Position numbers and translations under genes: made by a program. Source: Solobacterium sp. (GTDB lineage Bacteria; Bacillota_I; Bacilli_A; Erysipelotrichales; Erysipelotrichaceae). From it: a stretch of DNA of 59,161 nucleotides. Where the stretch lies: the NCBI GenBank assembly GCA_024680365.1, contig JAILCN010000143.1, positions 1-59,161 on the forward strand. Direction: 5' to 3'. This document shows, one piece after another, positions 1 to 59,161 of this stretch. The notes beneath the pieces were generated by a model. The model searched no databases and had not been told where the DNA came from. It was given only the letters and a program-made list of their open reading frames with translations. Position 1 is the first letter of the stretch, and each line of letters starts with the position of its first letter.

Positions 1-1025
1 CAGTATTGACGCGCTGGCGATTGCACAATATGCCGTGGAGAAATGGAACAGACTGCAGGAGTATAAGAGAGCCGATGAAGAATATGCGGCAATGAAGGCC
101 TTATCAAGGCAGTATCTCACTTATATGAAACCTCACGTAGCTCTGACCCAGAATCTGGATCACCTGATCGATCAGGTAATGCCGGGAATCAAGAAAGAGT
201 TTGATCGATATGATCCGGTAACGGGAAAAGACAGAATGGCAGATTTTCTTGAAGAGTTCCGCCACTACGATTACATTACATCACTGGGGCCGAAGAAATT
301 TGAAGAGCGATTCGCTAAATGGGCAGAGAAAAAAGGATACCGTTCACGCCACGATAAGTCCGGCAAGATTTATTTACTGGCGAAAGAAGGTATCCCAACA
401 CTCACATATGACTCAACCAGCAGACTGCTCGTACAGCAGGCTGTAGAGGCAGTCAGAGGCATGAATCAAGTGCTCTACAAAATATTAGCACAGATCAGAG
501 AACTTGCAGAAAAACGACCTGAGTATCCGGCTGTACGGGCGATGAGCGGAGTCGGAGATGTACTGGCGCCGCTGCTCGTGGCAGAGGTAGGAGATCCGAG
601 AAGATATCATTCAGGAGATGCACTGATTGCCTGTATAGGGATAGATGTCCCTCCGTATGATAGCGGACAATTCAAAGCTTCAGAACGGAGGATAACCCGA
701 AAAGGATCAAAGCAGCTCAGAAAGCTGGGATTTCTGCTGGTAAAGAATCTCAGAAAGATAAAACCAACCCAGGATACAGCAGTATATGATTACTATCTGA
801 AGAAGAAAGGCGAAGGCAAGAAAGACAAACAGGCGATTGTGGCAGGTATGAACAAGTTCTTTCGTATCTACTATGCTAGAGCTATGGAAGCCTACAGAAG
901 CTGATAACTAATATTCACAACCAGCCCGAAAGAAAACCGTCCTGTACAGAACGGATTTTCATAATGCAAAATAAGCTTCAGTAGATTTTGTGTTGACAAA
1001 CCTTAGCGAGTTTTATTTTCGGCGC
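1..1025 (+). mobile_element. Right part of an IS110-like insertion sequence (boundary uncertain)
   Basis: The transposase implies an IS110-family element. These elements lack conventional terminal inverted repeats, so the right end cannot be placed precisely. The 120 bases after the stop codon are AT-rich and contain an imperfect inverted repeat (CCGTCCTGTACAGAACGG, 943-960). The element probably ends before the terminators at 1040-1090, which belong to the neighbouring genes. The boundary is an estimate. Confidence 0.4.
2..904 (+). CDS. IS110-family transposase, 5' end outside window
   Basis: The frame is open from base 2, so the N-terminus lies upstream of the window. The first residues (DALAIAQYA) match the end of the DEDD RuvC-like catalytic domain of IS110 transposases. 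A coiled linker follows, then the C-terminal Transposase_20 domain: MSGVGDVLAPLLVAEVGD, a YDSGQF stretch, and RRITRKGSKQLRKLGF, which corresponds to the family's conserved SG...KRGxxxLR core with its serine. IS110 enzymes use a structured non-coding bridge RNA from the element's end to choose target and donor. The CDS ends with TGA at 902-904. Identity is clear; whether the copy is intact cannot be judged here. Confidence 0.93.
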   Translation, partial: SIDALAIAQYAVEKWNRLQEYKRADEEYAAMKALSRQYLTYMKPHVALTQNLDHLIDQVMPGIKKEFDRYDPVTGKDRMADFLEEFRHYDYITSLGPKKFEERFAKWAEKKGYRSRHDKSGKIYLLAKEGIPTLTYDSTSRLLVQQAVEAVRGMNQVLYKILAQIRELAEKRPEYPAVRAMSGVGDVLAPLLVAEVGDPRRYHSGDALIACIGIDVPPYDSGQFKASERRITRKGSKQLRKLGFLLVKNLRKIKPTQDTAVYDYYLKKKGEGKKDKQAIVAGMNKFFRIYYARAMEAYRS

Positions 1026-1027
1026 TA

Positions 1028-1066
1028 AATAAAAAATGACGTAAACCGTTTTTCAGGTTTACGCCA
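1028..1066 (-). terminator. Rho-independent terminator for the hydrolase gene
   Basis: CGTAAACC (1040-1047) pairs with GGTTTACG (1056-1063). On the minus strand the stem is followed by a run of T broken by one A. It lies just past the stop of the minus-strand hydrolase. Confidence 0.75.
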
Positions 1067-1069
1067 TTG

Positions 1070-1094
1070 AGCTGTCTCATCAGACAGCTTTTTT
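1070..1094 (+). terminator. Plus-strand terminator overlapping the 3' end of the hydrolase gene
   Basis: AGCTGTCT (1070-1077), a CATC loop and AGACAGCT (1082-1089) form a perfect 8-bp stem followed by six T on the plus strand. It would stop transcription coming from the IS110 gene. Its right arm lies inside the last codons of the opposite-strand hydrolase. Confidence 0.75.
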
Positions 1095-2129
1095 CATGAA
1101 TTCATGCATATGTTTCAGATATTCTTCCGGCTTTTCCAGATGGATGACATGCCGTGCATGGATCTGTACATACCGGGCATTCTGCAGTCTGCTTAAGGCA
1201 AACTGCGCGTTCTCCGCAGACATCGCGCCGTTCAGCGTGCCGTCCGGCAGGAATGACGTATCCGCCTGCATCAGCAGCACCGGACAGGTGATCTGACAGA
1301 GCGCGTCCGCGTGATCAAAGTCTCTGTTCCAGGTGCCTTCATAGAAAGCCTTGCCGAAGTGAGGGTCATACTGGTCCATGCCCCGGACCATTTCTCTGAG
1401 CAGCGGGGAAACGAAGGGAATCTCAACGGTGTCCTGCCAGTGCAGCATTCTTGCCAGCGTGATCAGGATGCGGATCAGGAAACGGGCGCCGGGGAACGTA
1501 TTGTTCCGGAAAAAACTGTCTGCGTGTTTATGCCAGAACAGGAGATAATCTCCTTCCAGATCTTCTTCCACAGCCTTTGCGCTGACAGCGAAGGTGCGGC
1601 AGGCAGCGGTGCTGCGGACGGCAGGGTATTCGGAAGCAAACAGCGGCGGATCCTCCAGGATCACAGCTCTGACCAGCTGCGGTCTGTGCGAGGCCAGCCA
1701 GACTGCCAGCAGTCCGCCGGCGTCACTGCCGCTGATCGTCACCGGTCCGCTGATCACTTCCTGAATGAACCGGGCCAGAGAGGAACCGATCTGTTCCGCG
1801 CACATCTCATAATCATCCGGACACTGTGTTTTCCCATGTCCCGGACAGTCAACTGCGTATACATGAAACTGTTTTGCCAGATCGGTCAGGACCCGGTGAT
1901 AGGAGAACCAGTCCAGCAGCTGGCCGTGCAGCAGCAGAAGGGCAGGTTTGTCAGAGTCAGCTGATTCGGCATAATGAAAGCGGACATCACCGACCGTGAT
2001 ATCCTTTTCTGTATAGCCTGCTTTCTTCAGTCTTATGTGATCGGGATCGCGGTACAGTGCGATAAACAGAACGATCACCGGCATCAGCCTGAGAAAGATC
2101 CGGATCATGATCAACAGGAATCGTATCAT
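1080..2129 (-). CDS. Membrane-anchored alpha/beta-fold hydrolase with Asp-type nucleophile elbow
   Basis: 349 aa. Residues 1-25 form one hydrophobic N-terminal segment, probably a membrane anchor. An alpha/beta hydrolase core follows, with the oxyanion HG motif at 68-69, DCPGHGKT near 94-101, and the elbow GSDAG at 134-138. The elbow carries Asp136 where esterases have Ser, as in haloalkane dehalogenases and epoxide hydrolases. A likely acid lies in MQADTSF and the catalytic His in HVIHLEKP near the C-terminus. The substrate is unknown. It follows the flavodoxin-like gene by 69 bases but has a terminator and a TATACT box between, so it is probably transcribed separately. No good Shine-Dalgarno site precedes the ATG. 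Confidence 0.85.
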   Translation of the reverse strand: MIRFLLIMIRIFLRLMPVIVLFIALYRDPDHIRLKKAGYTEKDITVGDVRFHYAESADSDKPALLLLHGQLLDWFSYHRVLTDLAKQFHVYAVDCPGHGKTQCPDDYEMCAEQIGSSLARFIQEVISGPVTISGSDAGGLLAVWLASHRPQLVRAVILEDPPLFASEYPAVRSTAACRTFAVSAKAVEEDLEGDYLLFWHKHADSFFRNNTFPGARFLIRILITLARMLHWQDTVEIPFVSPLLREMVRGMDQYDPHFGKAFYEGTWNRDFDHADALCQITCPVLLMQADTSFLPDGTLNGAMSAENAQFALSRLQNARYVQIHARHVIHLEKPEEYLKHMHEFMKKAV

Positions 2130-2139
2130 CTTCTTTTTC

Positions 2140-2145
2140 AGTATA
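2140..2145 (-). promoter_or_regulatory. -10 element (TATACT) of a near-leaderless hydrolase transcript
   Basis: On the minus strand TATACT is followed by only 10 bases before the ATG at 2129. The expected transcription start is about 4 bases before the start codon. The -35 region (TTTCTC) is poor. Confidence 0.45.
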
Positions 2146-2163
2146 TCTGTTTATCCGGCACAG

Positions 2164-2190
2164 AGAAAGCCGGACGCATGTTCATCCGGC
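2164..2190 (-). terminator. Terminator after the flavodoxin-like gene
   Basis: On the minus strand GCCGGA (2190-2185) and TCCGGC (2174-2169) pair around a 10-base loop and are followed by TTTCT. The T-tract is short. Confidence 0.5.
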
Positions 2191-2198
2191 GGTCGTGA

Positions 2199-3563
2199 TC
2201 ATTTCTTTCTGCGTTTCTTTCCGGCGTTTTCAATGACTTTCCGGTACGGCATGATCATGCCTTCCATCATCTTTCCGCCGAGCTTCTTCGAGAGCTTCTC
2301 ATTGGTCATCATCGCGCCGACCAGATACATGGCGGCTGTTTTCATCCTGTGCTTCTGCGGGAAGTCATTATAGAAGCCGTGTTCTTTGTAGAAGCGGTGA
2401 TCTTCTTTCATCAGTCCCTGCATCTGCCAGATCAGGTCGCGGAAGATCTTCATGCCGCCGACGCCGTAGAAGTCAGCCGGCATGGTGGTCTTGTGATCCA
2501 GGGCGTATGCAAGCAGGCTGGCAGCCTGGTCGATCTTCCGGTCGGTATCTTCCGTATCATCGGCGACGCCGGCCAGGAAATTGCCGCCGACTTCCGCTCT
2601 CGCTCTGATCAGCGTCCGCAGGTTTTCCTCTGCGCTGAGATCGCCGTGGATCAGATACGCGTTCGGTTTTCCCATCGTGACAGTGCGGTGGCCGTTGCAG
2701 AACTGTCTGTCATCATACAGCTTGAAACGGGTGCCCATGGAATGATCTCTGATGGAAAAGGCGTAAACGATGGCGTCACAGCTCTGCACGCTGCTGCGCA
2801 GCCAGGCATCAAAGCCGTCTTTGTAGACGCAGGTGCCGTCTGCCGCGCAGTGGAAACAGCCAAGGCAGCCGCCGGCGAAGGGGAATTCATCCAGGCGCAG
2901 CACCACGGATGTGAGGGGCAGAACATTCCGGAACCGCTCGATCATCGCAGCCAGGGCGCCGTCTGCATCATCCGAGAGGTCGCAGACGATCGCAGCTTTC
3001 CACGGCTTTGTCTTCTTTGTGTCCGCAGCGGCAGAAGCTCGGACAGACTGTCTCCGTACCGGTACGCTGTACGACGGCTCGGGCAGGCCTTCCTTCATCC
3101 GGAACAGCAGGAAGCGGAACCAGGACAGCGCGTCTTCCTGGCCTTTTTCCGAAAGGAGGTCTTCCATGTCCGCGGAAAGACCGCGGATATATTTCAGAGA
3201 GAGATCGCCGCATCTGTCTTCGATGAAGCGGTGGGCTGTGATGTCATAGAAATGTTTGGATGTTGTGATCTGGGAAGCGTATTTGCCGCTGAGATCCACA
3301 CCGCTTTCCTGCATCAGCTCAATGAACCGGTGCAGCTGAGCAGGTGCCAGGAAGGTATATACAGGATAGCAGAACAGGATCAGATCTGCTTCTTCCATGG
3401 CTTTCGCTGCTTTGGAAAAATCTTTTTCATACGCGCGGATCATCGCCGCCGCATGCAGGATCTCAAAGCTGTGCCGGGGAAAGAACTGTTCAATGTAGAG
3501 AACAGTCTGCAGGGTAATGCTGTTTTTGCCGGCCGGGGAGCCGTTGATGACAAGTATCTTCAT
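2199..3563 (-). CDS. Two-domain flavodoxin-like (NADPH-dependent FMN reductase type) protein
   Basis: 454 aa, start chosen at ATG 3563 behind GAGGA. The N-terminal domain begins MKILVINGSPAGKNS, the phosphate-binding loop of NAD(P)H-dependent FMN reductases, with a flavin-contacting FCYPVYTFLAP near 70. After a linker at about 165-190 a second flavodoxin-like domain begins (KAAIVCDLSDDADG) and carries GGCLGCFHCAADGTCVYKD, a cysteine cluster like that near the N-terminus of iron-sulfur flavoproteins. The second domain has lost the classic GSPR phosphate loop. A basic alpha-helical C-terminus ends in KKRRKK. The likely role is a cytoplasmic flavin-dependent oxidoreductase; substrate unknown. 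Single-domain proteins of about 180-250 aa are usual, so the doubled length stands out. Confidence 0.8.
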   Translation of the reverse strand: MKILVINGSPAGKNSITLQTVLYIEQFFPRHSFEILHAAAMIRAYEKDFSKAAKAMEEADLILFCYPVYTFLAPAQLHRFIELMQESGVDLSGKYASQITTSKHFYDITAHRFIEDRCGDLSLKYIRGLSADMEDLLSEKGQEDALSWFRFLLFRMKEGLPEPSYSVPVRRQSVRASAAADTKKTKPWKAAIVCDLSDDADGALAAMIERFRNVLPLTSVVLRLDEFPFAGGCLGCFHCAADGTCVYKDGFDAWLRSSVQSCDAIVYAFSIRDHSMGTRFKLYDDRQFCNGHRTVTMGKPNAYLIHGDLSAEENLRTLIRARAEVGGNFLAGVADDTEDTDRKIDQAASLLAYALDHKTTMPADFYGVGGMKIFRDLIWQMQGLMKEDHRFYKEHGFYNDFPQKHRMKTAAMYLVGAMMTNEKLSKKLGGKMMEGMIMPYRKVIENAGKKRRKK

Positions 3564-3600
3564 ATGATATTTTCCTCAGTTGTACAGATCCATCATAACA

Positions 3601-3628
3601 GAAAAAGAAGCAGAATCTCTCTGCTTCT
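3601..3628 (-). terminator. Terminator of the ABC/GntR operon
   Basis: On the minus strand AGAAGCAGA, a 5-base loop and TCTGCTTCT form a 9-bp stem followed by TTTTTC. It starts at the permease stop codon. Confidence 0.85.
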
Positions 3629-5112
3629 TAACTGCCGCGGCGTTTCAGGAATGTATCCAGCAGGACCTGGCTTTCGCCTTCCAGCAGATCCGCGTATACA
3701 TTTGTGTATTTCGCGATCGTTTTCAGATCCGCTTCGTTCATCGGCGTGATCACCCGGTATTGATATTTTTCCGGATAGTATACATCACCGAGAGGAACCT
3801 TGCCGGAAGGCGTCATGCTCAGACTTCCGCTGGATGTGTAGTGATTCTCACCGGTGTAATATTCCGCGATGGACACCATGCGCAGCTTCCGGACCACCTC
3901 CAGCGCTTCTCTGCAGGATTCCTGTTCGGACTTTCTGACGATGAGGCGGAAGTGAACACACACGCCTTTGACCATACTGTCATACTGTCCGTTCCACGCT
4001 TTGCCAAGATCCGGGCTTGTGCAGTACGCTTCATAATTGATCGTCGTGTATTCCTCTTCCTGATCCACCAGAGGCAGACTCTCCGGAATGCCGAAGCCTT
4101 TTGTGATGCGGGCTGCCTGACAGAGGCCGGTCACTGCGGCAGCGCTGCAGACGTAGACCGCGATCACTTTCCAGTTCAGGGAAAGACGGCGCTTATAGAC
4201 AAACATCGCTGTGACATAGATGGCCAGAAGGACCAGCCAGGCAATGATGCTTTCACTGAGCTCAAACACGAAGGAAGAGGCTACAGCGGTCATTGTCAGG
4301 ATCAGGTAGATATGGATGATCAGCGGATAGGCCATGAAGTCATCCGAGATCATATCCGCGCGTTCTGTCTTCCGGCGGATAAAGTGATAGTACAAAGCGA
4401 CGCATCCCAGGATCAGTCCGGCGATCAGAGCGAACAGATACAGTGCGGAGAAACGGAAGTTCTCCATTTCATTCATGCAGAAGCTGAACAGTTCGCCTTC
4501 ATTGACATAGCCTGATGCGACGGCGGAGAGCCAGGTGACATTGATGCTCGCAGCAGCCCTGTAAGTCAGTCCTGCGATCAGACTGTCTGAGAACGATCTG
4601 ACAGCCATCAGCACAGCGACCGGCAGGAAGGAATACGCCGCGACCATTACGACGCCGTCAAAGATATTGTTCGCAAACAGGAAGAATACCGTATTCAGCA
4701 CCGTGACGCTGAGAAACCACAGCAGGGTGTGCGCTGCCAGGATGAGGAAGCGGCCAAAGTAGATGACGTCCGGACGGAAGAAGATCATTCCGCCGATATT
4801 GGCTGCCAGCCACAGCAGGAAGTTGATGCCTGTGCAGAAGACGATCCCTGTGTTCACCTGATCTCTGCGGGAGAGAGGCAGTGAGAAGAATACGTCTGTG
4901 CTCTGCTTTCTGTGGACGAAGGCGAAGGTGGTCAGGGGCAGAACGAACAGGAGGATCACGCTCATGACCGTTGCCCGGCTGCATACGCTGACCCAGGACT
5001 TGTCCCCGAACAGTCCTTCGGAGATCAGGGATACTGCAAGATACAGGATGGCTGTGAAGATCAGAAGCATTTTCCGGTCTCTGATCAGCCAGTTCAGATA
5101 ACGTTTACTCAT
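3628..5112 (-). CDS. ABC transporter permease (YtrC/ABC-2-like)
   Basis: 494 aa from ATG 5112, behind GAGGTG and overlapping the ATPase stop by 8 bases (ATGAGTAA), which indicates translational coupling. The first 350 residues contain about eight hydrophobic helices, beginning MLLIFTAILYLAVSLI. The last 130 residues are polar (after LCQAARITKGFGIPE), probably an extracytoplasmic domain. With the upstream ATPase and GntR regulator it matches the YtrA/BcrA-type arrangement of self-regulated ABC exporters involved in cell-envelope or peptide stress. The substrate cannot be told from sequence. Confidence 0.85.
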   Translation of the reverse strand: MSKRYLNWLIRDRKMLLIFTAILYLAVSLISEGLFGDKSWVSVCSRATVMSVILLFVLPLTTFAFVHRKQSTDVFFSLPLSRRDQVNTGIVFCTGINFLLWLAANIGGMIFFRPDVIYFGRFLILAAHTLLWFLSVTVLNTVFFLFANNIFDGVVMVAAYSFLPVAVLMAVRSFSDSLIAGLTYRAAASINVTWLSAVASGYVNEGELFSFCMNEMENFRFSALYLFALIAGLILGCVALYYHFIRRKTERADMISDDFMAYPLIIHIYLILTMTAVASSFVFELSESIIAWLVLLAIYVTAMFVYKRRLSLNWKVIAVYVCSAAAVTGLCQAARITKGFGIPESLPLVDQEEEYTTINYEAYCTSPDLGKAWNGQYDSMVKGVCVHFRLIVRKSEQESCREALEVVRKLRMVSIAEYYTGENHYTSSGSLSMTPSGKVPLGDVYYPEKYQYRVITPMNEADLKTIAKYTNVYADLLEGESQVLLDTFLKRRGS

Positions 5113-5989
5113 GGATGTCACCTCTGCTTTCCAGTTCATAGATGAACAGTTCTTCGAAGCTGACCGGCAGAACATCTACCAGCACCGGATCCATGTCTTC
5201 CAGCTGTTTCAGGATCTCGTCCCGCTCACCGCGGACGACCAGCTGAATGACGCGGCCTTCCTGCTCGAAGTGCAGAAGATCAAGATCTCTGAAGTCTTCT
5301 TTTGTCTTTTCTTCTTTGAATGCGGCCTGGTATTTGTTGACGGAATCACGTGCTTCCAGCAGATCGCCGTAGCTGACGATATGTCCGTCTTCCAGGATGC
5401 CGAAGGAATCACAGATGTCTTCCAGTTCCTTCAGGTTGTGTGAGGAGATGATGACGGTCAGTCCTTCATCTTCGATCTTTTCCGCCAGGATCTTTTTAAA
5501 GTGCAGACGCGCCAGGGGCTCCAGTCCGTCATAGGCTTCATCGAGAAGCAGAAGCTTCGGATGAATGCTCAGCGCGAAGACCAGTGAGACTCTGCGCCGG
5601 TTGCCCTTGGAAAGGGTGCGGATATTCATGCCTTCATTCAGGCCAAACAGTTCCAGATACTTTCTGTATGCATCGAAGTCAAAATCATACATGCATTCAT
5701 AAAGTGTTCTGACTGACGCGATCGTGCTTCCGGCCGGATAGTACTGCTCATCCGAAACAAATGCGATGGATGAGCGGATCTCCGGAAACAGACTTGTATC
5801 GGAATCGTTGAAGCATACAGAGCCCTGATCCGGTTCATATACGCCCGCGATCAGTCTCAGCAGTGTGGATTTGCCGGCGCCGTTGATGCCGACAAGTCCG
5901 AAGATCGAACTGTCAGGGATCTCGATGCTGAGATCTCTGATCACGTCGTTGTCTTTAAAAGATTTATATAAGTGTTCAATGTTCAGCAT
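5105..5989 (-). CDS. ABC transporter ATP-binding protein
   Basis: 294 aa from ATG 5989, which has a perfect GGAGGAAGAAT site; an upstream in-frame start lacks one. Walker A is GINGAGKST (34-42), the signature is LSKGNRRRV, Walker B is LLLLDEAYDGLEP and the switch His is in ISSHN. The 70-residue C-terminal extension is typical of BcrA/YtrB-type exporters. It overlaps the GntR gene upstream by 14 bases and the permease downstream by 8, so all three are one transcription and translation unit. Confidence 0.95.
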   Translation of the reverse strand: MLNIEHLYKSFKDNDVIRDLSIEIPDSSIFGLVGINGAGKSTLLRLIAGVYEPDQGSVCFNDSDTSLFPEIRSSIAFVSDEQYYPAGSTIASVRTLYECMYDFDFDAYRKYLELFGLNEGMNIRTLSKGNRRRVSLVFALSIHPKLLLLDEAYDGLEPLARLHFKKILAEKIEDEGLTVIISSHNLKELEDICDSFGILEDGHIVSYGDLLEARDSVNKYQAAFKEEKTKEDFRDLDLLHFEQEGRVIQLVVRGERDEILKQLEDMDPVLVDVLPVSFEELFIYELESRGDIHE

Positions 5990-6341
5990 ATTCTTCCTCC
6001 GTAAATAAACGGTCAATTGCTTCGATCAGTTCCCGGCGCGTGATCCCGGCATCCTTCAGCGGCTTCAGCACGCTTTCGATCTGCTTTTCCTTCGCGCTGT
6101 CTTTCCTGATCTCAGCGACATAGACGCCTTTTTTCGGAACGTTGTAGACATAACCGTTTTCCTCCAGCTTCGCGTAAGCCTTGGCAACCGTGTTCGGATT
6201 GATCCCGTTGTCACTGGCCAGCTGGCGGACAGACGGCAGTCTGTCACCGGGAGAAAGGACGCCTGCTTCAATAAAGCGCAGGATCTGCGCCTGAATCTGT
6301 TCAAAGATCGGTTCTTTGCTTTGTAAGCGAATCAGAAACAT
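5976..6341 (-). CDS. GntR-family regulator, YtrA subfamily
   Basis: 121 aa from ATG 6341 behind GGAGGGAGC. The N-terminal winged helix-turn-helix reads IFEQIQAQILRFIEAGVLSPGDRLPSVRQLA, with the recognition helix NPNTVAKAYAKLE. Only about 50 residues follow, the short C-terminus typical of YtrA-type regulators, with no ligand domain. It leads the ABC operon. Its promoter carries tandem CTGTATNAACTGTA boxes, so autorepression is likely, with release under envelope stress as known for the family. Confidence 0.93.
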   Translation of the reverse strand: MFLIRLQSKEPIFEQIQAQILRFIEAGVLSPGDRLPSVRQLASDNGINPNTVAKAYAKLEENGYVYNVPKKGVYVAEIRKDSAKEKQIESVLKPLKDAGITRRELIEAIDRLFTEEEYAEH

Positions 6342-6355
6342 AAGCTCCCTCCAAT

Positions 6356-6410
6356 CTGTATTAACTGTACTATCTGTATGAACTGTAACACCACAGAAAA
6401 AGAATGTCAA
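6356..6410 (-). promoter_or_regulatory. GntR operon promoter with tandem operator boxes
   Basis: On the minus strand TTGACA (6410-6405), a 17-base spacer and TACAGT (6387-6382). Two copies of CTGTATNAACTGTA (plus strand 6356-6369 and 6374-6387) lie 18 bases apart and cover the -10 and transcription start. They fit a repressor site for the GntR protein. Confidence 0.75.
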
Positions 6411-6437
6411 CACACAATCATTTAAGAAAAATTGAAG

Positions 6438-6443
6438 TATAAT
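6438..6443 (+). promoter_or_regulatory. -10 element of the C39-like peptidase gene
   Basis: A consensus TATAAT with an expected start near 6450, followed by the GAGGGA ribosome site. No good -35 is visible. It is divergent from the GntR promoter, 28 bases away. Confidence 0.55.
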
Positions 6444-6463
6444 TAGAACCTGAGGGATAGATT

Positions 6464-7966
6464 ATGCACGCATATATGATGAAATGGATCATGACTCTGG
6501 CAGTTCTTACAACCGTGGGAATGCCGGCAGTCATCAAAGCGGAAGAGATCCAGGAGACTTCCGCACCGGAAGAGATCATACAGGAAGAGCTTCCGGAAGT
6601 AACCGAAGCTGTACCGGAAGAGATCATACCGGAAGAAACAGAACAGGAAACGGAAGTGACAGAACCTGCCCGGGAGTCTGCTGCTCCTGCGGAAACAGAA
6701 ACACCTGCACCATCCGCAAGTCCTGAACCGTCTGCGGAACCGTCACCATCCGCAAGTCCGGATCCGACGGAGATCCCGATGCCGGAGATCACGGAAGAAC
6801 CTGAACCGTCACCGACACCGGAGGTCAGCGCAGAACCGACACCGACGCCGGAAGCGACACCGGAACCGAGTGCAGCGCCGACAGAAGTTCCGATGCCGGA
6901 GATCACGGAAACGCCGGAACCTTCTGCGACACCTGCGCCGCAGCCGGTCAATGTATACCGTGTATATAACAGCCGCAGCGGAGAACACTTCTATACACTG
7001 AAGGTCAAAGAAAAAGATGCCCTGGTCAAAGCTGGATGGACGTATGAAGGCATTGGCTGGGTGGCACCGGATCTCTCGGATATCCCTGTTTATCGTCTGT
7101 ATAACAGCAGGGCAGGGGAACATCATTATACGATCAACGAAAAAGAAAAAGACGCGCTGGTAACGAAGTACAAATGGACGTATGAAGGCATCGGCTGGTA
7201 TTCCGATGCGGATGAGACAGTTCCGCTGTACCGTGAATTCAATCCGCGCAGGACCAAGTGCAATCATAACTTCACGACGTCAAAGAAAGAGCATGATGCC
7301 CTGATCAAATATGGATGGAAGGATGAAGGCATTGCCTGGTACGCGCTGCAGGAAGGCATTCCCGCACCGACACCGAAGCCGACAGCCACACCCAAACCCT
7401 CCGCGACAGCCAAGCCGGCTGCGGAATCAAAAACATATTCGTATACCGTCACGTATTATGCGCAGAGAGATTCCCGCTGGGCAAAGAAGAAATACGGCAA
7501 GTATTATTTCGGCAATACCGGCTGCGGCGTTACAAGCATCGCCATGTGTCTGACCGCCGTGCTCGGCAAGGCTGTACGTCCTGATACCGTGGCGGATTAT
7601 CTGTATTCCATCGGTTCCTACAGCACTCCGAACCATCACGGCACGACCGGCAAATCCCGTATCCATGCCGCAAAGCACTGGGGAGTCCAGTATGAACTGC
7701 TGACCTCAATGGAGGCAATGAAGAAAGCTCTGCAGCAGGGCAAGGTCATCTCCATGGCTGTCAGAGGACAGTCAGAGTTCATGAAGAACAAAGGATCACA
7801 CGGACTGACGCTGCATCAGTACAAGGACGGCAAGGTCTATGTATACGATCCCTGGACCAAAACCAAGAACGGCTGGTACAGCCTGGAATACCTCTGGAAC
7901 CTGCGGTCCCATGTCAAAGCAGATCTGGACGCCGGACCGGAAATCATATTTGCATTCTGGAAATAA
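6464..7966 (+). CDS. Secreted DUF5648-repeat protein with C39-like cysteine peptidase domain
   Basis: 500 aa. A signal peptide (1-26, ending VIKA) is followed by a Pro/Glu/Ser/Thr-rich stalk (about 27-160). Three repeats of the DUF5648 type come next: VYRVYNSRSGEHFYT (164-178), VYRLYNSRAGEHHYT (209-223) and LYREFNPRRTKCNHNFTT (255-272), each ending in GWxxEGIxW. A second Pro/Thr linker leads to a papain-like C39_2 domain (about 328-500). Its likely catalytic residues are Cys354 in NTGCGVTS, His446 in GSHGLTLHQ and Asp462 in VYDPW. It is probably a surface or secreted cysteine peptidase or amidase, the repeats acting as a binding module. It stands alone between divergent promoters and a strong terminator. 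Confidence 0.88.
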   Translation: MHAYMMKWIMTLAVLTTVGMPAVIKAEEIQETSAPEEIIQEELPEVTEAVPEEIIPEETEQETEVTEPARESAAPAETETPAPSASPEPSAEPSPSASPDPTEIPMPEITEEPEPSPTPEVSAEPTPTPEATPEPSAAPTEVPMPEITETPEPSATPAPQPVNVYRVYNSRSGEHFYTLKVKEKDALVKAGWTYEGIGWVAPDLSDIPVYRLYNSRAGEHHYTINEKEKDALVTKYKWTYEGIGWYSDADETVPLYREFNPRRTKCNHNFTTSKKEHDALIKYGWKDEGIAWYALQEGIPAPTPKPTATPKPSATAKPAAESKTYSYTVTYYAQRDSRWAKKKYGKYYFGNTGCGVTSIAMCLTAVLGKAVRPDTVADYLYSIGSYSTPNHHGTTGKSRIHAAKHWGVQYELLTSMEAMKKALQQGKVISMAVRGQSEFMKNKGSHGLTLHQYKDGKVYVYDPWTKTKNGWYSLEYLWNLRSHVKADLDAGPEIIFAFWK

Positions 7967-7999
7967 AAAAACAGTCCGAAGGACTGAGGAAGATCAGCA

Positions 8000-8027
8000 G
8001 GCAGTTTGATGAGAACTGCCTTTTTTT
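8000..8027 (+). terminator. Terminator of the C39-like peptidase gene
   Basis: GGCAGTT and AACTGCC pair, followed by seven T. A smaller hairpin (CAGTCC-GAA-GGACTG, 7972-7986) lies just before it. Confidence 0.88.
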
Positions 8028-8238
8028 ACTGCAGTTTCTTTTTGTCGGTGCGTTCCAGAATGTAGTCAATGGAAACACAGTGGAAGTCCGCAAGCTTGAT
8101 CAGAATATCAGTAGGGATATCAAGATCACCGCGTTCATAGTTGCTGTAAACACGCTGGATGCATGAAAGAATTTCACCCATCTGTTTCTGGGTGAGATCT
8201 CTGTCCTCTCTTAAATCTCTGATCCGTCTGTACACCAT
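8026..8238 (-). CDS. Small XRE-family DNA-binding regulator
   Basis: 70 aa, essentially a single Cro/C1-type helix-turn-helix: IRDLREDRDLTQKQMGEILSCIQRVYSNYERGD, then IPTDILIKLADFHCVSIDYILERT. Ribosome site GGAAG before ATG 8238. It is divergent from the AT-rich membrane gene. Two 13-bp palindromes fill the shared promoter region, so it probably controls itself and that gene. Confidence 0.92.
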   Translation of the reverse strand: MVYRRIRDLREDRDLTQKQMGEILSCIQRVYSNYERGDLDIPTDILIKLADFHCVSIDYILERTDKKKLQ

Positions 8239-8266
8239 ATATTCTTCCTGCAGAAAGATTATCTCA

Positions 8267-8304
8267 GCGGATTACCCGCTATTGTGATTTAGCGGAAAAT
8301 CCGC
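8267..8304. promoter_or_regulatory. Pair of palindromic operators in a divergent promoter region
   Basis: GCGGATTACCCGC (8267-8279) and GCGGAAAATCCGC (8292-8304) share the pattern GCGGAWWAYCCGC, allowing one change, with centres 25 bases apart. The first lies just upstream of a minus-strand GATAAT (8263-8258) that serves the XRE gene. They are the obvious binding sites for the XRE protein. Confidence 0.7.
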
Positions 8305-8339
8305 GAAAATTGTTTTTAAGGAGAGTTTAAGGGGGAAAT

Positions 8340-8654
8340 ATGAATTTAATCTCCATTGCTGGAATATTGTTCCTCGTTTCGGGAATAGATATCTTTTATG
8401 CACCTTGGTGTACACGTTTTTTTGAGCGACTAAGTGTCATGCCGCTGGTGACCAAAATCTACATTGGAAGCTTGCTTGTCGCTGATCTTTTCTTGATCAT
8501 ACTTGGAATTCAGATACTAAGAAAAAGTAGCAGTAAAGAAATGTCAATTTCAATTCTGATTATAACTGCGATAAAGTGGATCTCTTTCTTTTCGACAGTA
8601 AGGATATCAGCTATATATCCGAAAGAAAGATTCGAAAATCGTTTACGAACTTGA
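8340..8654 (+). pseudogene. Small membrane protein gene, probably frameshifted
   Basis: The open frame encodes 104 aa behind a strong AAGGGGG site. It has three hydrophobic helices (5-22, about 38-60 and about 70-85), with a KSSSKEMS loop between the last two. The frame ends RFENRLRT at 8654. In the next frame the DNA continues in a protein-like way (DSKIVYELEDQFILFDSR, then VGAVIIELIKQ and TAA at about 8718), which suggests an indel cut off a cytoplasmic tail. The region is much more AT-rich than its neighbours, a sign of transfer. The family is not recognised. If the 8654 stop is genuine it is simply a short hypothetical membrane protein. Confidence 0.5.
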
Positions 8655-8747
8655 GGATCAATTCATTCTTTTTGATAGTAGAGTTGGAGCAGTGATAATT
8701 GAACTAATCAAACAGTAAATGAGAATAACCGCAGAACAAAAAAACAT

Positions 8748-8803
8748 AAGTCGTTGAAGGATTTGCTTGTAAGCAAGACCTCAGCGGCTTATTTGTTTTT
8801 ATT
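8748..8803 (+). terminator. Long hairpin ending the AT-rich patch
   Basis: AAGTCGTTGAAGG (8748-8760) pairs with CCTCAGCGGCTT (8779-8790), with G-T pairs and one bulge. It encloses an inner TTGCTT-GT-AAGCAA hairpin and is followed by ATTTGTTTTTATT. It looks like a terminator. Between 8720 and 8748 nothing else is evident. Confidence 0.6.
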
Positions 8804-8832
8804 CGATATTTGTTCTTCATGACAATACGGAT

Positions 8833-8866
8833 TCAGACAAAAAGAAAAGCAGGCATTGAGCCTGCT
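8833..8866 (-). terminator. Terminator of the first MATE gene
   Basis: On the minus strand GCAGGC, a TCAAT loop and GCCTGC are followed by TTTTCTTTTT. Confidence 0.88.
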
Positions 8867-8875
8867 AAATAAATG

Positions 8876-10234
8876 TCAGATGCGGACCTTTGTCCATTCT
8901 CCTTTTTTGAAGCGGATCGACAGGAAGCCGAAGCGGGAGAGCTGGTCGGAGAGAATACCGATCCAGATGCCGTGGAGACCAAGAGCGAAGATGTTTGTCA
9001 GAATGAATGTAACGAGAGTACGGATCAGAGTGACAGACACCAGAGAGGAGAACAGGCAGTATTTCATGTCGCCGGCACCGCGGAGGCAGCCGCCGAAGAT
9101 GATCTGCGAGATCTGGAAGAGGACGATGACGATGATGTAATTGCAGATGAGCACGCCCATATCCAGTGTTGAAGCATCCTGGAAGAACAGTCCGAACAGG
9201 CTTCTTCCGAAGAAGAACAGGATCACAGCCAGGATCAGGGAGATCGCAAGGCCTGTCCGCTGACAGAAGGAACCATACATCTTTGCCTTGTCAGGGTCAT
9301 TCTCACCAAGGCTTCGGCCGATCAGGGCGACTGCAGCGACCTGCATGCCGTCACCGAATGAGAAGCCGAGCGACAGGAAGTTCATGCCGACCTGATGAGC
9401 AGCGAATGCTTCTGTTCCGAGCTTTGCGGCAAGGATCGCAGTCGTCAGGAAGCCGACACGCATGGCAAGATTTTCAATGAACATATTGGAGCCAAGTCTG
9501 GTGATGCCGGAAAGGGCATCGAAAGTCGGGCGGATCTTTTCTTTGATGATAAACGGGATGGAAACATAGCTGTTTTTGTCAAACAGTGAACGGATCGACA
9601 TGACGGATGCTGCGACGGTTCCAAGCACAGTTGCGAATGCTGCACCGAAGATGCCCCATTTCGGGAATCCGAAGTGACCGCCGATGAGCAGGTAGTTGAA
9701 GATGACATTGACCGTCGAGGACGTGATGTTTGTACGCATCGCGATCTTCGTGTTTCCGCTGCCGCGCTGGGCGGAGTTGATGACAAGCGAGATGACATTG
9801 AAGATCATGCCTGCCTGAATGACGCGGAAGTAGGTGACGCCGGCCTCATGCGTTTCCGGATTGGAACCGGCCAGATCAATGATCTGATGTGCGAACATGA
9901 CAGAAAGCACTGTCAGTACCGCGCAGGTGATCACGGTAAACCAGAGGGCTGTCAGCAGGATCTCATTGGCTTCCTTCTGTCTGCCCTGACCGCGCCGGCG
10001 GGCAACCAGTGCTGATACGGCAACGTTGCAGGAGAAGAAAATCGCAAGCATGATAAACTTCGGCTGGGTGGTCAGACCGACGGACGCGACGGCATATGTT
10101 CCCATCGTGGATACCATCATCGTGTCGATCATACCGGCAAGAGCTACGAAGAAGCTTTCCAGAACAGCCGGCCAGGCCATGGAGATCGTTTCTTTCAGAA
10201 GATCTTTGCTGTTGTATGATTTGGCTGATGTCAT
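8876..10234 (-). CDS. MATE-family multidrug/cation antiporter (first copy)
   Basis: 452 aa with about 12 hydrophobic helices in two MatE halves. The N-terminal half shows AWPAVLESFFVALAGMIDTMMVSTMG and VGLTTQP, the second SNMFIENLAMRVGF. ATG 10234 follows AGGGGA. MATE proteins exchange Na+ or H+ for drugs or metabolites across the membrane. It is a single-gene unit with its own terminator. It is clearly different in sequence from the two other MATE genes in this window. Confidence 0.93.
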   Translation of the reverse strand: MTSAKSYNSKDLLKETISMAWPAVLESFFVALAGMIDTMMVSTMGTYAVASVGLTTQPKFIMLAIFFSCNVAVSALVARRRGQGRQKEANEILLTALWFTVITCAVLTVLSVMFAHQIIDLAGSNPETHEAGVTYFRVIQAGMIFNVISLVINSAQRGSGNTKIAMRTNITSSTVNVIFNYLLIGGHFGFPKWGIFGAAFATVLGTVAASVMSIRSLFDKNSYVSIPFIIKEKIRPTFDALSGITRLGSNMFIENLAMRVGFLTTAILAAKLGTEAFAAHQVGMNFLSLGFSFGDGMQVAAVALIGRSLGENDPDKAKMYGSFCQRTGLAISLILAVILFFFGRSLFGLFFQDASTLDMGVLICNYIIVIVLFQISQIIFGGCLRGAGDMKYCLFSSLVSVTLIRTLVTFILTNIFALGLHGIWIGILSDQLSRFGFLSIRFKKGEWTKVRI

Positions 10235-10260
10235 AAATCAATCCCCTTTTACGTATGGAT

Positions 10261-10268
10261 ATTATAAT
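10261..10268. promoter_or_regulatory. Shared -10 region of divergent promoters
   Basis: ATTATAAT contains TATAAT on the plus strand (10263-10268) and on the minus strand (10266-10261), so one symmetric element can serve the MATE gene and the DUF1653 gene. The -35 boxes are not clear. Confidence 0.4.
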
Positions 10269-10318
10269 ACGAAAAGACAGAGTAATGAGGAATATGCTTT
10301 CAAAGGAGTACAGGAAAA

Positions 10319-10606
10319 ATGACAGAAAAAAGATTTCCCGCAGGTACGGTCGTCCGCCATTTCAAAAGACAGTACGCTGAACCGGACAGCACCATGTATC
10401 TGTACCGGATCATTGCGGAAGCTGAACATACTGAAACAGGCGAGATGCTTGTTGTCTTTCAGGCATTGTATGGGGACAGGCGGGTGTTTGCCAGACCTGC
10501 TTCGATGTTTTATGAAAAAACGGACACCGGGAAATATCCCGATGCCCGGCAGGAGTATCGTTTTGAAGAAGCCTCTGAGGAGGAAAAAGAACTGGTCAGA
10601 CAGTGA
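10319..10606 (+). CDS. DUF1653 protein
   Basis: 95 aa behind AAAGGAG. The core matches DUF1653: a GTVVRHFK opening, then YLYRIIAEAEHTETGEMLVV and FQALYGDRRVFARPASMF. These small SH3-like beta proteins have no assigned biochemical function. It is tail-to-tail with the MBL-fold hydrolase and overlaps its 3' end by 11 bases. Confidence 0.9.
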   Translation: MTEKRFPAGTVVRHFKRQYAEPDSTMYLYRIIAEAEHTETGEMLVVFQALYGDRRVFARPASMFYEKTDTGKYPDARQEYRFEEASEEEKELVRQ

Positions 10607-11468
10607 AGACATCCTGGTCTCTGCCGTTAACGACCGGCAGATCGGTCCGGGATGTGATCTCCTGCAGAAGTGCGTTTTCCCGTTCTCTGACGGTGCTCAG
10701 ACTGACAGGGGAATCACCGTAATAATTCAGATGCAGGATGCGGTGCGTGGTGACCGTCAGTTTCGGACGGGCAGCACTGATGATGTCCGCAAGATCACAG
10801 GACATCGTATGGACGCCGCGGTGGTAGTTCTGCCACGCTTCCGTCCGCTCTTTCAGGGCAGCTGTATATTCCGCTTCATGCAGAAGCAGATCCGCATCTT
10901 TGGCGAACTCTTTCATAGCTTCAAGCGGGGCAGTATCGCCGCTGATTACGATGGATCTTCCTTCTGCTTCGATGCGGAAGGCAAAGGCGTCCAGCGTGCC
11001 GTGACGTACTTTCAGTGCTGAAACAGTGACACCGTCTTCGTCAAAGACGATTCCTTCCTGGATGATGTGCGGAACAACAGTGTGTCCGGTATGATTGATC
11101 GGTTCCGGTCCGTCGCTTCGGAAGTCTGTATCGATCCGGTATGCCGCAAGCAGGCAGGAAGCCATTTCCTCACATCCCTGCGGACCGTATACATGCAGGG
11201 GTTCTGTCCTTTCCAGCACCCACGGCATCAGGATCACCTCCGCAAGACCTGCCGAATGATCAGAATGCAGATGGGTCAGGAAGACACGCTGCAGATTCTG
11301 CGGCTTCAGCTCACCAATGCCTTTGTAATACATTGCTGTGCATGCCCTGACGACGCCCGGACCGCAGTCAAACAGAAACACTTTTCCGCCGGTGATGACA
11401 GCGCTGGCAGGGAAACCGGCCCACGGCTCCGCGTTGGGCGTGCCGGTGCCAAGCAGAACGAGTTTCAT
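10596..11468 (-). CDS. MBL-fold metallo-hydrolase (RNase Z/arylsulfatase-like)
   Basis: 290 aa. The metal motif THLHSDH sits at 65-71 (His66, His68, Asp70, His71), with further ligands in VISGDTAP and THRILHLNYYG. MKLVLLGTGTPNAEP is the usual start of the RNase Z-like branch. It lacks the flexible arm that tRNA RNase Z uses to hold tRNA, so a small-molecule or ester hydrolase is more likely. It follows the AIM24 gene by one base and is probably co-translated with it. Confidence 0.9.
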   Translation of the reverse strand: MKLVLLGTGTPNAEPWAGFPASAVITGGKVFLFDCGPGVVRACTAMYYKGIGELKPQNLQRVFLTHLHSDHSAGLAEVILMPWVLERTEPLHVYGPQGCEEMASCLLAAYRIDTDFRSDGPEPINHTGHTVVPHIIQEGIVFDEDGVTVSALKVRHGTLDAFAFRIEAEGRSIVISGDTAPLEAMKEFAKDADLLLHEAEYTAALKERTEAWQNYHRGVHTMSCDLADIISAARPKLTVTTHRILHLNYYGDSPVSLSTVRERENALLQEITSRTDLPVVNGRDQDVFTV

Positions 11469-11469
11469 A

Positions 11470-12150
11470 TCAGTTGTTATTTGTCGGCAGCATCGGCGCG
11501 ATCTGGCCGATGAAGCTGGAGATCGGCATAGTCTGCAGGACGACCCGTCCCGGACCTGTCAGAACAGTATTGAACAGGCTCTCGCCGCCGAACAGAACGT
11601 TCTTGACGCCTCTGATCTGCTGGACGTCGATCGATACGGAAGCGTCCATCATTGCCAGGTGGCCGGTGCTGACGATCAGCTGCTGACCTGCCTTCAGTTC
11701 ATATTCCAGAACGGAGCCATCGATCTCAACGAACGCTGTTCCGTGGCCGGACAATTTCTGCATGACGAAGCCTTCACCGCCAAAGAAACCGGAACCCATC
11801 TTCTTCTGGAACGCAACGGACATTTCAACAGTCTCCTCAGACGCAAGGAAGCCGCGCTTCTGAACGATGACCGGCTTGTCCGGTGTGATCTCAAGAGCAC
11901 GGATCGATCCCGGGAAGCTTGCCGCGAAGGCAATGATGCCGTTTCCTCCCTGGGCAGTATAGCGGTTCTGGAACATACTCTCACCGGCAAATGCTCTGCC
12001 GAACAGTTTGCCCATGCCGCCGCCGGATGTTTCCATGCTCATATTCGGCGTCATCCAGCTCATTGCGCCGGCTTCGCAGACGACAGTTTCACCGTTTTCG
12101 ACCGCGCAGATCACGACGGGAAGCGGTTCACCTTTGATCTCATATTTCAT
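11470..12150 (-). CDS. AIM24/TIGR00266-family protein
   Basis: 226 aa from ATG 12150 behind GAGGTG; a GTG three codons upstream is less likely. The glycine-rich beta-roll sequence (YEIKGEPLPVVICAVENGE, CEAGAMSWM, SGGGMGKLFGRAFAGES) is typical of the AIM24 family, trimeric beta-helical proteins named after a mitochondrial inner-membrane biogenesis factor. Bacterial members have no proven activity. It is the first gene of a two-gene operon with the MBL hydrolase. Confidence 0.93.
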   Translation of the reverse strand: MKYEIKGEPLPVVICAVENGETVVCEAGAMSWMTPNMSMETSGGGMGKLFGRAFAGESMFQNRYTAQGGNGIIAFAASFPGSIRALEITPDKPVIVQKRGFLASEETVEMSVAFQKKMGSGFFGGEGFVMQKLSGHGTAFVEIDGSVLEYELKAGQQLIVSTGHLAMMDASVSIDVQQIRGVKNVLFGGESLFNTVLTGPGRVVLQTMPISSFIGQIAPMLPTNNN

Positions 12151-12217
12151 ATTGAACACCTCACTTTGGTTCCATTATATGAATATCTTTCTGTCTGAAC
12201 AACGAGCAAAAGAATAA

Positions 12218-12246
12218 TTAAAACTGAACATGCCTGCTAAGATAAT
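12218..12246 (+). promoter_or_regulatory. Promoter of the DUF362 gene
   Basis: TTAAAA (12218-12223), a 17-base spacer and GATAAT (12241-12246). The predicted start near 12253 rules out the in-frame ATG at 12230 and supports ATG 12281. Confidence 0.6.
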
Positions 12247-12280
12247 GATAAAGACGCTTCGAAAAGCGCAGGAGAGACAT

Positions 12281-13264
12281 ATGACAGAAGTCACACGCTA
12301 TGTTCCGTACGAAGAGCGGGACGGAAACGAATCGGTCGTTTACTTTACCAGGGACATTTCACCGGCAGGCATCAAAAAAGCATATGGGAAAGTCAGTGCC
12401 TGCATCCAGGGAAAAGTTGCGGTCAAACTGCATACCGGCGAACAGAACGGACCAAACTTCACGCCTGCTTCCTGGGTAAAGGAAGTCATGGAGACAACAC
12501 CGTCACTGAAAGACGCGACGATCGTTGAAACAAATACATACTATGTGGGAGACCGCAATACGACAGAAAAGCATCTTGAAACGCTGAAAGTCAATGGCTG
12601 GACGTTCTGCCCGGTCGACATCATGGACGCGGAAGGAACGATCGATCTGCCGGTTGAAGGCGGCAAGTGGTTCGATCACATGACGCACGGCAAGACAATG
12701 GTCGAGTATGATTCCATGTTTGTTCTGACCCACTTCAAGGGACATACGATGGGCGGCTTCGGCGGATCCAACAAGAACATCGGCATCGGCTGCGCAGACG
12801 GCACCATCGGCAAGGCAATGATCCATGCCAAAGACGGCGATGACTGGGGCGTTGTCAAAGAAGAACTGATGGAAAAGATCACAGAATCCACCAAGGCTAC
12901 GATCGATTTCTTCGGTGAGAATATCACTTACGTCAACGTCATGAGAAACATGAGCGTATCCTGTGACTGTGAAGGCCTGGCAGCGGCACCGGTCGTAACG
13001 CCGAACGTCGGCATCCTGGCATCCACAGACATCTGCGCGATCGATACAGCCTGCGTCGATCTGATCTACGCGATGACAGAAAAAGACCACCATGATCTGG
13101 TGGAAAGAATTGAAACAAGACACGGGTACAGACAGCTGACATACATGCACGAGATCGGCATGGGCAACAGCAAGTATATCCTGATCGACCTTGACAACGA
13201 TGAAGTCAGGATCACACCGAAGGAAGCAGTGAAAGACGTCAAGCCGTTCAAAATGATCAGATAA
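12281..13264 (+). CDS. DUF362-family protein
   Basis: 327 aa from ATG 12281 behind GGAGAG. It contains the DUF362 core: KVAVKLHTGE, a TNTYYVGDRNTTE stretch, LTHFKGHTMGGFGGSNKNIG and GCADG. DUF362 domains occur alone or fused to ferredoxin domains; this copy has no Cx2Cx2C cluster, so it is the unfused form. The function is not established. It is monocistronic, with its own promoter and terminator. Confidence 0.9.
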   Translation: MTEVTRYVPYEERDGNESVVYFTRDISPAGIKKAYGKVSACIQGKVAVKLHTGEQNGPNFTPASWVKEVMETTPSLKDATIVETNTYYVGDRNTTEKHLETLKVNGWTFCPVDIMDAEGTIDLPVEGGKWFDHMTHGKTMVEYDSMFVLTHFKGHTMGGFGGSNKNIGIGCADGTIGKAMIHAKDGDDWGVVKEELMEKITESTKATIDFFGENITYVNVMRNMSVSCDCEGLAAAPVVTPNVGILASTDICAIDTACVDLIYAMTEKDHHDLVERIETRHGYRQLTYMHEIGMGNSKYILIDLDNDEVRITPKEAVKDVKPFKMIR

Positions 13265-13272
13265 CAGAAAAG

Positions 13273-13294
13273 GGCAGAATGATCTGCCTTTTTT
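13273..13294. terminator. Bidirectional terminator between DUF362 and YihY genes
   Basis: GGCAGA-ATGA-TCTGCC followed by six T on the plus strand. The minus strand has a CTTTT tail. Confidence 0.88.
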
Positions 13295-14136
13295 CATTCT
13301 GAGTCTGTTTCGTGGATCGCCTGGTTCAGCGCTGCTCCGAAGAAGAGGATCTGGAGGATGAACTGAAGCCACATTGCCGTCAGGAAGATCGCAGCCAGCG
13401 AGCCGTAGACCGAAGAAGCTTTCCAGAAACGCGTCATGCAGTATCCGAAGACTCCGGTGAATACCGCGGCAGCGACTGTTGCGAGGACCGCTCCGGGCAG
13501 CTGGCTTTTCAGCGTCCGCTTTCCGTTGGGCAGATAGGTGTATGTCATGATGATCACTAGCGCCATGACGATCAGGGACAGGATGCCGCTGAACGCCAGG
13601 ATTCCGTAGATCGTCGATGCCAGCGACTGCAGTTTCAGCATGGCGAGGACCGGCTCCAGAACGCTTTCGATGGAAGAACGAAGCACCTGGAAGATCAGCA
13701 GGGAAGGGATCAGAAGAACATAGATCACGGTAAACAGCAGGGCGGATTTCTTTCCTTTGACAAAGCTCTGGCGGATACCGCTCAGATTATCCAGCGCTGT
13801 CTGGATCGCGGAAACACCGTTGGACGCTGCCCACAGGGACGTTAATGCGGATAAAGAAATGACGACACCGCCGGACTGCTCGCTGAGATTCATAATGATG
13901 CTTTTCAGCATATCCTGAACAGCCGGGATCCCGGGAAACAGGCCGGTGACATACGCGGAAAAATCAGCGGCTGAATAGCCCGGCAGCATATTGACGACCG
14001 CCAGTATCAGCATCAGCAGCGGAACAAGCGCCATCAGGATGCACAGCGCCGCAAAACCGGCGTAGACATCCATTTTCTGCTGGGTGAACAGATTGATCGT
14101 TTTCAACAACAGTTTTACAAATCTGTTTGTTTTCAT
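13294..14136 (-). CDS. YihY/BrkB-family membrane protein
   Basis: 280 aa with five to six hydrophobic helices. Family landmarks are a first helix with AALCILMALVPLLMLILAVVN, then SLWAASNGVSAIQTALDNL, and TYTYLPNGKRTLKSQLPGA near the C-terminal third (TYxxLPxxxxxWxxxxPGA in relatives). The family was once thought to be RNase BN and is now treated as a membrane transporter or flippase-like protein of unknown substrate. GAGG precedes the ATG. It is divergent from the SGNH gene. Confidence 0.93.
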   Translation of the reverse strand: MKTNRFVKLLLKTINLFTQQKMDVYAGFAALCILMALVPLLMLILAVVNMLPGYSAADFSAYVTGLFPGIPAVQDMLKSIIMNLSEQSGGVVISLSALTSLWAASNGVSAIQTALDNLSGIRQSFVKGKKSALLFTVIYVLLIPSLLIFQVLRSSIESVLEPVLAMLKLQSLASTIYGILAFSGILSLIVMALVIIMTYTYLPNGKRTLKSQLPGAVLATVAAAVFTGVFGYCMTRFWKASSVYGSLAAIFLTAMWLQFILQILFFGAALNQAIHETDSE

Positions 14137-14181
14137 TTCAGAAACCTCTACTCCGTATTATACAGCGATTTTTCATGCATC

Positions 14182-14190
14182 TGTTATAAT
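14182..14190 (+). promoter_or_regulatory. Extended -10 promoter of the SGNH operon
   Basis: TGT-TATAAT is an extended -10 with a perfect hexamer. The start is expected near 14197, leaving a 15-base leader with TAGGTGG. The -35 is weak. Confidence 0.65.
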
Positions 14191-14211
14191 GACTTTGTAG
14201 GTGGTAACACT

Positions 14212-14898
14212 ATGACAAAAATTTTATTTCTGGGCAACAGTCATACATATATGAATGACATGCCGTTTCTTTTCAAAGAGGTATTTGAACGTTCCTGCCG
14301 TGAAGTCTGCGACGTAACGATGCTTGCCTTTTCAGGCCGCGACCTGGAGTGGCACCGGAAAGAATATTTTTCCCTGCGTTTTGCGCTGCTGTACGGAAAC
14401 TATGACTACTGTGTGATCCAGCAGGCTGCCCATCCGTTCCCTGAAAAAAGCACGACCATGGAAAACGGCCGGAAGATCATCGATCTCTGCCGCAGGACAG
14501 GTACGATCCCGGTTCTGTATATGACCTGGGCAGAAAAAGCATATCCGGAAAACCAGAAGAAGATGATCAATGTGTACACAGCGCTTGCGGAAGAGACCGG
14601 CGCCATGCTTGCGAAAGCCGGCATCGTCTGGGAAGCTGTCCGGAAAGAAGCGCCTCAGATCGATCTGTTCTTCAAAGACGGTGAGCATGCTTCGCCATAC
14701 GGGGATCTGCTCATCGCGTCCGTGCTCTGCCGCACGCTGCGCAGAAACGTGCAGCTGAAAGCACCGGCCAGACTGATTGATTTCCATGTTCATTTTGAAA
14801 ATGAATTCCCGGAAGCTTCGTTCGGCGACGACCGCTTCTTTACCCCGGATCCGGAAGCAGTGGATACCATTCTGCGCATGGTAACGGAGCTGATCTGA
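14212..14898 (+). CDS. SGNH/GDSL-type hydrolase
   Basis: 228 aa with no signal peptide, so cytoplasmic. Block I is FLGNSHTYMNDMP, with Ser in GNSHT in place of GDS. Block III is IQQAAHP, and the catalytic Asp/His pair is in KDGEHASPYG. SGNH enzymes cleave esters of sugars, lipids or acyl groups; the substrate is unknown. It is the first gene of an operon with the ParB-like/PnrA-like fusion 25 bases downstream and the phosphoesterase after it. Confidence 0.88.
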   Translation: MTKILFLGNSHTYMNDMPFLFKEVFERSCREVCDVTMLAFSGRDLEWHRKEYFSLRFALLYGNYDYCVIQQAAHPFPEKSTTMENGRKIIDLCRRTGTIPVLYMTWAEKAYPENQKKMINVYTALAEETGAMLAKAGIVWEAVRKEAPQIDLFFKDGEHASPYGDLLIASVLCRTLRRNVQLKAPARLIDFHVHFENEFPEASFGDDRFFTPDPEAVDTILRMVTELI

Positions 14899-14923
14899 AA
14901 CAAAACAACAGGAGAAACCTACA

Positions 14924-16822
14924 ATGTCTGATGAATACGTAAAAGCGAAAAAAGCCGGTGATGCGGAATTCCGCAGAGCGATCCTGAAAGAAGAATATCC
15001 GTATATTCCTTCCCTGGATTCCCTGACGGACACCGCAAAGCTGAAACAGGTGAGGGTCGGTCTGATGCAGATCCCGGCTGAGATGATCGTCGGAACAAAG
15101 ACAGACAGCAGGCAGAATGCGTTTGCCCGCAATTTCATGCCGATCATGGACACTGATACGGAGTTCGCATATAAATGGGCCAATGTCTATCGTGTTCAGG
15201 AATCAGCCGGCATCAGCGATCCGATCCTCGTCTATGAGTACAAGCACCGTTTCTACGTGCAGGAAGGAAACAAGCGGGTATCTGTGTTCCGCTGTCTGAA
15301 AGTCCCGACTGTCACTGCTGAAGTGATCAGGATCCTGCCGGAAGAGGAAGATCCTCTGTATAAAGAATTCCTGACCTTCTTTCAGAATACTCATGTGTAT
15401 GAGATGGATTTCTCGAATATCGGCGATTACCGGAAACTGTGCCGGTACTTCAATGTGAAATGGAATACGCCGTGGCCGGAAAAGAGCGTCCTGCGTCTGC
15501 GTGCCCTGTACTATGAATTCGCGGCAGAATACAGAAAGACGGATGAAGATTCTTCTGTCAGCGACGCGTTCCTGCTGTATCTGAATGTCTTCGGACAGGA
15601 AGGCGTGCGCGGCGGCGGAAGAGCAGCACTGCGCGCAAACATACTCCGGCTTCAGAAGGAATTCCAGCTGGCAGGTGAGAAAGAAAAGATCCGGCTGGTG
15701 GAAACACCGGAAGAGGAAGAAGAGAAGAAGGGCCTGCTGGGTCTGGATCTTCTGCCGAAGCTGTCTTCGCTGAAGAGTCTGCGTGTTTCCTTCATCTATG
15801 AAAGCAGTCCGGATGTATCTGCGGATGTTTATGAACATGAGATCGGAAGGATCCTGCTGGCAAGCCGGTTTGACAGCAGAGTGAAAACCGAAAAATACGA
15901 AAACTGTGATACGAAGGAAAAACTGCAGAATGCGCTGACGAAAGCAGCCCGTGAATCAGACGTCATCTTTACGACATCACCGCTGCAGCTGGATGAAACG
16001 CTGCGCTGTGCGGTATCCTATCCGGACGTGAAGTATTTCAACTGTTCCCTGAATCAGAAGGTGACAGCGGTGCGTTCGTACGACGTGCGCATGTATGAAG
16101 CAAAGTTCCTGCTCGGCGCTGTTGCGGCTTCTCTCAGCAAGGATCATCAGCTGGCGTATCTGGCGGATTATCCTGTCTTCGGCATCATGGCTGACATCAA
16201 CGCGTTCGCGATCGGCGCCGGCATGATCGATCCGCAGTGCCGCGTCTTCCTGGCCTGGAGCGAAACGCTGGATGAAGACTGGAAGGAACAGATGAAGCGG
16301 CTCGGCATCAGAGTCTTCTGCGGCGCGGATACCTGGGATCCCAGAGTCAGCTCGACGGAATTCGGACTGTTTGAGCTGGCGGATGACGGCAGCGTGATCA
16401 ATATTGCCGCACCGGTCATCAACTGGGCTGTTTACTATGAGAAGATCATTTCCCGGATCCTTTCCAGCAATCTGAACACAGCCGGCGGCAAAGCCGTCAA
16501 CTACTGGTGGGGCATGGATGCCGGCGTGATCGACATCACCCTTTCCGGCCGGCTTCCGTATCAGACAAGAAAACTGGCGGAGCTTCTGAAACAGTCGCTG
16601 ATCAAAGGCACACTGGATCCTTTTGCCGGCGAGCTGCATGCCCAGAACGCCGTGATCCAGGATGCGTACGCGCCGAAGATGAGCAGCGATAAGATCATTG
16701 TCATGGACTGGCTGAACGACAATATCATCGGCACCCTGCCGCCGTATGCCAACTGGAGCGGACAGGCAAGGAAGATGATCGAAGTGAGCGGCGTCAGCGC
16801 TGTGAAGGCAACGGAGGAATGA
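14924..16822 (+). CDS. ParB-like domain fused to PnrA/BMP-type nucleoside-binding domain
   Basis: 632 aa, start behind AGGAGA. The N-terminal third resembles ParB/sulfiredoxin-like domains: VGLMQIPAEMIVGTK, then ISDPILVYEYKHRFYVQEGNKRVSVFRCLKVPTV, where EGNKR matches the family's EGhHR/GxxR phosphate-contacting core. A helical middle (about 160-270, ending in an acidic EEEEEKK) leads to a C-terminal domain of about 340 aa that resembles BMP/PnrA substrate-binding proteins: VSFIYESSPDVSADVYEHEIG, then LLGAVAASLSKDHQLAYLADYP, and a late WWGMDAGVIDITLSG. PnrA relatives are normally exported lipoproteins, but there is no signal peptide or lipobox here. A cytoplasmic nucleoside sensor is plausible; function unproven. 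Confidence 0.75.
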   Translation: MSDEYVKAKKAGDAEFRRAILKEEYPYIPSLDSLTDTAKLKQVRVGLMQIPAEMIVGTKTDSRQNAFARNFMPIMDTDTEFAYKWANVYRVQESAGISDPILVYEYKHRFYVQEGNKRVSVFRCLKVPTVTAEVIRILPEEEDPLYKEFLTFFQNTHVYEMDFSNIGDYRKLCRYFNVKWNTPWPEKSVLRLRALYYEFAAEYRKTDEDSSVSDAFLLYLNVFGQEGVRGGGRAALRANILRLQKEFQLAGEKEKIRLVETPEEEEEKKGLLGLDLLPKLSSLKSLRVSFIYESSPDVSADVYEHEIGRILLASRFDSRVKTEKYENCDTKEKLQNALTKAARESDVIFTTSPLQLDETLRCAVSYPDVKYFNCSLNQKVTAVRSYDVRMYEAKFLLGAVAASLSKDHQLAYLADYPVFGIMADINAFAIGAGMIDPQCRVFLAWSETLDEDWKEQMKRLGIRVFCGADTWDPRVSSTEFGLFELADDGSVINIAAPVINWAVYYEKIISRILSSNLNTAGGKAVNYWWGMDAGVIDITLSGRLPYQTRKLAELLKQSLIKGTLDPFAGELHAQNAVIQDAYAPKMSSDKIIVMDWLNDNIIGTLPPYANWSGQARKMIEVSGVSAVKATEE

Positions 16823-16826
16823 CCGT

Positions 16827-17492
16827 ATGCGGCTGCTTGTTCTGGCGGATCATGAAGAGGCGCGGATCTGGGATTACTTCAGTCCGAAGAAGACGGAAGG
16901 CGTAGACCTGATCCTTTCCTGCGGTGATCTGGATCCCGATTATCTGGAATTTCTGACGACAATGGTCAACCGGCCGCTGTTTTACGTACGCGGCAACCAC
17001 GACGGCATTTACGATACCAGAGAGCCTTTGGGCTGCGACAATATCGAAGACAAAGTCGCCAACTTCCGCGGCCTCAGGATCCTCGGACTTGGCGGCTCCT
17101 ACCGCTACCGTCCCGGCAAGGACATGTATACTGAAGCGGAAATGAAAAAACGGATCCGTCATCTGAAAGGACAGCTTGCCTTCACAAAAGGCTTTGATAT
17201 TCTTCTGACACATGCGCCGGCATATGGATACGGTGATCTGCCGGATCTGCCGCACCGCGGTTTTGAATGCTTTGACGATCTGCTCGAGACCTGGCATCCC
17301 CAGTATATGTTCCATGGGCACGTGCACATGGAATACGGAGACTTCGTCAGAGAACGGCATCATCCCTGCGGCACGACGATCATCAATGCCTACGGGTATA
17401 CGATCATCGACATCGAAGAAGGAAGCTATCCTGCCCTGGGCAAAACCGGCAGCTTCTTCTATGACTGGATGATGACAAGGAAGAAACGCTAG
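16827..17492 (+). CDS. Calcineurin-like metallophosphoesterase with altered first motif
   Basis: 221 aa, 4 bases after the upstream gene and behind GGAGG, so translationally linked. Motifs present are ILSCGDLD (GD), VRGNHDG (GNHD), LLTHAPAYGYGD (H) and FHGHVHMEYG (GHxH). The usual N-terminal DxH is replaced by VLADHEEA, with Asp and His adjacent. The change may alter metal site 1. Likely a small cytoplasmic phosphodiesterase. Being in one operon with a putative nucleoside-binding protein suggests a nucleotide or nucleotide-second-messenger substrate (inference). Confidence 0.88.
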   Translation: MRLLVLADHEEARIWDYFSPKKTEGVDLILSCGDLDPDYLEFLTTMVNRPLFYVRGNHDGIYDTREPLGCDNIEDKVANFRGLRILGLGGSYRYRPGKDMYTEAEMKKRIRHLKGQLAFTKGFDILLTHAPAYGYGDLPDLPHRGFECFDDLLETWHPQYMFHGHVHMEYGDFVRERHHPCGTTIINAYGYTIIDIEEGSYPALGKTGSFFYDWMMTRKKR

Positions 17493-17510
17493 AAGCGTGT
17501 CTCTTCCCCG

Positions 17511-17519
17511 TGATACACT
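17511..17519 (+). promoter_or_regulatory. Extended -10 promoter of the glycosyltransferase gene
   Basis: TGA-TACACT lies 32 bases before the ATG, and AAAGGA follows as ribosome site. Confidence 0.5.
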
Positions 17520-17550
17520 GAATACAGCATGACTGAAAGGACAATCTGCC

Positions 17551-18597
17551 ATGAAACTGATCTCATTTGCAATTCCCTGCTATAATTCCGCAGCGTATAT
17601 GGAACACTGCATCAAAACGCTTCTCACCGGCGGCAGTGACATTGAAATCATCATCGTAGACGACGGTTCCAAAAAGGACAGCACAGCACAGATCGCCGAC
17701 GCGTACGCGAAGAAGTATCCCGATGTGATCAAGGCGGTCCACCAGGAGAACGGCGGACACGGCGAAGCGGTGAACACCGGACTGAAAAACGCGGAAGGGC
17801 AGTTCTTCAAGGTCGTCGACAGCGATGACTGGGTCAGCATTCCGGATCTGAAGAACGTACTTGATGTGCTGCGCAGACTGTCAGCGGAGAACCGTCTGAA
17901 CGGCTCAGAACTGCCGGATATGTTTATTGCCAACTATGTCTATGACAAGGTCTATGTCTCACACAAAAAGGTGATCCGCTATACCGGATACCTGCCGGAA
18001 AACAGGATCTTTACCTGGGATGAAGCGAAACCGATGCCGGTCGGCAAGTATATCCTGATGCACTCTGTGATCTACCGCACCGAGGTGCTCAGAGAAAGCG
18101 GACTGCAGCTGCCGAAGCATACGTTCTATGTGGACAACATCTATGTCACGGCACCGCTGCCGTATGTGAAAAAGCTGTATTACATGAATGCCGATCTGTA
18201 TCATTACTACATCGGCAGAGAAGACCAGTCGGTCAACGAAACCGTCATGAAATCCCGGATCGATCAGCAGCTGCGCGTCAATAAGATCATGGTGGACGAC
18301 CTGGCCAGAGAGAACCCGGAGAATCCGAATGTCTGGCGCTATATGCGCAACTATCTGGATATCATCACCAATGTCTCCGGTCTGCTCTGCGTTCTGATCG
18401 GCACGGAAGAAGCGATGCAGAAGAAAGATGAACTCTGGGAGTACATCAGAAACAGAGACGATAAGGTGTATAAGAGCCTGTACAACGGATTCATCGCGAC
18501 GGCCTTCCGCACAGCCATGCGCTTCCCGTCACCGGCAAATGTGAAGATCGTCAAAACGGTCTACGGCATCGCCCGGAAAATTTACGGATTCAACTGA
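17551..18597 (+). CDS. Family 2 glycosyltransferase
   Basis: 348 aa. It has a GT-A fold: FAIPCYNSAAYMEHCI at the start, EIIIVDDGSKKDST (nucleotide binding), and VVDSDDWV (the DxD metal motif, near residues 90-97). The C-terminal half (about 190-348) is soluble with no membrane helices, so the enzyme is cytoplasmic or peripheral. It transfers a sugar from a nucleotide donor to an unknown acceptor, probably for envelope glycan or glycolipid. It has its own promoter and terminator. Confidence 0.93.
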   Translation: MKLISFAIPCYNSAAYMEHCIKTLLTGGSDIEIIIVDDGSKKDSTAQIADAYAKKYPDVIKAVHQENGGHGEAVNTGLKNAEGQFFKVVDSDDWVSIPDLKNVLDVLRRLSAENRLNGSELPDMFIANYVYDKVYVSHKKVIRYTGYLPENRIFTWDEAKPMPVGKYILMHSVIYRTEVLRESGLQLPKHTFYVDNIYVTAPLPYVKKLYYMNADLYHYYIGREDQSVNETVMKSRIDQQLRVNKIMVDDLARENPENPNVWRYMRNYLDIITNVSGLLCVLIGTEEAMQKKDELWEYIRNRDDKVYKSLYNGFIATAFRTAMRFPSPANVKIVKTVYGIARKIYGFN

Positions 18598-18600
18598 GAG

Positions 18601-18628
18601 AGCAGGGAAATCAATCCCTGTTCTTTTT
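18601..18628 (+). terminator. Terminator of the glycosyltransferase gene
   Basis: CAGGGA-AATCAA-TCCCTG followed by TTCTTTTT. The T-tract runs directly into the next promoter. Confidence 0.82.
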
Positions 18629-18629
18629 G

Positions 18630-18638
18630 TGTTACCAT
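18630..18638 (+). promoter_or_regulatory. Extended -10 placing the start at the ATG (leaderless)
   Basis: TG (18630-18631), T, TACCAT (18633-18638). Seven bases after the hexamer is 18645, the A of the Mbeg1-like start codon. No Shine-Dalgarno site is present. Confidence 0.55.
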
Positions 18639-18644
18639 ATCGGT

Positions 18645-19769
18645 ATGAATGATGTGTATGCGTATCTGAAATGGCGCGGTGATCTTTCCTTTGAAAGAGA
18701 TCCGCTGAATGAAGCTGATCATCTTGTTTTCAGCATGCTTTCCTATGTCAACATGGATGATCTCGACAGTGAAGGGAAAACACTGCAGGAGATCTTCGCG
18801 GAATACAGTGAAAAGAAGATCGACCAGTCACGTGATACCCTGGATCCTTCCGGTGTCCTTGAACAATGTGCAAAAACCTGCCGCTATCAGAATGTCACAG
18901 TGTCCGGATATACCAATTCCATCGATGACTGCGTCCGCAGACAGTTCTGCGCGATGATCTTTCACTATCTTCCGGATGAAGCGTATGTAGCCTTCCGGGG
19001 GACGGACAGCACGTTCACCGGCTGGCGGGAGGACTTCAACATGTCGGCTGTATCGGTGTGGCCGGGACAGCTTGCGGCGCTGGCGTATGTCGACCGGAAT
19101 CTGAAGGGAGATATTTCCTATGTTTTCGGCGGTCATTCCAAGGGCGGCAATCTTGCCCAGTTTGCGGCTATGTACTGCCGGGAAGAAGTGCGGAAACGGA
19201 TCCGCCGGATCGTCAGCCTGGACGGTCCCGGGTTCCGTCCGGAGATCGCCGGCACGGATGAATTCCTCGCGACGGCTGCGAAGACGATCCACTTTCTGCC
19301 GGAACAGTCGGTGATCGGCCTGCTTCTGGAAAATCCGGTCAGTGAGATCGTTGTGGACTGTTCGAAATCACTGCTTGACCAGCACGATCCCTATACCTGG
19401 CAGATCGAAGGTTGCAGGTTTATCCGGGCGGAAAAACTGTCAGCCATCAGTGTTTTCATCAAGGAAACGGTGGATCTGTGGCTGTGCGGACTGAGTGATG
19501 AGGAACGTTTGGATTTCATCAATCTGATCTTTGATTCCATCTCTGCTTCCGGCGCGAAGCGGATCAACGAATTTGCGGATCATCCGTTTACCAACTCTGC
19601 CTCGATCCTGACTGCGCTTTCCAAAGCGGACAAGGCGACGCAGTCCCAGGCATACGCGGTGATCGGCAAGCTTGCCCAGGCATCCACCGGCACGATCTGG
19701 AACCGCATCCGTCAGGCCGTATCAGAGATCTTCGAGAAGGAAGACAGGGAGGATGATCATGCAGAATGA
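18645..19769 (+). CDS. Mbeg1-like (DUF2974) alpha/beta hydrolase
   Basis: 374 aa from ATG 18645; an in-frame TTG at 18627 falls inside the terminator/promoter region. It matches the DUF2974/Mbeg1-like family, related to class 3 lipases: VAFRGTDSTFTGWREDFNMS, nucleophile Ser in VFGGHSKGGNLAQFAA (GxSxG), SLDGPGF after the third strand, and a His in LDQHDPYTW. Probably an intracellular lipase or esterase; function untested. It ends inside the MATE gene (11-base overlap), so the two are co-expressed. Confidence 0.85.
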   Translation: MNDVYAYLKWRGDLSFERDPLNEADHLVFSMLSYVNMDDLDSEGKTLQEIFAEYSEKKIDQSRDTLDPSGVLEQCAKTCRYQNVTVSGYTNSIDDCVRRQFCAMIFHYLPDEAYVAFRGTDSTFTGWREDFNMSAVSVWPGQLAALAYVDRNLKGDISYVFGGHSKGGNLAQFAAMYCREEVRKRIRRIVSLDGPGFRPEIAGTDEFLATAAKTIHFLPEQSVIGLLLENPVSEIVVDCSKSLLDQHDPYTWQIEGCRFIRAEKLSAISVFIKETVDLWLCGLSDEERLDFINLIFDSISASGAKRINEFADHPFTNSASILTALSKADKATQSQAYAVIGKLAQASTGTIWNRIRQAVSEIFEKEDREDDHAE

Positions 19770-21120
19770 TTTCGGGAACGGAAAGATCTGGAAAGTGATC
19801 ATGGCTCAGGCGGTGCCGCTGATGGCAGCCCAGCTGGTCCATCTTCTTTATAATGTCGTTGACAGGATCTATATCGGTCATCTGCCTGACATCGGACCGA
19901 TGGCGCTGACCGGCATCGGACTGGCGTTCCCGATCACGACGCTGGTGGCCGCGTTCATGAATCTGTTCGCGACCGGCGGTGCGCCGCTGTTTGCGATCGC
20001 AAGAGGCGAAGGCAGGGAAGACAAGGCAGAGCTGGTGCTTTCCCAGGTGGCAGGCATGTTAGCGCTCACGAGCGTCGTGCTGTTTCTGATCGCGTTCTTC
20101 TGGCGAAGAGAGATCCTCTATCTGTTCGGCGCGAGCGATGCTTCCTACGCATACGCGGAGGAATATCTGCGCATCTATATCTGGGGTACGACGGCAGCTA
20201 TGCTGTCGACGGGACTCAACGGCTTTATCAATGCCTCCGGTTTCCCGAAGATCGGCATGATGACGATCTTTCTCGGTGCGCTGCTCAATCTGATCCTTGA
20301 TCCGCTGCTGATCTATGTCCTGCATATGAACGTGGCAGGGGCAGCACTGGCGACCGTGATCAGCCAGGCAGTCTCCTGTTTCTGGGCAGTATCGTTCTTT
20401 CTGCGGCAGGGATCCCCGTATCATATCCGCCGTGAATATGTCATGCCGAGATGGTCAGTCATCCGTGAGATCCTGCCGCTGGGCACCGCGGGCTTTGTCA
20501 TGCAGGGAACCAATTCCCTGGTCTCCATCATCTGCAACAACACGCTGCGCATCTTCGGCGGCGACCTGTACGTCGGCATCATGACGGTGCTCAACAGCAT
20601 CCGTGAGATCGTGATGCTGCCGGTCCAGTGTGTGGCCAACGGCGGGCAGCCGGTCCTTTCATTCAACTTCGGAGCGAAGAACTATACGCGCATCCGGCAG
20701 GGCATCAGCTTCATCATGATCTGTTCGCTGATCTACATGTGCGCGGCATGGATCCTGGTGCTTCTGATCCCGGGAGCCCTGATGTCCGTCTTTACAACAG
20801 ATCAGACAATGATCCAGTACGGAACGCATTCGCTGAAGCTGTATTTCTTCGCAGTGGCCTTCATGGCGTTCCAGTCGACCGGCCAGACGGTGTTCACCGC
20901 GCTGCGCTGTTCGCGAAGGGCGATCTTCTTCTCGCTGTTCCGGAAGGTGATCATGGTCGTTCCGCTGACGCTCCTTCTGCCAAGACTTGGCTTCGGCGTT
21001 GACGGTGTCTTTATGGCGGAACCGGTGTCGAACGTGATCGGCGGTCTGGCATGCTACATTGCCATGTACATGACCGTTCTGAAAAAACTGCCGGCAGACG
21101 GCGAGACAGCCCATATCTGA
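19759..21120 (+). CDS. MATE-family antiporter (second copy)
   Basis: 453 aa from ATG 19759, with AGGGAGG six bases upstream. Another in-frame ATG at 19753 is too close to that site. About 12 membrane helices, with the conserved MAQAVPLMAAQLVHLLYNVVDRIYIG opening (residue string shortened here), TGIGLAFP, QGTNSLVSIICNN and GGQPVLSFNFGAKNY. The NFGAKNY signature points to the DinF/NorM-like branch. It overlaps the hydrolase gene by 11 bases. No terminator follows; the luxS promoter starts 5 bases after its stop. Confidence 0.93.
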   Translation: MQNDFGNGKIWKVIMAQAVPLMAAQLVHLLYNVVDRIYIGHLPDIGPMALTGIGLAFPITTLVAAFMNLFATGGAPLFAIARGEGREDKAELVLSQVAGMLALTSVVLFLIAFFWRREILYLFGASDASYAYAEEYLRIYIWGTTAAMLSTGLNGFINASGFPKIGMMTIFLGALLNLILDPLLIYVLHMNVAGAALATVISQAVSCFWAVSFFLRQGSPYHIRREYVMPRWSVIREILPLGTAGFVMQGTNSLVSIICNNTLRIFGGDLYVGIMTVLNSIREIVMLPVQCVANGGQPVLSFNFGAKNYTRIRQGISFIMICSLIYMCAAWILVLLIPGALMSVFTTDQTMIQYGTHSLKLYFFAVAFMAFQSTGQTVFTALRCSRRAIFFSLFRKVIMVVPLTLLLPRLGFGVDGVFMAEPVSNVIGGLACYIAMYMTVLKKLPADGETAHI

Positions 21121-21124
21121 GCGG

Positions 21125-21153
21125 TTGAGATTTGGCCGAAAAACCGATAGGAT
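21125..21153 (+). promoter_or_regulatory. Promoter of the luxS operon
   Basis: TTGAGA (21125-21130), a 17-base spacer and TAGGAT (21148-21153), right after the MATE stop codon. Confidence 0.6.
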
Positions 21154-21179
21154 ATTGTTTAGCGAAAACAGGAGAGCAT

Positions 21180-21659
21180 ATGGAAAAAATAGCTAGCTTT
21201 CAGGTGAACCACCTGGTTCTGGAACCGGGCATCTACGTATCCCGGAAAGACCGTTTCAAAGATGTCATACTGACGACATTTGATCTGCGCATGACAGCTC
21301 CGAACCGTGAGCCGGTCATGAACACCGCGGAAGTACATACCATTGAACACCTCGGCGCGACCTTTCTGCGCAATGATGAAGAATGGAAGGACAGAGTCGT
21401 TTACTTCGGACCGATGGGCTGCCGGACAGGCTTCTATATGATCCTGGAAGGCGATCTGCAGTCCCGTGATGTTGTCGGTCTGGTGCAGTCGATGTTTGAA
21501 TTCATTCTCGACTATGACGGGGCGATCCCCGGCGCTTCACCGGATGAGTGCGGCAACTATCTGGACATGAATCCGGAGATGGCAAGATGGCATGCACGAA
21601 AGTATCTGAGAAACACCATCTATGAGATCGATGAAAGGCATATGAAATATGGAGAATAA
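21180..21659 (+). CDS. luxS: S-ribosylhomocysteine lyase LuxS
   Basis: 159 aa from ATG 21180 behind GGAGAG, the normal LuxS length. It converts S-ribosylhomocysteine to homocysteine and DPD, the autoinducer-2 precursor. The Fe/Zn ligands are in HTIEH (53-57) and Cys124 (PDECGNY), and the catalytic Cys81 lies in GPMGCRTGF, with LVQSMFEFI after it. It overlaps mtnN by 11 bases, pairing it with the enzyme that makes its substrate. A cytoplasmic homodimer in relatives. Confidence 0.97.
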   Translation: MEKIASFQVNHLVLEPGIYVSRKDRFKDVILTTFDLRMTAPNREPVMNTAEVHTIEHLGATFLRNDEEWKDRVVYFGPMGCRTGFYMILEGDLQSRDVVGLVQSMFEFILDYDGAIPGASPDECGNYLDMNPEMARWHARKYLRNTIYEIDERHMKYGE

Positions 21660-22359
21660 GAGAAAGATCGGCGTCATCGGCGCCATGAAGCCGGAAACAG
21701 AACTGCTGCAGAAGCAGATGCGTGATGTGAATATCACAAAAAAGGCAGGTATGGAATTCCATGAAGGAAAGATCGGCGCGACAGATGTGGTCGTCGTTCA
21801 GAGCGGCATCGGCAAGATCAATGCCGCGGTCTGTGCCGAGATCCTGATCAACTCCTTCGGTGTCACCCATCTGATCAACACCGGCATTGCCGGATCACTG
21901 CGGGATGAGATCCATGTGCTGGATATCGTCGTGGCGGAAGACGCTGTGCATCATGATTTCGATATCATCAATTTCGGCTATCCGTACGGCGAAGTCCCGG
22001 GCATCGGCAGACAGTCCTTCCCGGCCGATGAAGAGCTGCGCAGTGATATCCTGCAGGCACTGAAGGAAACAGCGCCCGAGGCACACGTCTTTACCGGACG
22101 TGTCGCAAGCGGCGACCAGTTCATCCGCACCGATGAGAAGAAACAGTGGATCCGCAGCACCTTTGACGCTTCCTGCGCGGAGATGGAAGGTGCAGCGATC
22201 GCTCATACGGCATACATCAACAGCATCCCGTTCGCAATCGTCCGGCTGATCTCCGACAACGCTGACGATGACGCGGCGATGACCTACGAAGAGATCGAAA
22301 CAAAGGCTGCGCATCTGAGCGCGGAGATGCTGTTCAAAGTACTGGAAAAACTGTCATAG
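21649..22359 (+). CDS. mtnN: 5'-methylthioadenosine/S-adenosylhomocysteine nucleosidase
   Basis: 236 aa. It hydrolyses S-adenosylhomocysteine to adenine plus S-ribosylhomocysteine, the LuxS substrate, and also methylthioadenosine. Family marks: IGVIGAMKPETELL (catalytic Glu region), QSGIGKINAAV, NTGIAGSL, VASGDQFI, CAEMEGAAIAHTA (Glu binding ribose) and IRLISDNAD-like VRLISDNADDD with the catalytic Asp. It starts inside luxS, so translation is coupled. Confidence 0.97.
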   Translation: MENKRKIGVIGAMKPETELLQKQMRDVNITKKAGMEFHEGKIGATDVVVVQSGIGKINAAVCAEILINSFGVTHLINTGIAGSLRDEIHVLDIVVAEDAVHHDFDIINFGYPYGEVPGIGRQSFPADEELRSDILQALKETAPEAHVFTGRVASGDQFIRTDEKKQWIRSTFDASCAEMEGAAIAHTAYINSIPFAIVRLISDNADDDAAMTYEEIETKAAHLSAEMLFKVLEKLS

Positions 22360-22368
22360 GAGGCAATC

Positions 22369-23298
22369 ATGAAAGTATTCGAGACAATGGAAGAGCTGAT
22401 CGGACAGACGCCTGTCCTGCATCTGAAGCACATTGAACAGAAATATGATCTGCAGGCAGAGCTGTACGCGAAGCTGGAGATGTTCAACGCGACCGGTTCC
22501 GCCAAGGACCGCATCGCAAGAGAAATGATCGACGACGCGGAACGCAGGGGCATCCTGAAAGAAGGCAGCGTGATCATTGAACCGACTTCCGGCAACACCG
22601 GCATCGGTCTTGCGGCAGTGGGTGTGACCCGCGGCTACCGCGTGATCATCGTCATGCCGGACAACTTCTCTGCCGAAAGAAGAAAGCTGATCAAAGCATA
22701 CGGCGCGGAGATCGTTCTCAGTCCCGGCGCGAAGGGAATGGCCGGCGCGATCGAAATGGCGGAACAGCTGAAGGAAGAGCTTGGCAATGCCTTCATTCCT
22801 GCCCAGTTTGACAATCCTGCCAATGCTGAGGCACATTACCGGACGACCGGTCCCGAGCTGTGGGAAGCCATGGATGGAAAGATCGATGTCTTTGTCGCAG
22901 GTGTCGGCACCGGCGGCACGATCACCGGCACCGGCAGATATCTGAAAGAAAAGGATCCGCAGATCAGAGTCATCGCTGTTGAACCGGCTTCCTCACCGCT
23001 GCTGACCGGCGGAAAAGCAGGCGCCCACAAGATCCAGGGCATCGGTGCCAATTTCATTCCTTCCGTACTTGATACAGCTGTCTATGATGAAGTGACCGAT
23101 GTCAAAGATGAAGACGCGCTGGCAGCCGGTGCCATGTTCGGAAAGACGGAAGGCGTCCTCTGCGGCATCTCTGCCGGAGCGGCTCTCTGGGCAGCTATTG
23201 AACAGGCAAAGAAGGAAGAAAACAGAGGAAAGAATATCGTTGTGCTGCTGACAGACGGCGGCGACCGGTATCTTTCTTCAGAGATGTTCGGAGAATGA
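22369..23298 (+). CDS. cysK: Cysteine synthase A (O-acetylserine sulfhydrylase)
   Basis: 309 aa behind AGGAGGC. A PLP enzyme that makes cysteine from O-acetylserine and sulfide. PLP lysine Lys46 in NATGSAKDR, substrate loop TSGNTG (73-78), PLP-phosphate loop GTGGTITGTG, and a C-terminal LLTDGGDRYLS. The length fits the family. It follows mtnN by 9 bases and overlaps cysE by 4, linking acetylserine supply to its use. Confidence 0.96.
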   Translation: MKVFETMEELIGQTPVLHLKHIEQKYDLQAELYAKLEMFNATGSAKDRIAREMIDDAERRGILKEGSVIIEPTSGNTGIGLAAVGVTRGYRVIIVMPDNFSAERRKLIKAYGAEIVLSPGAKGMAGAIEMAEQLKEELGNAFIPAQFDNPANAEAHYRTTGPELWEAMDGKIDVFVAGVGTGGTITGTGRYLKEKDPQIRVIAVEPASSPLLTGGKAGAHKIQGIGANFIPSVLDTAVYDEVTDVKDEDALAAGAMFGKTEGVLCGISAGAALWAAIEQAKKEENRGKNIVVLLTDGGDRYLSSEMFGE

Positions 23299-24119
23299 GT
23301 ATGGAAGACAAATACGAAGAAGTTCTGCGGAAGATCAAGCAGAGCCGGGAAACGGAATTCCGGGCACCGCGCAGGATCGCAGAGCGCAACCGCGTCGTTT
23401 CCCTGATCAAGAAGATCCAGGTGATCCTGTATCCGGGCTATTATCATTTCCACGATCTGACGGTGGATCAGGCATTTGAAGAGCTTGTCACTGAACTGAA
23501 GCATGAGATCGGCTCAGCCCTCTGCTTTTCCGGCACCACCCCGATGAAAGCGGAACAGATCACTGCCAGTTTCATTGAAAAGCTGCCGGATATCATGCGT
23601 TCCCTGGATACCGATATCCAGGCGATCTATGACGGTGACCCGGCGGCTTCCAGCAAAGCGGTGATCCTGTTATGCTATCCGGGCTTCTATGCCATCAGCA
23701 TCTACCGCATCGCTCATGAGCTGTACCGTCTCGGCGTGCCGTTCATTCCCCGCATCATGACCGAATACGCGCATGAAAAAACCGGCATCGACATCAACCC
23801 CGGCGCGGTGATCGGCGACTACTTCTGCATCGACCACGGGACCGGCATCGTCATCGGTGAAACCGCTGTACTGGGCCATCACGTCAAGCTGTATCAGGGC
23901 GTCACGATCGGCGCCAAGAGCTTTGAAAAAGATGAAAACGGCAATCCGGTCAAGGGCGGCAAGCGTCATCCGGACATCGGCAACAACGTCGTCATCTACG
24001 CCAATGCGACGATCCTGGGCGGTAATACACAGATCGGCGACAATGCCGTGATCGGCGGCAACGTCTGGATCATATCGTCAGTGGAACCGGGCAGAAAAGT
24101 ATATTACACAGAGAAGTAA
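23295..24119 (+). CDS. cysE: Serine O-acetyltransferase
   Basis: 274 aa, starting with the ATGA overlap to cysK. It acetylates serine with acetyl-CoA, the committed step to cysteine. The N-terminal 170 residues are the helical SATase domain (IYDGDPAASSKAVILLCYPGF, with the catalytic region EYAHEKTGIDINPGA). The left-handed hexapeptide helix then reads GAVIGDYFCIDHGTGIVIGE, with His in DHGTG, then VTIGAKSF and GNNVVIYANATILGG. It is of the longer EpsC-like type. The last gene of the operon. Confidence 0.96.
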   Translation: MSMEDKYEEVLRKIKQSRETEFRAPRRIAERNRVVSLIKKIQVILYPGYYHFHDLTVDQAFEELVTELKHEIGSALCFSGTTPMKAEQITASFIEKLPDIMRSLDTDIQAIYDGDPAASSKAVILLCYPGFYAISIYRIAHELYRLGVPFIPRIMTEYAHEKTGIDINPGAVIGDYFCIDHGTGIVIGETAVLGHHVKLYQGVTIGAKSFEKDENGNPVKGGKRHPDIGNNVVIYANATILGGNTQIGDNAVIGGNVWIISSVEPGRKVYYTEK

Positions 24120-24141
24120 GCACCTGAGGGTGCTTTTCTTT
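24118..24141 (+). terminator. Terminator of the luxS operon
   Basis: AAGCACC-TGAG-GGTGCTT followed by TTCTTT. The stem starts inside the cysE stop codon. Confidence 0.85.
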
Positions 24142-24144
24142 CTG

Positions 24145-24153
24145 TGTTACAAT
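24145..24153 (+). promoter_or_regulatory. Extended -10 giving a leaderless polymerase transcript
   Basis: TG (24145-24146), T, TACAAT (24148-24153). The expected start is 24160, one base before ATG 24161. No Shine-Dalgarno site. Confidence 0.55.
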
Positions 24154-24160
24154 GATTCCG

Positions 24161-25663
24161 ATGGAGAAGCAGAGAACATACATTGCGATCGATCTGAAAA
24201 GCTTTTATGCCAGTGTCGAGTGCCGGGAAAGAGGACTGGACCCGCTGACGACAAATCTGGTCGTGGCTGACGCGGAACGGACGGACAAGACGATCTGTCT
24301 TGCCGTTTCACCCTCCCTGAAGGCATACGGACTGCCCGGCAGATGCCGTCTGTTTGAAGTTGTGCAGAAGACAAAAGAGATCAACCGGAAACGGCGGGAA
24401 TATAACTATATGAAGCCGTTCAGGGGAAAGAGTACAGATGCCGGTGAACTGGCAGCTGATCCGTTTCTGGAGCTGGATTATATTACCGCTGTGCCGCGCA
24501 TGGCGTATTATATGGAATACAGCACACGGATCTATCAGGTCTATCTGAAATATATTGCCCCGGAAGATATCCATGTCTATTCCATCGATGAAGTCTTCAT
24601 GGATGTGACGGAGTATCTGCATTCCTTCGGTGTCAGCGCGCATGAGCTTGCCCTGCGCATGATCCGCGATGTTCTGGAAACGACCGGCATTACGGCGACA
24701 GCCGGCATTGGTCCGAACATGTTTCTGGCTAAATGTGCGATGGACATTGTCGCCAAGCATATTCCTGCCGACGCGGACGGTGTGCGCATCGCCGAACTGG
24801 ATGAACATGGTTTTCGGAAACAGCTCTGGACGCATGAGCCGCTGACAGACTTCTGGCGGATCGGCAGAGGCACTGCCCGGAAGCTGAATGAGATCGGTGT
24901 CATGACGATGGGTGATATCGCAAGGATGTCATTGGATCCAAAGGGCGAAGAGACATTATATAAACTGTTCGGCGTCAATGCCGAGCTGATCATTGACCAT
25001 GCCTGGGGCATTGAACCGTGTACCATGCCGGCAGTCAAGGCATATAAACCGGCTGTGAACTCGCTCGGCAGCGGTCAGGTGCTGATGAAGCCGTATTCAT
25101 TTGAAAAAGGAAAGCTCATCGTCAAGGAAATGGCTGAGTCTCTGTCACTGGATCTGACGGAAAAGAAGCTGGTCTGCGACGGTATTGTCCTGCATGTGGG
25201 CTATGACGCTGCCAATCTTGCGGACGGTGCGTACCGCGGCAGGGTAAGTCAGACATGGTACGGGAAAGCAGTCCCGAAGGGTGCCCACGGCACCTGCCGG
25301 CTGAAGTTTCCGTCCTCTTCCACAAAGATGATCAGGGAAGCAGCGCTCCAGATCTATGAAGCGGAATGTGATCCGGTGCTGATGATCCGCCGGTTTGATA
25401 TCAGCGCGCTGAATGTGAGACCGGAAGAAAAAGCAGCAGAGCAGACAGTCTATGCCCAGATGGATCTGTTCAGTGATCACAGCAAAGAAAAAGAAAACGA
25501 CGCGAAAGAAAAAGAAGCGCTGAAGAAAGAAAAAGAAGCGCAGAAGGCAATGATCGCCATACGGCAGAAATACGGAAAGAACGCGGTCATCAAAGGCATG
25601 GATCTGCAGGACGGGGCAACAGCGAAAGAACGAAACAAACAGATCGGGGGACACAAGGCATGA
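24161..25663 (+). CDS. Y-family DNA polymerase (UmuC/UvrX type)
   Basis: 500 aa from ATG 24161; an in-frame ATG at 24152 lies inside the -10. Translesion polymerase: catalytic Asp11 in AIDLKSFYASVE and Asp143-Glu144 in YSIDEVFMD, helix-hairpin-helix at about 230-260 (FWRIGRGTARKLNEIG), and a little-finger domain. A beta-clamp motif QMDLF is at 433-437, followed by a highly charged EKE/KKE-rich tail. The 4-base overlap with a YolD-like gene is the classic UvrX-YolD pairing. No LexA or DinR box was recognised at the promoter. Confidence 0.94.
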   Translation: MEKQRTYIAIDLKSFYASVECRERGLDPLTTNLVVADAERTDKTICLAVSPSLKAYGLPGRCRLFEVVQKTKEINRKRREYNYMKPFRGKSTDAGELAADPFLELDYITAVPRMAYYMEYSTRIYQVYLKYIAPEDIHVYSIDEVFMDVTEYLHSFGVSAHELALRMIRDVLETTGITATAGIGPNMFLAKCAMDIVAKHIPADADGVRIAELDEHGFRKQLWTHEPLTDFWRIGRGTARKLNEIGVMTMGDIARMSLDPKGEETLYKLFGVNAELIIDHAWGIEPCTMPAVKAYKPAVNSLGSGQVLMKPYSFEKGKLIVKEMAESLSLDLTEKKLVCDGIVLHVGYDAANLADGAYRGRVSQTWYGKAVPKGAHGTCRLKFPSSSTKMIREAALQIYEAECDPVLMIRRFDISALNVRPEEKAAEQTVYAQMDLFSDHSKEKENDAKEKEALKKEKEAQKAMIAIRQKYGKNAVIKGMDLQDGATAKERNKQIGGHKA

Positions 25664-26094
25664 CCTGGAAAGATCCGCACCGTTATGATGATATGATCGA
25701 TATGGAGCGGCCAGTGTCAAAGACGCACAGACCGATGCCGATGGCAGAACGCGCTGCCCAGTTTTCGCCGTTTGCGGCACTGACCGGCTATGACGCGGCG
25801 GTCAGAGAAACGGCAAGACTGACCGAAGAGAAGAAAGAACTGAGCGAAGAGAAAAAGGAAGAACTGAACCGGAAGCTGCAGTATCTTGCAAGTCAGAAAG
25901 AACCGCCTGCCGCAGTCCGTTATTTTGAAAGAGACAAGATCAAGGAAGGCGGCGCCTACAGAACATATACCGGCTTTCTGAAAAAGACAGATGTACTGTC
26001 GGGAAGGCTCATCTTCACCGACGGCATGATCATAGAACTCGGCGATATTGTGGAAATCGAATCGCCCTGCATGGAGGAAATCGCAGATGTTTGA
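25660..26094 (+). CDS. YolD-like protein, partner of the Y-family polymerase
   Basis: 144 aa, starting in the ATGA overlap with the polymerase. Family features: RPVSKTHRPMPMAERAAQFSPFAAL followed by a charged coiled coil (ARLTEEKKELSEEKKEEL), then a beta-rich YolD domain (GAYRTYTGFLKK, LIFTDGMIIELGDIVEIE). YolD proteins travel with UvrX-type polymerases and are thought to act as UmuD-like accessory factors. Biochemistry is little known. Confidence 0.85.
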   Translation: MTWKDPHRYDDMIDMERPVSKTHRPMPMAERAAQFSPFAALTGYDAAVRETARLTEEKKELSEEKKEELNRKLQYLASQKEPPAAVRYFERDKIKEGGAYRTYTGFLKKTDVLSGRLIFTDGMIIELGDIVEIESPCMEEIADV

Positions 26095-26311
26095 AGTACT
26101 GATGGCCCTGATCTCGGGCTACACCGCAAAGGAAGAAGAGGAGATCTCATTTGAATCAAGACTCAGAGAAGATCTGGGCATGGATGATTCTGATTTCTTT
26201 ATGATGAGGTATTCACTGCAGAATACCCTGGACTGTGATATTTCTGAAGAAGAAATGAATCAGATGCAGACAGTCATGGATATTCTGAAATTCGCCCAGG
26301 AAAAGGCATAG
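26087..26311 (+). CDS. Acyl-carrier-protein-like small protein
   Basis: 74 aa from ATG 26087 behind GGAGG, overlapping YolD by 8 bases. The helical pattern and the end DCDISEEEMNQMQTVMDILKFAQE fit an ACP fold (compare the I-P-D-E-E-x-x-x-x-x-T-V-x-D pattern). The site where the phosphopantetheine serine would sit reads LGMDDSDFF: Ser35 is present but the usual DSL is DSD. It may be a divergent ACP or one that is not modified. Its place between a DNA-repair protein and a nitroreductase is unexplained. Confidence 0.65.
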   Translation: MFEVLMALISGYTAKEEEEISFESRLREDLGMDDSDFFMMRYSLQNTLDCDISEEEMNQMQTVMDILKFAQEKA

Positions 26312-26319
26312 GAGGAAAT

Positions 26320-26835
26320 ATGGAACTGAATGATGTGATTCTTACCCGCTGCTCGGTCAGAAAGTTCGCGGACAAAATGATCGAAGACGAAAAACTGCTG
26401 GAAGTGATCAGCACGGCATGCGTTGCCCCGACTGCCAAAAACAGTCAGGCATTCCGGATCTATGTCATCCGCAGTGAAGAGGGGATCGCGAAGATCCGCG
26501 AGCTTTCCCGCTGCGCATTCAATGCGCCTGTCGTTCTTCTGTTTACTTATAACAAAGAAGAGGAATGGAAGAATCCGTTTGAGGAAGGCGTGACATCCGG
26601 CATTGAAGACGCTTCGATCGTTGCGACATACGCGATGCTGAAGGCGGCTGAGCTGGGTCTTGGCACATGCTGGGTCAACTACTTCCCGAACACGGAAACG
26701 GAAAAAGCATTCGGGATCCCGGAAACGGAGAGAAGCGTGCTGCTGATGCCGGTCGGCTATCCGGCTGATGACGCGAAGCCTTCGCCGATGCATGATCAGA
26801 AGCGGCCGCTGAACGAACTGGTCAGAACGATATGA
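26320..26835 (+). CDS. Nitroreductase-family FMN oxidoreductase
   Basis: 171 aa behind AGGAGG, 8 bases after the ACP-like gene. It has the FMN-binding RCSVRKFADKMIEDE opening, VAPTAKNSQAFRIYVI, EDASIVATYAMLKAAELGLGTCWVNYF and a final PVGYPADDAKP. It is at the short end for the family. Nitroreductases use NAD(P)H to reduce nitro groups or quinones; the natural substrate is unknown. End of the polymerase operon. Confidence 0.93.
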   Translation: MELNDVILTRCSVRKFADKMIEDEKLLEVISTACVAPTAKNSQAFRIYVIRSEEGIAKIRELSRCAFNAPVVLLFTYNKEEEWKNPFEEGVTSGIEDASIVATYAMLKAAELGLGTCWVNYFPNTETEKAFGIPETERSVLLMPVGYPADDAKPSPMHDQKRPLNELVRTI

Positions 26836-26860
26836 AAAAAACCGCGCGAGCGGTTTTCTT
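26836..26860. terminator. Bidirectional terminator between nitroreductase and ftsH
   Basis: AAAACCGC-GCGA-GCGGTTTT, with T-rich sequence on both exits. Confidence 0.88.
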
Positions 26861-28716
26861 TAGGCTTCGATTGTTTCTGCTTCAGCTTCTTCCGGCCTGT
26901 TTTCAAGAATGTTCATGAACTCTTCACCGGTGATCGTTTCCTTCTCGTACAGGTATTTTGAGATCCTTTCGAGATCGTCACGGTGATCGCTCAGAAGTTT
27001 CTTTGCCTTATCATGCTGGGTCCTGACAAGAGCAACGACCTTGCGGTCAATGTCCGCTGCCGTTTCATCTGAACATGCCAGCGAGGCATCGCCGCCGAGA
27101 TATTTGTTGTTGATGGATTCCATTGCGACCATGTCGAAGTCTTCCGACATGCCGTACTGGGTGATCATCGCTCTGGCAACTCTGGTCGCCTGCTGAATAT
27201 CGTTGGAGGCACCGGTCGTTACCGTGCCGAACATGACTTCTTCGGCAGCTCTGCCGCCGGTCAGCGTCGCGATCCGGTTTTCGAGTTCTTCCTTCGTGTA
27301 CAGATAGTGGTTGCCTTCCTCGACCTGCATGGTGTAGCCGAGAGCGCCGCTGGTACGCGGAATGATCGTGATCTTCTGGACCGGAGCGCTGTGAGTCTGC
27401 AGGGCTGCGACGAGGGCGTGGCCGACTTCGTGGCAGGAAACACGCCATTTTTCTTCATCGGTGAGGATCGCGTTCTTTTTCTGATAGCCGGCGAAGACGA
27501 CTTCGATGCTTTCCTCGAGATCTTTCTGGGTCACTGTGCTGCGGCCTTCGCGGACTGCCCGCAGCGCTGCTTCATTGACGATGTTGGCCAGTTCGGCACC
27601 GGATGCGCCGGATGCCATTCTGGCGATAACGTTATAGTCAATGCCCCGTTCCGTCTTCACTTTCTGCGCATGTACTTTCAGGATCGCTTCTCTTCCCTGC
27701 AGGTCAGGGAGTTCCACCGGTACGCGTCTGTCGAAGCGGCCGGGTCTTAACAGGGCAGGGTCAAGGGATTCCGGACGGTTGGTGGCAGCCAGGATGACAA
27801 CGCCGTTGTTTCCTTCAAAGCCGTCCATTTCGGTGAGCAGCTGGTTGAGCGTCTGTTCACGCTCGTCGTTGCCGCCGATGTTGCTGGTGTTGCGCTTGCC
27901 GCCGATGGCGTCGATCTCATCGATGAATACGATGCACGGCGCTTTTTCTTTTGCGGTCTTGAACAGGTCTCTGACCTTGGAAGCACCCATGCCGACGAAC
28001 ATCTCTACGAATTCAGAACCGGAGATGGACAGGAACGGTACGTTGGATTCACCGGCGACTGCTTTCGCCAGCATCGTTTTGCCGGTTCCCGGCGGGCCGA
28101 CCAGCAGGATGCCTTTCGGCATTGTCGCGCCGATCGTCTTGTAGCGGCTTGGATCATGCAGATAGGTGACGATCTCCTGCAGACTTTCCTTGGCTTCGTC
28201 TTCACCCGCGACGTCTGCGAAGCGGATCATATTCTCGCCTTTGACATATTCTCTGGCATTGGACTTGCCCATGTTGAAGATGCTTCCGCCGCCGGCACCC
28301 ATGCCGCTTCTGCGGAACAGATTCAGCAGGAACGTGGCGATCAGCAGAGGGACCAGCCAGGTGGAGAACAGGGATGCGAGCGAGGAACTCTGCTCGACGA
28401 TGTTCGCCTTGAAGTCCACGTTGGCAGCCTGCAGACGCTCGGTCAGTCCCGGATCGTTCATGATGCCGGTCTGATACACGGTGTCGCCGTTTTTCTTTAC
28501 GTAATAGATCTTGTTGGACATGACTTCAACTTCTTTGATCTCGTTGTTTTCCGTCTCTTTGATGAAGGTTGAGTAATTGACTTCCTTCACTTCTCTGTTC
28601 TGCAGATTCGGAAAGAGAAAGAGGTTGAACATCATGACGATCAGAGTAACGATCGCATAATAATATATGATCGGTTTTTTCTGATTGTTGTCTTGTTTGT
28701 TGTTGGGATTGCTCAT
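26860..28716 (-). CDS. ftsH: ATP-dependent zinc metalloprotease FtsH
   Basis: 618 aa behind GGAGG. Membrane-bound AAA+ protease for quality control. Two N-terminal helices (about 16-36 and 113-135) flank an extracytoplasmic domain. Walker A GPPGTGKT (207-214), Walker [37 protein letters not shown] (written in part), Zn motif HEVGH (429-433). The C-terminal helices are normal. It is transcribed alone, with a CIRCE element between promoter and start, so it probably belongs to the HrcA heat-shock regulon. Confidence 0.98.
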
Positions 28717-28740
28717 GGTTATACCTCCCGTGTATACAGT

Positions 28741-28767
28741 TTAGCACACTTTCTTGTAGAGTGCTAA
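28741..28767. promoter_or_regulatory. CIRCE (HrcA-binding) element upstream of ftsH
   Basis: TTAGCACAC-N9-GAGTGCTAA matches the CIRCE consensus TTAGCACTC-N9-GAGTGCTAA with one mismatch and the exact 9-base spacer. It lies 25 bases before the ftsH start, immediately downstream of a minus-strand CATAAT (28773-28768). Confidence 0.88.
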
Positions 28768-28882
28768 ATTATGCTTTGATTAAGAAGACGGGGATCAGTT
28801 TCATTTATATCATTTGTAAAAAATGTAAATTATGTGAAATGTATTAAATCGTGTGTATGCTGTTAAATCAGTCAGTGATATT

Positions 28883-28891
28883 TGCTATACT
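28883..28891 (+). promoter_or_regulatory. Extended -10 promoter of the SseB-domain gene
   Basis: TGC-TATACT with the start expected near 28898. The AT-rich stretch between the CIRCE element and this box (28770-28880) holds no gene; it contains AAATGTAAA (28821-28829), the half-site of the palindrome before gdhA. Confidence 0.5.
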
Positions 28892-28912
28892 GAAATTAAT
28901 CAGAGAAAGAAC

Positions 28913-30163
28913 ATGAGTGAGAAATTAAAGTACTGGCTGGCATCAGTGTTTTTTACATTTGTATTTGAAATCTGTGTACTGCTGGGCGCCTTTTTTGTGA
29001 TGGAATTCCTGGACGGAGACGCGATCATTTTCCCGGATACGTATATTCCGCTTTTCATCGTGCTGACCGGCGGGCTGATCTCGCTTGCGGCGATCGCACT
29101 GCTCAACCGGGCACATGACAGGATCTTCGGCATTTCGGTAAATATGATGAAATTCGGACGCTGGGGCATGACAGCGCTTCTGATGGGGCTGATCATTATT
29201 GAGGCAGTGATGATCTGGTATTCCTACAAGATCGCGGTACGCAACAATTATATACAGGCAAATCAGATCGTCCGGGTGCTTTTTCTGATCCTGCTTGCCT
29301 TCGTCGCGGTCAGTATCTATGTCAGAAACTATGACAATCTGCGCAGCCGGATGGAGCGGATCGACCGGCTGGTCAGCGAAGGCAGCATCCATAAGCTGAG
29401 ACGCTTCGGCATGCTGGTGGAGAGCAGTGAGAAAAACGGACAGCTGCACGGACAGCTGCGGGGCAGTGCGAAGACGGGCGATGAAGTGAATGTTCTGTTC
29501 CCCGATACCGGAGATCTGCGGGCCAGGATCGCCGGATTGTTCACTGCAGAAGGCGAGATCCGTGAAGCGGAAAACATGGAAGTGACGATGGTGCTGGAAG
29601 GCAAGGACGGCAGAACGATCGGACCGCTGGTGCAGTATACCGTGGTGACTGACGTTGATCCTGCCGCATCGATGCGGAAGATCATCCGGGCAGAGAATCC
29701 CCGCCTGAACGCGATGCTGTACGGACTTGCCGGGCATCATGAAGATGATTTCTTCATGAGCACGTTTATCTATGATATGTGCCATGCGGCATTTATCGTT
29801 CCATCTCCTTCTTCCGGACCGACTTTTGCGCATGATATTGTCGATGTTCCGGATACTCCTCTGCATTCTTTCCTGACTGTCTCGTCAGATGCGTCAAAGG
29901 ACATGCGGGCAGTCGCTGTGTTCACTGACTGGAACAAGCTGCGAAGCTATCCGCCGGCAGTGCGCAGGGAAGGCATGCAGTGCACGCTGATGCGCTTCTG
30001 TGACATCATCCGGCACCTGAAGGAAAAAGACACCGGATTAATCATCAATCCGGGCTGCGGAAATACCTTCTACCTCAGCCGGACGATGATCGATTCGATC
30101 GTTGCCCTCGAAGGATACCAGGAAGAATTCGGCGCATCGTATTCGGCTGTTTCCCAGGACTGA
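28913..30163 (+). CDS. Membrane protein with C-terminal SseB-like domain
   Basis: 416 aa from ATG 28913 behind AGAGAAAGA; a start further upstream would precede the promoter. Four hydrophobic helices lie in the first 140 residues (WLASVFFTFVFEICVLLGAFF; YIPLFIVLTGGLISLAAIALL; ALLMGLIIIEAVMIW; VLFLILLAFVAVSIYV, written as separate helices). A soluble middle follows. The end (about 330-410) matches the SseB N-terminal domain: MRAVAVFTDWNKLRSYPPA and GLIINPGCGNTFYLSRTMI. SseB domains are cytoplasmic modules of unclear role, so the pairing with a membrane anchor is unusual. Confidence 0.75.
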   Translation: MSEKLKYWLASVFFTFVFEICVLLGAFFVMEFLDGDAIIFPDTYIPLFIVLTGGLISLAAIALLNRAHDRIFGISVNMMKFGRWGMTALLMGLIIIEAVMIWYSYKIAVRNNYIQANQIVRVLFLILLAFVAVSIYVRNYDNLRSRMERIDRLVSEGSIHKLRRFGMLVESSEKNGQLHGQLRGSAKTGDEVNVLFPDTGDLRARIAGLFTAEGEIREAENMEVTMVLEGKDGRTIGPLVQYTVVTDVDPAASMRKIIRAENPRLNAMLYGLAGHHEDDFFMSTFIYDMCHAAFIVPSPSSGPTFAHDIVDVPDTPLHSFLTVSSDASKDMRAVAVFTDWNKLRSYPPAVRREGMQCTLMRFCDIIRHLKEKDTGLIINPGCGNTFYLSRTMIDSIVALEGYQEEFGASYSAVSQD

Positions 30164-30168
30164 TCACC

Positions 30169-30206
30169 AGGCTGTTTCCAGAACGGAACAGCTTTTCTTT
30201 TTGTCT
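30169..30206 (+). terminator. Terminator of the SseB-domain gene
   Basis: GCTGTTTCC pairs with GGAACAGC (one bulged T) around AGAAC, followed by TTTTCTTTTTG. Confidence 0.75.
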
Positions 30207-30211
30207 GTCAG

Positions 30212-30231
30212 AAATGTAAAAATTTACATTT
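30212..30231. promoter_or_regulatory. Palindrome upstream of the gdhA promoter
   Basis: AAATGTAAA, a central AA, and TTTACATTT form a 9-bp-arm palindrome ending 10 bases before the -35. That position suits an activator or a repressor. It is not a standard GlnR box (TGTNA-N7-TNACA), because the spacing is 4 rather than 7. Confidence 0.5.
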
Positions 30232-30241
30232 GAAGAAAATC

Positions 30242-30270
30242 TTTTCATTTCGAAAATATAGGTATAAAAT
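30242..30270 (+). promoter_or_regulatory. gdhA promoter
   Basis: TTTTCA (30242-30247), a 17-base spacer and TAAAAT (30265-30270). It leaves a leader of about 78 bases. Confidence 0.5.
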
Positions 30271-30278
30271 AATCCCGT

Positions 30279-30308
30279 TGCAGAAGAACGAAAGCGGTTT
30301 CTTCTGCA
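30279..30308 (+). promoter_or_regulatory. Strong hairpin at the 5' end of the gdhA leader
   Basis: TGCAGAAGAA (30279-30288) pairs perfectly with TTCTTCTGCA (30299-30308) around a 10-base loop. It starts about 2 bases from the predicted transcript start. No T-tract follows, so a stabilising or regulatory leader hairpin is more likely than a terminator. Confidence 0.6.
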
Positions 30309-30354
30309 GAGTATCTGAGTCATTCATCAGACATGAAACAGGAGGATATGTACA

Positions 30355-31701
30355 ATGAATGCTTATGTAGAGAGAGTTATCGCCGAAACAAAGACAAAGA
30401 ATGCACAGGAGCCCGAATTCCTTCAGACAGTGGAAGAAGTTCTGACATCGATCGAACCGGTCATCACAAAACATCCGGAATACGAAGAAGCAGCTCTGCT
30501 GGAAAGAATCGTCGAGCCTGAGCGTACAATTGAATTCCGTGTAACATGGACAGATGATGCCGGCAAGGCACATGTCAACAGAGGCTACCGCGTACAGTTC
30601 AACGGCGCGATCGGACCATACAAGGGAGGTATTCGTTTCCATCCTTCTGTCAATCTTGGAATTCTCAAATTCCTCGGCTTCGAGCAGATCTTCAAGAACA
30701 GCCTGACGACACTGCCGATCGGCGGCGGCAAGGGCGGTTCCGACTTTGACCCTCACGGAAAATCCAATGCTGAGATCATGCGTTTCTGCCAGGCTTTCAT
30801 GACAGAGCTGCAGAGACACATCGGTCCTTCCACAGACGTTCCGGCTGGTGACATCGGTGTCGGCGGAAGAGAGATCGGCTATATGTTCGGCCAGTACAGA
30901 CGCATCCGCGACGCATATGACAACGGCGTCCTGACAGGCAAAGGCCTCGTCTACGGCGGCTCCCTGATCCGTCCGGAAGCAACCGGCTTCGGCGTCCTGT
31001 ATTACGCACAGCAGGTCTTCGCTCATGAAGGCGATGATATCAAGGGAAAGACATTCGCACTTTCCGGATACGGCAATGTTGCCTGGGGCGCAGCGAAGAA
31101 GATCGCTGAACTCGGCGGCAAGGCTGTCACGATATCCGGTCACAACGGATATGTCTATGATCCGGATGGAATCGTAACCGAAGAAAAGCTGAACTACCTG
31201 CTTGAAATGCGTGCTTCCAGAAATGCCAACGTCAAGATGTACGCTGACAAGTTCGGCTGCGAATTCTTCGAAGGAAAGAAGCCGTATGAAGTCAAGGCTG
31301 ATGTTTACATTCCGTGTGCAACACAGAACGAAGTCGGCATGAAAGAAGCCCAGATGATCGTTGACGCTGGCGCGAAGTATTACTTCGAAGGCGCAAACAT
31401 GCCGGCAACCAACGAAGCTGTCAAGTTCCTGCAGGAGAAGGGCGTGATCGTCGGACCTGCAAAGGCAGTCAATGCCGGCGGCGTTGCCGTATCCGCTCTG
31501 GAAATGGCACAGAACGCGCAGCACTACGCATGGACAGCGGAAGAAGTTGACGCGAAGCTGAAGAACATTATGAAGTCCATTCATGACAACTCCGCTGCAG
31601 CAGCGGCAGAATACGGACTTGGCTATGACCTGGTCAAAGGCGCAAACATCGCCGGCTTCCAGAAAGTAGCTGACGCCATGATGGCTCAGGGCCTGTTCTG
31701 A
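30355..31701 (+). CDS. gdhA: NADP-type glutamate dehydrogenase
   Basis: 448 aa, the length of hexameric bacterial GDH, behind AGGAGG. It aminates 2-oxoglutarate to glutamate. Substrate region YKGGIRFHP and LPIGGGKGGSDFDP (catalytic Lys), then DVPAGDIGVGGREIGYMFG. A Rossmann domain with ALSGYGNVAWGAA follows; the C-terminus ends DAMMAQGLF. Start and end match the family. NADP preference is inferred from overall similarity to the 448-aa class. It is monocistronic, with an unusual leader and a strong terminator. Confidence 0.97.
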   Translation: MNAYVERVIAETKTKNAQEPEFLQTVEEVLTSIEPVITKHPEYEEAALLERIVEPERTIEFRVTWTDDAGKAHVNRGYRVQFNGAIGPYKGGIRFHPSVNLGILKFLGFEQIFKNSLTTLPIGGGKGGSDFDPHGKSNAEIMRFCQAFMTELQRHIGPSTDVPAGDIGVGGREIGYMFGQYRRIRDAYDNGVLTGKGLVYGGSLIRPEATGFGVLYYAQQVFAHEGDDIKGKTFALSGYGNVAWGAAKKIAELGGKAVTISGHNGYVYDPDGIVTEEKLNYLLEMRASRNANVKMYADKFGCEFFEGKKPYEVKADVYIPCATQNEVGMKEAQMIVDAGAKYYFEGANMPATNEAVKFLQEKGVIVGPAKAVNAGGVAVSALEMAQNAQHYAWTAEEVDAKLKNIMKSIHDNSAAAAAEYGLGYDLVKGANIAGFQKVADAMMAQGLF

Positions 31702-31714
31702 TCAGAAACCGGGG

Positions 31715-31740
31715 ACTGCGGAGAGATCCGCAGTTTTTTC
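31715..31740 (+). terminator. gdhA terminator
   Basis: ACTGCGGA-GAGA-TCCGCAGT followed by TTTTTTC. Confidence 0.92.
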
Positions 31741-31763
31741 TTTACCGAAAGGACGCAAAACGA

Positions 31764-33131
31764 TTGAAAGATATGAAACTTCTCAAAGACAGGACATTTC
31801 TGAATTCCCTGAGGACAGTGATGCTGCCGATCACCCTGCAGTACATTCTGAACTATGCTGTCAGCATTACTGACAACATCATGGTCGGAAGTCTGGGCGA
31901 TCTGGCAGTGACTGCCGTGACGCAGGCAACGCAGCCATATACGCTTTTCTATACGTTTCTTTATGGCCTCGGGGCAGGCGGCACCGTGCTGATCTCGCAG
32001 TACTGGGGAAAGCAGGATATCCCTGCGATCCGCAATCTGATGGGACTCCTGTTCCGGATCGTCATGACCGTATGTGTCCTCTGGTGCAGCGTCTGCATCC
32101 TGTTTCCGGAACAGATCCTGGGCTTCTTTACAAACTCGGAAGCAGTTGTTGAGACCGGCCTGCAGTATTTCCGAATCGCTGTGCTGTCCTATCCTCTGAC
32201 CGCCATGACCGCGTGCTATTTCAACGGCCTGAAGGGCACGGAAAATGTGAAATACGCGACGGGCATCTATGCGGCTTCTTCCGTCATCAATGTGGGTGCC
32301 AACGCGCTTCTGATCTACGGCCTGTTCGGCCTGCCTGCCATGGGCGTCAGAGGAGCAGCTCTGGGCACTCTGATCGCCAGGGCGTTTGAGTTTGTGAACA
32401 TGCTGCATTATGCGGCACGCAAAGAAAAGAAGATCTGTTTCCGGCTGCGGAATATCCTGCATATCGATACCTCCGTTCTGCCGGTCTATATCCGTACCAG
32501 CATTCCTGTTCTGGGCAATGATCTGCTGTGGGGACTGGGCGGTACGATGCAGGTCGCGATCTTCGGCAATCTGGGCGAGACGATGGCAACAGCCACAAGC
32601 ATGGCTGCCATGATGAATCAGCTGGCGCTGGTGCTGGTCTACGGCATTGCGAACGCTGCTGCTGTTCTCGTCGGCAAACAGACAGGAACCGGAGACGAAG
32701 AGAAGGCATGGGAAATGGGAAAGACATTCCTGGTCCTTGGCGTGATCACAGGCGCTTTGACCTGCGGCATTGTCCTGCTCGCCAGAAAGCCGTTCCTGAT
32801 GCTGTATCCGAACATCATGGCTGAAAGCAGGCAGCTGGCGTCGCAGATCATCCTCGTGATTGCCTTTATCATGATTCCGCGGACACTGGAAAACATCTGC
32901 ATCATCGGCGTGCTGAGAGGTTCGGGAGATACCCGCAGCGCCTTCCTGATCGATCTTGGCTGTCAGTGGCTGATCGGTCTGCCTCTGGGGTATCTTTCCG
33001 CGTTTGTCTGGAAGTGGCCGGTGCTTGCGGTGTATGCCGTTATGTGCACAGATATCTGCGCCAAGGATATTCTGGGCATCAGAAGGATCCTGAAGGGAAA
33101 GTATATCCACAATCTGACGGAACAGGTGTAA
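31764..33131 (+). CDS. MATE-family antiporter (third copy)
   Basis: 455 aa. TTG 31764 is chosen because AAAGGA sits 10 bases before it; ATG 31773 is an alternative three codons in. Twelve helices in two halves, beginning LPITLQYILNYAVSITDNIMVG. The second half starts RTSIPVLGNDLLWGLGGTMQ. It resembles uncharacterised MATE proteins close to the MatE/DinF split. A drug or metabolite antiporter of unknown substrate. Confidence 0.92.
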   Translation: MKDMKLLKDRTFLNSLRTVMLPITLQYILNYAVSITDNIMVGSLGDLAVTAVTQATQPYTLFYTFLYGLGAGGTVLISQYWGKQDIPAIRNLMGLLFRIVMTVCVLWCSVCILFPEQILGFFTNSEAVVETGLQYFRIAVLSYPLTAMTACYFNGLKGTENVKYATGIYAASSVINVGANALLIYGLFGLPAMGVRGAALGTLIARAFEFVNMLHYAARKEKKICFRLRNILHIDTSVLPVYIRTSIPVLGNDLLWGLGGTMQVAIFGNLGETMATATSMAAMMNQLALVLVYGIANAAAVLVGKQTGTGDEEKAWEMGKTFLVLGVITGALTCGIVLLARKPFLMLYPNIMAESRQLASQIILVIAFIMIPRTLENICIIGVLRGSGDTRSAFLIDLGCQWLIGLPLGYLSAFVWKWPVLAVYAVMCTDICAKDILGIRRILKGKYIHNLTEQV

Positions 33132-33217
33132 TGCCGCTCCCAAGACTTCCGGTTTGTTGTACAATGAAAGCAGAAGAAGTATCTGTAAAATATCATTGAT
33201 CACCGGAGGAGAGGAAT

Positions 33218-33805
33218 ATGACAGGAAAAATCATTACGATCAGCCGGCAGTTCGGAAGCGGGGGCAGAACGATCGGAAAGCTCACCGCCCGGCAGCTCGG
33301 ACTGGAATGCTACGACAGCGAGATCATTGCGGAGATCGCGAAAAAGAGCGGCTTTGATCAGAACTACATTAAGGAAAACAGTGAAGATACTGCGGAAACA
33401 GGCCTGTTTGCCGCACTTTCCGGGCTGGATTTCTACGGCCATTCCAACCGCGACGAGATCTGGACGATGCAGTGCCGGGTCATCCGTGAACTGGCAGAGA
33501 AAGGACCGTGCGTGATCGTCGGCAGATGCGCGGACTACGTCCTCAAAGAAGACTTTGATCTGCTCAAAGTATTCATCTATGCGGATATGGAAGCCAGAGC
33601 AAGAAGGATCGTCGAACAGTACGGGGAAAGCGATGAACATCCTGAGAAGCGTCTGCGCGACAAGGACAAGAGAAGGGCAGCCTACTACGAAGTGTACACA
33701 GATCAGAAATTCGGTGATTTCGAGAATTATGATCTGTGCCTGTGCAGTTCATCGATCGGCATAGACAAATGCGCAAAGATCATCCGGGAAGTATACCAGA
33801 TGTGA
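33218..33805 (+). CDS. Cytidylate-kinase-like P-loop protein
   Basis: 195 aa behind GGAGGAGAGG. P-loop-like ISRQFGSGGRTIGK, then DSEIIAEIAKKSG, VIVGRCADYVL and RLRDKDKRRAAYYEVY. These fit the Cytidylate_kin2 family. The P-loop GSGGRTIGK differs from GxxxxGK[ST] only in the last Thr. Family members are widespread in Bacillota, often of unproven substrate. True CMP kinase (Cmk) is longer, so a specialised role is likely. Confidence 0.88.
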   Translation: MTGKIITISRQFGSGGRTIGKLTARQLGLECYDSEIIAEIAKKSGFDQNYIKENSEDTAETGLFAALSGLDFYGHSNRDEIWTMQCRVIRELAEKGPCVIVGRCADYVLKEDFDLLKVFIYADMEARARRIVEQYGESDEHPEKRLRDKDKRRAAYYEVYTDQKFGDFENYDLCLCSSSIGIDKCAKIIREVYQM

Positions 33806-33810
33806 TCACG

Positions 33811-33834
33811 GCAGGCAGACGCCTGCTTTTTTTT
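33811..33834 (+). terminator. Terminator after the cytidylate-kinase-like gene
   Basis: GCAGGC-AGAC-GCCTGC followed by eight T. Confidence 0.93.
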
Positions 33835-33850
33835 ATACAAACAAGCGATA

Positions 33851-33879
33851 TTGACAAAATGAAAGCGCTATTTTATTGT
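33851..33879 (+). promoter_or_regulatory. LacI-regulator promoter with cre-like box in its spacer
   Basis: TTGACA (33851-33856), 17 bases, TATTGT (33874-33879). Between them TGAAAGCGCTATTT (33860-33873) fits the CcpA cre consensus TGWAARCGYTWNCW except for one base. Confidence 0.8.
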
Positions 33880-33890
33880 AAAAGTAAGCT

Positions 33891-33908
33891 GTGAACGTTT
33901 CCGGTAAC
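33891..33908. promoter_or_regulatory. LacI-type operator before the regulator gene
   Basis: Read on the minus strand, TTACCGGAAACGTTCAC closely resembles the right-hand operator of the maltodextrin operon (TTTACGGAAACGTTTAC). It lies just after the transcription start, which suggests autoregulation. Confidence 0.55.
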
Positions 33909-33934
33909 GATTCCATCTGTTAGAAAGGGAAGAA

Positions 33935-34963
33935 ATGAAGACAATTAAGGACATTGCGCGTTTGTCGGGCTACAGCATCGGCACTGTTTCCCGTGTGATC
34001 AACAACCGTCCTGATGTCAGCGCGGAAGCCCGCAGGAAAATTGAGGAAGTCATCGCAAGAGAAAATTTCCAGCCGAACTCCAATGCAAAGCTGCTCAAGC
34101 AGAGGGAGACATCGGCAATCACTGTGATCGTCAAAGGCATCAACAATAATTTTCTCGAGTCGATCCTGGAAGAAGTCCAGATCTCACTGCATATGCATGG
34201 AGAAGACATCAATGTTGTCTTCATGGATGAGACAGAAAACGAGATCGATACGGCGATCCAGATCTGTTCGACCCAGAAGCCGAAAGGCATTATCTTCCTG
34301 GGCGGCAATCTGAAATACTTCCAGGAGAAGTTCAGACTGATCAGTATTCCCTGCGTGCTTGTGACCGACACTGCATCCGGGCTTGGTTTTGATAATCTGT
34401 CCAGTTTCGCAACGGATGACATGGAAGCCGCGAAAGAAGCGATCGCCTATCTGATCCACAAAGGACACAGAAAGATCGGCATCGTCGGCGGCAGCATCAG
34501 CTCTGAGATGGGCCAGGTAGGATCCCGGAGACTGGAAGGGGCGCTGGCGGAACTGCGCAGGCATAAGATCCCGTTCGATGTCCGGAAAGACTTTGTTTCA
34601 TGCCGTTTCTCCATGGAAGAAGGCTACAAGGCAGCGAAAAAACTGCTGGAGAAGAAGAAGGACATCACAGGCATCTTCGCAGTCAGCGATATGATCGCGA
34701 TCGGCGTGATCCGCGCCTGTGCGGACAAAGGACTGAAGGTGCCGGATGACGTTTCGCTGATCGGTTTTGACGGCATCGACTACACGAAGTATTCCAATCC
34801 CCGGCTTGCGACCATTCAGCAGGATGTCAGGGAACTGGCAAAGAGAAGCGTGGAAGACCTGCTGATGCGGATCAACTACAGCAGACCGGCAGTGCACGGA
34901 ATGGTCATGTTCCGGGTCATCACCGGCGAAAGCATTAAGGAACTGAAGGTTTCAAAACAGTAA
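33935..34963 (+). CDS. LacI-family regulator of the maltodextrin locus
   Basis: 342 aa behind AGAAAGGGAAG. The N-terminal helix-turn-helix is TIKDIARLSGYSIGTVSRVINNRPDVS (residues 3-29, shown in part) with a hinge helix NAKLLKQR. A periplasmic-binding-protein-like ligand domain (about 60-335) follows, with VSDMIAIGVIRA and VSLIGFDGIDYTKYSNPRLATI typical of the family. It sits directly before the maltodextrin operon and most likely represses it in the absence of maltodextrins. CcpA-type control overlays it through the cre-like boxes. Confidence 0.93.
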   Translation: MKTIKDIARLSGYSIGTVSRVINNRPDVSAEARRKIEEVIARENFQPNSNAKLLKQRETSAITVIVKGINNNFLESILEEVQISLHMHGEDINVVFMDETENEIDTAIQICSTQKPKGIIFLGGNLKYFQEKFRLISIPCVLVTDTASGLGFDNLSSFATDDMEAAKEAIAYLIHKGHRKIGIVGGSISSEMGQVGSRRLEGALAELRRHKIPFDVRKDFVSCRFSMEEGYKAAKKLLEKKKDITGIFAVSDMIAIGVIRACADKGLKVPDDVSLIGFDGIDYTKYSNPRLATIQQDVRELAKRSVEDLLMRINYSRPAVHGMVMFRVITGESIKELKVSKQ

Positions 34964-34999
34964 AAAAGCGACAAACATAAAAAAATGTATGCAAAAGTA

Positions 35000-35028
35000 T
35001 TGCAAAATGAAAACGCTTCAATTATGAT
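35000..35028 (+). promoter_or_regulatory. Maltodextrin operon promoter with cre-like box in its spacer
   Basis: TTGCAA (35000-35005), 17 bases, TATGAT (35023-35028). TGAAAACGCTTCAA (35008-35021) fits the cre consensus at 13 of 14 positions and fills the spacer. Confidence 0.85.
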
Positions 35029-35039
35029 GAAGAAGAAGA

Positions 35040-35065
35040 TGTAAACGTTTACGGAAACGTTTACA
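35040..35065. promoter_or_regulatory. Tandem LacI-type operators
   Basis: GTAAACGTTTAC (35041-35052), a perfect palindrome, is followed immediately by GGAAACGTTTAC (35053-35064). Both have the central CG of LacI-family sites and lie just past the transcription start. Confidence 0.85.
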
Positions 35066-35094
35066 ATAATTCAACTGTTTTTAGGAGGGAAAAT

Positions 35095-36357
35095 ATGAAC
35101 AGTAAGAAATTTTTTAAATCCGGACTGGCTGCACTGTTAAGCATTGCAATGCTGGCAGGCTGCAGCAACAAACCTGCCGGCGGCGGCAGCAGCAAGGGTG
35201 AAGGTGAAAAGACACCGGAACCGGCAGCGGAAACAGTAAAGGCTAACGTCAAAGTATGGGGACCGCAGGAAGACCAGTCCAAGGACAACGGCGAGTGGCT
35301 CCAGACAATGTGCGAAGCTTTCAACGCTGCACATCCTGAATGGGAACTGACATTCAAGTATGAGACATGCTCTGAAGGCGATGCAAAGACAAACGTCGGA
35401 ACAGACCCGAGCGCAGCAGGCGATGTCTACATGTTCGCGAACGACCAGATCCCTGATCTGTTAAAGGCTAACGCAATTGCTAAATTCGGCGGAACCATCC
35501 TGGATGGAATCAAGAAGGCAAACAGCCAGACAACAGTCAACACAGTATCCTATGACGGAGCTGTATACGGCGTTCCGTTCACAGGAAACACATGGTTCAT
35601 GTACTATGACAAGAGCGTCTTCTCGGATGACGACATCAAGTCCCTGGATGCAATGCTCGAAAAGGGCAAAGTCGCATTCCCGCTCAGCAACTCCTGGTAT
35701 CTCGCTTCCTTCTATGTAGCGAACGGATGCACACTGTTCGGCGAAAACGGCGACAACGCTGACGCAGGACTCGACTTCTCCGGTGAGAAGGCTGTCAAGG
35801 TTACAGAATACCTCGTTGATCTCGTAGCAAACAAGAACTTCGCTGACGGCGATGTAGGAACAGTTGCCGATGCAAAGGCATTCTTCTCCGGAACATGGGA
35901 CTACCAGAAGGCAGTCGATGCTTACAAGGACAACCTCGGAATCGCTCAGCTGCCGACGATCACGATCGACGGACAGGCTAAGCAGATGAAGTCCTTCGCA
36001 GGATCCAAGGCGATCGGCGTCAACCCGGCAGGTGCTCTCTATAAGGAACATCCGGAAATCGCAGCAGCTCTTGCAGCTTGGCTCGGCGGAACAGAAGCTC
36101 AGCAGAAACACTATGAACTGAGAAACATCATCCCGACAGACACATCCATCAAGGTTGACGATCCGCTGGCAAAGGCACAGATGGACACAATGTCCAACAC
36201 TTCCATCGTTCAGCCGCTGCAGGCTAACATGGGCAACTACTGGGGACCGGCAGAATCCATGGGTAAGGAAATCGTCAACGGTACTGTCACAAAGGCAAAC
36301 GCTGCTGAAAAGACAGAAGCTATGAACACAGCTATGAACACATCTGTTGTTCAGTAA
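35095..36357 (+). CDS. Maltodextrin ABC transporter binding lipoprotein (MalE-like)
   Basis: 420 aa behind AGGAGG. Lipoprotein signal with lipobox LAGC, cleavage before Cys23, then a Gly/Ser-rich tether. It has the fold of family 1 solute-binding proteins: VWGPQEDQS, FNAAHPEWELTF, GDVYMFANDQIPDLLKANAIA, YGVPFTGNTWFMYYDKSVF and a C-terminal GNYWGPAESMGKEI, all matching MalE/MdxE. It captures maltodextrins at the cell surface. The first gene of the operon, probably made in excess because a hairpin protects its 3' end. Confidence 0.94.
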   Translation: MNSKKFFKSGLAALLSIAMLAGCSNKPAGGGSSKGEGEKTPEPAAETVKANVKVWGPQEDQSKDNGEWLQTMCEAFNAAHPEWELTFKYETCSEGDAKTNVGTDPSAAGDVYMFANDQIPDLLKANAIAKFGGTILDGIKKANSQTTVNTVSYDGAVYGVPFTGNTWFMYYDKSVFSDDDIKSLDAMLEKGKVAFPLSNSWYLASFYVANGCTLFGENGDNADAGLDFSGEKAVKVTEYLVDLVANKNFADGDVGTVADAKAFFSGTWDYQKAVDAYKDNLGIAQLPTITIDGQAKQMKSFAGSKAIGVNPAGALYKEHPEIAAALAAWLGGTEAQQKHYELRNIIPTDTSIKVDDPLAKAQMDTMSNTSIVQPLQANMGNYWGPAESMGKEIVNGTVTKANAAEKTEAMNTAMNTSVVQ

Positions 36358-36393
36358 GACCACTAATTCAGATTTCATTTCACAGATCATTGA

Positions 36394-36440
36394 GGAATGC
36401 GGTTGTTGATGCGGAATCGCACTTCACCGCATTCTTCTTA
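36394..36440 (+). promoter_or_regulatory. Hairpin between the malE-like and malF-like genes
   Basis: GAATGCGGT (36395-36403) pairs with ACCGCATTC (36426-36434), with an inner TGCG-GAAT-CGCA. The tail TTCTTCTTA is a weak T-tract. It probably stabilises upstream mRNA or terminates partially, so that more binding protein than permease is made. Confidence 0.65.
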
Positions 36441-36466
36441 TTATCAAACTGAAAGGGGAAAGGCAT

Positions 36467-37828
36467 ATGGCCAAAGTACTGAATGAAAAGTACACGGTGG
36501 GCAAAGCTCTGACAAAAGGCGATCTGTACACAAAGCTTTCTGCGCTTGTGATGGGCGCCGGTCTGGCTGGTCACGGGCAGATCGTCAAAGGCGTTCTTGT
36601 TTTTGCCTGTGAAATTGCATTTATCTTCTACATAGTCACATCCGGAATCGCCAATCTGGCAATGATGCCGAGTCTCGGCGACAGAGCCCAGGAGGAAGTC
36701 TGGAATGAGGCTAAACAGATCTACGAATACACGCAGGGCGACAACTCCCAGCAGATCCTTCTGTTCGGTGTTGTCACACTGTTCGTGATTGCCGGACTGA
36801 TCGCTCTCTGGGTCCTCCAGATGAAGCATTCCTATAAGATCCAGAGACTGCAGGAAAACGGTGAACATGTTCCGACCTTCAAAGAGGATATCATCAGTCT
36901 CTTCAACGGCAACCTGCACATGACGCTGATGACGCTGCCGTGTCTTGGTATTCTGGTGTTCAACATTGTACCGCTGGTCTACATGATCTCGATGGCGTTT
37001 ACGAACTACTCCAAGGAAGGCGAGCATCTGATGCTGTTTGACTGGGATGGTCTGACCCAGTTCGGAAGAGTCCTGAACATGAGCGGCAATATCGGCCGTC
37101 AGTTCTGGCACGTACTGGCATGGACCGTTACCTGGGCGATCTTCGCAACATTCCTGAACTACATTCTCGGCATGGTCCTGGCGATGATCATCAACCGCAA
37201 GGATACAAAGGGAAAAGCGTTCTGGAGATTCTGCTTCGTTCTTTCCATCGCGGTTCCGCAGTTCGTTTCACTGATGGTCATGAACATCATGCTGCAGCCA
37301 AACGGCGCAGTCAACGTCCTGCTGAGAAATCTGGGCTGGATCGGAGCGGCGGATTCACTGCCGTTCTGGACAGATGTTACCTGGGCAAGGATCACGATCA
37401 TCGTGATCAACCTCTGGGTAGGTATTCCGTATACACTGCTTCAGGTCACCGGTATTCTGCAGAATATTCCGGGTGAACTGTATGAGGCAGCGAGAATGGA
37501 CGGCGCCGGTCCGGTGAAGATCTTCTTCTCGATCACATTGCCGTACATGCTGTTCGTTACGACACCGTATCTGATCACATCCTTTGTCGGCAACATCAAT
37601 AACTTCAACGTTATCTACCTGCTTTCCGGAGGCGGACCGACGTATGTCGGAGACACTGCCGGTCAGACCGACCTGCTCGTTACATGGCTGTACAAGCTGA
37701 CGGTCGAACAGCAGTACTACAACCTCGGTGCAGTCATCGGTATCATGACATTCATTATCCTTACGATCATTACTCTCGTAACATACCGCAACTCGGCATC
37801 CTATAAGAATGAGGAGGCGTTCATGTAA
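36467..37828 (+). CDS. Maltodextrin ABC transporter permease (MalF-like)
   Basis: 453 aa behind AAAGGGG. About eight membrane helices. Two lie near residues 40-60 and 95-115, before the conserved core that starts at about 145 (MTLPCLGILVFNIVPLVYMISMAFTNY). The cytoplasmic EAA loop is ELYEAARMDGAGPVKIFFSITLP, where the ATPase docks. It pairs with the MalG-like gene, which starts in its stop codon (TAATG). Confidence 0.95.
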   Translation: MAKVLNEKYTVGKALTKGDLYTKLSALVMGAGLAGHGQIVKGVLVFACEIAFIFYIVTSGIANLAMMPSLGDRAQEEVWNEAKQIYEYTQGDNSQQILLFGVVTLFVIAGLIALWVLQMKHSYKIQRLQENGEHVPTFKEDIISLFNGNLHMTLMTLPCLGILVFNIVPLVYMISMAFTNYSKEGEHLMLFDWDGLTQFGRVLNMSGNIGRQFWHVLAWTVTWAIFATFLNYILGMVLAMIINRKDTKGKAFWRFCFVLSIAVPQFVSLMVMNIMLQPNGAVNVLLRNLGWIGAADSLPFWTDVTWARITIIVINLWVGIPYTLLQVTGILQNIPGELYEAARMDGAGPVKIFFSITLPYMLFVTTPYLITSFVGNINNFNVIYLLSGGGPTYVGDTAGQTDLLVTWLYKLTVEQQYYNLGAVIGIMTFIILTIITLVTYRNSASYKNEEAFM

Positions 37829-38706
37829 TGACTGCAGGAGAAATCAAGAGAAATAAACGGAATCCGCGTATTGTAGCGGTCAACGTTCTGGTTCACATCC
37901 TGCTGGCGATACTGGCATTTATCTGGCTGCTGCCGATCTTCTGGATCGTGATGACCAGTTTCCGGGCTGAACCGGGCGCTTATACAAACACGTTCCTTCC
38001 TCAGGGCTATACCCTGAACAATTATGTCAAGCTGTTCACCGACAGAAACGTTCTGAACTTCCCGAAGATGTTTACGAACACGCTGATCATTGCGATCTGC
38101 TGCTGCTTCATTTCAACATTCTTCATTCTTTCGGTCGCGTACAGTTTGTCCAGAATGCGCTTCAAGTTCCGTAAGCCGTATATGAACCTGGCGATGATCC
38201 TGGGTCTGTTCCCGGGCTTCATGACCATGATCGCTCAGTACTTCATCCTGAAGTCCATGGGTCTGACGGAAGGCAGCATGGTGCGCATCGGTCTGATCGT
38301 TGCCTACACAGCATGTACAGGTCTGGGCTTCCAGATCTCCAAGGGCTTCTTTGATACGATCCCGAGATCCATCGATGAAGCAGCTGTGATCGACGGCGCA
38401 ACGCAGTGGCAGGTATTCACGCAGATCACCATGCCGCTTGCCAAGCCGATCGTTATCTACACGATCCTGACCTCCTTCATTGCTCCGTGGGTCGACTTCA
38501 TCTTCGCCAAGGTACTGTGCCGTGCCAACGCTGACCAGTACACCGTCGCGATCGGCCTCTGGAACATGCTCCAGAAAGAATACATCTATCAGTGGTACAC
38601 ATGCTTCGCAGCCGGAGCGGTTGTCATTTCCATCCCGATCGCGCTTGTATTCCTCTACCTGCAGCAGTTCTACGTAGAAGGAATGTCCGGAGCTGTCAAG
38701 GGATGA
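37828..38706 (+). CDS. Maltodextrin ABC transporter permease (MalG-like)
   Basis: 292 aa. Six membrane helices starting NVLVHILLAILAFIWLLPIFWIV. EAA loop SIDEAAVIDGATQWQVFTQITMPLAKP. The C-terminus YVEGMSGAVKG is typical of MalG. It overlaps its neighbours by 1 and 4 bases. No MalK/MsmX-type ATPase is encoded in the window, so a shared ATPase encoded elsewhere must drive the pair, as with MsmX in Bacillus. Confidence 0.95.
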   Translation: MTAGEIKRNKRNPRIVAVNVLVHILLAILAFIWLLPIFWIVMTSFRAEPGAYTNTFLPQGYTLNNYVKLFTDRNVLNFPKMFTNTLIIAICCCFISTFFILSVAYSLSRMRFKFRKPYMNLAMILGLFPGFMTMIAQYFILKSMGLTEGSMVRIGLIVAYTACTGLGFQISKGFFDTIPRSIDEAAVIDGATQWQVFTQITMPLAKPIVIYTILTSFIAPWVDFIFAKVLCRANADQYTVAIGLWNMLQKEYIYQWYTCFAAGAVVISIPIALVFLYLQQFYVEGMSGAVKG

Positions 38707-40343
38707 CACGCTTCAGAAGAACAAAACGTATCTTCAGCGCACTGCTGTGCACAGCATTACTTGCATCATGCACGGATAATCAGAAACCAGCAGACGGGCA
38801 GTCTGCTGGTTCTTCTGTTCAGATGATGGAACTGAACAAAGATCTCAAAAGTGTGCAGTCTGACGATGCGTACAAGACGACCTATGAAATATTCGTCTAT
38901 TCATTCTGCGATTCCAACGGTGACGGCATCGGCGATCTGAACGGCATCATCAACAAGCTGGACTATATCGCTGACATGGGCTTCAATGCCCTCTGGCTGA
39001 CGCCCGTTCACCCGTCCACGACATATCACAAATACGACGTCATTGATTACTGCGATATCGATCCGGAATTCGGAACGATGGCAGACTACGAAAAGCTGAT
39101 CAGTGAATGCGACAAGCGGAACATCAAAGTGATCATGGACCTTGTCGTCAATCACAGCTCCACGCAGTGCAGCTGGTTCAAGGAAGCGCATCAGTACCTG
39201 AAAGAGCTTCCAGCGGACTGGGGTGCCAGCGCGGATTACTGCAAATACTTTGATTACTACAACTTCACCAGAGAAGGGCAGAACGGCTATGCGCCGCTTG
39301 CGGATACCAACTGGTATTACGAAGCGCGCTTCTGGAGTGAGATGCCGGATCTGAACCTCAACAGCGAAGCTGTCAGGGAAGAGCTGAAAAACATCATGAA
39401 GTTCTGGCTCGACAAGGGCGTATACGGCTTCCGTCTGGACGCTGTGACATCCTACTATACCGGCAATCCGGAAAAGAGCACGGAATTCCTGAAATGGCTG
39501 GTGGAGACCGGCAAGTCGATCCGTTCTGACTGCTACTTCGTCGGTGAAGGATGGACCGGAAGAAATGAGATCGCCGGCTACTATGACAGCGGCATCGATT
39601 CCATGTTCAACTTCCCGTTCGCCGACCAGTCCGGCATGATCTGCAACCTCATGCGGGGAAGCTATGGCGCGGAAGACTTCATCAACGCCCAGATCGCTTC
39701 CGACAAAGAGTTCCGCAGCCACAACGCGTCCTATATCGACGCACCTTTCTACACCAATCACGACATGGCCAGAAGTGCCGGCTACTATGCGCTGGATGAA
39801 GGACCTCTGACAAAGATGTCCTACGGCCTGAGTCTTCTGATGTCAGGCAACTCCTATCTGTATTACGGTGAAGAGATCGGCATGAAGGGTTCCGGCAAGG
39901 ATGAGAATAAGCGGGCACCGATGTACTGGAGCGATGATGAGAATGATCCGGATCTGTGCAAAGGTCCGCAGGACATGGGTGATTTCGAGATGAAATTCCC
40001 GTCCCTGAAAGATCAGATGAAGGATGACCTTTCCATCTGGAACTACATCCGTCAGGCTGTGCATATCCGCACTGCGTTCCCGGCCATCGCAAAAGGAAAG
40101 ATCACGCTGAATGAAGAACTGAGTGATGAAGAACTGGCTGTCTTCACAAAGGATGACGGCAAAGACACGCCGGTACTGATCGTGATCAACGTTACCGACC
40201 AGGAAGAAAAGGCAGACCTTTCTTCCATGAGCGGATATACAAAACTCGCTGCTGTTCTGAATACGTCAGAAGAAAAGATCGTATTTGAGAATGGAAACAT
40301 TACGATGCCTGCTTACAGCATCGCCGTTATCACCGGAGAATGA
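38703..40343 (+). CDS. Surface alpha-amylase, GH13 lipoprotein
   Basis: 546 aa from ATG 38703, in the ATGA overlap with the permease. Signal peptide with lipobox LASC, Cys23 lipidated. GH13 barrel: region I DLVVNHSS (147-153), region II YGFRLDAV with nucleophile Asp246, region III FVGEGW with acid Glu282, region IV YTNHDMAR with Asp354. Calcium-type loop DSNGDGIGD near 70-78. It would cut starch or long maltodextrin at the membrane surface for the binding lipoprotein encoded upstream. Confidence 0.93.
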   Translation: MTRFRRTKRIFSALLCTALLASCTDNQKPADGQSAGSSVQMMELNKDLKSVQSDDAYKTTYEIFVYSFCDSNGDGIGDLNGIINKLDYIADMGFNALWLTPVHPSTTYHKYDVIDYCDIDPEFGTMADYEKLISECDKRNIKVIMDLVVNHSSTQCSWFKEAHQYLKELPADWGASADYCKYFDYYNFTREGQNGYAPLADTNWYYEARFWSEMPDLNLNSEAVREELKNIMKFWLDKGVYGFRLDAVTSYYTGNPEKSTEFLKWLVETGKSIRSDCYFVGEGWTGRNEIAGYYDSGIDSMFNFPFADQSGMICNLMRGSYGAEDFINAQIASDKEFRSHNASYIDAPFYTNHDMARSAGYYALDEGPLTKMSYGLSLLMSGNSYLYYGEEIGMKGSGKDENKRAPMYWSDDENDPDLCKGPQDMGDFEMKFPSLKDQMKDDLSIWNYIRQAVHIRTAFPAIAKGKITLNEELSDEELAVFTKDDGKDTPVLIVINVTDQEEKADLSSMSGYTKLAAVLNTSEEKIVFENGNITMPAYSIAVITGE

Positions 40344-40345
40344 TC

Positions 40346-41122
40346 ATGTATACCAACTGGATATTTGACCTGTACGGAACACTGATCAGTGTTCATACAG
40401 ATGAAGAGAAAGAACTGCTCTGGCAGAAGATGAGCGAACTGTATTCCTGCTGGGGTGCTGACTACGCGCCGCAGCAGATGAAGGAAGCGTATCACCGCAT
40501 CTGTCATGAGGAAGAACAGATCCAGCTGGCGAAAGGATGTACGTATGCGGAGATCGATCTTGCGGATGTCTTTGTGCGTCTGTACAGAGAAGCACCCGCA
40601 AAACACGCTGCCGCCCAGAAACCGGGCGCTCTGAAAGCATGGTCGTTCGCAGCTGCCAATACGTTCCGGGTCCTGTCCCGGGACTGGCTGGGGATCTATG
40701 ACCATACCATCAGCACTCTGCAGGCACTGAAAGAAAGGGGATGCCGCATCTATCTTCTTTCCAATGCCCAGCGCGTCTTTACGATCCCGGAAATGGAACA
40801 GTTCGGATTATGCGGTCTGTTTGACGGGATCTATATCTCCTCTGACGCAGGCGTGAAGAAACCGGATCCGCTGTTTCTGGAGAAACTGCTGAGAAAAGAA
40901 AAAGTGGACCGCGAGGACACGATCCTTGTCGGCAACGATTTCTCATCAGATATCCGCATTGCCATGGACTGCGGCATTCACAGCGTGTTCCTCAACACCG
41001 ACCACTATGTGACGATGGATCTTGAGAGACGCTTCTCGGAAGTCCGTCTGAACAATGACTATGCTCCGCATATCATCGCAAATGGTGATATCGCGGAAAT
41101 ACTGAATATTACAAAGGAGTAG
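40346..41122 (+). CDS. HAD-superfamily phosphatase (YjjG/PGP-like)
   Basis: 258 aa from ATG 40346, six bases past GGAGA; an ATG at 40340 abuts the site. HAD motif I FDLYGTL (Asp9 nucleophile, second Asp replaced by Tyr as in many relatives), motif II YLLSNAQRV, motif III Lys in KKPDPLF, and motif IV VGNDFSSDI. A helical cap lies between I and II. In a maltodextrin operon a sugar-phosphate phosphatase role is plausible. Beta-phosphoglucomutase is less likely, because its second Asp (DxDG) is absent. Confidence 0.88.
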   Translation: MYTNWIFDLYGTLISVHTDEEKELLWQKMSELYSCWGADYAPQQMKEAYHRICHEEEQIQLAKGCTYAEIDLADVFVRLYREAPAKHAAAQKPGALKAWSFAAANTFRVLSRDWLGIYDHTISTLQALKERGCRIYLLSNAQRVFTIPEMEQFGLCGLFDGIYISSDAGVKKPDPLFLEKLLRKEKVDREDTILVGNDFSSDIRIAMDCGIHSVFLNTDHYVTMDLERRFSEVRLNNDYAPHIIANGDIAEILNITKE

Positions 41123-41125
41123 GGT

Positions 41126-42667
41126 ATGCCCGGCTGGCTGAAAAACGCAGTATTTTATGAGATCTATCCGCAGTCATTCAATGACACCAACGGTGACGGC
41201 ATCGGAGATTTTGAAGGGATCATTGAGAAACTGGACTATATCAGAGACCTTGGCGCCAACGCACTGTGGATCAATCCCTGTTTCGATTCACCCTTTATGG
41301 ATGCCGGATATGATGTCAGAGATTACAAAAAGACAGCGGCGCGCTACGGCACGAACGACGATCTGATCCGCCTGTTTGAAACAGCGCATCAGAAAGGGAT
41401 CAGGGTCCTGCTGGACCTGGTTCCCGGCCATACATCCGACCAGCATGAATGGTTCCTGGAATCAAAAAAAGATGAAGTGAATGAATACTCCGGACGCTAT
41501 ATCTGGACATCTCACGCTTTTGAAGGCATCGCCGGACGTCCCTATATTTCCGGCATGTCAGACAGAGCAGGGGCGTATATGCTGAACTTCTTCGCTTCAC
41601 AGCCGGCTTTGAACTACGGCTGGCTGAACCGGACGGAAAAATGGATGAGTGCAGTGGATTCCCCGGAGGCGATCGCTACCCGGGAGGCGATGAAAGACGT
41701 CATGCGCTTCTGGCTGGATGCCGGATGCGACGGCTTCCGTGTCGACATGGCGGACTCCCTTGTCAAAAATGACGATGAGAACAAGTCTGCCACGGCGGCG
41801 ATCTGGGCCAACGTCAGAGACATGCTGGACAAAGAATATCCGGAAGCCGCGCTGGTCAGTGAATGGTCCAATCCGTATCAGGCGATCAACGGCGGAAAGT
41901 TCCATATGGATTTCTATCTGGATCACTGGAACAACGGATACAACACACTGTTAAGAGACTATGAGACAGGCGGAGAGGACAACAGCTTCTTCCGCAGTGA
42001 AGGGCACGGCGACATCATGCGCTTCCTGAACGATTATCTGCCGAAGTACAATGCCACAAAGGACAACGGCTATATTGCCATGTTCACGTGCAACCATGAT
42101 ACGCCCCGTCCGGCCAGAACGCTGTCAGCACAGGAACTGAAGCTTGCCTATGCGTTTATCCTGACGATGCCGGGTGTTCCGTTCATCTATTACGGAGATG
42201 AGATCGGCATGCGCTATCTGGATGTGAAGACAAAGGAAGGCGGCTATCAGAGAACCGGTTCCCGTACCCCGATGCAGTGGGATCACACAAGGAACATGGG
42301 TTTCTCCGCAGCGGAAGAAAACAGTCTGTATCTTCCGGTCGATCACAGCTCAGACGCGCCGGCGGTATCGGATCAGATCAATGATCCTGATTCCCTGTAT
42401 ACACTGACGAAGAACATCACAGCCATCCGGCACGCATATCCTGATCTGCAGGCGGACGGACCGTTTGAGGTCGTTTATGCAGAGAAGGAACAGCTGCCGT
42501 TTGTATACCGCAGAGGCTCCCTGGTCCTGGCGGTCAATCCGTCACTGGAGGAGAAGAAAGCACCGGTGACATTCCGTGAGAATGAACCGGTATTCACAGT
42601 CGGCAAAGCAGAGATCAGGGATGGACAGCTGATCCTGTCACCGCAGTCCTTCGTGATCCTGAAATAA
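41126..42667 (+). CDS. Intracellular GH13 alpha-glucosidase (oligo-1,6-glucosidase-like)
   Basis: 513 aa with no signal peptide, so cytoplasmic. GH13: calcium loop DTNGDGIGD (20-28), region I DLVPGHTSD (97-105, PGH instead of the usual VNH), nucleophile Asp207 in GFRVDMAD, acid Glu246 in LVSEWSNP, Asp325 in TCNHDTPRP. SRTPMQW near 385 is shared with oligo-1,6-glucosidases and related exo-enzymes. It splits imported maltodextrins to glucose. It starts 3 bases after the HAD gene and is the last gene before the terminator. Confidence 0.93.
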   Translation: MPGWLKNAVFYEIYPQSFNDTNGDGIGDFEGIIEKLDYIRDLGANALWINPCFDSPFMDAGYDVRDYKKTAARYGTNDDLIRLFETAHQKGIRVLLDLVPGHTSDQHEWFLESKKDEVNEYSGRYIWTSHAFEGIAGRPYISGMSDRAGAYMLNFFASQPALNYGWLNRTEKWMSAVDSPEAIATREAMKDVMRFWLDAGCDGFRVDMADSLVKNDDENKSATAAIWANVRDMLDKEYPEAALVSEWSNPYQAINGGKFHMDFYLDHWNNGYNTLLRDYETGGEDNSFFRSEGHGDIMRFLNDYLPKYNATKDNGYIAMFTCNHDTPRPARTLSAQELKLAYAFILTMPGVPFIYYGDEIGMRYLDVKTKEGGYQRTGSRTPMQWDHTRNMGFSAAEENSLYLPVDHSSDAPAVSDQINDPDSLYTLTKNITAIRHAYPDLQADGPFEVVYAEKEQLPFVYRRGSLVLAVNPSLEEKKAPVTFRENEPVFTVGKAEIRDGQLILSPQSFVILK

Positions 42668-42683
42668 CCAGATATGATACACA

Positions 42684-42711
42684 TGCACGGCTGATGAGGC
42701 CGTGCATTTTC
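42684..42711 (+). terminator. Terminator of the maltodextrin operon
   Basis: TGCACGGC-TGATGAG-GCCGTGCA followed by TTTTC. Confidence 0.9.
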
Positions 42712-42714
42712 ATG

Positions 42715-42720
42715 TATAAT
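42715..42720 (+). promoter_or_regulatory. -10 element of the DUF2804 gene
   Basis: A perfect TATAAT right after the terminator T-tract. The start is expected near 42727, which leaves a 12-base leader made of GAGGATAAGCAT, carrying the ribosome site. Confidence 0.6.
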
Positions 42721-42738
42721 GAAGCTGAGGATAAGCAT

Positions 42739-43770
42739 ATGCAGAAAAAGATCATTGAAAAAGGACCGCTGCTCAACGAGCAGGGCGGGCTTGCGGAAGC
42801 AGGCTATGCGACCAGTCTGATCAGGCAGTACCGCCGGAAAGACATCAAAGCGAACAGCCTTCGCATCAAAGAATGGGACTACTATCTTGTCAGTGACGGC
42901 AGAAAGGCAGCTGCCTTTACCATCGCGGACAATTCATACATGGGAATGCTGAGTGCTTCCTGGCTGGATCTGGAAGAACCTTCCGAGATCACAAAGAGCG
43001 AGATGACCGTTCTGCCGAGAGGGAAATTCCATCTGCCGGAAACATCTGAGAGAGGCGATATCTCCTTCAAGAACGCGAAGGTCGATATCGAATTCCGCAA
43101 TGACGGGAAACAGCGCCGCATTCATCTGCGCTATCCCCGGTTCCGTGAAGATCAGACGTTCTGGGCAGATCTCATCCTGAGTGAGACGCCGAAGGATTCC
43201 ATGGTCATCGCGACACCGTATGCGGATGATCCGAAAGCATTTTATTACAATCAGAAGATCAACTGTCTGAAGGTGAAGGGATCCGTACAGATCGGCAGTG
43301 AACGCTATATCTTTGACAAAGATGCATACGCAGTGCTTGACTGGGGCAGAGGCGTCTGGACATATTCCAATACCTGGTATTGGTCCAGCGCGTCCGGTGA
43401 GATCGGCGGACACCGCTTCGGCTTCAACCTCGGCTACGGCTTCGGCGATACATCTGCCGCGACCGAGAACATGCTGTTCTATGACGGGAAAGCTCACAAG
43501 CTGGAAGACGTGACGTTCGAGATCCCGCAGAAGGAAGACGGCAGCGACGACTTCATGTCGCCATGGTCCTTCACATCATCTGACGGACGCTTTGAAGCTT
43601 CCTTCACGCCGGTCATCGACAGAAAGTCGGATACCAATGTGCTCGTGATCCGTTCTGACCAGCATCAGGTGTTCGGCACATTCACCGGCAAGGCGGTGCT
43701 GGATGACGGGACCGTGGTCATCATGAAAGACTTCCCGGGCTTTGCCGAGAAAGTCAGAAACAGGTGGTAA
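42739..43770 (+). CDS. DUF2804 protein
   Basis: 343 aa from ATG 42739; an upstream in-frame ATG would precede the transcription start. Matches DUF2804: GPLLNEQGGLAEAGYATSLI and YRRKDIKANSLRIKEWDYY at the start, then YAVLDWGRGVWTYSNTWYWSSAS and FGFNLGYGFGDTSAATENM. Beta-rich, no signal peptide. Function unknown; relatives resemble the lipocalin-like AttH/hydroxyneurosporene-synthase fold (family knowledge, not certain). It is separate from the maltodextrin operon but on the same strand. Confidence 0.88.
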   Translation: MQKKIIEKGPLLNEQGGLAEAGYATSLIRQYRRKDIKANSLRIKEWDYYLVSDGRKAAAFTIADNSYMGMLSASWLDLEEPSEITKSEMTVLPRGKFHLPETSERGDISFKNAKVDIEFRNDGKQRRIHLRYPRFREDQTFWADLILSETPKDSMVIATPYADDPKAFYYNQKINCLKVKGSVQIGSERYIFDKDAYAVLDWGRGVWTYSNTWYWSSASGEIGGHRFGFNLGYGFGDTSAATENMLFYDGKAHKLEDVTFEIPQKEDGSDDFMSPWSFTSSDGRFEASFTPVIDRKSDTNVLVIRSDQHQVFGTFTGKAVLDDGTVVIMKDFPGFAEKVRNRW

Positions 43771-43828
43771 ACAAAAAAAGCAGCGGCGGCAGTGATGGAG
43801 ATCCGGGAAATGATCTGACAGAGATGCA

Positions 43829-43866
43829 AAACAGGCGTGATCAATGTTCACGCCTGTTTCATCCTT
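43829..43866. terminator. Bidirectional terminator between DUF2804 and patatin-like genes
   Basis: AAACAGGCGTGA-TCAATGT-TCACGCCTGTTT, a 12-bp stem with T-rich flank on the plus strand and TTTGC on the minus. Confidence 0.9.
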
Positions 43867-43880
43867 TTGAGCTGTATGTT

Positions 43881-44732
43881 TTACTCTTCCGCGAGAAATG
43901 CTCTGACCGCATCAAGGTTTCTTCTTGCTTCTGCGACGCCGGCATCGTATGTATCCAGCATTTTCTGGATGCTGTGTTCGATCCTTCCTGAGGGAAGTTT
44001 TTCCTGCGGTGCGATCACAAGCGTCCGGCCTGCTTCTTCTTCGCTTCTGACATACGCGGTCTCTTCATTGTAAATGAGATGCCGCTTTTTCATTCCTTCG
44101 GTGATGGCCGGCATATCCTTCAGCATCAGCTCCATGACGCCCATCATCTTCTGCGGCTGCTTGACATAATCACGCGGCTGGGTCAGCACGGTGACGCATC
44201 TGTCATAGCCCATTTCCTGGAATGCCTTCAGCGGGATCGGATCAGAAATGCCGCCGTCCAGATAAGATCTGCCTTCGATCTCAACAGGTCTGGACGCAGC
44301 CGGCATGGAGGCAGAGGCACGCATGAATTCCATTTCTTCATCTGTCAGTCCGGAAAGATCACGGATGACTGCTTCTCCGGTCTGTGTATCTGTAGCGACC
44401 GCGTAGAATCTGTCCGGTGTGGAAAGATATGTTTCCGCATCGATCGGATCACGCCAGGCAGGGACTTCGTCATAGCAGAATTTCGCGTTGTAGAGATCGC
44501 CTGTCTTCAGCCAGGAACGGAAGCTGCAGAAGCCCGGATTCTTGGAAAACTTTGTATTATAGCGGATGACTCTGCCGATCTGTCTGCTTTTGTAATTGAA
44601 GCCGAACGCAGCACCGGCGGATACGCCGATCACTCCGTCAAACATGATCCCTTCTTTCAGGAAGACATCAATGACGCCGGCTGTAAACAGACCGCGCATC
44701 GCTCCGCCTTCCAGTACAAGACCTTTTTTCAT
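43881..44732 (-). CDS. Patatin-like phospholipase
   Basis: 283 aa from ATG 44732 behind GGTGAG; a GTG three codons upstream is possible. The catalytic dyad is Ser in GVSAGA and Asp in YLDGGISD. Oxyanion loop LEGGAMRG near residues 7-14. It fits bacterial patatin-like (RssA/YjjU-type) acyl hydrolases, cytoplasmic, acting on lipids. It has its own transcription unit. Confidence 0.94.
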   Translation of the reverse strand: MKKGLVLEGGAMRGLFTAGVIDVFLKEGIMFDGVIGVSAGAAFGFNYKSRQIGRVIRYNTKFSKNPGFCSFRSWLKTGDLYNAKFCYDEVPAWRDPIDAETYLSTPDRFYAVATDTQTGEAVIRDLSGLTDEEMEFMRASASMPAASRPVEIEGRSYLDGGISDPIPLKAFQEMGYDRCVTVLTQPRDYVKQPQKMMGVMELMLKDMPAITEGMKKRHLIYNEETAYVRSEEEAGRTLVIAPQEKLPSGRIEHSIQKMLDTYDAGVAEARRNLDAVRAFLAEE

Positions 44733-44772
44733 ATCACTCACCCGATGAACCTTTCTGTCACAGAGAATATCT

Positions 44773-44801
44773 TATCACAGGCTGTGCTTTCACATGTGAT
44801 A
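44773..44801. promoter_or_regulatory. Inverted repeat upstream of the patatin-like gene
   Basis: TATCACA and TGTGATA are separated by 15 bases, and the right half overlaps a perfect TCACATGTGA. It is a possible operator; no matching regulator is evident. A further hairpin (GCATTCCGGA with TCCGGGATGC, 44805-44843) lies beside it. Confidence 0.35.
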
Positions 44802-44884
44802 GAAGCATTCCGGACATGCATGCTTTAGTGTCTTCCGGGATGCGGAAATCATGTACGATGAATTTCAGAAAGAGAAGAGAAACG

Positions 44885-44980
44885 ATGAAAAAGCATTTGC
44901 ATTTCTGACGATGATCAGTATGATCTTCAGCCTGACTGCCTGCGATGGCAATGATCCTGCAATCAGATCATTATTTCGCA
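44885..44980 (+). pseudogene. Remnant of a lipoprotein gene
   Basis: A ribosome-site-like AGAGAAGAG precedes ATG 44885, which reads MKKHLHF and stops. In the next frame the DNA reads AFAFLTMISMIFSLTACDGND, a convincing lipoprotein signal with lipobox LTAC. It then runs into the terminator of the opposite gene. A frameshift plus 3' truncation of a small lipoprotein gene explains this. The alternative is one continuous frame from ATG 44851 (MYDEFQKEKR...), which would extend through the antisense of the deacetylase gene and is unlikely to be real. Confidence 0.4.
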
Positions 44981-45010
44981 AAAAAACAGATGCACGATGC
45001 ATCTGTTTTC
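44979..45010 (-). terminator. Terminator of the deacetylase gene
   Basis: AACAGATGCA-CGA-TGCATCTGTT. On the minus strand it is followed by a run of T, on the plus strand by TTC. Confidence 0.9.
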
Positions 45011-45021
45011 ATCAGTGTCTG

Positions 45022-46524
45022 TCAGTTGTTGAGGTGGTGATGCGCTGTCGGGCTGTTCTTTGTCAGCGCCTTGAAGGTATATCCGTTTTCCAGACCCCAC
45101 TTGATGATCCGCTCAACTGCCGCAACGGAATAGCTCTTGGAGTCATGCTGGAGAACAACGGAAGCTCTGCCTTTCCTGGTGTTGCTCTTGATGCCGTTGA
45201 TCACGTTTTTATAGACCTGATCGGTACTCTTTGTTTCACCGGCATCACCGCTGGAAACGTTCCAGTCAAAGTATGTGTAGCCTTTCTGGCCTGCTTCCTT
45301 GGAAAGCTTTGTCATGATGCCCTTGCAGTATCTGCGGGAGACTGTGTTGGAGCTGCCGCCCGGGAAGCGGAAGAGTGTTGTCTTCTTGCCGGTGTATTTC
45401 TGAACAACAGCATTCATCTTGTCAAAGTCTGCCCAGTAAGCGGAAGAGCTTGTGTAGATCTTTGAATAGTCATGAGTGTAGCTGTGAACAGCGACGGTAT
45501 GACCCTGGGCTGCTTCTTCCTCGATCAGCGGTACATATTTCGTTGCCTGATTGACGACAAAGAAGGATACTTTCACCTTCGGATATTTTTTCAGTACATC
45601 AAGAAGTGTACGGGTGTTCTTGCTGGGGCCGTCGTCAAACGTCAGATAGATCGTATGCGCGGGATCCTTTGTCTCACTGCCGGACGGTGTCGGCGTAGGT
45701 GTCGGCTTGGGCGTCGGGGTCGGTGTGGGCTTGGGTGTCGGTGTCGGCGTCGGCTTGGGGACTGGAACGCCTTCTTTCAGTGCGTACCACGCGATGCCTT
45801 CGTCATTCCATCCGTTCGCGACAAGGTAGTCATGTTCTTTCTTGTTCGTCGTATAGTTGTGGTTGCAGGAGAACATGTTCGGATTGTATTCACGGTAGAG
45901 CGGGAATGTCTTTCCCGGATCGGAATACCAGCCGATGCCTTCATAGTTCCAGCCTTCTTCGACCAGAGCGTCTTTTTCACCGGCGTTCAGTGTGTAGTGA
46001 TGTTCACCGCCGTTTTCGTTGTACAGTCTGTAAACAGGCTCTGCGCTTGATTTGACAGCTGTCCAGCCGATGCCTTCATATTCCCATCCGAATGTGATCA
46101 GAGCATCTTTTTCCTTGTCATTCGCAGTATAGAAATGCTCGCCGGAATTCGGGTTGTACAGTCTGTACATATCGACCGGTGTCAGATCGATGACCGGCTC
46201 CGGTGTCGGGTCAGCAGTCGGTTCCGGAGATGCGGAAGGCTCAGGCGATGTGGAAGGCTCCGGTGTTGCATCGGGTGTCGGCGTCGGCGTGACTTCCGGT
46301 GAAGCGCTCGGTGTGATTTCCGGTGTCGCGGTCGGTGTGACTTCCGGGGTTGCCGTCGGCGTCGCGGACGGTGTCGGTGTCGGGTCTGACGGATCGACCG
46401 GCAGCTCAGGCAGTTCGACATCTCCTTCCTGGGCATGTACCTGGATCATGCCTGCGGGCAGAACAGCCGCAGAGGTAAACAGCATCATTCCAGCTGTCAT
46501 GGCAGTAATCAGTTTTTTTAACAT
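45022..46524 (-). CDS. Secreted DUF5648-repeat polysaccharide deacetylase (NodB/CE4)
   Basis: 500 aa from ATG 46524 behind AGAGGC. Signal peptide to about 31 (VHAQ), then a Pro/Thr/Ser stalk (about 45-112). Three DUF5648-type repeats follow: MYRLYNPNSGEHFYT (119-133), VYRLYNENGGEHHYT (164-178) and LYREYNPNMFSCNHNYTT. A second Pro/Thr linker (255-282) leads to a NodB domain: TFDDGP (295-300), HSYTHD (347-352), RFPGG, DWNVSSGD and VVLQHDS. All five NodB motifs are recognisable, so it is probably an active metal-dependent deacetylase of peptidoglycan or another N-acetyl polymer. Its architecture mirrors that of the C39-like protein at 6.5 kb. Confidence 0.93.
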   Translation of the reverse strand: MLKKLITAMTAGMMLFTSAAVLPAGMIQVHAQEGDVELPELPVDPSDPTPTPSATPTATPEVTPTATPEITPSASPEVTPTPTPDATPEPSTSPEPSASPEPTADPTPEPVIDLTPVDMYRLYNPNSGEHFYTANDKEKDALITFGWEYEGIGWTAVKSSAEPVYRLYNENGGEHHYTLNAGEKDALVEEGWNYEGIGWYSDPGKTFPLYREYNPNMFSCNHNYTTNKKEHDYLVANGWNDEGIAWYALKEGVPVPKPTPTPTPKPTPTPTPKPTPTPTPSGSETKDPAHTIYLTFDDGPSKNTRTLLDVLKKYPKVKVSFFVVNQATKYVPLIEEEAAQGHTVAVHSYTHDYSKIYTSSSAYWADFDKMNAVVQKYTGKKTTLFRFPGGSSNTVSRRYCKGIMTKLSKEAGQKGYTYFDWNVSSGDAGETKSTDQVYKNVINGIKSNTRKGRASVVLQHDSKSYSVAAVERIIKWGLENGYTFKALTKNSPTAHHHLNN

Positions 46525-46555
46525 ATGGTGCCTCTTTTCTTTTTTTACTGACAAT

Positions 46556-46564
46556 ATGATAGCA
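46556..46564 (-). promoter_or_regulatory. Extended -10 promoter of the deacetylase gene
   Basis: On the minus strand TGC-TATCAT, with a start near 46549. Just upstream AACAGCGCT-GAAC-AGCGCTGTT forms a 9-bp hairpin (about 46567-46588) at the -35 position and also as the tail of the previous gene. Confidence 0.5.
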
Positions 46565-46589
46565 CGAACAGCGCTGTTCAGCGCTGTTT

Positions 46590-47816
46590 TCAGGGGTTGA
46601 GATATTTATAAATTAATGAAGAGATTTCGCTGATATCTCTGATGACATGAGATCCTTTCACACCGTCTGTCATAATGACAATGATGTAGTCTGTTTTTGT
46701 GCCGTAAACGATCGCTGCGTCATGCTGATAAGAATCCAGTTCACCGGTCTTGTTCGCGCAGACGATGCCTTTCGGCAGTCCGGCCGGGATCTTTGTCCGG
46801 CGCTGCTGGTTCTTCATATGCAGCAGGATCGATGCGGAACATGTGCGGGAAACATATTCTCCGCGGTAGATCGCATCAAGCACTTTGCCCATGCTGGCGG
46901 CACTGGTGTAGTTGGCTTTTTTCACTGTTCCGTTCAGGGTCGTCTGGCGGCCGGTATCCGGGCAGCCGAAAGCATTGGCGAACGCTGTCACAGCCTTGTA
47001 TCCGGTCTGGTAGCTGCCTTTTCCAATGTGCGTCTCCAGCTTCTTCCAGGCATCGTTGGAGGATACCCGGATCATGCTCTGCAGCAGTGCCTCTGACTGC
47101 TTTGTGCGGGAGATCTTTCCTTTTTCTGCTGCGTCAAAGTAGGCGCCGGCGACAAACAGTTTGATCAGAGAGGCGGATACCATCGGATGACTGTTATAGA
47201 TCAGTGTCTGTTGTGTCTTCATGTCTTCCACAAAGATTTCCCAGTCACCTCCGTGTTTCTTTGTCTTCTCCCGGATCGTCTTCTCAAGAGCTGCGAACTG
47301 GTCCGGTTTAGGTTCAGCTGGTTTTCCTTCTTTCAGTCCGTACCAGCTGATCCCTTCATCTGTCCAGCCGCAGGAGATGAGATATTCATGTTCTTTTCTG
47401 TTTGTTGTGTAGTTATGATTGCAGGTGTTTTCGTTTGGATTGTATGCCCGGTACAGAGGGACGGTTTTTGCGTCATCGGAATACCAGCCGATGCCTTCAT
47501 CGGTCCATCCTTCCCGGATCAGGGCATCTCTTTCCCCGGCATTCATCGTATAGTGATGATCTTCGCCCAGTGAACTGTACAGACGGTAGACCGGTGTGCT
47601 GCTGCTTACAGGCGCATACCAGCCGATGCCTTCGTCGCTCCAGCCATAGGAGAGCAGAGCGTCTTTTTCTTTTGCGTTTGCGGTGAAGAAGTGTTCGCCG
47701 GTGTTTGGATTGTAGAGACGGTACATTTCCGCCGCGGCAGTTTCGGCATATGCCGGGATCAGGAGTGAAACGGCTGTGAAAAGAGAAAGCAGTGATCTCA
47801 TCAGTTTTCCTGGCAT
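46590..47816 (-). CDS. Secreted DUF5648-repeat serine hydrolase (class A beta-lactamase-like fold)
   Basis: 408 aa behind GGAGG. Signal peptide to about residue 24 (PAYA). Three DUF5648-type repeats follow directly with no stalk: MYRLYNPNTGEHFFT (31-45), VYRLYSSLGEDHHYT (76-90) and LYRAYNPNENTCNHNYTT. The C-terminal domain (about 172-408) has serine-penicilloyl motifs SLIK (Ser216, Lys219), SSN (252-254) and KTG (356-358). The Glu166 omega-loop of true class A beta-lactamases is not evident, so a D,D-peptidase or cell-wall hydrolase is more likely than resistance. It is the last gene of a three-gene unit. Confidence 0.9.
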   Translation of the reverse strand: MPGKLMRSLLSLFTAVSLLIPAYAETAAAEMYRLYNPNTGEHFFTANAKEKDALLSYGWSDEGIGWYAPVSSSTPVYRLYSSLGEDHHYTMNAGERDALIREGWTDEGIGWYSDDAKTVPLYRAYNPNENTCNHNYTTNRKEHEYLISCGWTDEGISWYGLKEGKPAEPKPDQFAALEKTIREKTKKHGGDWEIFVEDMKTQQTLIYNSHPMVSASLIKLFVAGAYFDAAEKGKISRTKQSEALLQSMIRVSSNDAWKKLETHIGKGSYQTGYKAVTAFANAFGCPDTGRQTTLNGTVKKANYTSAASMGKVLDAIYRGEYVSRTCSASILLHMKNQQRRTKIPAGLPKGIVCANKTGELDSYQHDAAIVYGTKTDYIIVIMTDGVKGSHVIRDISEISSLIYKYLNP

Positions 47817-47827
47817 ACAGTCCTCCT

Positions 47828-48817
47828 TCAGAATTCTCTTCCGGCAGGCCGGGGAAGAGGGCCTTTGAGCGGATGGGGCTGATACAGCGCTTCCAGATCT
47901 GCGATGTCTTCTTCGGAAAGAGGAAGCTCGTCAGCCTGGACCGCGTCGTCGAAATGTTTCGGGTCTGTCGCACCGATCAGAACGGAGGCAGCTCCTTTCT
48001 GATACAGCCAGGCCAGTGCGGTCCTGCTCATCGATACATTGTATTTCGCGGCGATTTCTTCCAGCCTTCGGATGACGCCTTCATCAAGTTTCTGAGAGGC
48101 GTCATATCTTCTCTTCGCGACAGCGTCTGTCATTGCCCGCCGTGAAGAATGATCTTCGAAGGGACGGGCAAGCCGGCCGGCCGCAAGAGGGGAATAGGGG
48201 ATCAGGGAAATGCTGTTCTGCTTACAGACGGGGATCAGTTCCCGTTCATCTTCCCGGTAGATCAGATTCCAGTGATCCTGCATCGTGACAAACTTCGCGT
48301 ATCCTCTTGTTTCTGCGCAGTGCATCATGTTCATGAGCTGATAGGCATACATGGAGGATGCGCCGATCGCGCGTACCTTGCCCTGAACGACCAGTTCATT
48401 CAGTGCTTCCATGGTCTCTTCGATCGGTGTGTCATAGTCAAAGCGGTGGATCTGATACAGATCCAGATAGTCTGTCTGCAGGCGCTGCAGCGATCCTTCG
48501 ATCTCCCGGAAGATCGCTTTGCGGGAAAGTTTTCCGTCGTTGTAGAAGACTTTGGAGGCCAGTACGACTTTGTCTCTCGGCACATTCAGATGTTTCAGCG
48601 CTTTTCCGATGAACAGCTCGCTGGTGCCGGCGCCGTACTGGTTGGCCGTATCGATGAAGTTGATGCCCTTGTCCAGGGCATGGGCGATCACATTTTCTGT
48701 CTGCTTCTCATCCAGCGTCCAGGACTGTTTTCCTTCCGGATCCAGACCGAAGGACATGCCGCCGATGCAGACGGAGGATACTCTGATCCCTGAGCTGCCT
48801 AGTTCTGTGTATTTCAT
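47828..48817 (-). CDS. Aldo/keto reductase
   Basis: 329 aa. (Beta/alpha)8 NADPH oxidoreductase with the tetrad Asp and Tyr in NFIDTANQYGAG, Lys in VVLASKVF and His in LYQIHRFD. The cofactor region ASVLIGATDPKHF lies near the C-terminus. It resembles the potassium-channel-beta/YghZ-like subfamily. It starts 2 bases after the upstream gene's stop and ends 11 bases before the serine hydrolase start. Confidence 0.94.
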   Translation of the reverse strand: MKYTELGSSGIRVSSVCIGGMSFGLDPEGKQSWTLDEKQTENVIAHALDKGINFIDTANQYGAGTSELFIGKALKHLNVPRDKVVLASKVFYNDGKLSRKAIFREIEGSLQRLQTDYLDLYQIHRFDYDTPIEETMEALNELVVQGKVRAIGASSMYAYQLMNMMHCAETRGYAKFVTMQDHWNLIYREDERELIPVCKQNSISLIPYSPLAAGRLARPFEDHSSRRAMTDAVAKRRYDASQKLDEGVIRRLEEIAAKYNVSMSRTALAWLYQKGAASVLIGATDPKHFDDAVQADELPLSEEDIADLEALYQPHPLKGPLPRPAGREF

Positions 48818-48819
48818 AC

Positions 48820-49221
48820 TCAGTTATTTGTGCCGCTGATCCAGCATACCGTACAGGTATCGTATACCGCGAAGAACAGATCAAAGACAATGTAGAATCC
48901 CGAGCCGCCGCGCCTGCCGCCAAGCCATTCCTTCAGCTTACTGTCATCATGGATCTGATACAGGGCGGAAGGTCTGCCAAACAGCTCATCAGCCAGCGAC
49001 ATGATCAGGGCTGTATCGACCTCGCCGGTAAAGGCATTCATGCGTTCTTCATAGGAAAACTCGCTGTCTTCCGGTACGGTTTTCATCTTTTCTCTGATCC
49101 TGAAGAAGGAACGGAATTCCTCCAGCCAGTTTTCTTTTGAAAACTGACAGAATGTGATCTCTCTGTTCAGAGCGGCTTTTTCCAGCTCTTCGATCTTGTG
49201 ATTGTATTCTTCCGGGGTCAT
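48820..49221 (-). CDS. Hypothetical protein
   Basis: 133 aa from ATG 49221 behind an excellent AGGAGGTG site. Not recognised. The first half is acidic and helical (PEEYNHKIEELEKAALNRE). The C-terminus is glycine/arginine-rich then hydrophobic (LGGRRGGSGFYIVFDLFFAVYDTC), which may be a buried strand or a membrane contact. It leads an operon with the aldo/keto reductase and the serine hydrolase, and is divergent from the antiporter riboswitch. Confidence 0.75.
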   Translation of the reverse strand: MTPEEYNHKIEELEKAALNREITFCQFSKENWLEEFRSFFRIREKMKTVPEDSEFSYEERMNAFTGEVDTALIMSLADELFGRPSALYQIHDDSKLKEWLGGRRGGSGFYIVFDLFFAVYDTCTVCWISGTNN

Positions 49222-49282
49222 GGGCACCTCCTGTTTTCTTTCATGATACCACAAAGGATGATACAAAAAAGCAATGGTGAAA

Positions 49283-49311
49283 TGGACAACACCCAGTGTT
49301 TTTGATATGAT
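49283..49311 (+). promoter_or_regulatory. Promoter of the riboswitch-controlled antiporter
   Basis: TGGACA (49283-49288), 17 bases, TATGAT (49306-49311) with an extended TGA. The start is expected near 49318, just where the aptamer begins. Confidence 0.75.
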
Positions 49312-49318
49312 TTGATGC

Positions 49319-49450
49319 AGGTTAAAGGGAGTAGCTTGCATACGGAGCGTATGTAATATATTTTCGTCAGGACGGGAAGAGATTCCCCGGGATATGTTGT
49401 AAGAAGCGAGACTTGACCGCAATGACTCTGCGGGAAAAGACTCGCTTTTC
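49319..49450 (+). promoter_or_regulatory. yybP-ykoY (Mn2+) riboswitch with intrinsic terminator
   Basis: The leader shows the yybP-ykoY landmarks: AAAGGGAGTAGC (49324-49335), TCGTCAGGACGG in the middle, and GCGAGACTTGACC (49406-49418). P1 can form between GGTTAA (49320-49325) and TTGACC (49413-49418). AAGCGAG (49404-49410) is also the left arm of a terminator with CTCGCTT (49441-49447) followed by TTCC. Aptamer and terminator share these bases, so ligand binding should prevent termination (an ON switch). This class senses Mn2+ and often precedes cation exporters, as here. Confidence 0.82.
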
Positions 49451-49476
49451 CTTCAGATAACTATCAGGAGGGTTTT

Positions 49477-50442
49477 ATGATAAAACCAGTATTATTGTTT
49501 CTTCTCGGTTTTCTGCTTCTGATCAAAGGCGGAGACTGGTTCGTGGACGGTGCGGTCGGCATCGCGCACAAGTTTCATCTTCCCGAAGTTCTGATCGGCG
49601 CAACAGTTGTTTCCATCGGAACGACGCTTCCCGAAGTCATGGTATCTGCCCAGGCTGCCCTTCAGCATAACAGCGGAATCTCCTACGGCAACGCTATCGG
49701 CTCCATCATCTGCAACACATCCCTGATCGCCGCGATCACCATCGCCGCAAAACCGGGCAATGTGGAACGGAAAACACTCTGGCTTCCGTCCGGCGCGTTC
49801 TTCCTGGCAGCGTTCATCTATTCGCTGATCGCCTACACACAGGGCAGCTTCAGCAGATGGCAGGGCATCATGTTCCTGATCATGTTCGCTGTGTACATGT
49901 TCCTTTCTGTAAAACAGATGCAGGGCGGAAACGCGGCGCAGGCGGAAGAGGAAGCGGAAGAAGACAACACACCGCTCAGAAGAGAGATCATGCTGCTGGT
50001 CGTCGGAGCTGCTGCGATCGCGGTCGGCGCCAACCTGCTTGTCAACAACGGCACGATCATCGCTGCGGCACTGGGTGTTCCGGATTCCGTCATCGGACTG
50101 ACAATGGTCGCGCTCGGCACATCACTGCCGGAGCTGGTTACAGCGATCACATCCCTGATGAAGGGACACGGCGCGCTGTCACTGGGCAACGTCATCGGTG
50201 CCAACCTGTTCAACATCGTGCTTGTTTCCGGCGCAGCGATCTCCATCTCACCGTTTGCGGTACCGGCTGAGAAGATGCTGATGGGAATGAATTCCTCGCT
50301 TCTGGTCGACGTTCCGGTCATGCTGAGCGTCATGGCGATCCTGTGCGTTCCTGCTCTGATGAAGGGCAAACTGTACAGATGGCAGGGCATCCTGCTGCTG
50401 TGCATCTACGCGGCATTCACGATCTATCAGTTTGTGATCTGA
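49477..50442 (+). CDS. CaCA-family cation antiporter (YrbG-like), riboswitch-controlled
   Basis: 321 aa behind AGGAGGG. Two inverted alpha repeats: GTTLPEV with GNAIGSIICN near 46-75, and GTSLPEL with GNVIGANLFN near 212-245. About ten helices, with a short acidic loop (EEEAEEDN) between the halves. The family exchanges Ca2+ for Na+ or H+. The Mn2+-type riboswitch upstream suggests Mn2+ export as the physiological role here (inference). Confidence 0.94.
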   Translation: MIKPVLLFLLGFLLLIKGGDWFVDGAVGIAHKFHLPEVLIGATVVSIGTTLPEVMVSAQAALQHNSGISYGNAIGSIICNTSLIAAITIAAKPGNVERKTLWLPSGAFFLAAFIYSLIAYTQGSFSRWQGIMFLIMFAVYMFLSVKQMQGGNAAQAEEEAEEDNTPLRREIMLLVVGAAAIAVGANLLVNNGTIIAAALGVPDSVIGLTMVALGTSLPELVTAITSLMKGHGALSLGNVIGANLFNIVLVSGAAISISPFAVPAEKMLMGMNSSLLVDVPVMLSVMAILCVPALMKGKLYRWQGILLLCIYAAFTIYQFVI

Positions 50443-50448
50443 GTACAT

Positions 50449-50473
50449 ACCGGCACATTTTGCCGGTTTTTTT
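50449..50473 (+). terminator. Antiporter terminator
   Basis: CCGGCA-CATTT-TGCCGG followed by seven T. Confidence 0.92.
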
Positions 50474-50476
50474 ATC

Positions 50477-50492
50477 GAAAAAACGTTTTTTC
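50477..50492. repeat. Perfect 16-bp palindrome
   Basis: GAAAAAACGTTTTTTC, four bases after the antiporter terminator T-tract and about 30 bases before a TATGAT (50522-50527) that may serve the small downstream gene. It could be an operator with a central CG or part of an AT-rich hairpin. Confidence 0.5.
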
Positions 50493-50584
50493 TGCGGATA
50501 GTACCGGCAGAGTCTTCTGTTTATGATAAAACCAGATTCCCGGGAAAGAATCATAAAAAAAGATAATTGAAACAGGAGGAAATT

Positions 50585-50800
50585 ATGGCTTTATCACTGG
50601 ATTCCAAAATCAAGGAGATCATGCGTTCAGAAGAAGGCAGAGCGGTCATGGAAAAGTACGCTCCCGGATCCACAAAGGATCCCCGCATGAAGCTCGTCGG
50701 AGCACTCACATACCGGAAGCTGCTGAGCTATCCGGAATCCGCGGAAGTCGCGAAATTCGCTGACCAGATCGACGCTGATCTGAAGGCCTGCGCGAAGTAA
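50585..50800 (+). CDS. Small conserved-type hypothetical protein
   Basis: 71 aa from ATG 50585 behind AGGAGG. Fully helical pattern: SLDSKIKEIMRSEEGRAVMEKY, then APGSTKDPRMKLVGALTYRKLLSYP. It resembles the short helical module found at the C-terminus of some glycoside hydrolases and other proteins (a pattern like AKAVLEKYxPG...LRxLxxYP). Here it stands alone, with its own terminator. Function unknown. Confidence 0.75.
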   Translation: MALSLDSKIKEIMRSEEGRAVMEKYAPGSTKDPRMKLVGALTYRKLLSYPESAEVAKFADQIDADLKACAK

Positions 50801-50807
50801 AAGAAAA

Positions 50808-50831
50808 ATGCTGCAGTCATGCAGCTTTTTC
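50808..50831. terminator. Terminator between small protein and PucR genes
   Basis: GCTGCA-GTCA-TGCAGC followed by TTTTTC on the plus strand and ATTTTTC on the minus; usable in both directions. Confidence 0.88.
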
Positions 50832-52332
50832 ATTGGGGCCGGATCATCTTTTCAATTTCCAGTGCTTTCAGAAGGATCTCCAGAAGGACTTTCTGATCAT
50901 GATCGTTCAGATCGATCTTCAGCTCACGTTCGATTCTCGCGATCCTGTCGATCAGTGTGGAGCGGTGGATGTACAGCCGTTTGGAGGCTGCTGTATAAGA
51001 CATGTTTTCTTCCAGGAATACCTTCAGAGTCTCCAGATAGGAAACACCGGAAGAGTCATCGTGGCGGAGGATCTCGCGGAAACCGGCAGGGAAATAGGCT
51101 TCCGCCGGCAGGTCGCCGAGGGAGTTGATCACCATTGTTGTCAATGCGTGGTCCGAGAAGAAATACAGCTTCTTTCCGGGATCGAGAAGTTTACCGTTCT
51201 CCAGTGCTGCCTGCGCCTGCAGATAACTGATGCGGACGCTGAACAGATCAGAGAACGGCTGGGAAATGCCGGCACAGACCTGCATGTCTGAGGCAAATTC
51301 ATTCAGCTTGTTTCGGAAGGCTTCTTCCGGCTTTTCGTTCAGGAAACACAGGATGCCCGCTTCCGTATTGAGGGCATATGACTGGGAAAATACTTCTTCA
51401 AACAGATCGCACAGATAACCGGCCGGGATCCGGTTTTTCTGTGTCGCATATTCCATCAGGACGCAGGAGAACGTGAACTTCTGATTGGATGCGTTCAGCA
51501 GCCAGCGTTCCGATGCGGAAAGGGGCTGTTCCTCGATCAGCGCTTTGAGCAGGGCTTTCATGGAAGACTGCTCGCTGCTGAGGACCTGGGGATTCTTTTC
51601 CAGTGCCAGTTCTATTGTTCCAGCCAGGTATTCCGCCAGTCTGTCTTCTCCTTCCGGAAAATCATCTTTCTGTTCGATGAACAGGCAGCCTTCGTATCTG
51701 CCGTCTCTGTCAAACAGATTGACGCAGAGCGTTTTGTGGCCGCTGATGTTGATCTTCAGGGCACCGCGTTTTTCCGTCATCAGATCAAAACTGTCAAGGT
51801 AGGTGGAAAGATCCGAGGATTCCAGTGAACCGCTGCCGGAAAAAGAAGCCGTATAACCATCTTCACCGCCGGTATTTGCGACCAGCCGGAATGCGTGGTC
51901 GATCATGAAGATCGGCTTGCGGAAGATATCCGCGGAATCCGTGAGGATCATCTGGATATCCTGATCATGGATCAGATGATCGTTCAGGGTCCTTTCCCAT
52001 TCATCAAAGTGATCATAGATCTCCTGAAGCGCCTGAAAGACACGGAAAAAATCCGCCTTGTTGTGGATCGTGATCACGCACATCCGCTCTTTGTAATACT
52101 TCAGCCGGATCTGATCGCCGATACACACAAGCACCGCGTCTTTGCGGATCACGGGTCGGTTTGGCAGATGATCGGCAGTCGCCAGGTACAGATGATCAGA
52201 ACGGAAGATCTCTTCCTGTTCCATATAGAATTCCGGACGGCCAAGATGCAGCTCGCTGCTGCGCGGACCGCTGATCGAAGCATTATATTTTTCCCTGAGT
52301 CTGCGGAAAATGATATCAGCACTGAGTTTCAT
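50830..52332 (-). CDS. PucR-family transcriptional regulator
   Basis: 500 aa behind AGGAGA. The C-terminal helix-turn-helix is the PucR type (HTH_30): MSYTAASKRLYIHRSTLIDRIARIERELKID (shown in part), with a preceding GGDEF-like/CdaR middle region (about 280-400). The N-terminal 250 residues form an unassigned sensor region. PucR/CdaR proteins usually activate catabolic operons in response to the substrate. It is divergent from the SDR/GcvT-like operon and is very likely its regulator. Confidence 0.9.
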   Translation of the reverse strand: MKLSADIIFRRLREKYNASISGPRSSELHLGRPEFYMEQEEIFRSDHLYLATADHLPNRPVIRKDAVLVCIGDQIRLKYYKERMCVITIHNKADFFRVFQALQEIYDHFDEWERTLNDHLIHDQDIQMILTDSADIFRKPIFMIDHAFRLVANTGGEDGYTASFSGSGSLESSDLSTYLDSFDLMTEKRGALKINISGHKTLCVNLFDRDGRYEGCLFIEQKDDFPEGEDRLAEYLAGTIELALEKNPQVLSSEQSSMKALLKALIEEQPLSASERWLLNASNQKFTFSCVLMEYATQKNRIPAGYLCDLFEEVFSQSYALNTEAGILCFLNEKPEEAFRNKLNEFASDMQVCAGISQPFSDLFSVRISYLQAQAALENGKLLDPGKKLYFFSDHALTTMVINSLGDLPAEAYFPAGFREILRHDDSSGVSYLETLKVFLEENMSYTAASKRLYIHRSTLIDRIARIERELKIDLNDHDQKVLLEILLKALEIEKMIRPQ

Positions 52333-52428
52333 GGCATTCTCCTGTTGATTTCATTATAGCTCTGACACGTCATTTTGTAGGTGCCAATCATCCGGTTTTT
52401 CATCTTTTTTTACGGGATGATCATAATC

Positions 52429-52450
52429 TCCGCATGATCAGCGGATTTTT
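52429..52450 (+). terminator. Terminator-like hairpin in the SDR operon leader
   Basis: TCCGC-ATGATCA-GCGGA followed by five T. It lies between the divergent genes, well upstream of the SDR start. It could be an attenuator if transcription begins upstream of it. In the rest of this 286-base gap a TACAAT (52558-52563) is a possible later -10, and GGCAGAC...GTCTG repeats lie at about 52480-52510. Confidence 0.4.
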
Positions 52451-52618
52451 GGAAAAGCGCCTGCTTTGAAAACGGGAAGGGGCAGACCGTCAAAGAGTCT
52501 GATCTGCCGGTATAAAAAACATGGATTCCTCGCATTTTCCGGTGCTTTGATCTTCTCTACAATGAAGGTGTATTCAATCCCGGGAATACACGTAAAAAAT
52601 CATGAGGAGGAAAACACT

Positions 52619-53524
52619 ATGCCATTTACACCCGGCGACAGGTCGATGCTGGAAGGATATGTGAAACAGGCAAGACCGATCGCAGATATGTTTTCGGTGA
52701 AAGGGAAAACAGCGATCGTGACCGGAGGCTCTTCCGGACTTGGCTTTGATATTACCCTGCGTCTTCTGCAGGGCGGCGCCAATGTCATGATGGCGTCCTA
52801 TTCAGAACTGGAGCGGGACGTTGCCCTCGACATTCTGAAAAAGGAAGGATTTGAAGCGTCTGTTGATTTCTGTCTGACAGATGTGACCGATGAAGAACAG
52901 GTTGCCCGCCTGGTCGATCTCACAGCGGAGAAATTCGGTTCGATCGACATCTATGTCAACTGTGCCGCTGTCTGGAACTACGCCAAGATCTATGATCTGC
53001 CCCAGCAGGATCTGAAGAAGGTATTCTCAGTGAATGTATTCGGCGCGTTCTACGGCGTCAAGTATGTTTCAAAATACATGAAGGAACATGAGATCCCCGG
53101 CAAGATCGTTCTGATCTCTTCCAACTGCCCCGTCATGCCGTATCCGGTATTCGGCGGCTATCCGCACTACGCGTCTTCCAAAGCTGCTGTCATGGGACTG
53201 ACCGTCGAAGCCGCAAAAGAACTCAAGCGCTTCGGCATCATGGTCAATTCCATCGCCCCGGGTGCCATGGTGACGCCGGGTTCTGCCGGCAACCTTGCCA
53301 GTGAATACATCACGGAAGAACAGCAGGATGAATTCTATGAAGAACTGATGGTCTGGCAGATCGACGGACAGATGCCGGTCGATCAGATCGGCATCGCGGC
53401 ATATACGATGTGCACACCTGTCGCTGACGGCATCACCGGCGAAGTGATCATGGTCGACGGCGGCGCTACCCATAATATCGTGAAATACCAGGCTGCCATT
53501 GACGCATATCCGGAGGAACAGTAA
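52619..53524 (+). CDS. SDR-family oxidoreductase
   Basis: 301 aa from ATG 52619 behind GAGGAGG. A short N-terminal extension (1-26), then a classical SDR: NAD(P) loop TGGSSGLG (35-42), CAAVWN in the NNAG position, Ser167-168, and the catalytic Tyr184 and Lys188 in HYASSK. PGAMVTPG follows. Likely oxidises or reduces a hydroxyl group of the operon's unknown substrate. It is 2 bases from the next gene, so one transcript. Confidence 0.93.
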   Translation: MPFTPGDRSMLEGYVKQARPIADMFSVKGKTAIVTGGSSGLGFDITLRLLQGGANVMMASYSELERDVALDILKKEGFEASVDFCLTDVTDEEQVARLVDLTAEKFGSIDIYVNCAAVWNYAKIYDLPQQDLKKVFSVNVFGAFYGVKYVSKYMKEHEIPGKIVLISSNCPVMPYPVFGGYPHYASSKAAVMGLTVEAAKELKRFGIMVNSIAPGAMVTPGSAGNLASEYITEEQQDEFYEELMVWQIDGQMPVDQIGIAAYTMCTPVADGITGEVIMVDGGATHNIVKYQAAIDAYPEEQ

Positions 53525-53526
53525 TT

Positions 53527-54756
53527 ATGACGAAGAAAATTGATGAGAGGATCCCGCAGGATTCCGGAAACGGAGCTGCATTCAAAACCTACAACGCAGT
53601 CCAGTCGCCCTGGAACAAACTGATGTCCTATCAGGACGCTCTGCATTACGCGTCCCGGTTTGAGGCAGTACTCAGCGCGGCTGTTGCCCAGGCATACAGG
53701 ATCATCATTCCCGACTATGAGACACGTGCGTCCGAGATGTGCAAGGAAGCATACCAGAGACTGTACGCGACCGGTCTGTACTATCCCAACGATGACGGCT
53801 TCGGCATTCATCCGTTTATGTGCGGTTCCTATCCCGGCGCTCTGATCGGCGATAAGGGAGACGACGCGCTGCTGATGTGCGGCAGATGCCAGGACTTCGG
53901 AACCTACCGGTGTGAAAAAGAACTGGATGTCTGCGACTGGGATATCTGCTGCTCCGAGCTGTGCCGGGCAACGACGATGTCCCTGCAGGGCCAGGCAGAC
54001 GCGACTGCGACAAGACACAGAAAAGGCAAGAAGCTGGACTACATGATGGTCGAAGCCAAGGGCTGCGGCGACAGACACTGCCGCATCGTTGCGGAAAACC
54101 GTGAGAAATACCCGGCACCCGATCATGAGCTCTGGCAGTCCTTCGGACCGGCTGTTTCCCAGGACTATATCAAATATACAGAAGAGGAAGACACGGTTTC
54201 CGAATCCATGATGTTCCGTGAGGAATGCAATTACCGCTTTGTCAACGGCACAAACAATGAAACAGATTCCTCCAACCAGATGGTCAACCTCTCTACTGCC
54301 GCCTCGCTGTATCTTCTCCCGGCGATTGACAACGCCGTGAAGCTTGGCTATACGACAGCGGAAAATGCTGACTGGATCAAGAAGTGCGTGCTGGAAGCGT
54401 CCGGCAAGGCGATGTTCGGCGAGCGCTACGCGATCAGGGCATGCCGTGAGTGGCTCGGTTACCCTGAACAGTATCCGGCTGACGGCAGACTGCTGGGCGG
54501 CGTGATCGAGATGCTGCTGCAGTCACTGGTCTGCGCGTATGAGATCGAAGCCTTCAACAAAGACGAAGTCATCTATGTCATTGACCGCGGCGGTCTTGCG
54601 ATCACCGGAACACAGTCTCTGTGTGAAGCGCACCTGTATATGTGGCAGGGCATGGTCAAGACGCTTGTCAGCGCGGAATGGTCCGTCTGGGAAGAGGATT
54701 CCCCGAAGGGAAAGATGCGGGTCAAAATCGCGAAGAAGATCGATAAGTTCATGTAA
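53527..54756 (+). CDS. Cys-rich protein of unknown function (possible V4R-like segment)
   Basis: 409 aa, no signal peptide or membrane helix. The middle (about 100-200) is rich in cysteine: HPFMCGSYPG, MCGRCQDFGTYRCEKELDVC, WDICCSELCR, then a stretch ending MMVEAKGCGDRHCRIVAE. The final phrase resembles the GxGDxxCxF/R ending of V4R (4-vinyl reductase) domains. The remaining C-terminal half has FRSALLCAYEIEAFN-like helices (actual: LLQSLVCAYEIEAFN) and is unassigned. It sits between the SDR and GcvT-like genes, so it is probably a catalytic or accessory subunit acting on the same substrate. I do not recognise the family with confidence. Confidence 0.7.
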   Translation: MTKKIDERIPQDSGNGAAFKTYNAVQSPWNKLMSYQDALHYASRFEAVLSAAVAQAYRIIIPDYETRASEMCKEAYQRLYATGLYYPNDDGFGIHPFMCGSYPGALIGDKGDDALLMCGRCQDFGTYRCEKELDVCDWDICCSELCRATTMSLQGQADATATRHRKGKKLDYMMVEAKGCGDRHCRIVAENREKYPAPDHELWQSFGPAVSQDYIKYTEEEDTVSESMMFREECNYRFVNGTNNETDSSNQMVNLSTAASLYLLPAIDNAVKLGYTTAENADWIKKCVLEASGKAMFGERYAIRACREWLGYPEQYPADGRLLGGVIEMLLQSLVCAYEIEAFNKDEVIYVIDRGGLAITGTQSLCEAHLYMWQGMVKTLVSAEWSVWEEDSPKGKMRVKIAKKIDKFM

Positions 54757-54767
54757 GGAGCAAGTAT

Positions 54768-55796
54768 ATGAATAAGAATATTTTCAAATATGATGACTGG
54801 AAGCGCTCTGAACATATGGCTGTCCGTGAATGCGTCGGCTACTATCTGTTTACCCATCAGCTGATGGAAGTGAGCGGACCGGATGCCTGCCGTTTCCTGG
54901 ACTATATCTGTCCCAACAACATCGCTTCCCTGAAGGTCGGAAGAGACCGCTATACAACGATCCTCAATGAAGAAGGAACGATCATCGACGACGTCGTCGT
55001 GATGCGTTTGGAAGAAGAGAAGTACTGGGTCTCTACCCTGTACGCTTCCAATCTGGATGATTTCATCTATTACCATTCCGACGGCTATGACATTGATTTT
55101 GGCGAGATCACAGAAGACTGGCACATGTTCTCTGTACAGGGACCGAAGTCACCGGAAGTCATGAACGCCATTCTCGACGCGCCGGTGGATGATCTGCGCT
55201 TCTTCGCGTCCCGCCCGGCAAAGATCAATGATATTGACGTACTGATCAACAGAGGCGGCTTCAGCGGCGAGAAGTTCGGCTACGAAGTCTACTGCGCATG
55301 CGATGACGCGGACGCGGTGCAGGAGGCGATCGATGAAGCAGTAAAGAACGCCGGCGGCAAAGAGATCACGGAATTCCAGGTCTTTGCCTGGACACTGCCG
55401 ACCGAAGCAGGCTTCTACTACATGCGCGACCTGAACGGCGTCAACCCCATTGAAGCAGGACTGGACAAAAACATCGTCTGGGACAAGGACTTCATCGGCA
55501 AAGACGCGCTCCTGAAGGTGAAGGAAAACGGTCCGGCCAGAGAGATCGTCGGCTTTGAAGTGACAGATGAAAATGAAGACTTCTATATCCGTTCCAAACA
55601 GTACGGCGGACCCGGCGAACCGGTGTTCATCGAAGGCGAGGAAGAGGAAGTCGGCAGAGTATCCAAGCTTGTGTATTCTTATCTGAAGAACGTCAACAAC
55701 GGCTATATCCTGGCTCAGAAAGACAAACTGAAGATCGGCGATGAGATCACGATCCACGGCACAAAGTGCGTGATCACGGAAAAGAACTGGCTCTGA
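54768..55796 (+). CDS. GcvT-like folate-dependent methyltransferase/demethylase
   Basis: 342 aa, 11 bases after the Cys-rich gene, behind AAGGAGC. GcvT/aminomethyltransferase fold: VSGPDACRFLDYI, LNEEGTIIDDVVV with the conserved Asp74-Asp75, RGGFSGEKFGYEVYC, and EAGLDKNIVWDKDFIGKDAL in the C-terminal barrel. No glycine-cleavage partners (GcvH, GcvP) are nearby, so it is probably not glycine cleavage. GcvT relatives such as DmdA, LigM and sarcosine or dimethylglycine enzymes move a methyl or formaldehyde-level carbon to tetrahydrofolate. Substrate unknown. Confidence 0.88.
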   Translation: MNKNIFKYDDWKRSEHMAVRECVGYYLFTHQLMEVSGPDACRFLDYICPNNIASLKVGRDRYTTILNEEGTIIDDVVVMRLEEEKYWVSTLYASNLDDFIYYHSDGYDIDFGEITEDWHMFSVQGPKSPEVMNAILDAPVDDLRFFASRPAKINDIDVLINRGGFSGEKFGYEVYCACDDADAVQEAIDEAVKNAGGKEITEFQVFAWTLPTEAGFYYMRDLNGVNPIEAGLDKNIVWDKDFIGKDALLKVKENGPAREIVGFEVTDENEDFYIRSKQYGGPGEPVFIEGEEEEVGRVSKLVYSYLKNVNNGYILAQKDKLKIGDEITIHGTKCVITEKNWL

Positions 55797-55803
55797 AAAA
55801 AGC

Positions 55804-55838
55804 AATGACAGCGAGATCCACCGCTGTCATTTTTTCTT
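55804..55838. terminator. Bidirectional terminator between GcvT-like and GH1 genes
   Basis: AATGACAGCG-AGATCCAC-CGCTGTCATT followed by TTTTTC. Confidence 0.92.
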
Positions 55839-55839
55839 T

Positions 55840-57877
<2,038 letters not shown>

Positions 57878-57888
57878 AGTCTGAGTGC

Positions 57889-57897
57889 ATTATATCA
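57889..57897 (-). promoter_or_regulatory. Extended -10 giving a near-leaderless phosphatase transcript
   Basis: On the minus strand TGA-TATAAT. The expected start is about 5 bases before ATG 57877, and no ribosome site is present. A perfect TTGACG-GAA-CGTCAA repeat (57913-57927) lies upstream, between this and the XRE gene. Confidence 0.55.
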
Positions 57898-57978
57898 TCT
57901 GAAAGAGCCATGTTGACGGAACGTCAATTGATTTTCCGGTATTTCCGCCTCAGAATGAATCCGGAAGGAGGGAAAACT

Positions 57979-58770
57979 ATGGACGCAGTGAAAACAGGAA
58001 TACTGATCGCGGAGGCCAGAAAAGAAAAAGGACTGACCCAGACGCAGCTGGCGCGGCAGCTGCATATCACAAATACAGCAGTCTCCAAGTATGAAAACGG
58101 AGCGCGTTTTCCGGACATTGCCATACTGGAGGAACTGGCGGATGCTCTGGATCTGTCTGTGACGGAACTGGTCAGCGGGGAAAGGGAAGCGGCAGATGAA
58201 AAGCATGAGGAAAACATGCGGGCGATTCTGCAGGAAACCGGCAGTCAGGAACGGACAAAACGAAACACAAAGCTGCGGCGGGCAGGGATCCTGCTGCTCA
58301 TAATGATACCGGTCCTGATCCTTTTAGCCTCAGTGTATAACAGGGTGAATCCCAGGATGCGGATGATCCGGTGTTCGGAATACAATGGTTTTTATGAGCT
58401 CAGCAGTCCGGATACAGAATTCAAGGTGTATATGCGAAAGAATGGAACAAATGAAGTCGTCAGTTACTTTCCGATGTACCAGGACGGTAATATTCTGAGC
58501 ACTGGGAGTTATCGCTTTATTCAGTTTGCGGTAAGGAAAAACGGTGAACTCAGCTTCATCAGTTATAAAGAAAGCTTACCCGGTTATTTTGAACCAGCGG
58601 AGGATCCGGGAGACAATGTCCGGATGATGTGGGCATCAGAGATCCGCGCGAACGAACAAGAACAGATCGTGGCTGTGGATATTGATCACAGCGTGTATAC
58701 GTCTCTGGAGCAGTACCTGGCAGACGGTGCGTATGAATATCTTCTGACGGTATGTCATAAATCAAACTGA
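57979..58770 (+). CDS. Membrane-anchored XRE regulator
   Basis: 263 aa from ATG 57979 behind GGAAGGAGGG; an upstream in-frame ATG lacks such a site. N-terminal XRE helix-turn-helix: GILIAEARKEKGLTQTQLARQL and ITNTAVSKYENGARFPDIAILEELADALDLS, near residues 6-60. A charged linker leads to one hydrophobic helix (about 105-122, AGILLLIMIPVLILLASVY) and an extracytoplasmic domain of about 140 aa (MIRCSEYNGFYELSS...). The layout suggests a one-component membrane-bound sensor. What it senses is unknown. Confidence 0.87.
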   Translation: MDAVKTGILIAEARKEKGLTQTQLARQLHITNTAVSKYENGARFPDIAILEELADALDLSVTELVSGEREAADEKHEENMRAILQETGSQERTKRNTKLRRAGILLLIMIPVLILLASVYNRVNPRMRMIRCSEYNGFYELSSPDTEFKVYMRKNGTNEVVSYFPMYQDGNILSTGSYRFIQFAVRKNGELSFISYKESLPGYFEPAEDPGDNVRMMWASEIRANEQEQIVAVDIDHSVYTSLEQYLADGAYEYLLTVCHKSN

Positions 58771-58813
58771 CACATAAGATCCTGAAATGACAGAATCTTT
58801 TTGCATGGCACAT

Positions 58814-58859
58814 TTGACACAGCTCAGCGGCGACAATATAATAACAAGTGTTATATTAT
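58814..58859 (+). promoter_or_regulatory. Consensus promoter and operator of the TetR gene
   Basis: TTGACA (58814-58819), exactly 17 bases, TATAAT (58837-58842): a perfect sigma-70/sigma-A promoter. The imperfect palindrome ATATAATAAC-AAGT-GTTATATTAT (58836-58859, 8 of 10 pairs) covers the -10 and start. This fits a TetR autoregulation site. Confidence 0.88.
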
Positions 58860-58871
58860 CGGAGGGCAATG

Positions 58872-59161
58872 ATGCCGAGAAAAACAGTAACGACAAAAGA
58901 AGCGATCATCGACGGTGCTGTTCAGCTGATCAGAGACAAAGGATACGAAGCGCTGACGGTCAGAACTCTGGCGGAGTATCTGCACTGTTCCACCCAGCCT
59001 GTCATGTATCAGTTTGAAACAGTGGATGACCTGCGCAGAGCTGCATACAGAAAAGCGGATCAGATGCATACGGAATACCTGATGAATGCCGGGGAAGGTG
59101 AGGATCCCATTCTGGCGATCGGTCTGAATTATATCCGTTTCGCGGTGAAAGAGCCAAATCT
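58872..59161 (+). CDS. TetR/AcrR-family regulator, 3' end outside window
   Basis: The first 96 residues are present; the frame is open to the end of the window. Ribosome site GGAGGG. The N-terminal helix-turn-helix is typical: TKEAIIDGAVQLIRDKGYEALTVRTLAEYL (shown in part), then CSTQPVMYQFETVDDLRRAAY. The ligand-binding domain is only begun. The promoter is fully consensus with an overlapping palindrome, so the gene should be strongly self-repressed until its ligand appears. Confidence 0.92.
   Translation, partial: MPRKTVTTKEAIIDGAVQLIRDKGYEALTVRTLAEYLHCSTQPVMYQFETVDDLRRAAYRKADQMHTEYLMNAGEGEDPILAIGLNYIRFAVKEPN

Follow-up and report, generated by a model that had tools for sequence, protein, structure and literature searches.

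It has lately become clear that the ParB fold serves generally as an NTP-binding module; for most of the fusions in which it occurs, no role is known. The fold and its GxxR phosphate motif are common to ParB, Noc and KorB and to sulfiredoxin, SerK and SbnI. According to the main text of a ParB-fold survey (PMC12704722), NTP was bound by 11 of the 28 purified ParB-fold proteins screened, and mutation of the GxxR arginine to alanine abolished NTP binding in the ParB-fold proteins concerned. AtzT (6pi5), the Brucella Bmp protein (3s99) and PnrA share a different fold, that of the PnrA/BMP type I binding proteins, and class III metallophosphoesterases such as MPPED2 and YfcE have the GD, GNHD, H and GHxH motifs in common.

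Here we describe a gene from Solobacterium sp. in which a ParB/sulfiredoxin (Srx)-like and a PnrA-like domain are predicted in one polypeptide, followed by a metallophosphoesterase (MPE) gene. The window, meaning the whole stretch of DNA analysed, is 59,161 nucleotides long. Three plus-strand open reading frames of the window are separated by gaps of 25 and 4 bases, and the start codons at 14924 and 16827 are preceded by the Shine-Dalgarno-like sequences AGGAG and GGAGG, respectively. The features are as follows.

14212–14898, + strand: SGNH-hydrolase-like gene (PDB 4s1p match, motifs by eye), outside the conserved module
14924–16822, + strand: fusion of ParB/Srx-like domain, helical linker and PnrA/BMP-like domain, 632 amino acids (Pfam, PDB matches, models)
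15056–15343, + strand: ParB/sulfiredoxin-fold domain, residues 45–140 (fold search; conservation in 53 homologues)
15353–15679, + strand: all-helical linker domain, residues about 144–252, of no known family (model)
15776–16741, + strand: PnrA/BMP type I binding-protein domain, residues about 285–606 (PF02608, 6pi5/3s99, Foldseek match to AtzT)
16827–17492, + strand: MPE with Asp-x-Glu in motif I (PF00149, E=7e-11), the conserved partner gene

Domains and location of the fusion protein

The N-terminal 270 residues have no convincing Pfam family match in 14 members, and PF02195 gives no match to this part in the same 14 at E values up to 1. When a profile of the N-terminal part built from 14 relatives is compared with the PDB, sulfiredoxin and ParB are the sole matches; they are weak (E=0.037 and 0.1), with the register of the alignments correct at the GxxR motif. 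The AlphaFold2 model of the N-terminal part (mean pLDDT 84) shows a ParB/Srx fold at residues 45–140. A fold search gives Z=8.8 for Noc and 8.7 for sulfiredoxin, over 81 residues, and places Noc, ParB, KorB, sulfiredoxin, SerK and SbnI at the top. Known proteins of the ParB/Srx/SerK/SbnI type make up nearly all of the top 33 entries, and the rows above Z 4.5 comprise entries of this type and two uncharacterised structures.

The phosphate motif EGNKRVSV occupies residues 114–121. Among 53 homologues (mean identity 44%), E114, G115, K117, R118 and S120 are invariant and position 116 is N or H, the block E114-G-[N/H]-K-R-[V/A]-S being nearly invariant; EG[N/H]KR (GxxR, box II) is also retained in 12 further, mostly diverged members. 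Outside this motif, R63, E80, F81, K84 and W85 are invariant in the 53 homologues, and the box I position is taken by a conserved GT...R stretch (GTKTDSR, residues 57–63 in the window protein), the letters of which are not ParB-like. Box II reads GERR in ParB, GCHR in Srx and G[N/H]KR in the fusion. The glutamate of GERR is catalytic in ParB; this residue is Asn or His in the fusion, and ParB-style hydrolysis may therefore be absent. For the helical linker at 144–252 an HTH was considered; this region has no HTH family in Pfam and gives weak helical matches only in the fold search.

The C-terminal part matches the Pfam Bmp/PnrA family (PF02608, E=2e-15), and residues 276–606 match two purine-binding proteins of known structure, 6pi5 and 3s99 (E about 1e-28, 23–24% identity). 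In the full-length model (mean pLDDT 76), the C-terminal part adopts the AtzT/PnrA fold (Foldseek match to AtzT, E=1.6e-19). An earlier reading made from the sequence alone had staked itself on models giving a ParB-like fold at 45–140 and a PnrA fold at 280–620; the models contain both, at 45–140 and about 285–606, and on this point that reading therefore stands.

The guanine contacts reported for AtzT (PMC6834077), the nearest relative with a solved structure, were compared with the fusion family by alignment. Of the side chains that contact guanine, only Ser97 is kept in the window protein (Ser352). Glu165 of AtzT is replaced by the nearly invariant Gly420 in the 53 homologues, and the positions of Trp194, Asn218 and Asn220 are not conserved among them. 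The position of Tyr45, which stacks in AtzT, is Trp in 50 of the 53 homologues and Asp in the window protein (residue 301, window 15824–15826); the relative L004 also has Asp here. N373-C374-S375 is conserved in the family. As most AtzT contacts are gone and this triplet is conserved, the family seems, from the alignment, to have its own ligand pocket. AtzT-like guanine binding was rejected on the changed contacts, a verdict that applies to the AtzT-like reading of guanine only; a nucleoside ligand, as proposed in the earlier reading, is plausible by family. In some Oscillospirales members, the PnrA-like domain is shortened or much diverged, with the N-terminal domain and its motif kept; in L139 and L140 it is down to about 60 matching positions. 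Sensing by the C-terminal domain may therefore not be essential everywhere.

The fusion protein is very probably intracellular, as judged from its N-terminus and those of its homologues. The frame is interrupted by a stop 11 codons before the start, no signal peptide is found, and among the 53 homologues there is no lipobox and no N-terminus of strong hydrophobicity. The genome's two ordinary BMP proteins do have lipoboxes, and in genome G445 the fusion is the sole BMP-family match. Genes for ABC permeases or ATPases are absent from the window, and none recur beside the fusion in the loci of relatives. The earlier proposals that the PnrA-like domain lacks an export signal, and that the locus is a module rather than a transport system, agree with these observations.

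Pairing of the fusion with the phosphoesterase

The fusion is rare in the samples of the window's own class and phylum, where only G058 and G331 have it at full length besides the window. It is present in 113 of the 299 sampled genomes of one Lachnospiraceae family (the family of L006; 114 matches minus that of G619, which is weak and concerns another protein) and in 52 of the 295 sampled genomes of one Oscillospirales order (the order of L012). The fusion is common in gut Clostridia. Most matches lie in open frames of 540–760 amino acids, which makes the fused form the usual one. In G690, the N-terminal domain occurs a second time (G690:C1:267038-267846) with several stops in it, apparently as a decayed paralogue; the intact copy lies on another contig.

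In the window, the MPE gene begins 4 bases after the fusion gene (16822 to 16827), the spacing already noted from the sequence. Homologues with the same fusion and the same neighbour, which the sequence-only reading had suggested looking for, were found. Among 17 loci carrying the family, 16 have the MPE immediately downstream (two of these with the C-terminal part of the fusion only), as do 56 of the 60 best-scoring loci of the two samples. In one locus (L146, G575:C66, 1116–3737) the order is reversed, and the MPE ends one base before the fusion starts.

The MPE was also searched for independently of neighbourhood in 156 genomes (80 Lachnospiraceae and 76 Oscillospirales). Every fusion-bearing genome has it (29/29 and 10/10; 39/39 pooled), and fusion-less genomes have it at strong scores in only 2 of 117 cases (1/51 and 1/66). 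The pooled Fisher p value is about 1e-34, with the genomes treated as independent of relatedness. In the two genomes with the MPE alone (G512 and G770), the gene lies at a contig end, and the fusion could have been cut off there. A further weak match in a fusion-less genome (G761, E=9e-17) is probably another phosphoesterase. The two genes are unlinked in 8 of the 39 genomes (G460, G477, G491, G751, G771, G790, G794 and G811). The unlinked MPE of G460 (L131, G460:C9, 5373–9028) is located near genes that by eye resemble sigE, spoIIGA and ftsZ, probably by chance. Pairwise distances of the fusion and the MPE correlate with r=0.83 (permuted maximum 0.21), a value to which shared ancestry contributes. 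One small MAG from outside the samples (G446) has the fusion without the MPE. The conserved unit is the fusion plus the MPE.

The metal residues of the MPE (D8, G33-D34, G56-N57-H58-D59, H129, H165 and H167) are present in 50 of 50 sequences. Motif I of this unusual phosphoesterase is Asp-x-Glu in 43 of the 50 and Asp-x-His in none. The MPE also matches PDC-S10, a candidate defence protein in PADLOC (E=7e-12); a resemblance common to phosphoesterases in general probably accounts for this.

By Pfam annotation, the neighbours of the fusion gene in the window are SGNH, BrkB, MPE and GT2. The product of 14212–14898 is plausibly an SGNH hydrolase, with GNSH and DxxH motifs by eye and a match to PDB 4s1p (E=7e-8); DUF4886 reaches only E=0.19. 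The gene is probably co-transcribed with the fusion in this genome. It is absent from every related locus searched and was on this ground ruled out as a member of the module. Of the three-gene operon originally proposed, the link between fusion and MPE is borne out by the 39 of 39 co-occurrence, and the SGNH gene drops out. A third conserved gene was not found, the flanks varying over 55 loci (17 by ORF clustering, the rest by eye). No ParA gene lies beside the fusion in the window, and the MPE is the only recurring neighbour in the loci of relatives. Purine and other Rfam riboswitches were sought upstream and rejected, since neither the window nor 12 related loci contain one.

Proposed mechanism and its rivals

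The predicted folds, the missing export signal, the conserved motifs resembling active sites and the near-perfect co-occurrence are consistent with a cytoplasmic two-gene module, in which a ligand-gated NTP switch would work with a dedicated phosphoesterase. We give this reading a probability of about one half; NTP binding, the kind of ligand, which way control runs, and the activity and substrate of the MPE are predictions within it. The PnrA-like domain would close on some small molecule of the cytoplasm, which probably resembles a base or nucleoside and is not read as guanine is read by AtzT. Closure would be passed through the helical linker and alter how the ParB/Srx-fold domain binds or hydrolyses NTP. 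The MPE, as dedicated partner, would act on the same metabolite or nucleotide, or would itself be turned on or off by the fusion. The reading makes a ready prediction, that mutation of Arg118 will lead to loss of NTP binding. Against it stand the modest share of ParB-fold proteins that bound an NTP in the published screen (11 of 28), the Asn or His in place of the GERR glutamate, the largely missing AtzT contacts and the reduced C-terminal domain of some Oscillospirales members. Much more tentatively, the pair may belong to a class of small-molecule signalling systems that is new and operates inside the cells of gut Clostridia, with a sensor of the binding-protein type driving an NTP switch of the ParB fold. 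The switch would control a dedicated Asp-x-Glu MPE or be reset by it, possibly with a phosphorylated messenger being both made and destroyed.

The main rival to a ligand-gated switch is a kinase/phosphatase pair, in which the ParB/Srx-fold domain would be a small-molecule kinase like SerK or SbnI whose substrate is the molecule bound in the PnrA-like domain; the phosphate would be removed by the MPE. SerK and SbnI are among the fold matches (Z 5.4–6.9), EG[N/H]KR is at least as close to the GCHR of Srx as to the GERR of ParB, and the strict pairing with a phosphoesterase would suit such a cycle. However, ParB, Noc and Srx outscore SerK and SbnI, and it was not possible to place the SerK catalytic residues on the fusion. 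We also know of no kinase of the ParB/Srx fold that carries a PnrA-like domain, which counts against this reading, and we regard it as possible but rather unlikely.

Less probable again is a regulator of transcription or of the chromosome, with ligand sensing by the PnrA-like domain (compare LacI-type proteins and Med) controlling DNA binding by the ParB-like domain. In Foldseek, the DNA-binding proteins ParB, Noc and KorB align over 217–234 columns, into the helical region, but the rmsd over these alignments is 15–19 Å and the helical part has no HTH family. The structure 2hqb, of a BMP-type protein, bears the title of a comK transcriptional activator; beside the fusion, however, there is no conserved putative target gene apart from the MPE.

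A ParB-like nuclease paired with a phosphoesterase for phage defence appears improbable. The distribution of the fusion is patchy, as might suit a defence system, and the fusion too has a weak PADLOC match (PD-Lambda-5_A, E=0.009), but a general resemblance to phosphoesterases and to the ParB fold accounts for both PADLOC matches, and the flanks are varied and mostly housekeeping-looking rather than defence islands. That the fusion is simply a binding protein for nucleoside uptake, wrongly annotated or exported by some hidden route, can be set aside as very improbable. The C-terminal domain clearly belongs to the BMP family, but 0 of 53 homologues have a signal or lipobox where canonical paralogues of the same genome have lipoboxes, no conserved transporter genes adjoin, and G445 has no other BMP-family match.

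Comparison with known systems

A switch fold and a sensor-type domain joined in the cytoplasm, with a near-obligatory enzyme partner, make up a defined two-protein system. More than one-third of the genomes sampled from one Lachnospiraceae family have the fusion, and the standard Pfam model misses it. Databases presumably list the fusion proteins as BMP-family binding proteins. We found no paper on the fusion. Both folds are already known; fusions to BMP, PnrA or substrate-binding domains are not mentioned in the main text of the ParB-fold survey, and the search described there began from PF02195, a model that misses the fusion family (PMC12704722).

The fusions treated in that text likewise join a ParB-fold NTP-binding module to another domain. 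Relative to ParB, with which residues 45–140 share the fold and the GxxR motif, the fusion has no PF02195 match, no HTH family and no ParA neighbour, carries G[N/H]KR in place of GERR, and has gained a binding-protein domain. That domain has the fold of AtzT, Brucella Bmp and PnrA, but here it is cytoplasmic and fused, and most of the residues that contact guanine in AtzT are changed. Med and other type I binding-protein regulators (2hqb) likewise have a BMP-type domain in a regulator, whereas the domain added in the fusion is ParB/Srx-like. The MPE has the GD, GNHD, H and GHxH motifs in common with MPPED2 and YfcE, but differs from them in having Asp-x-Glu for Asp-x-His in motif I (43 of 50) and in being the dedicated partner of the fusion.
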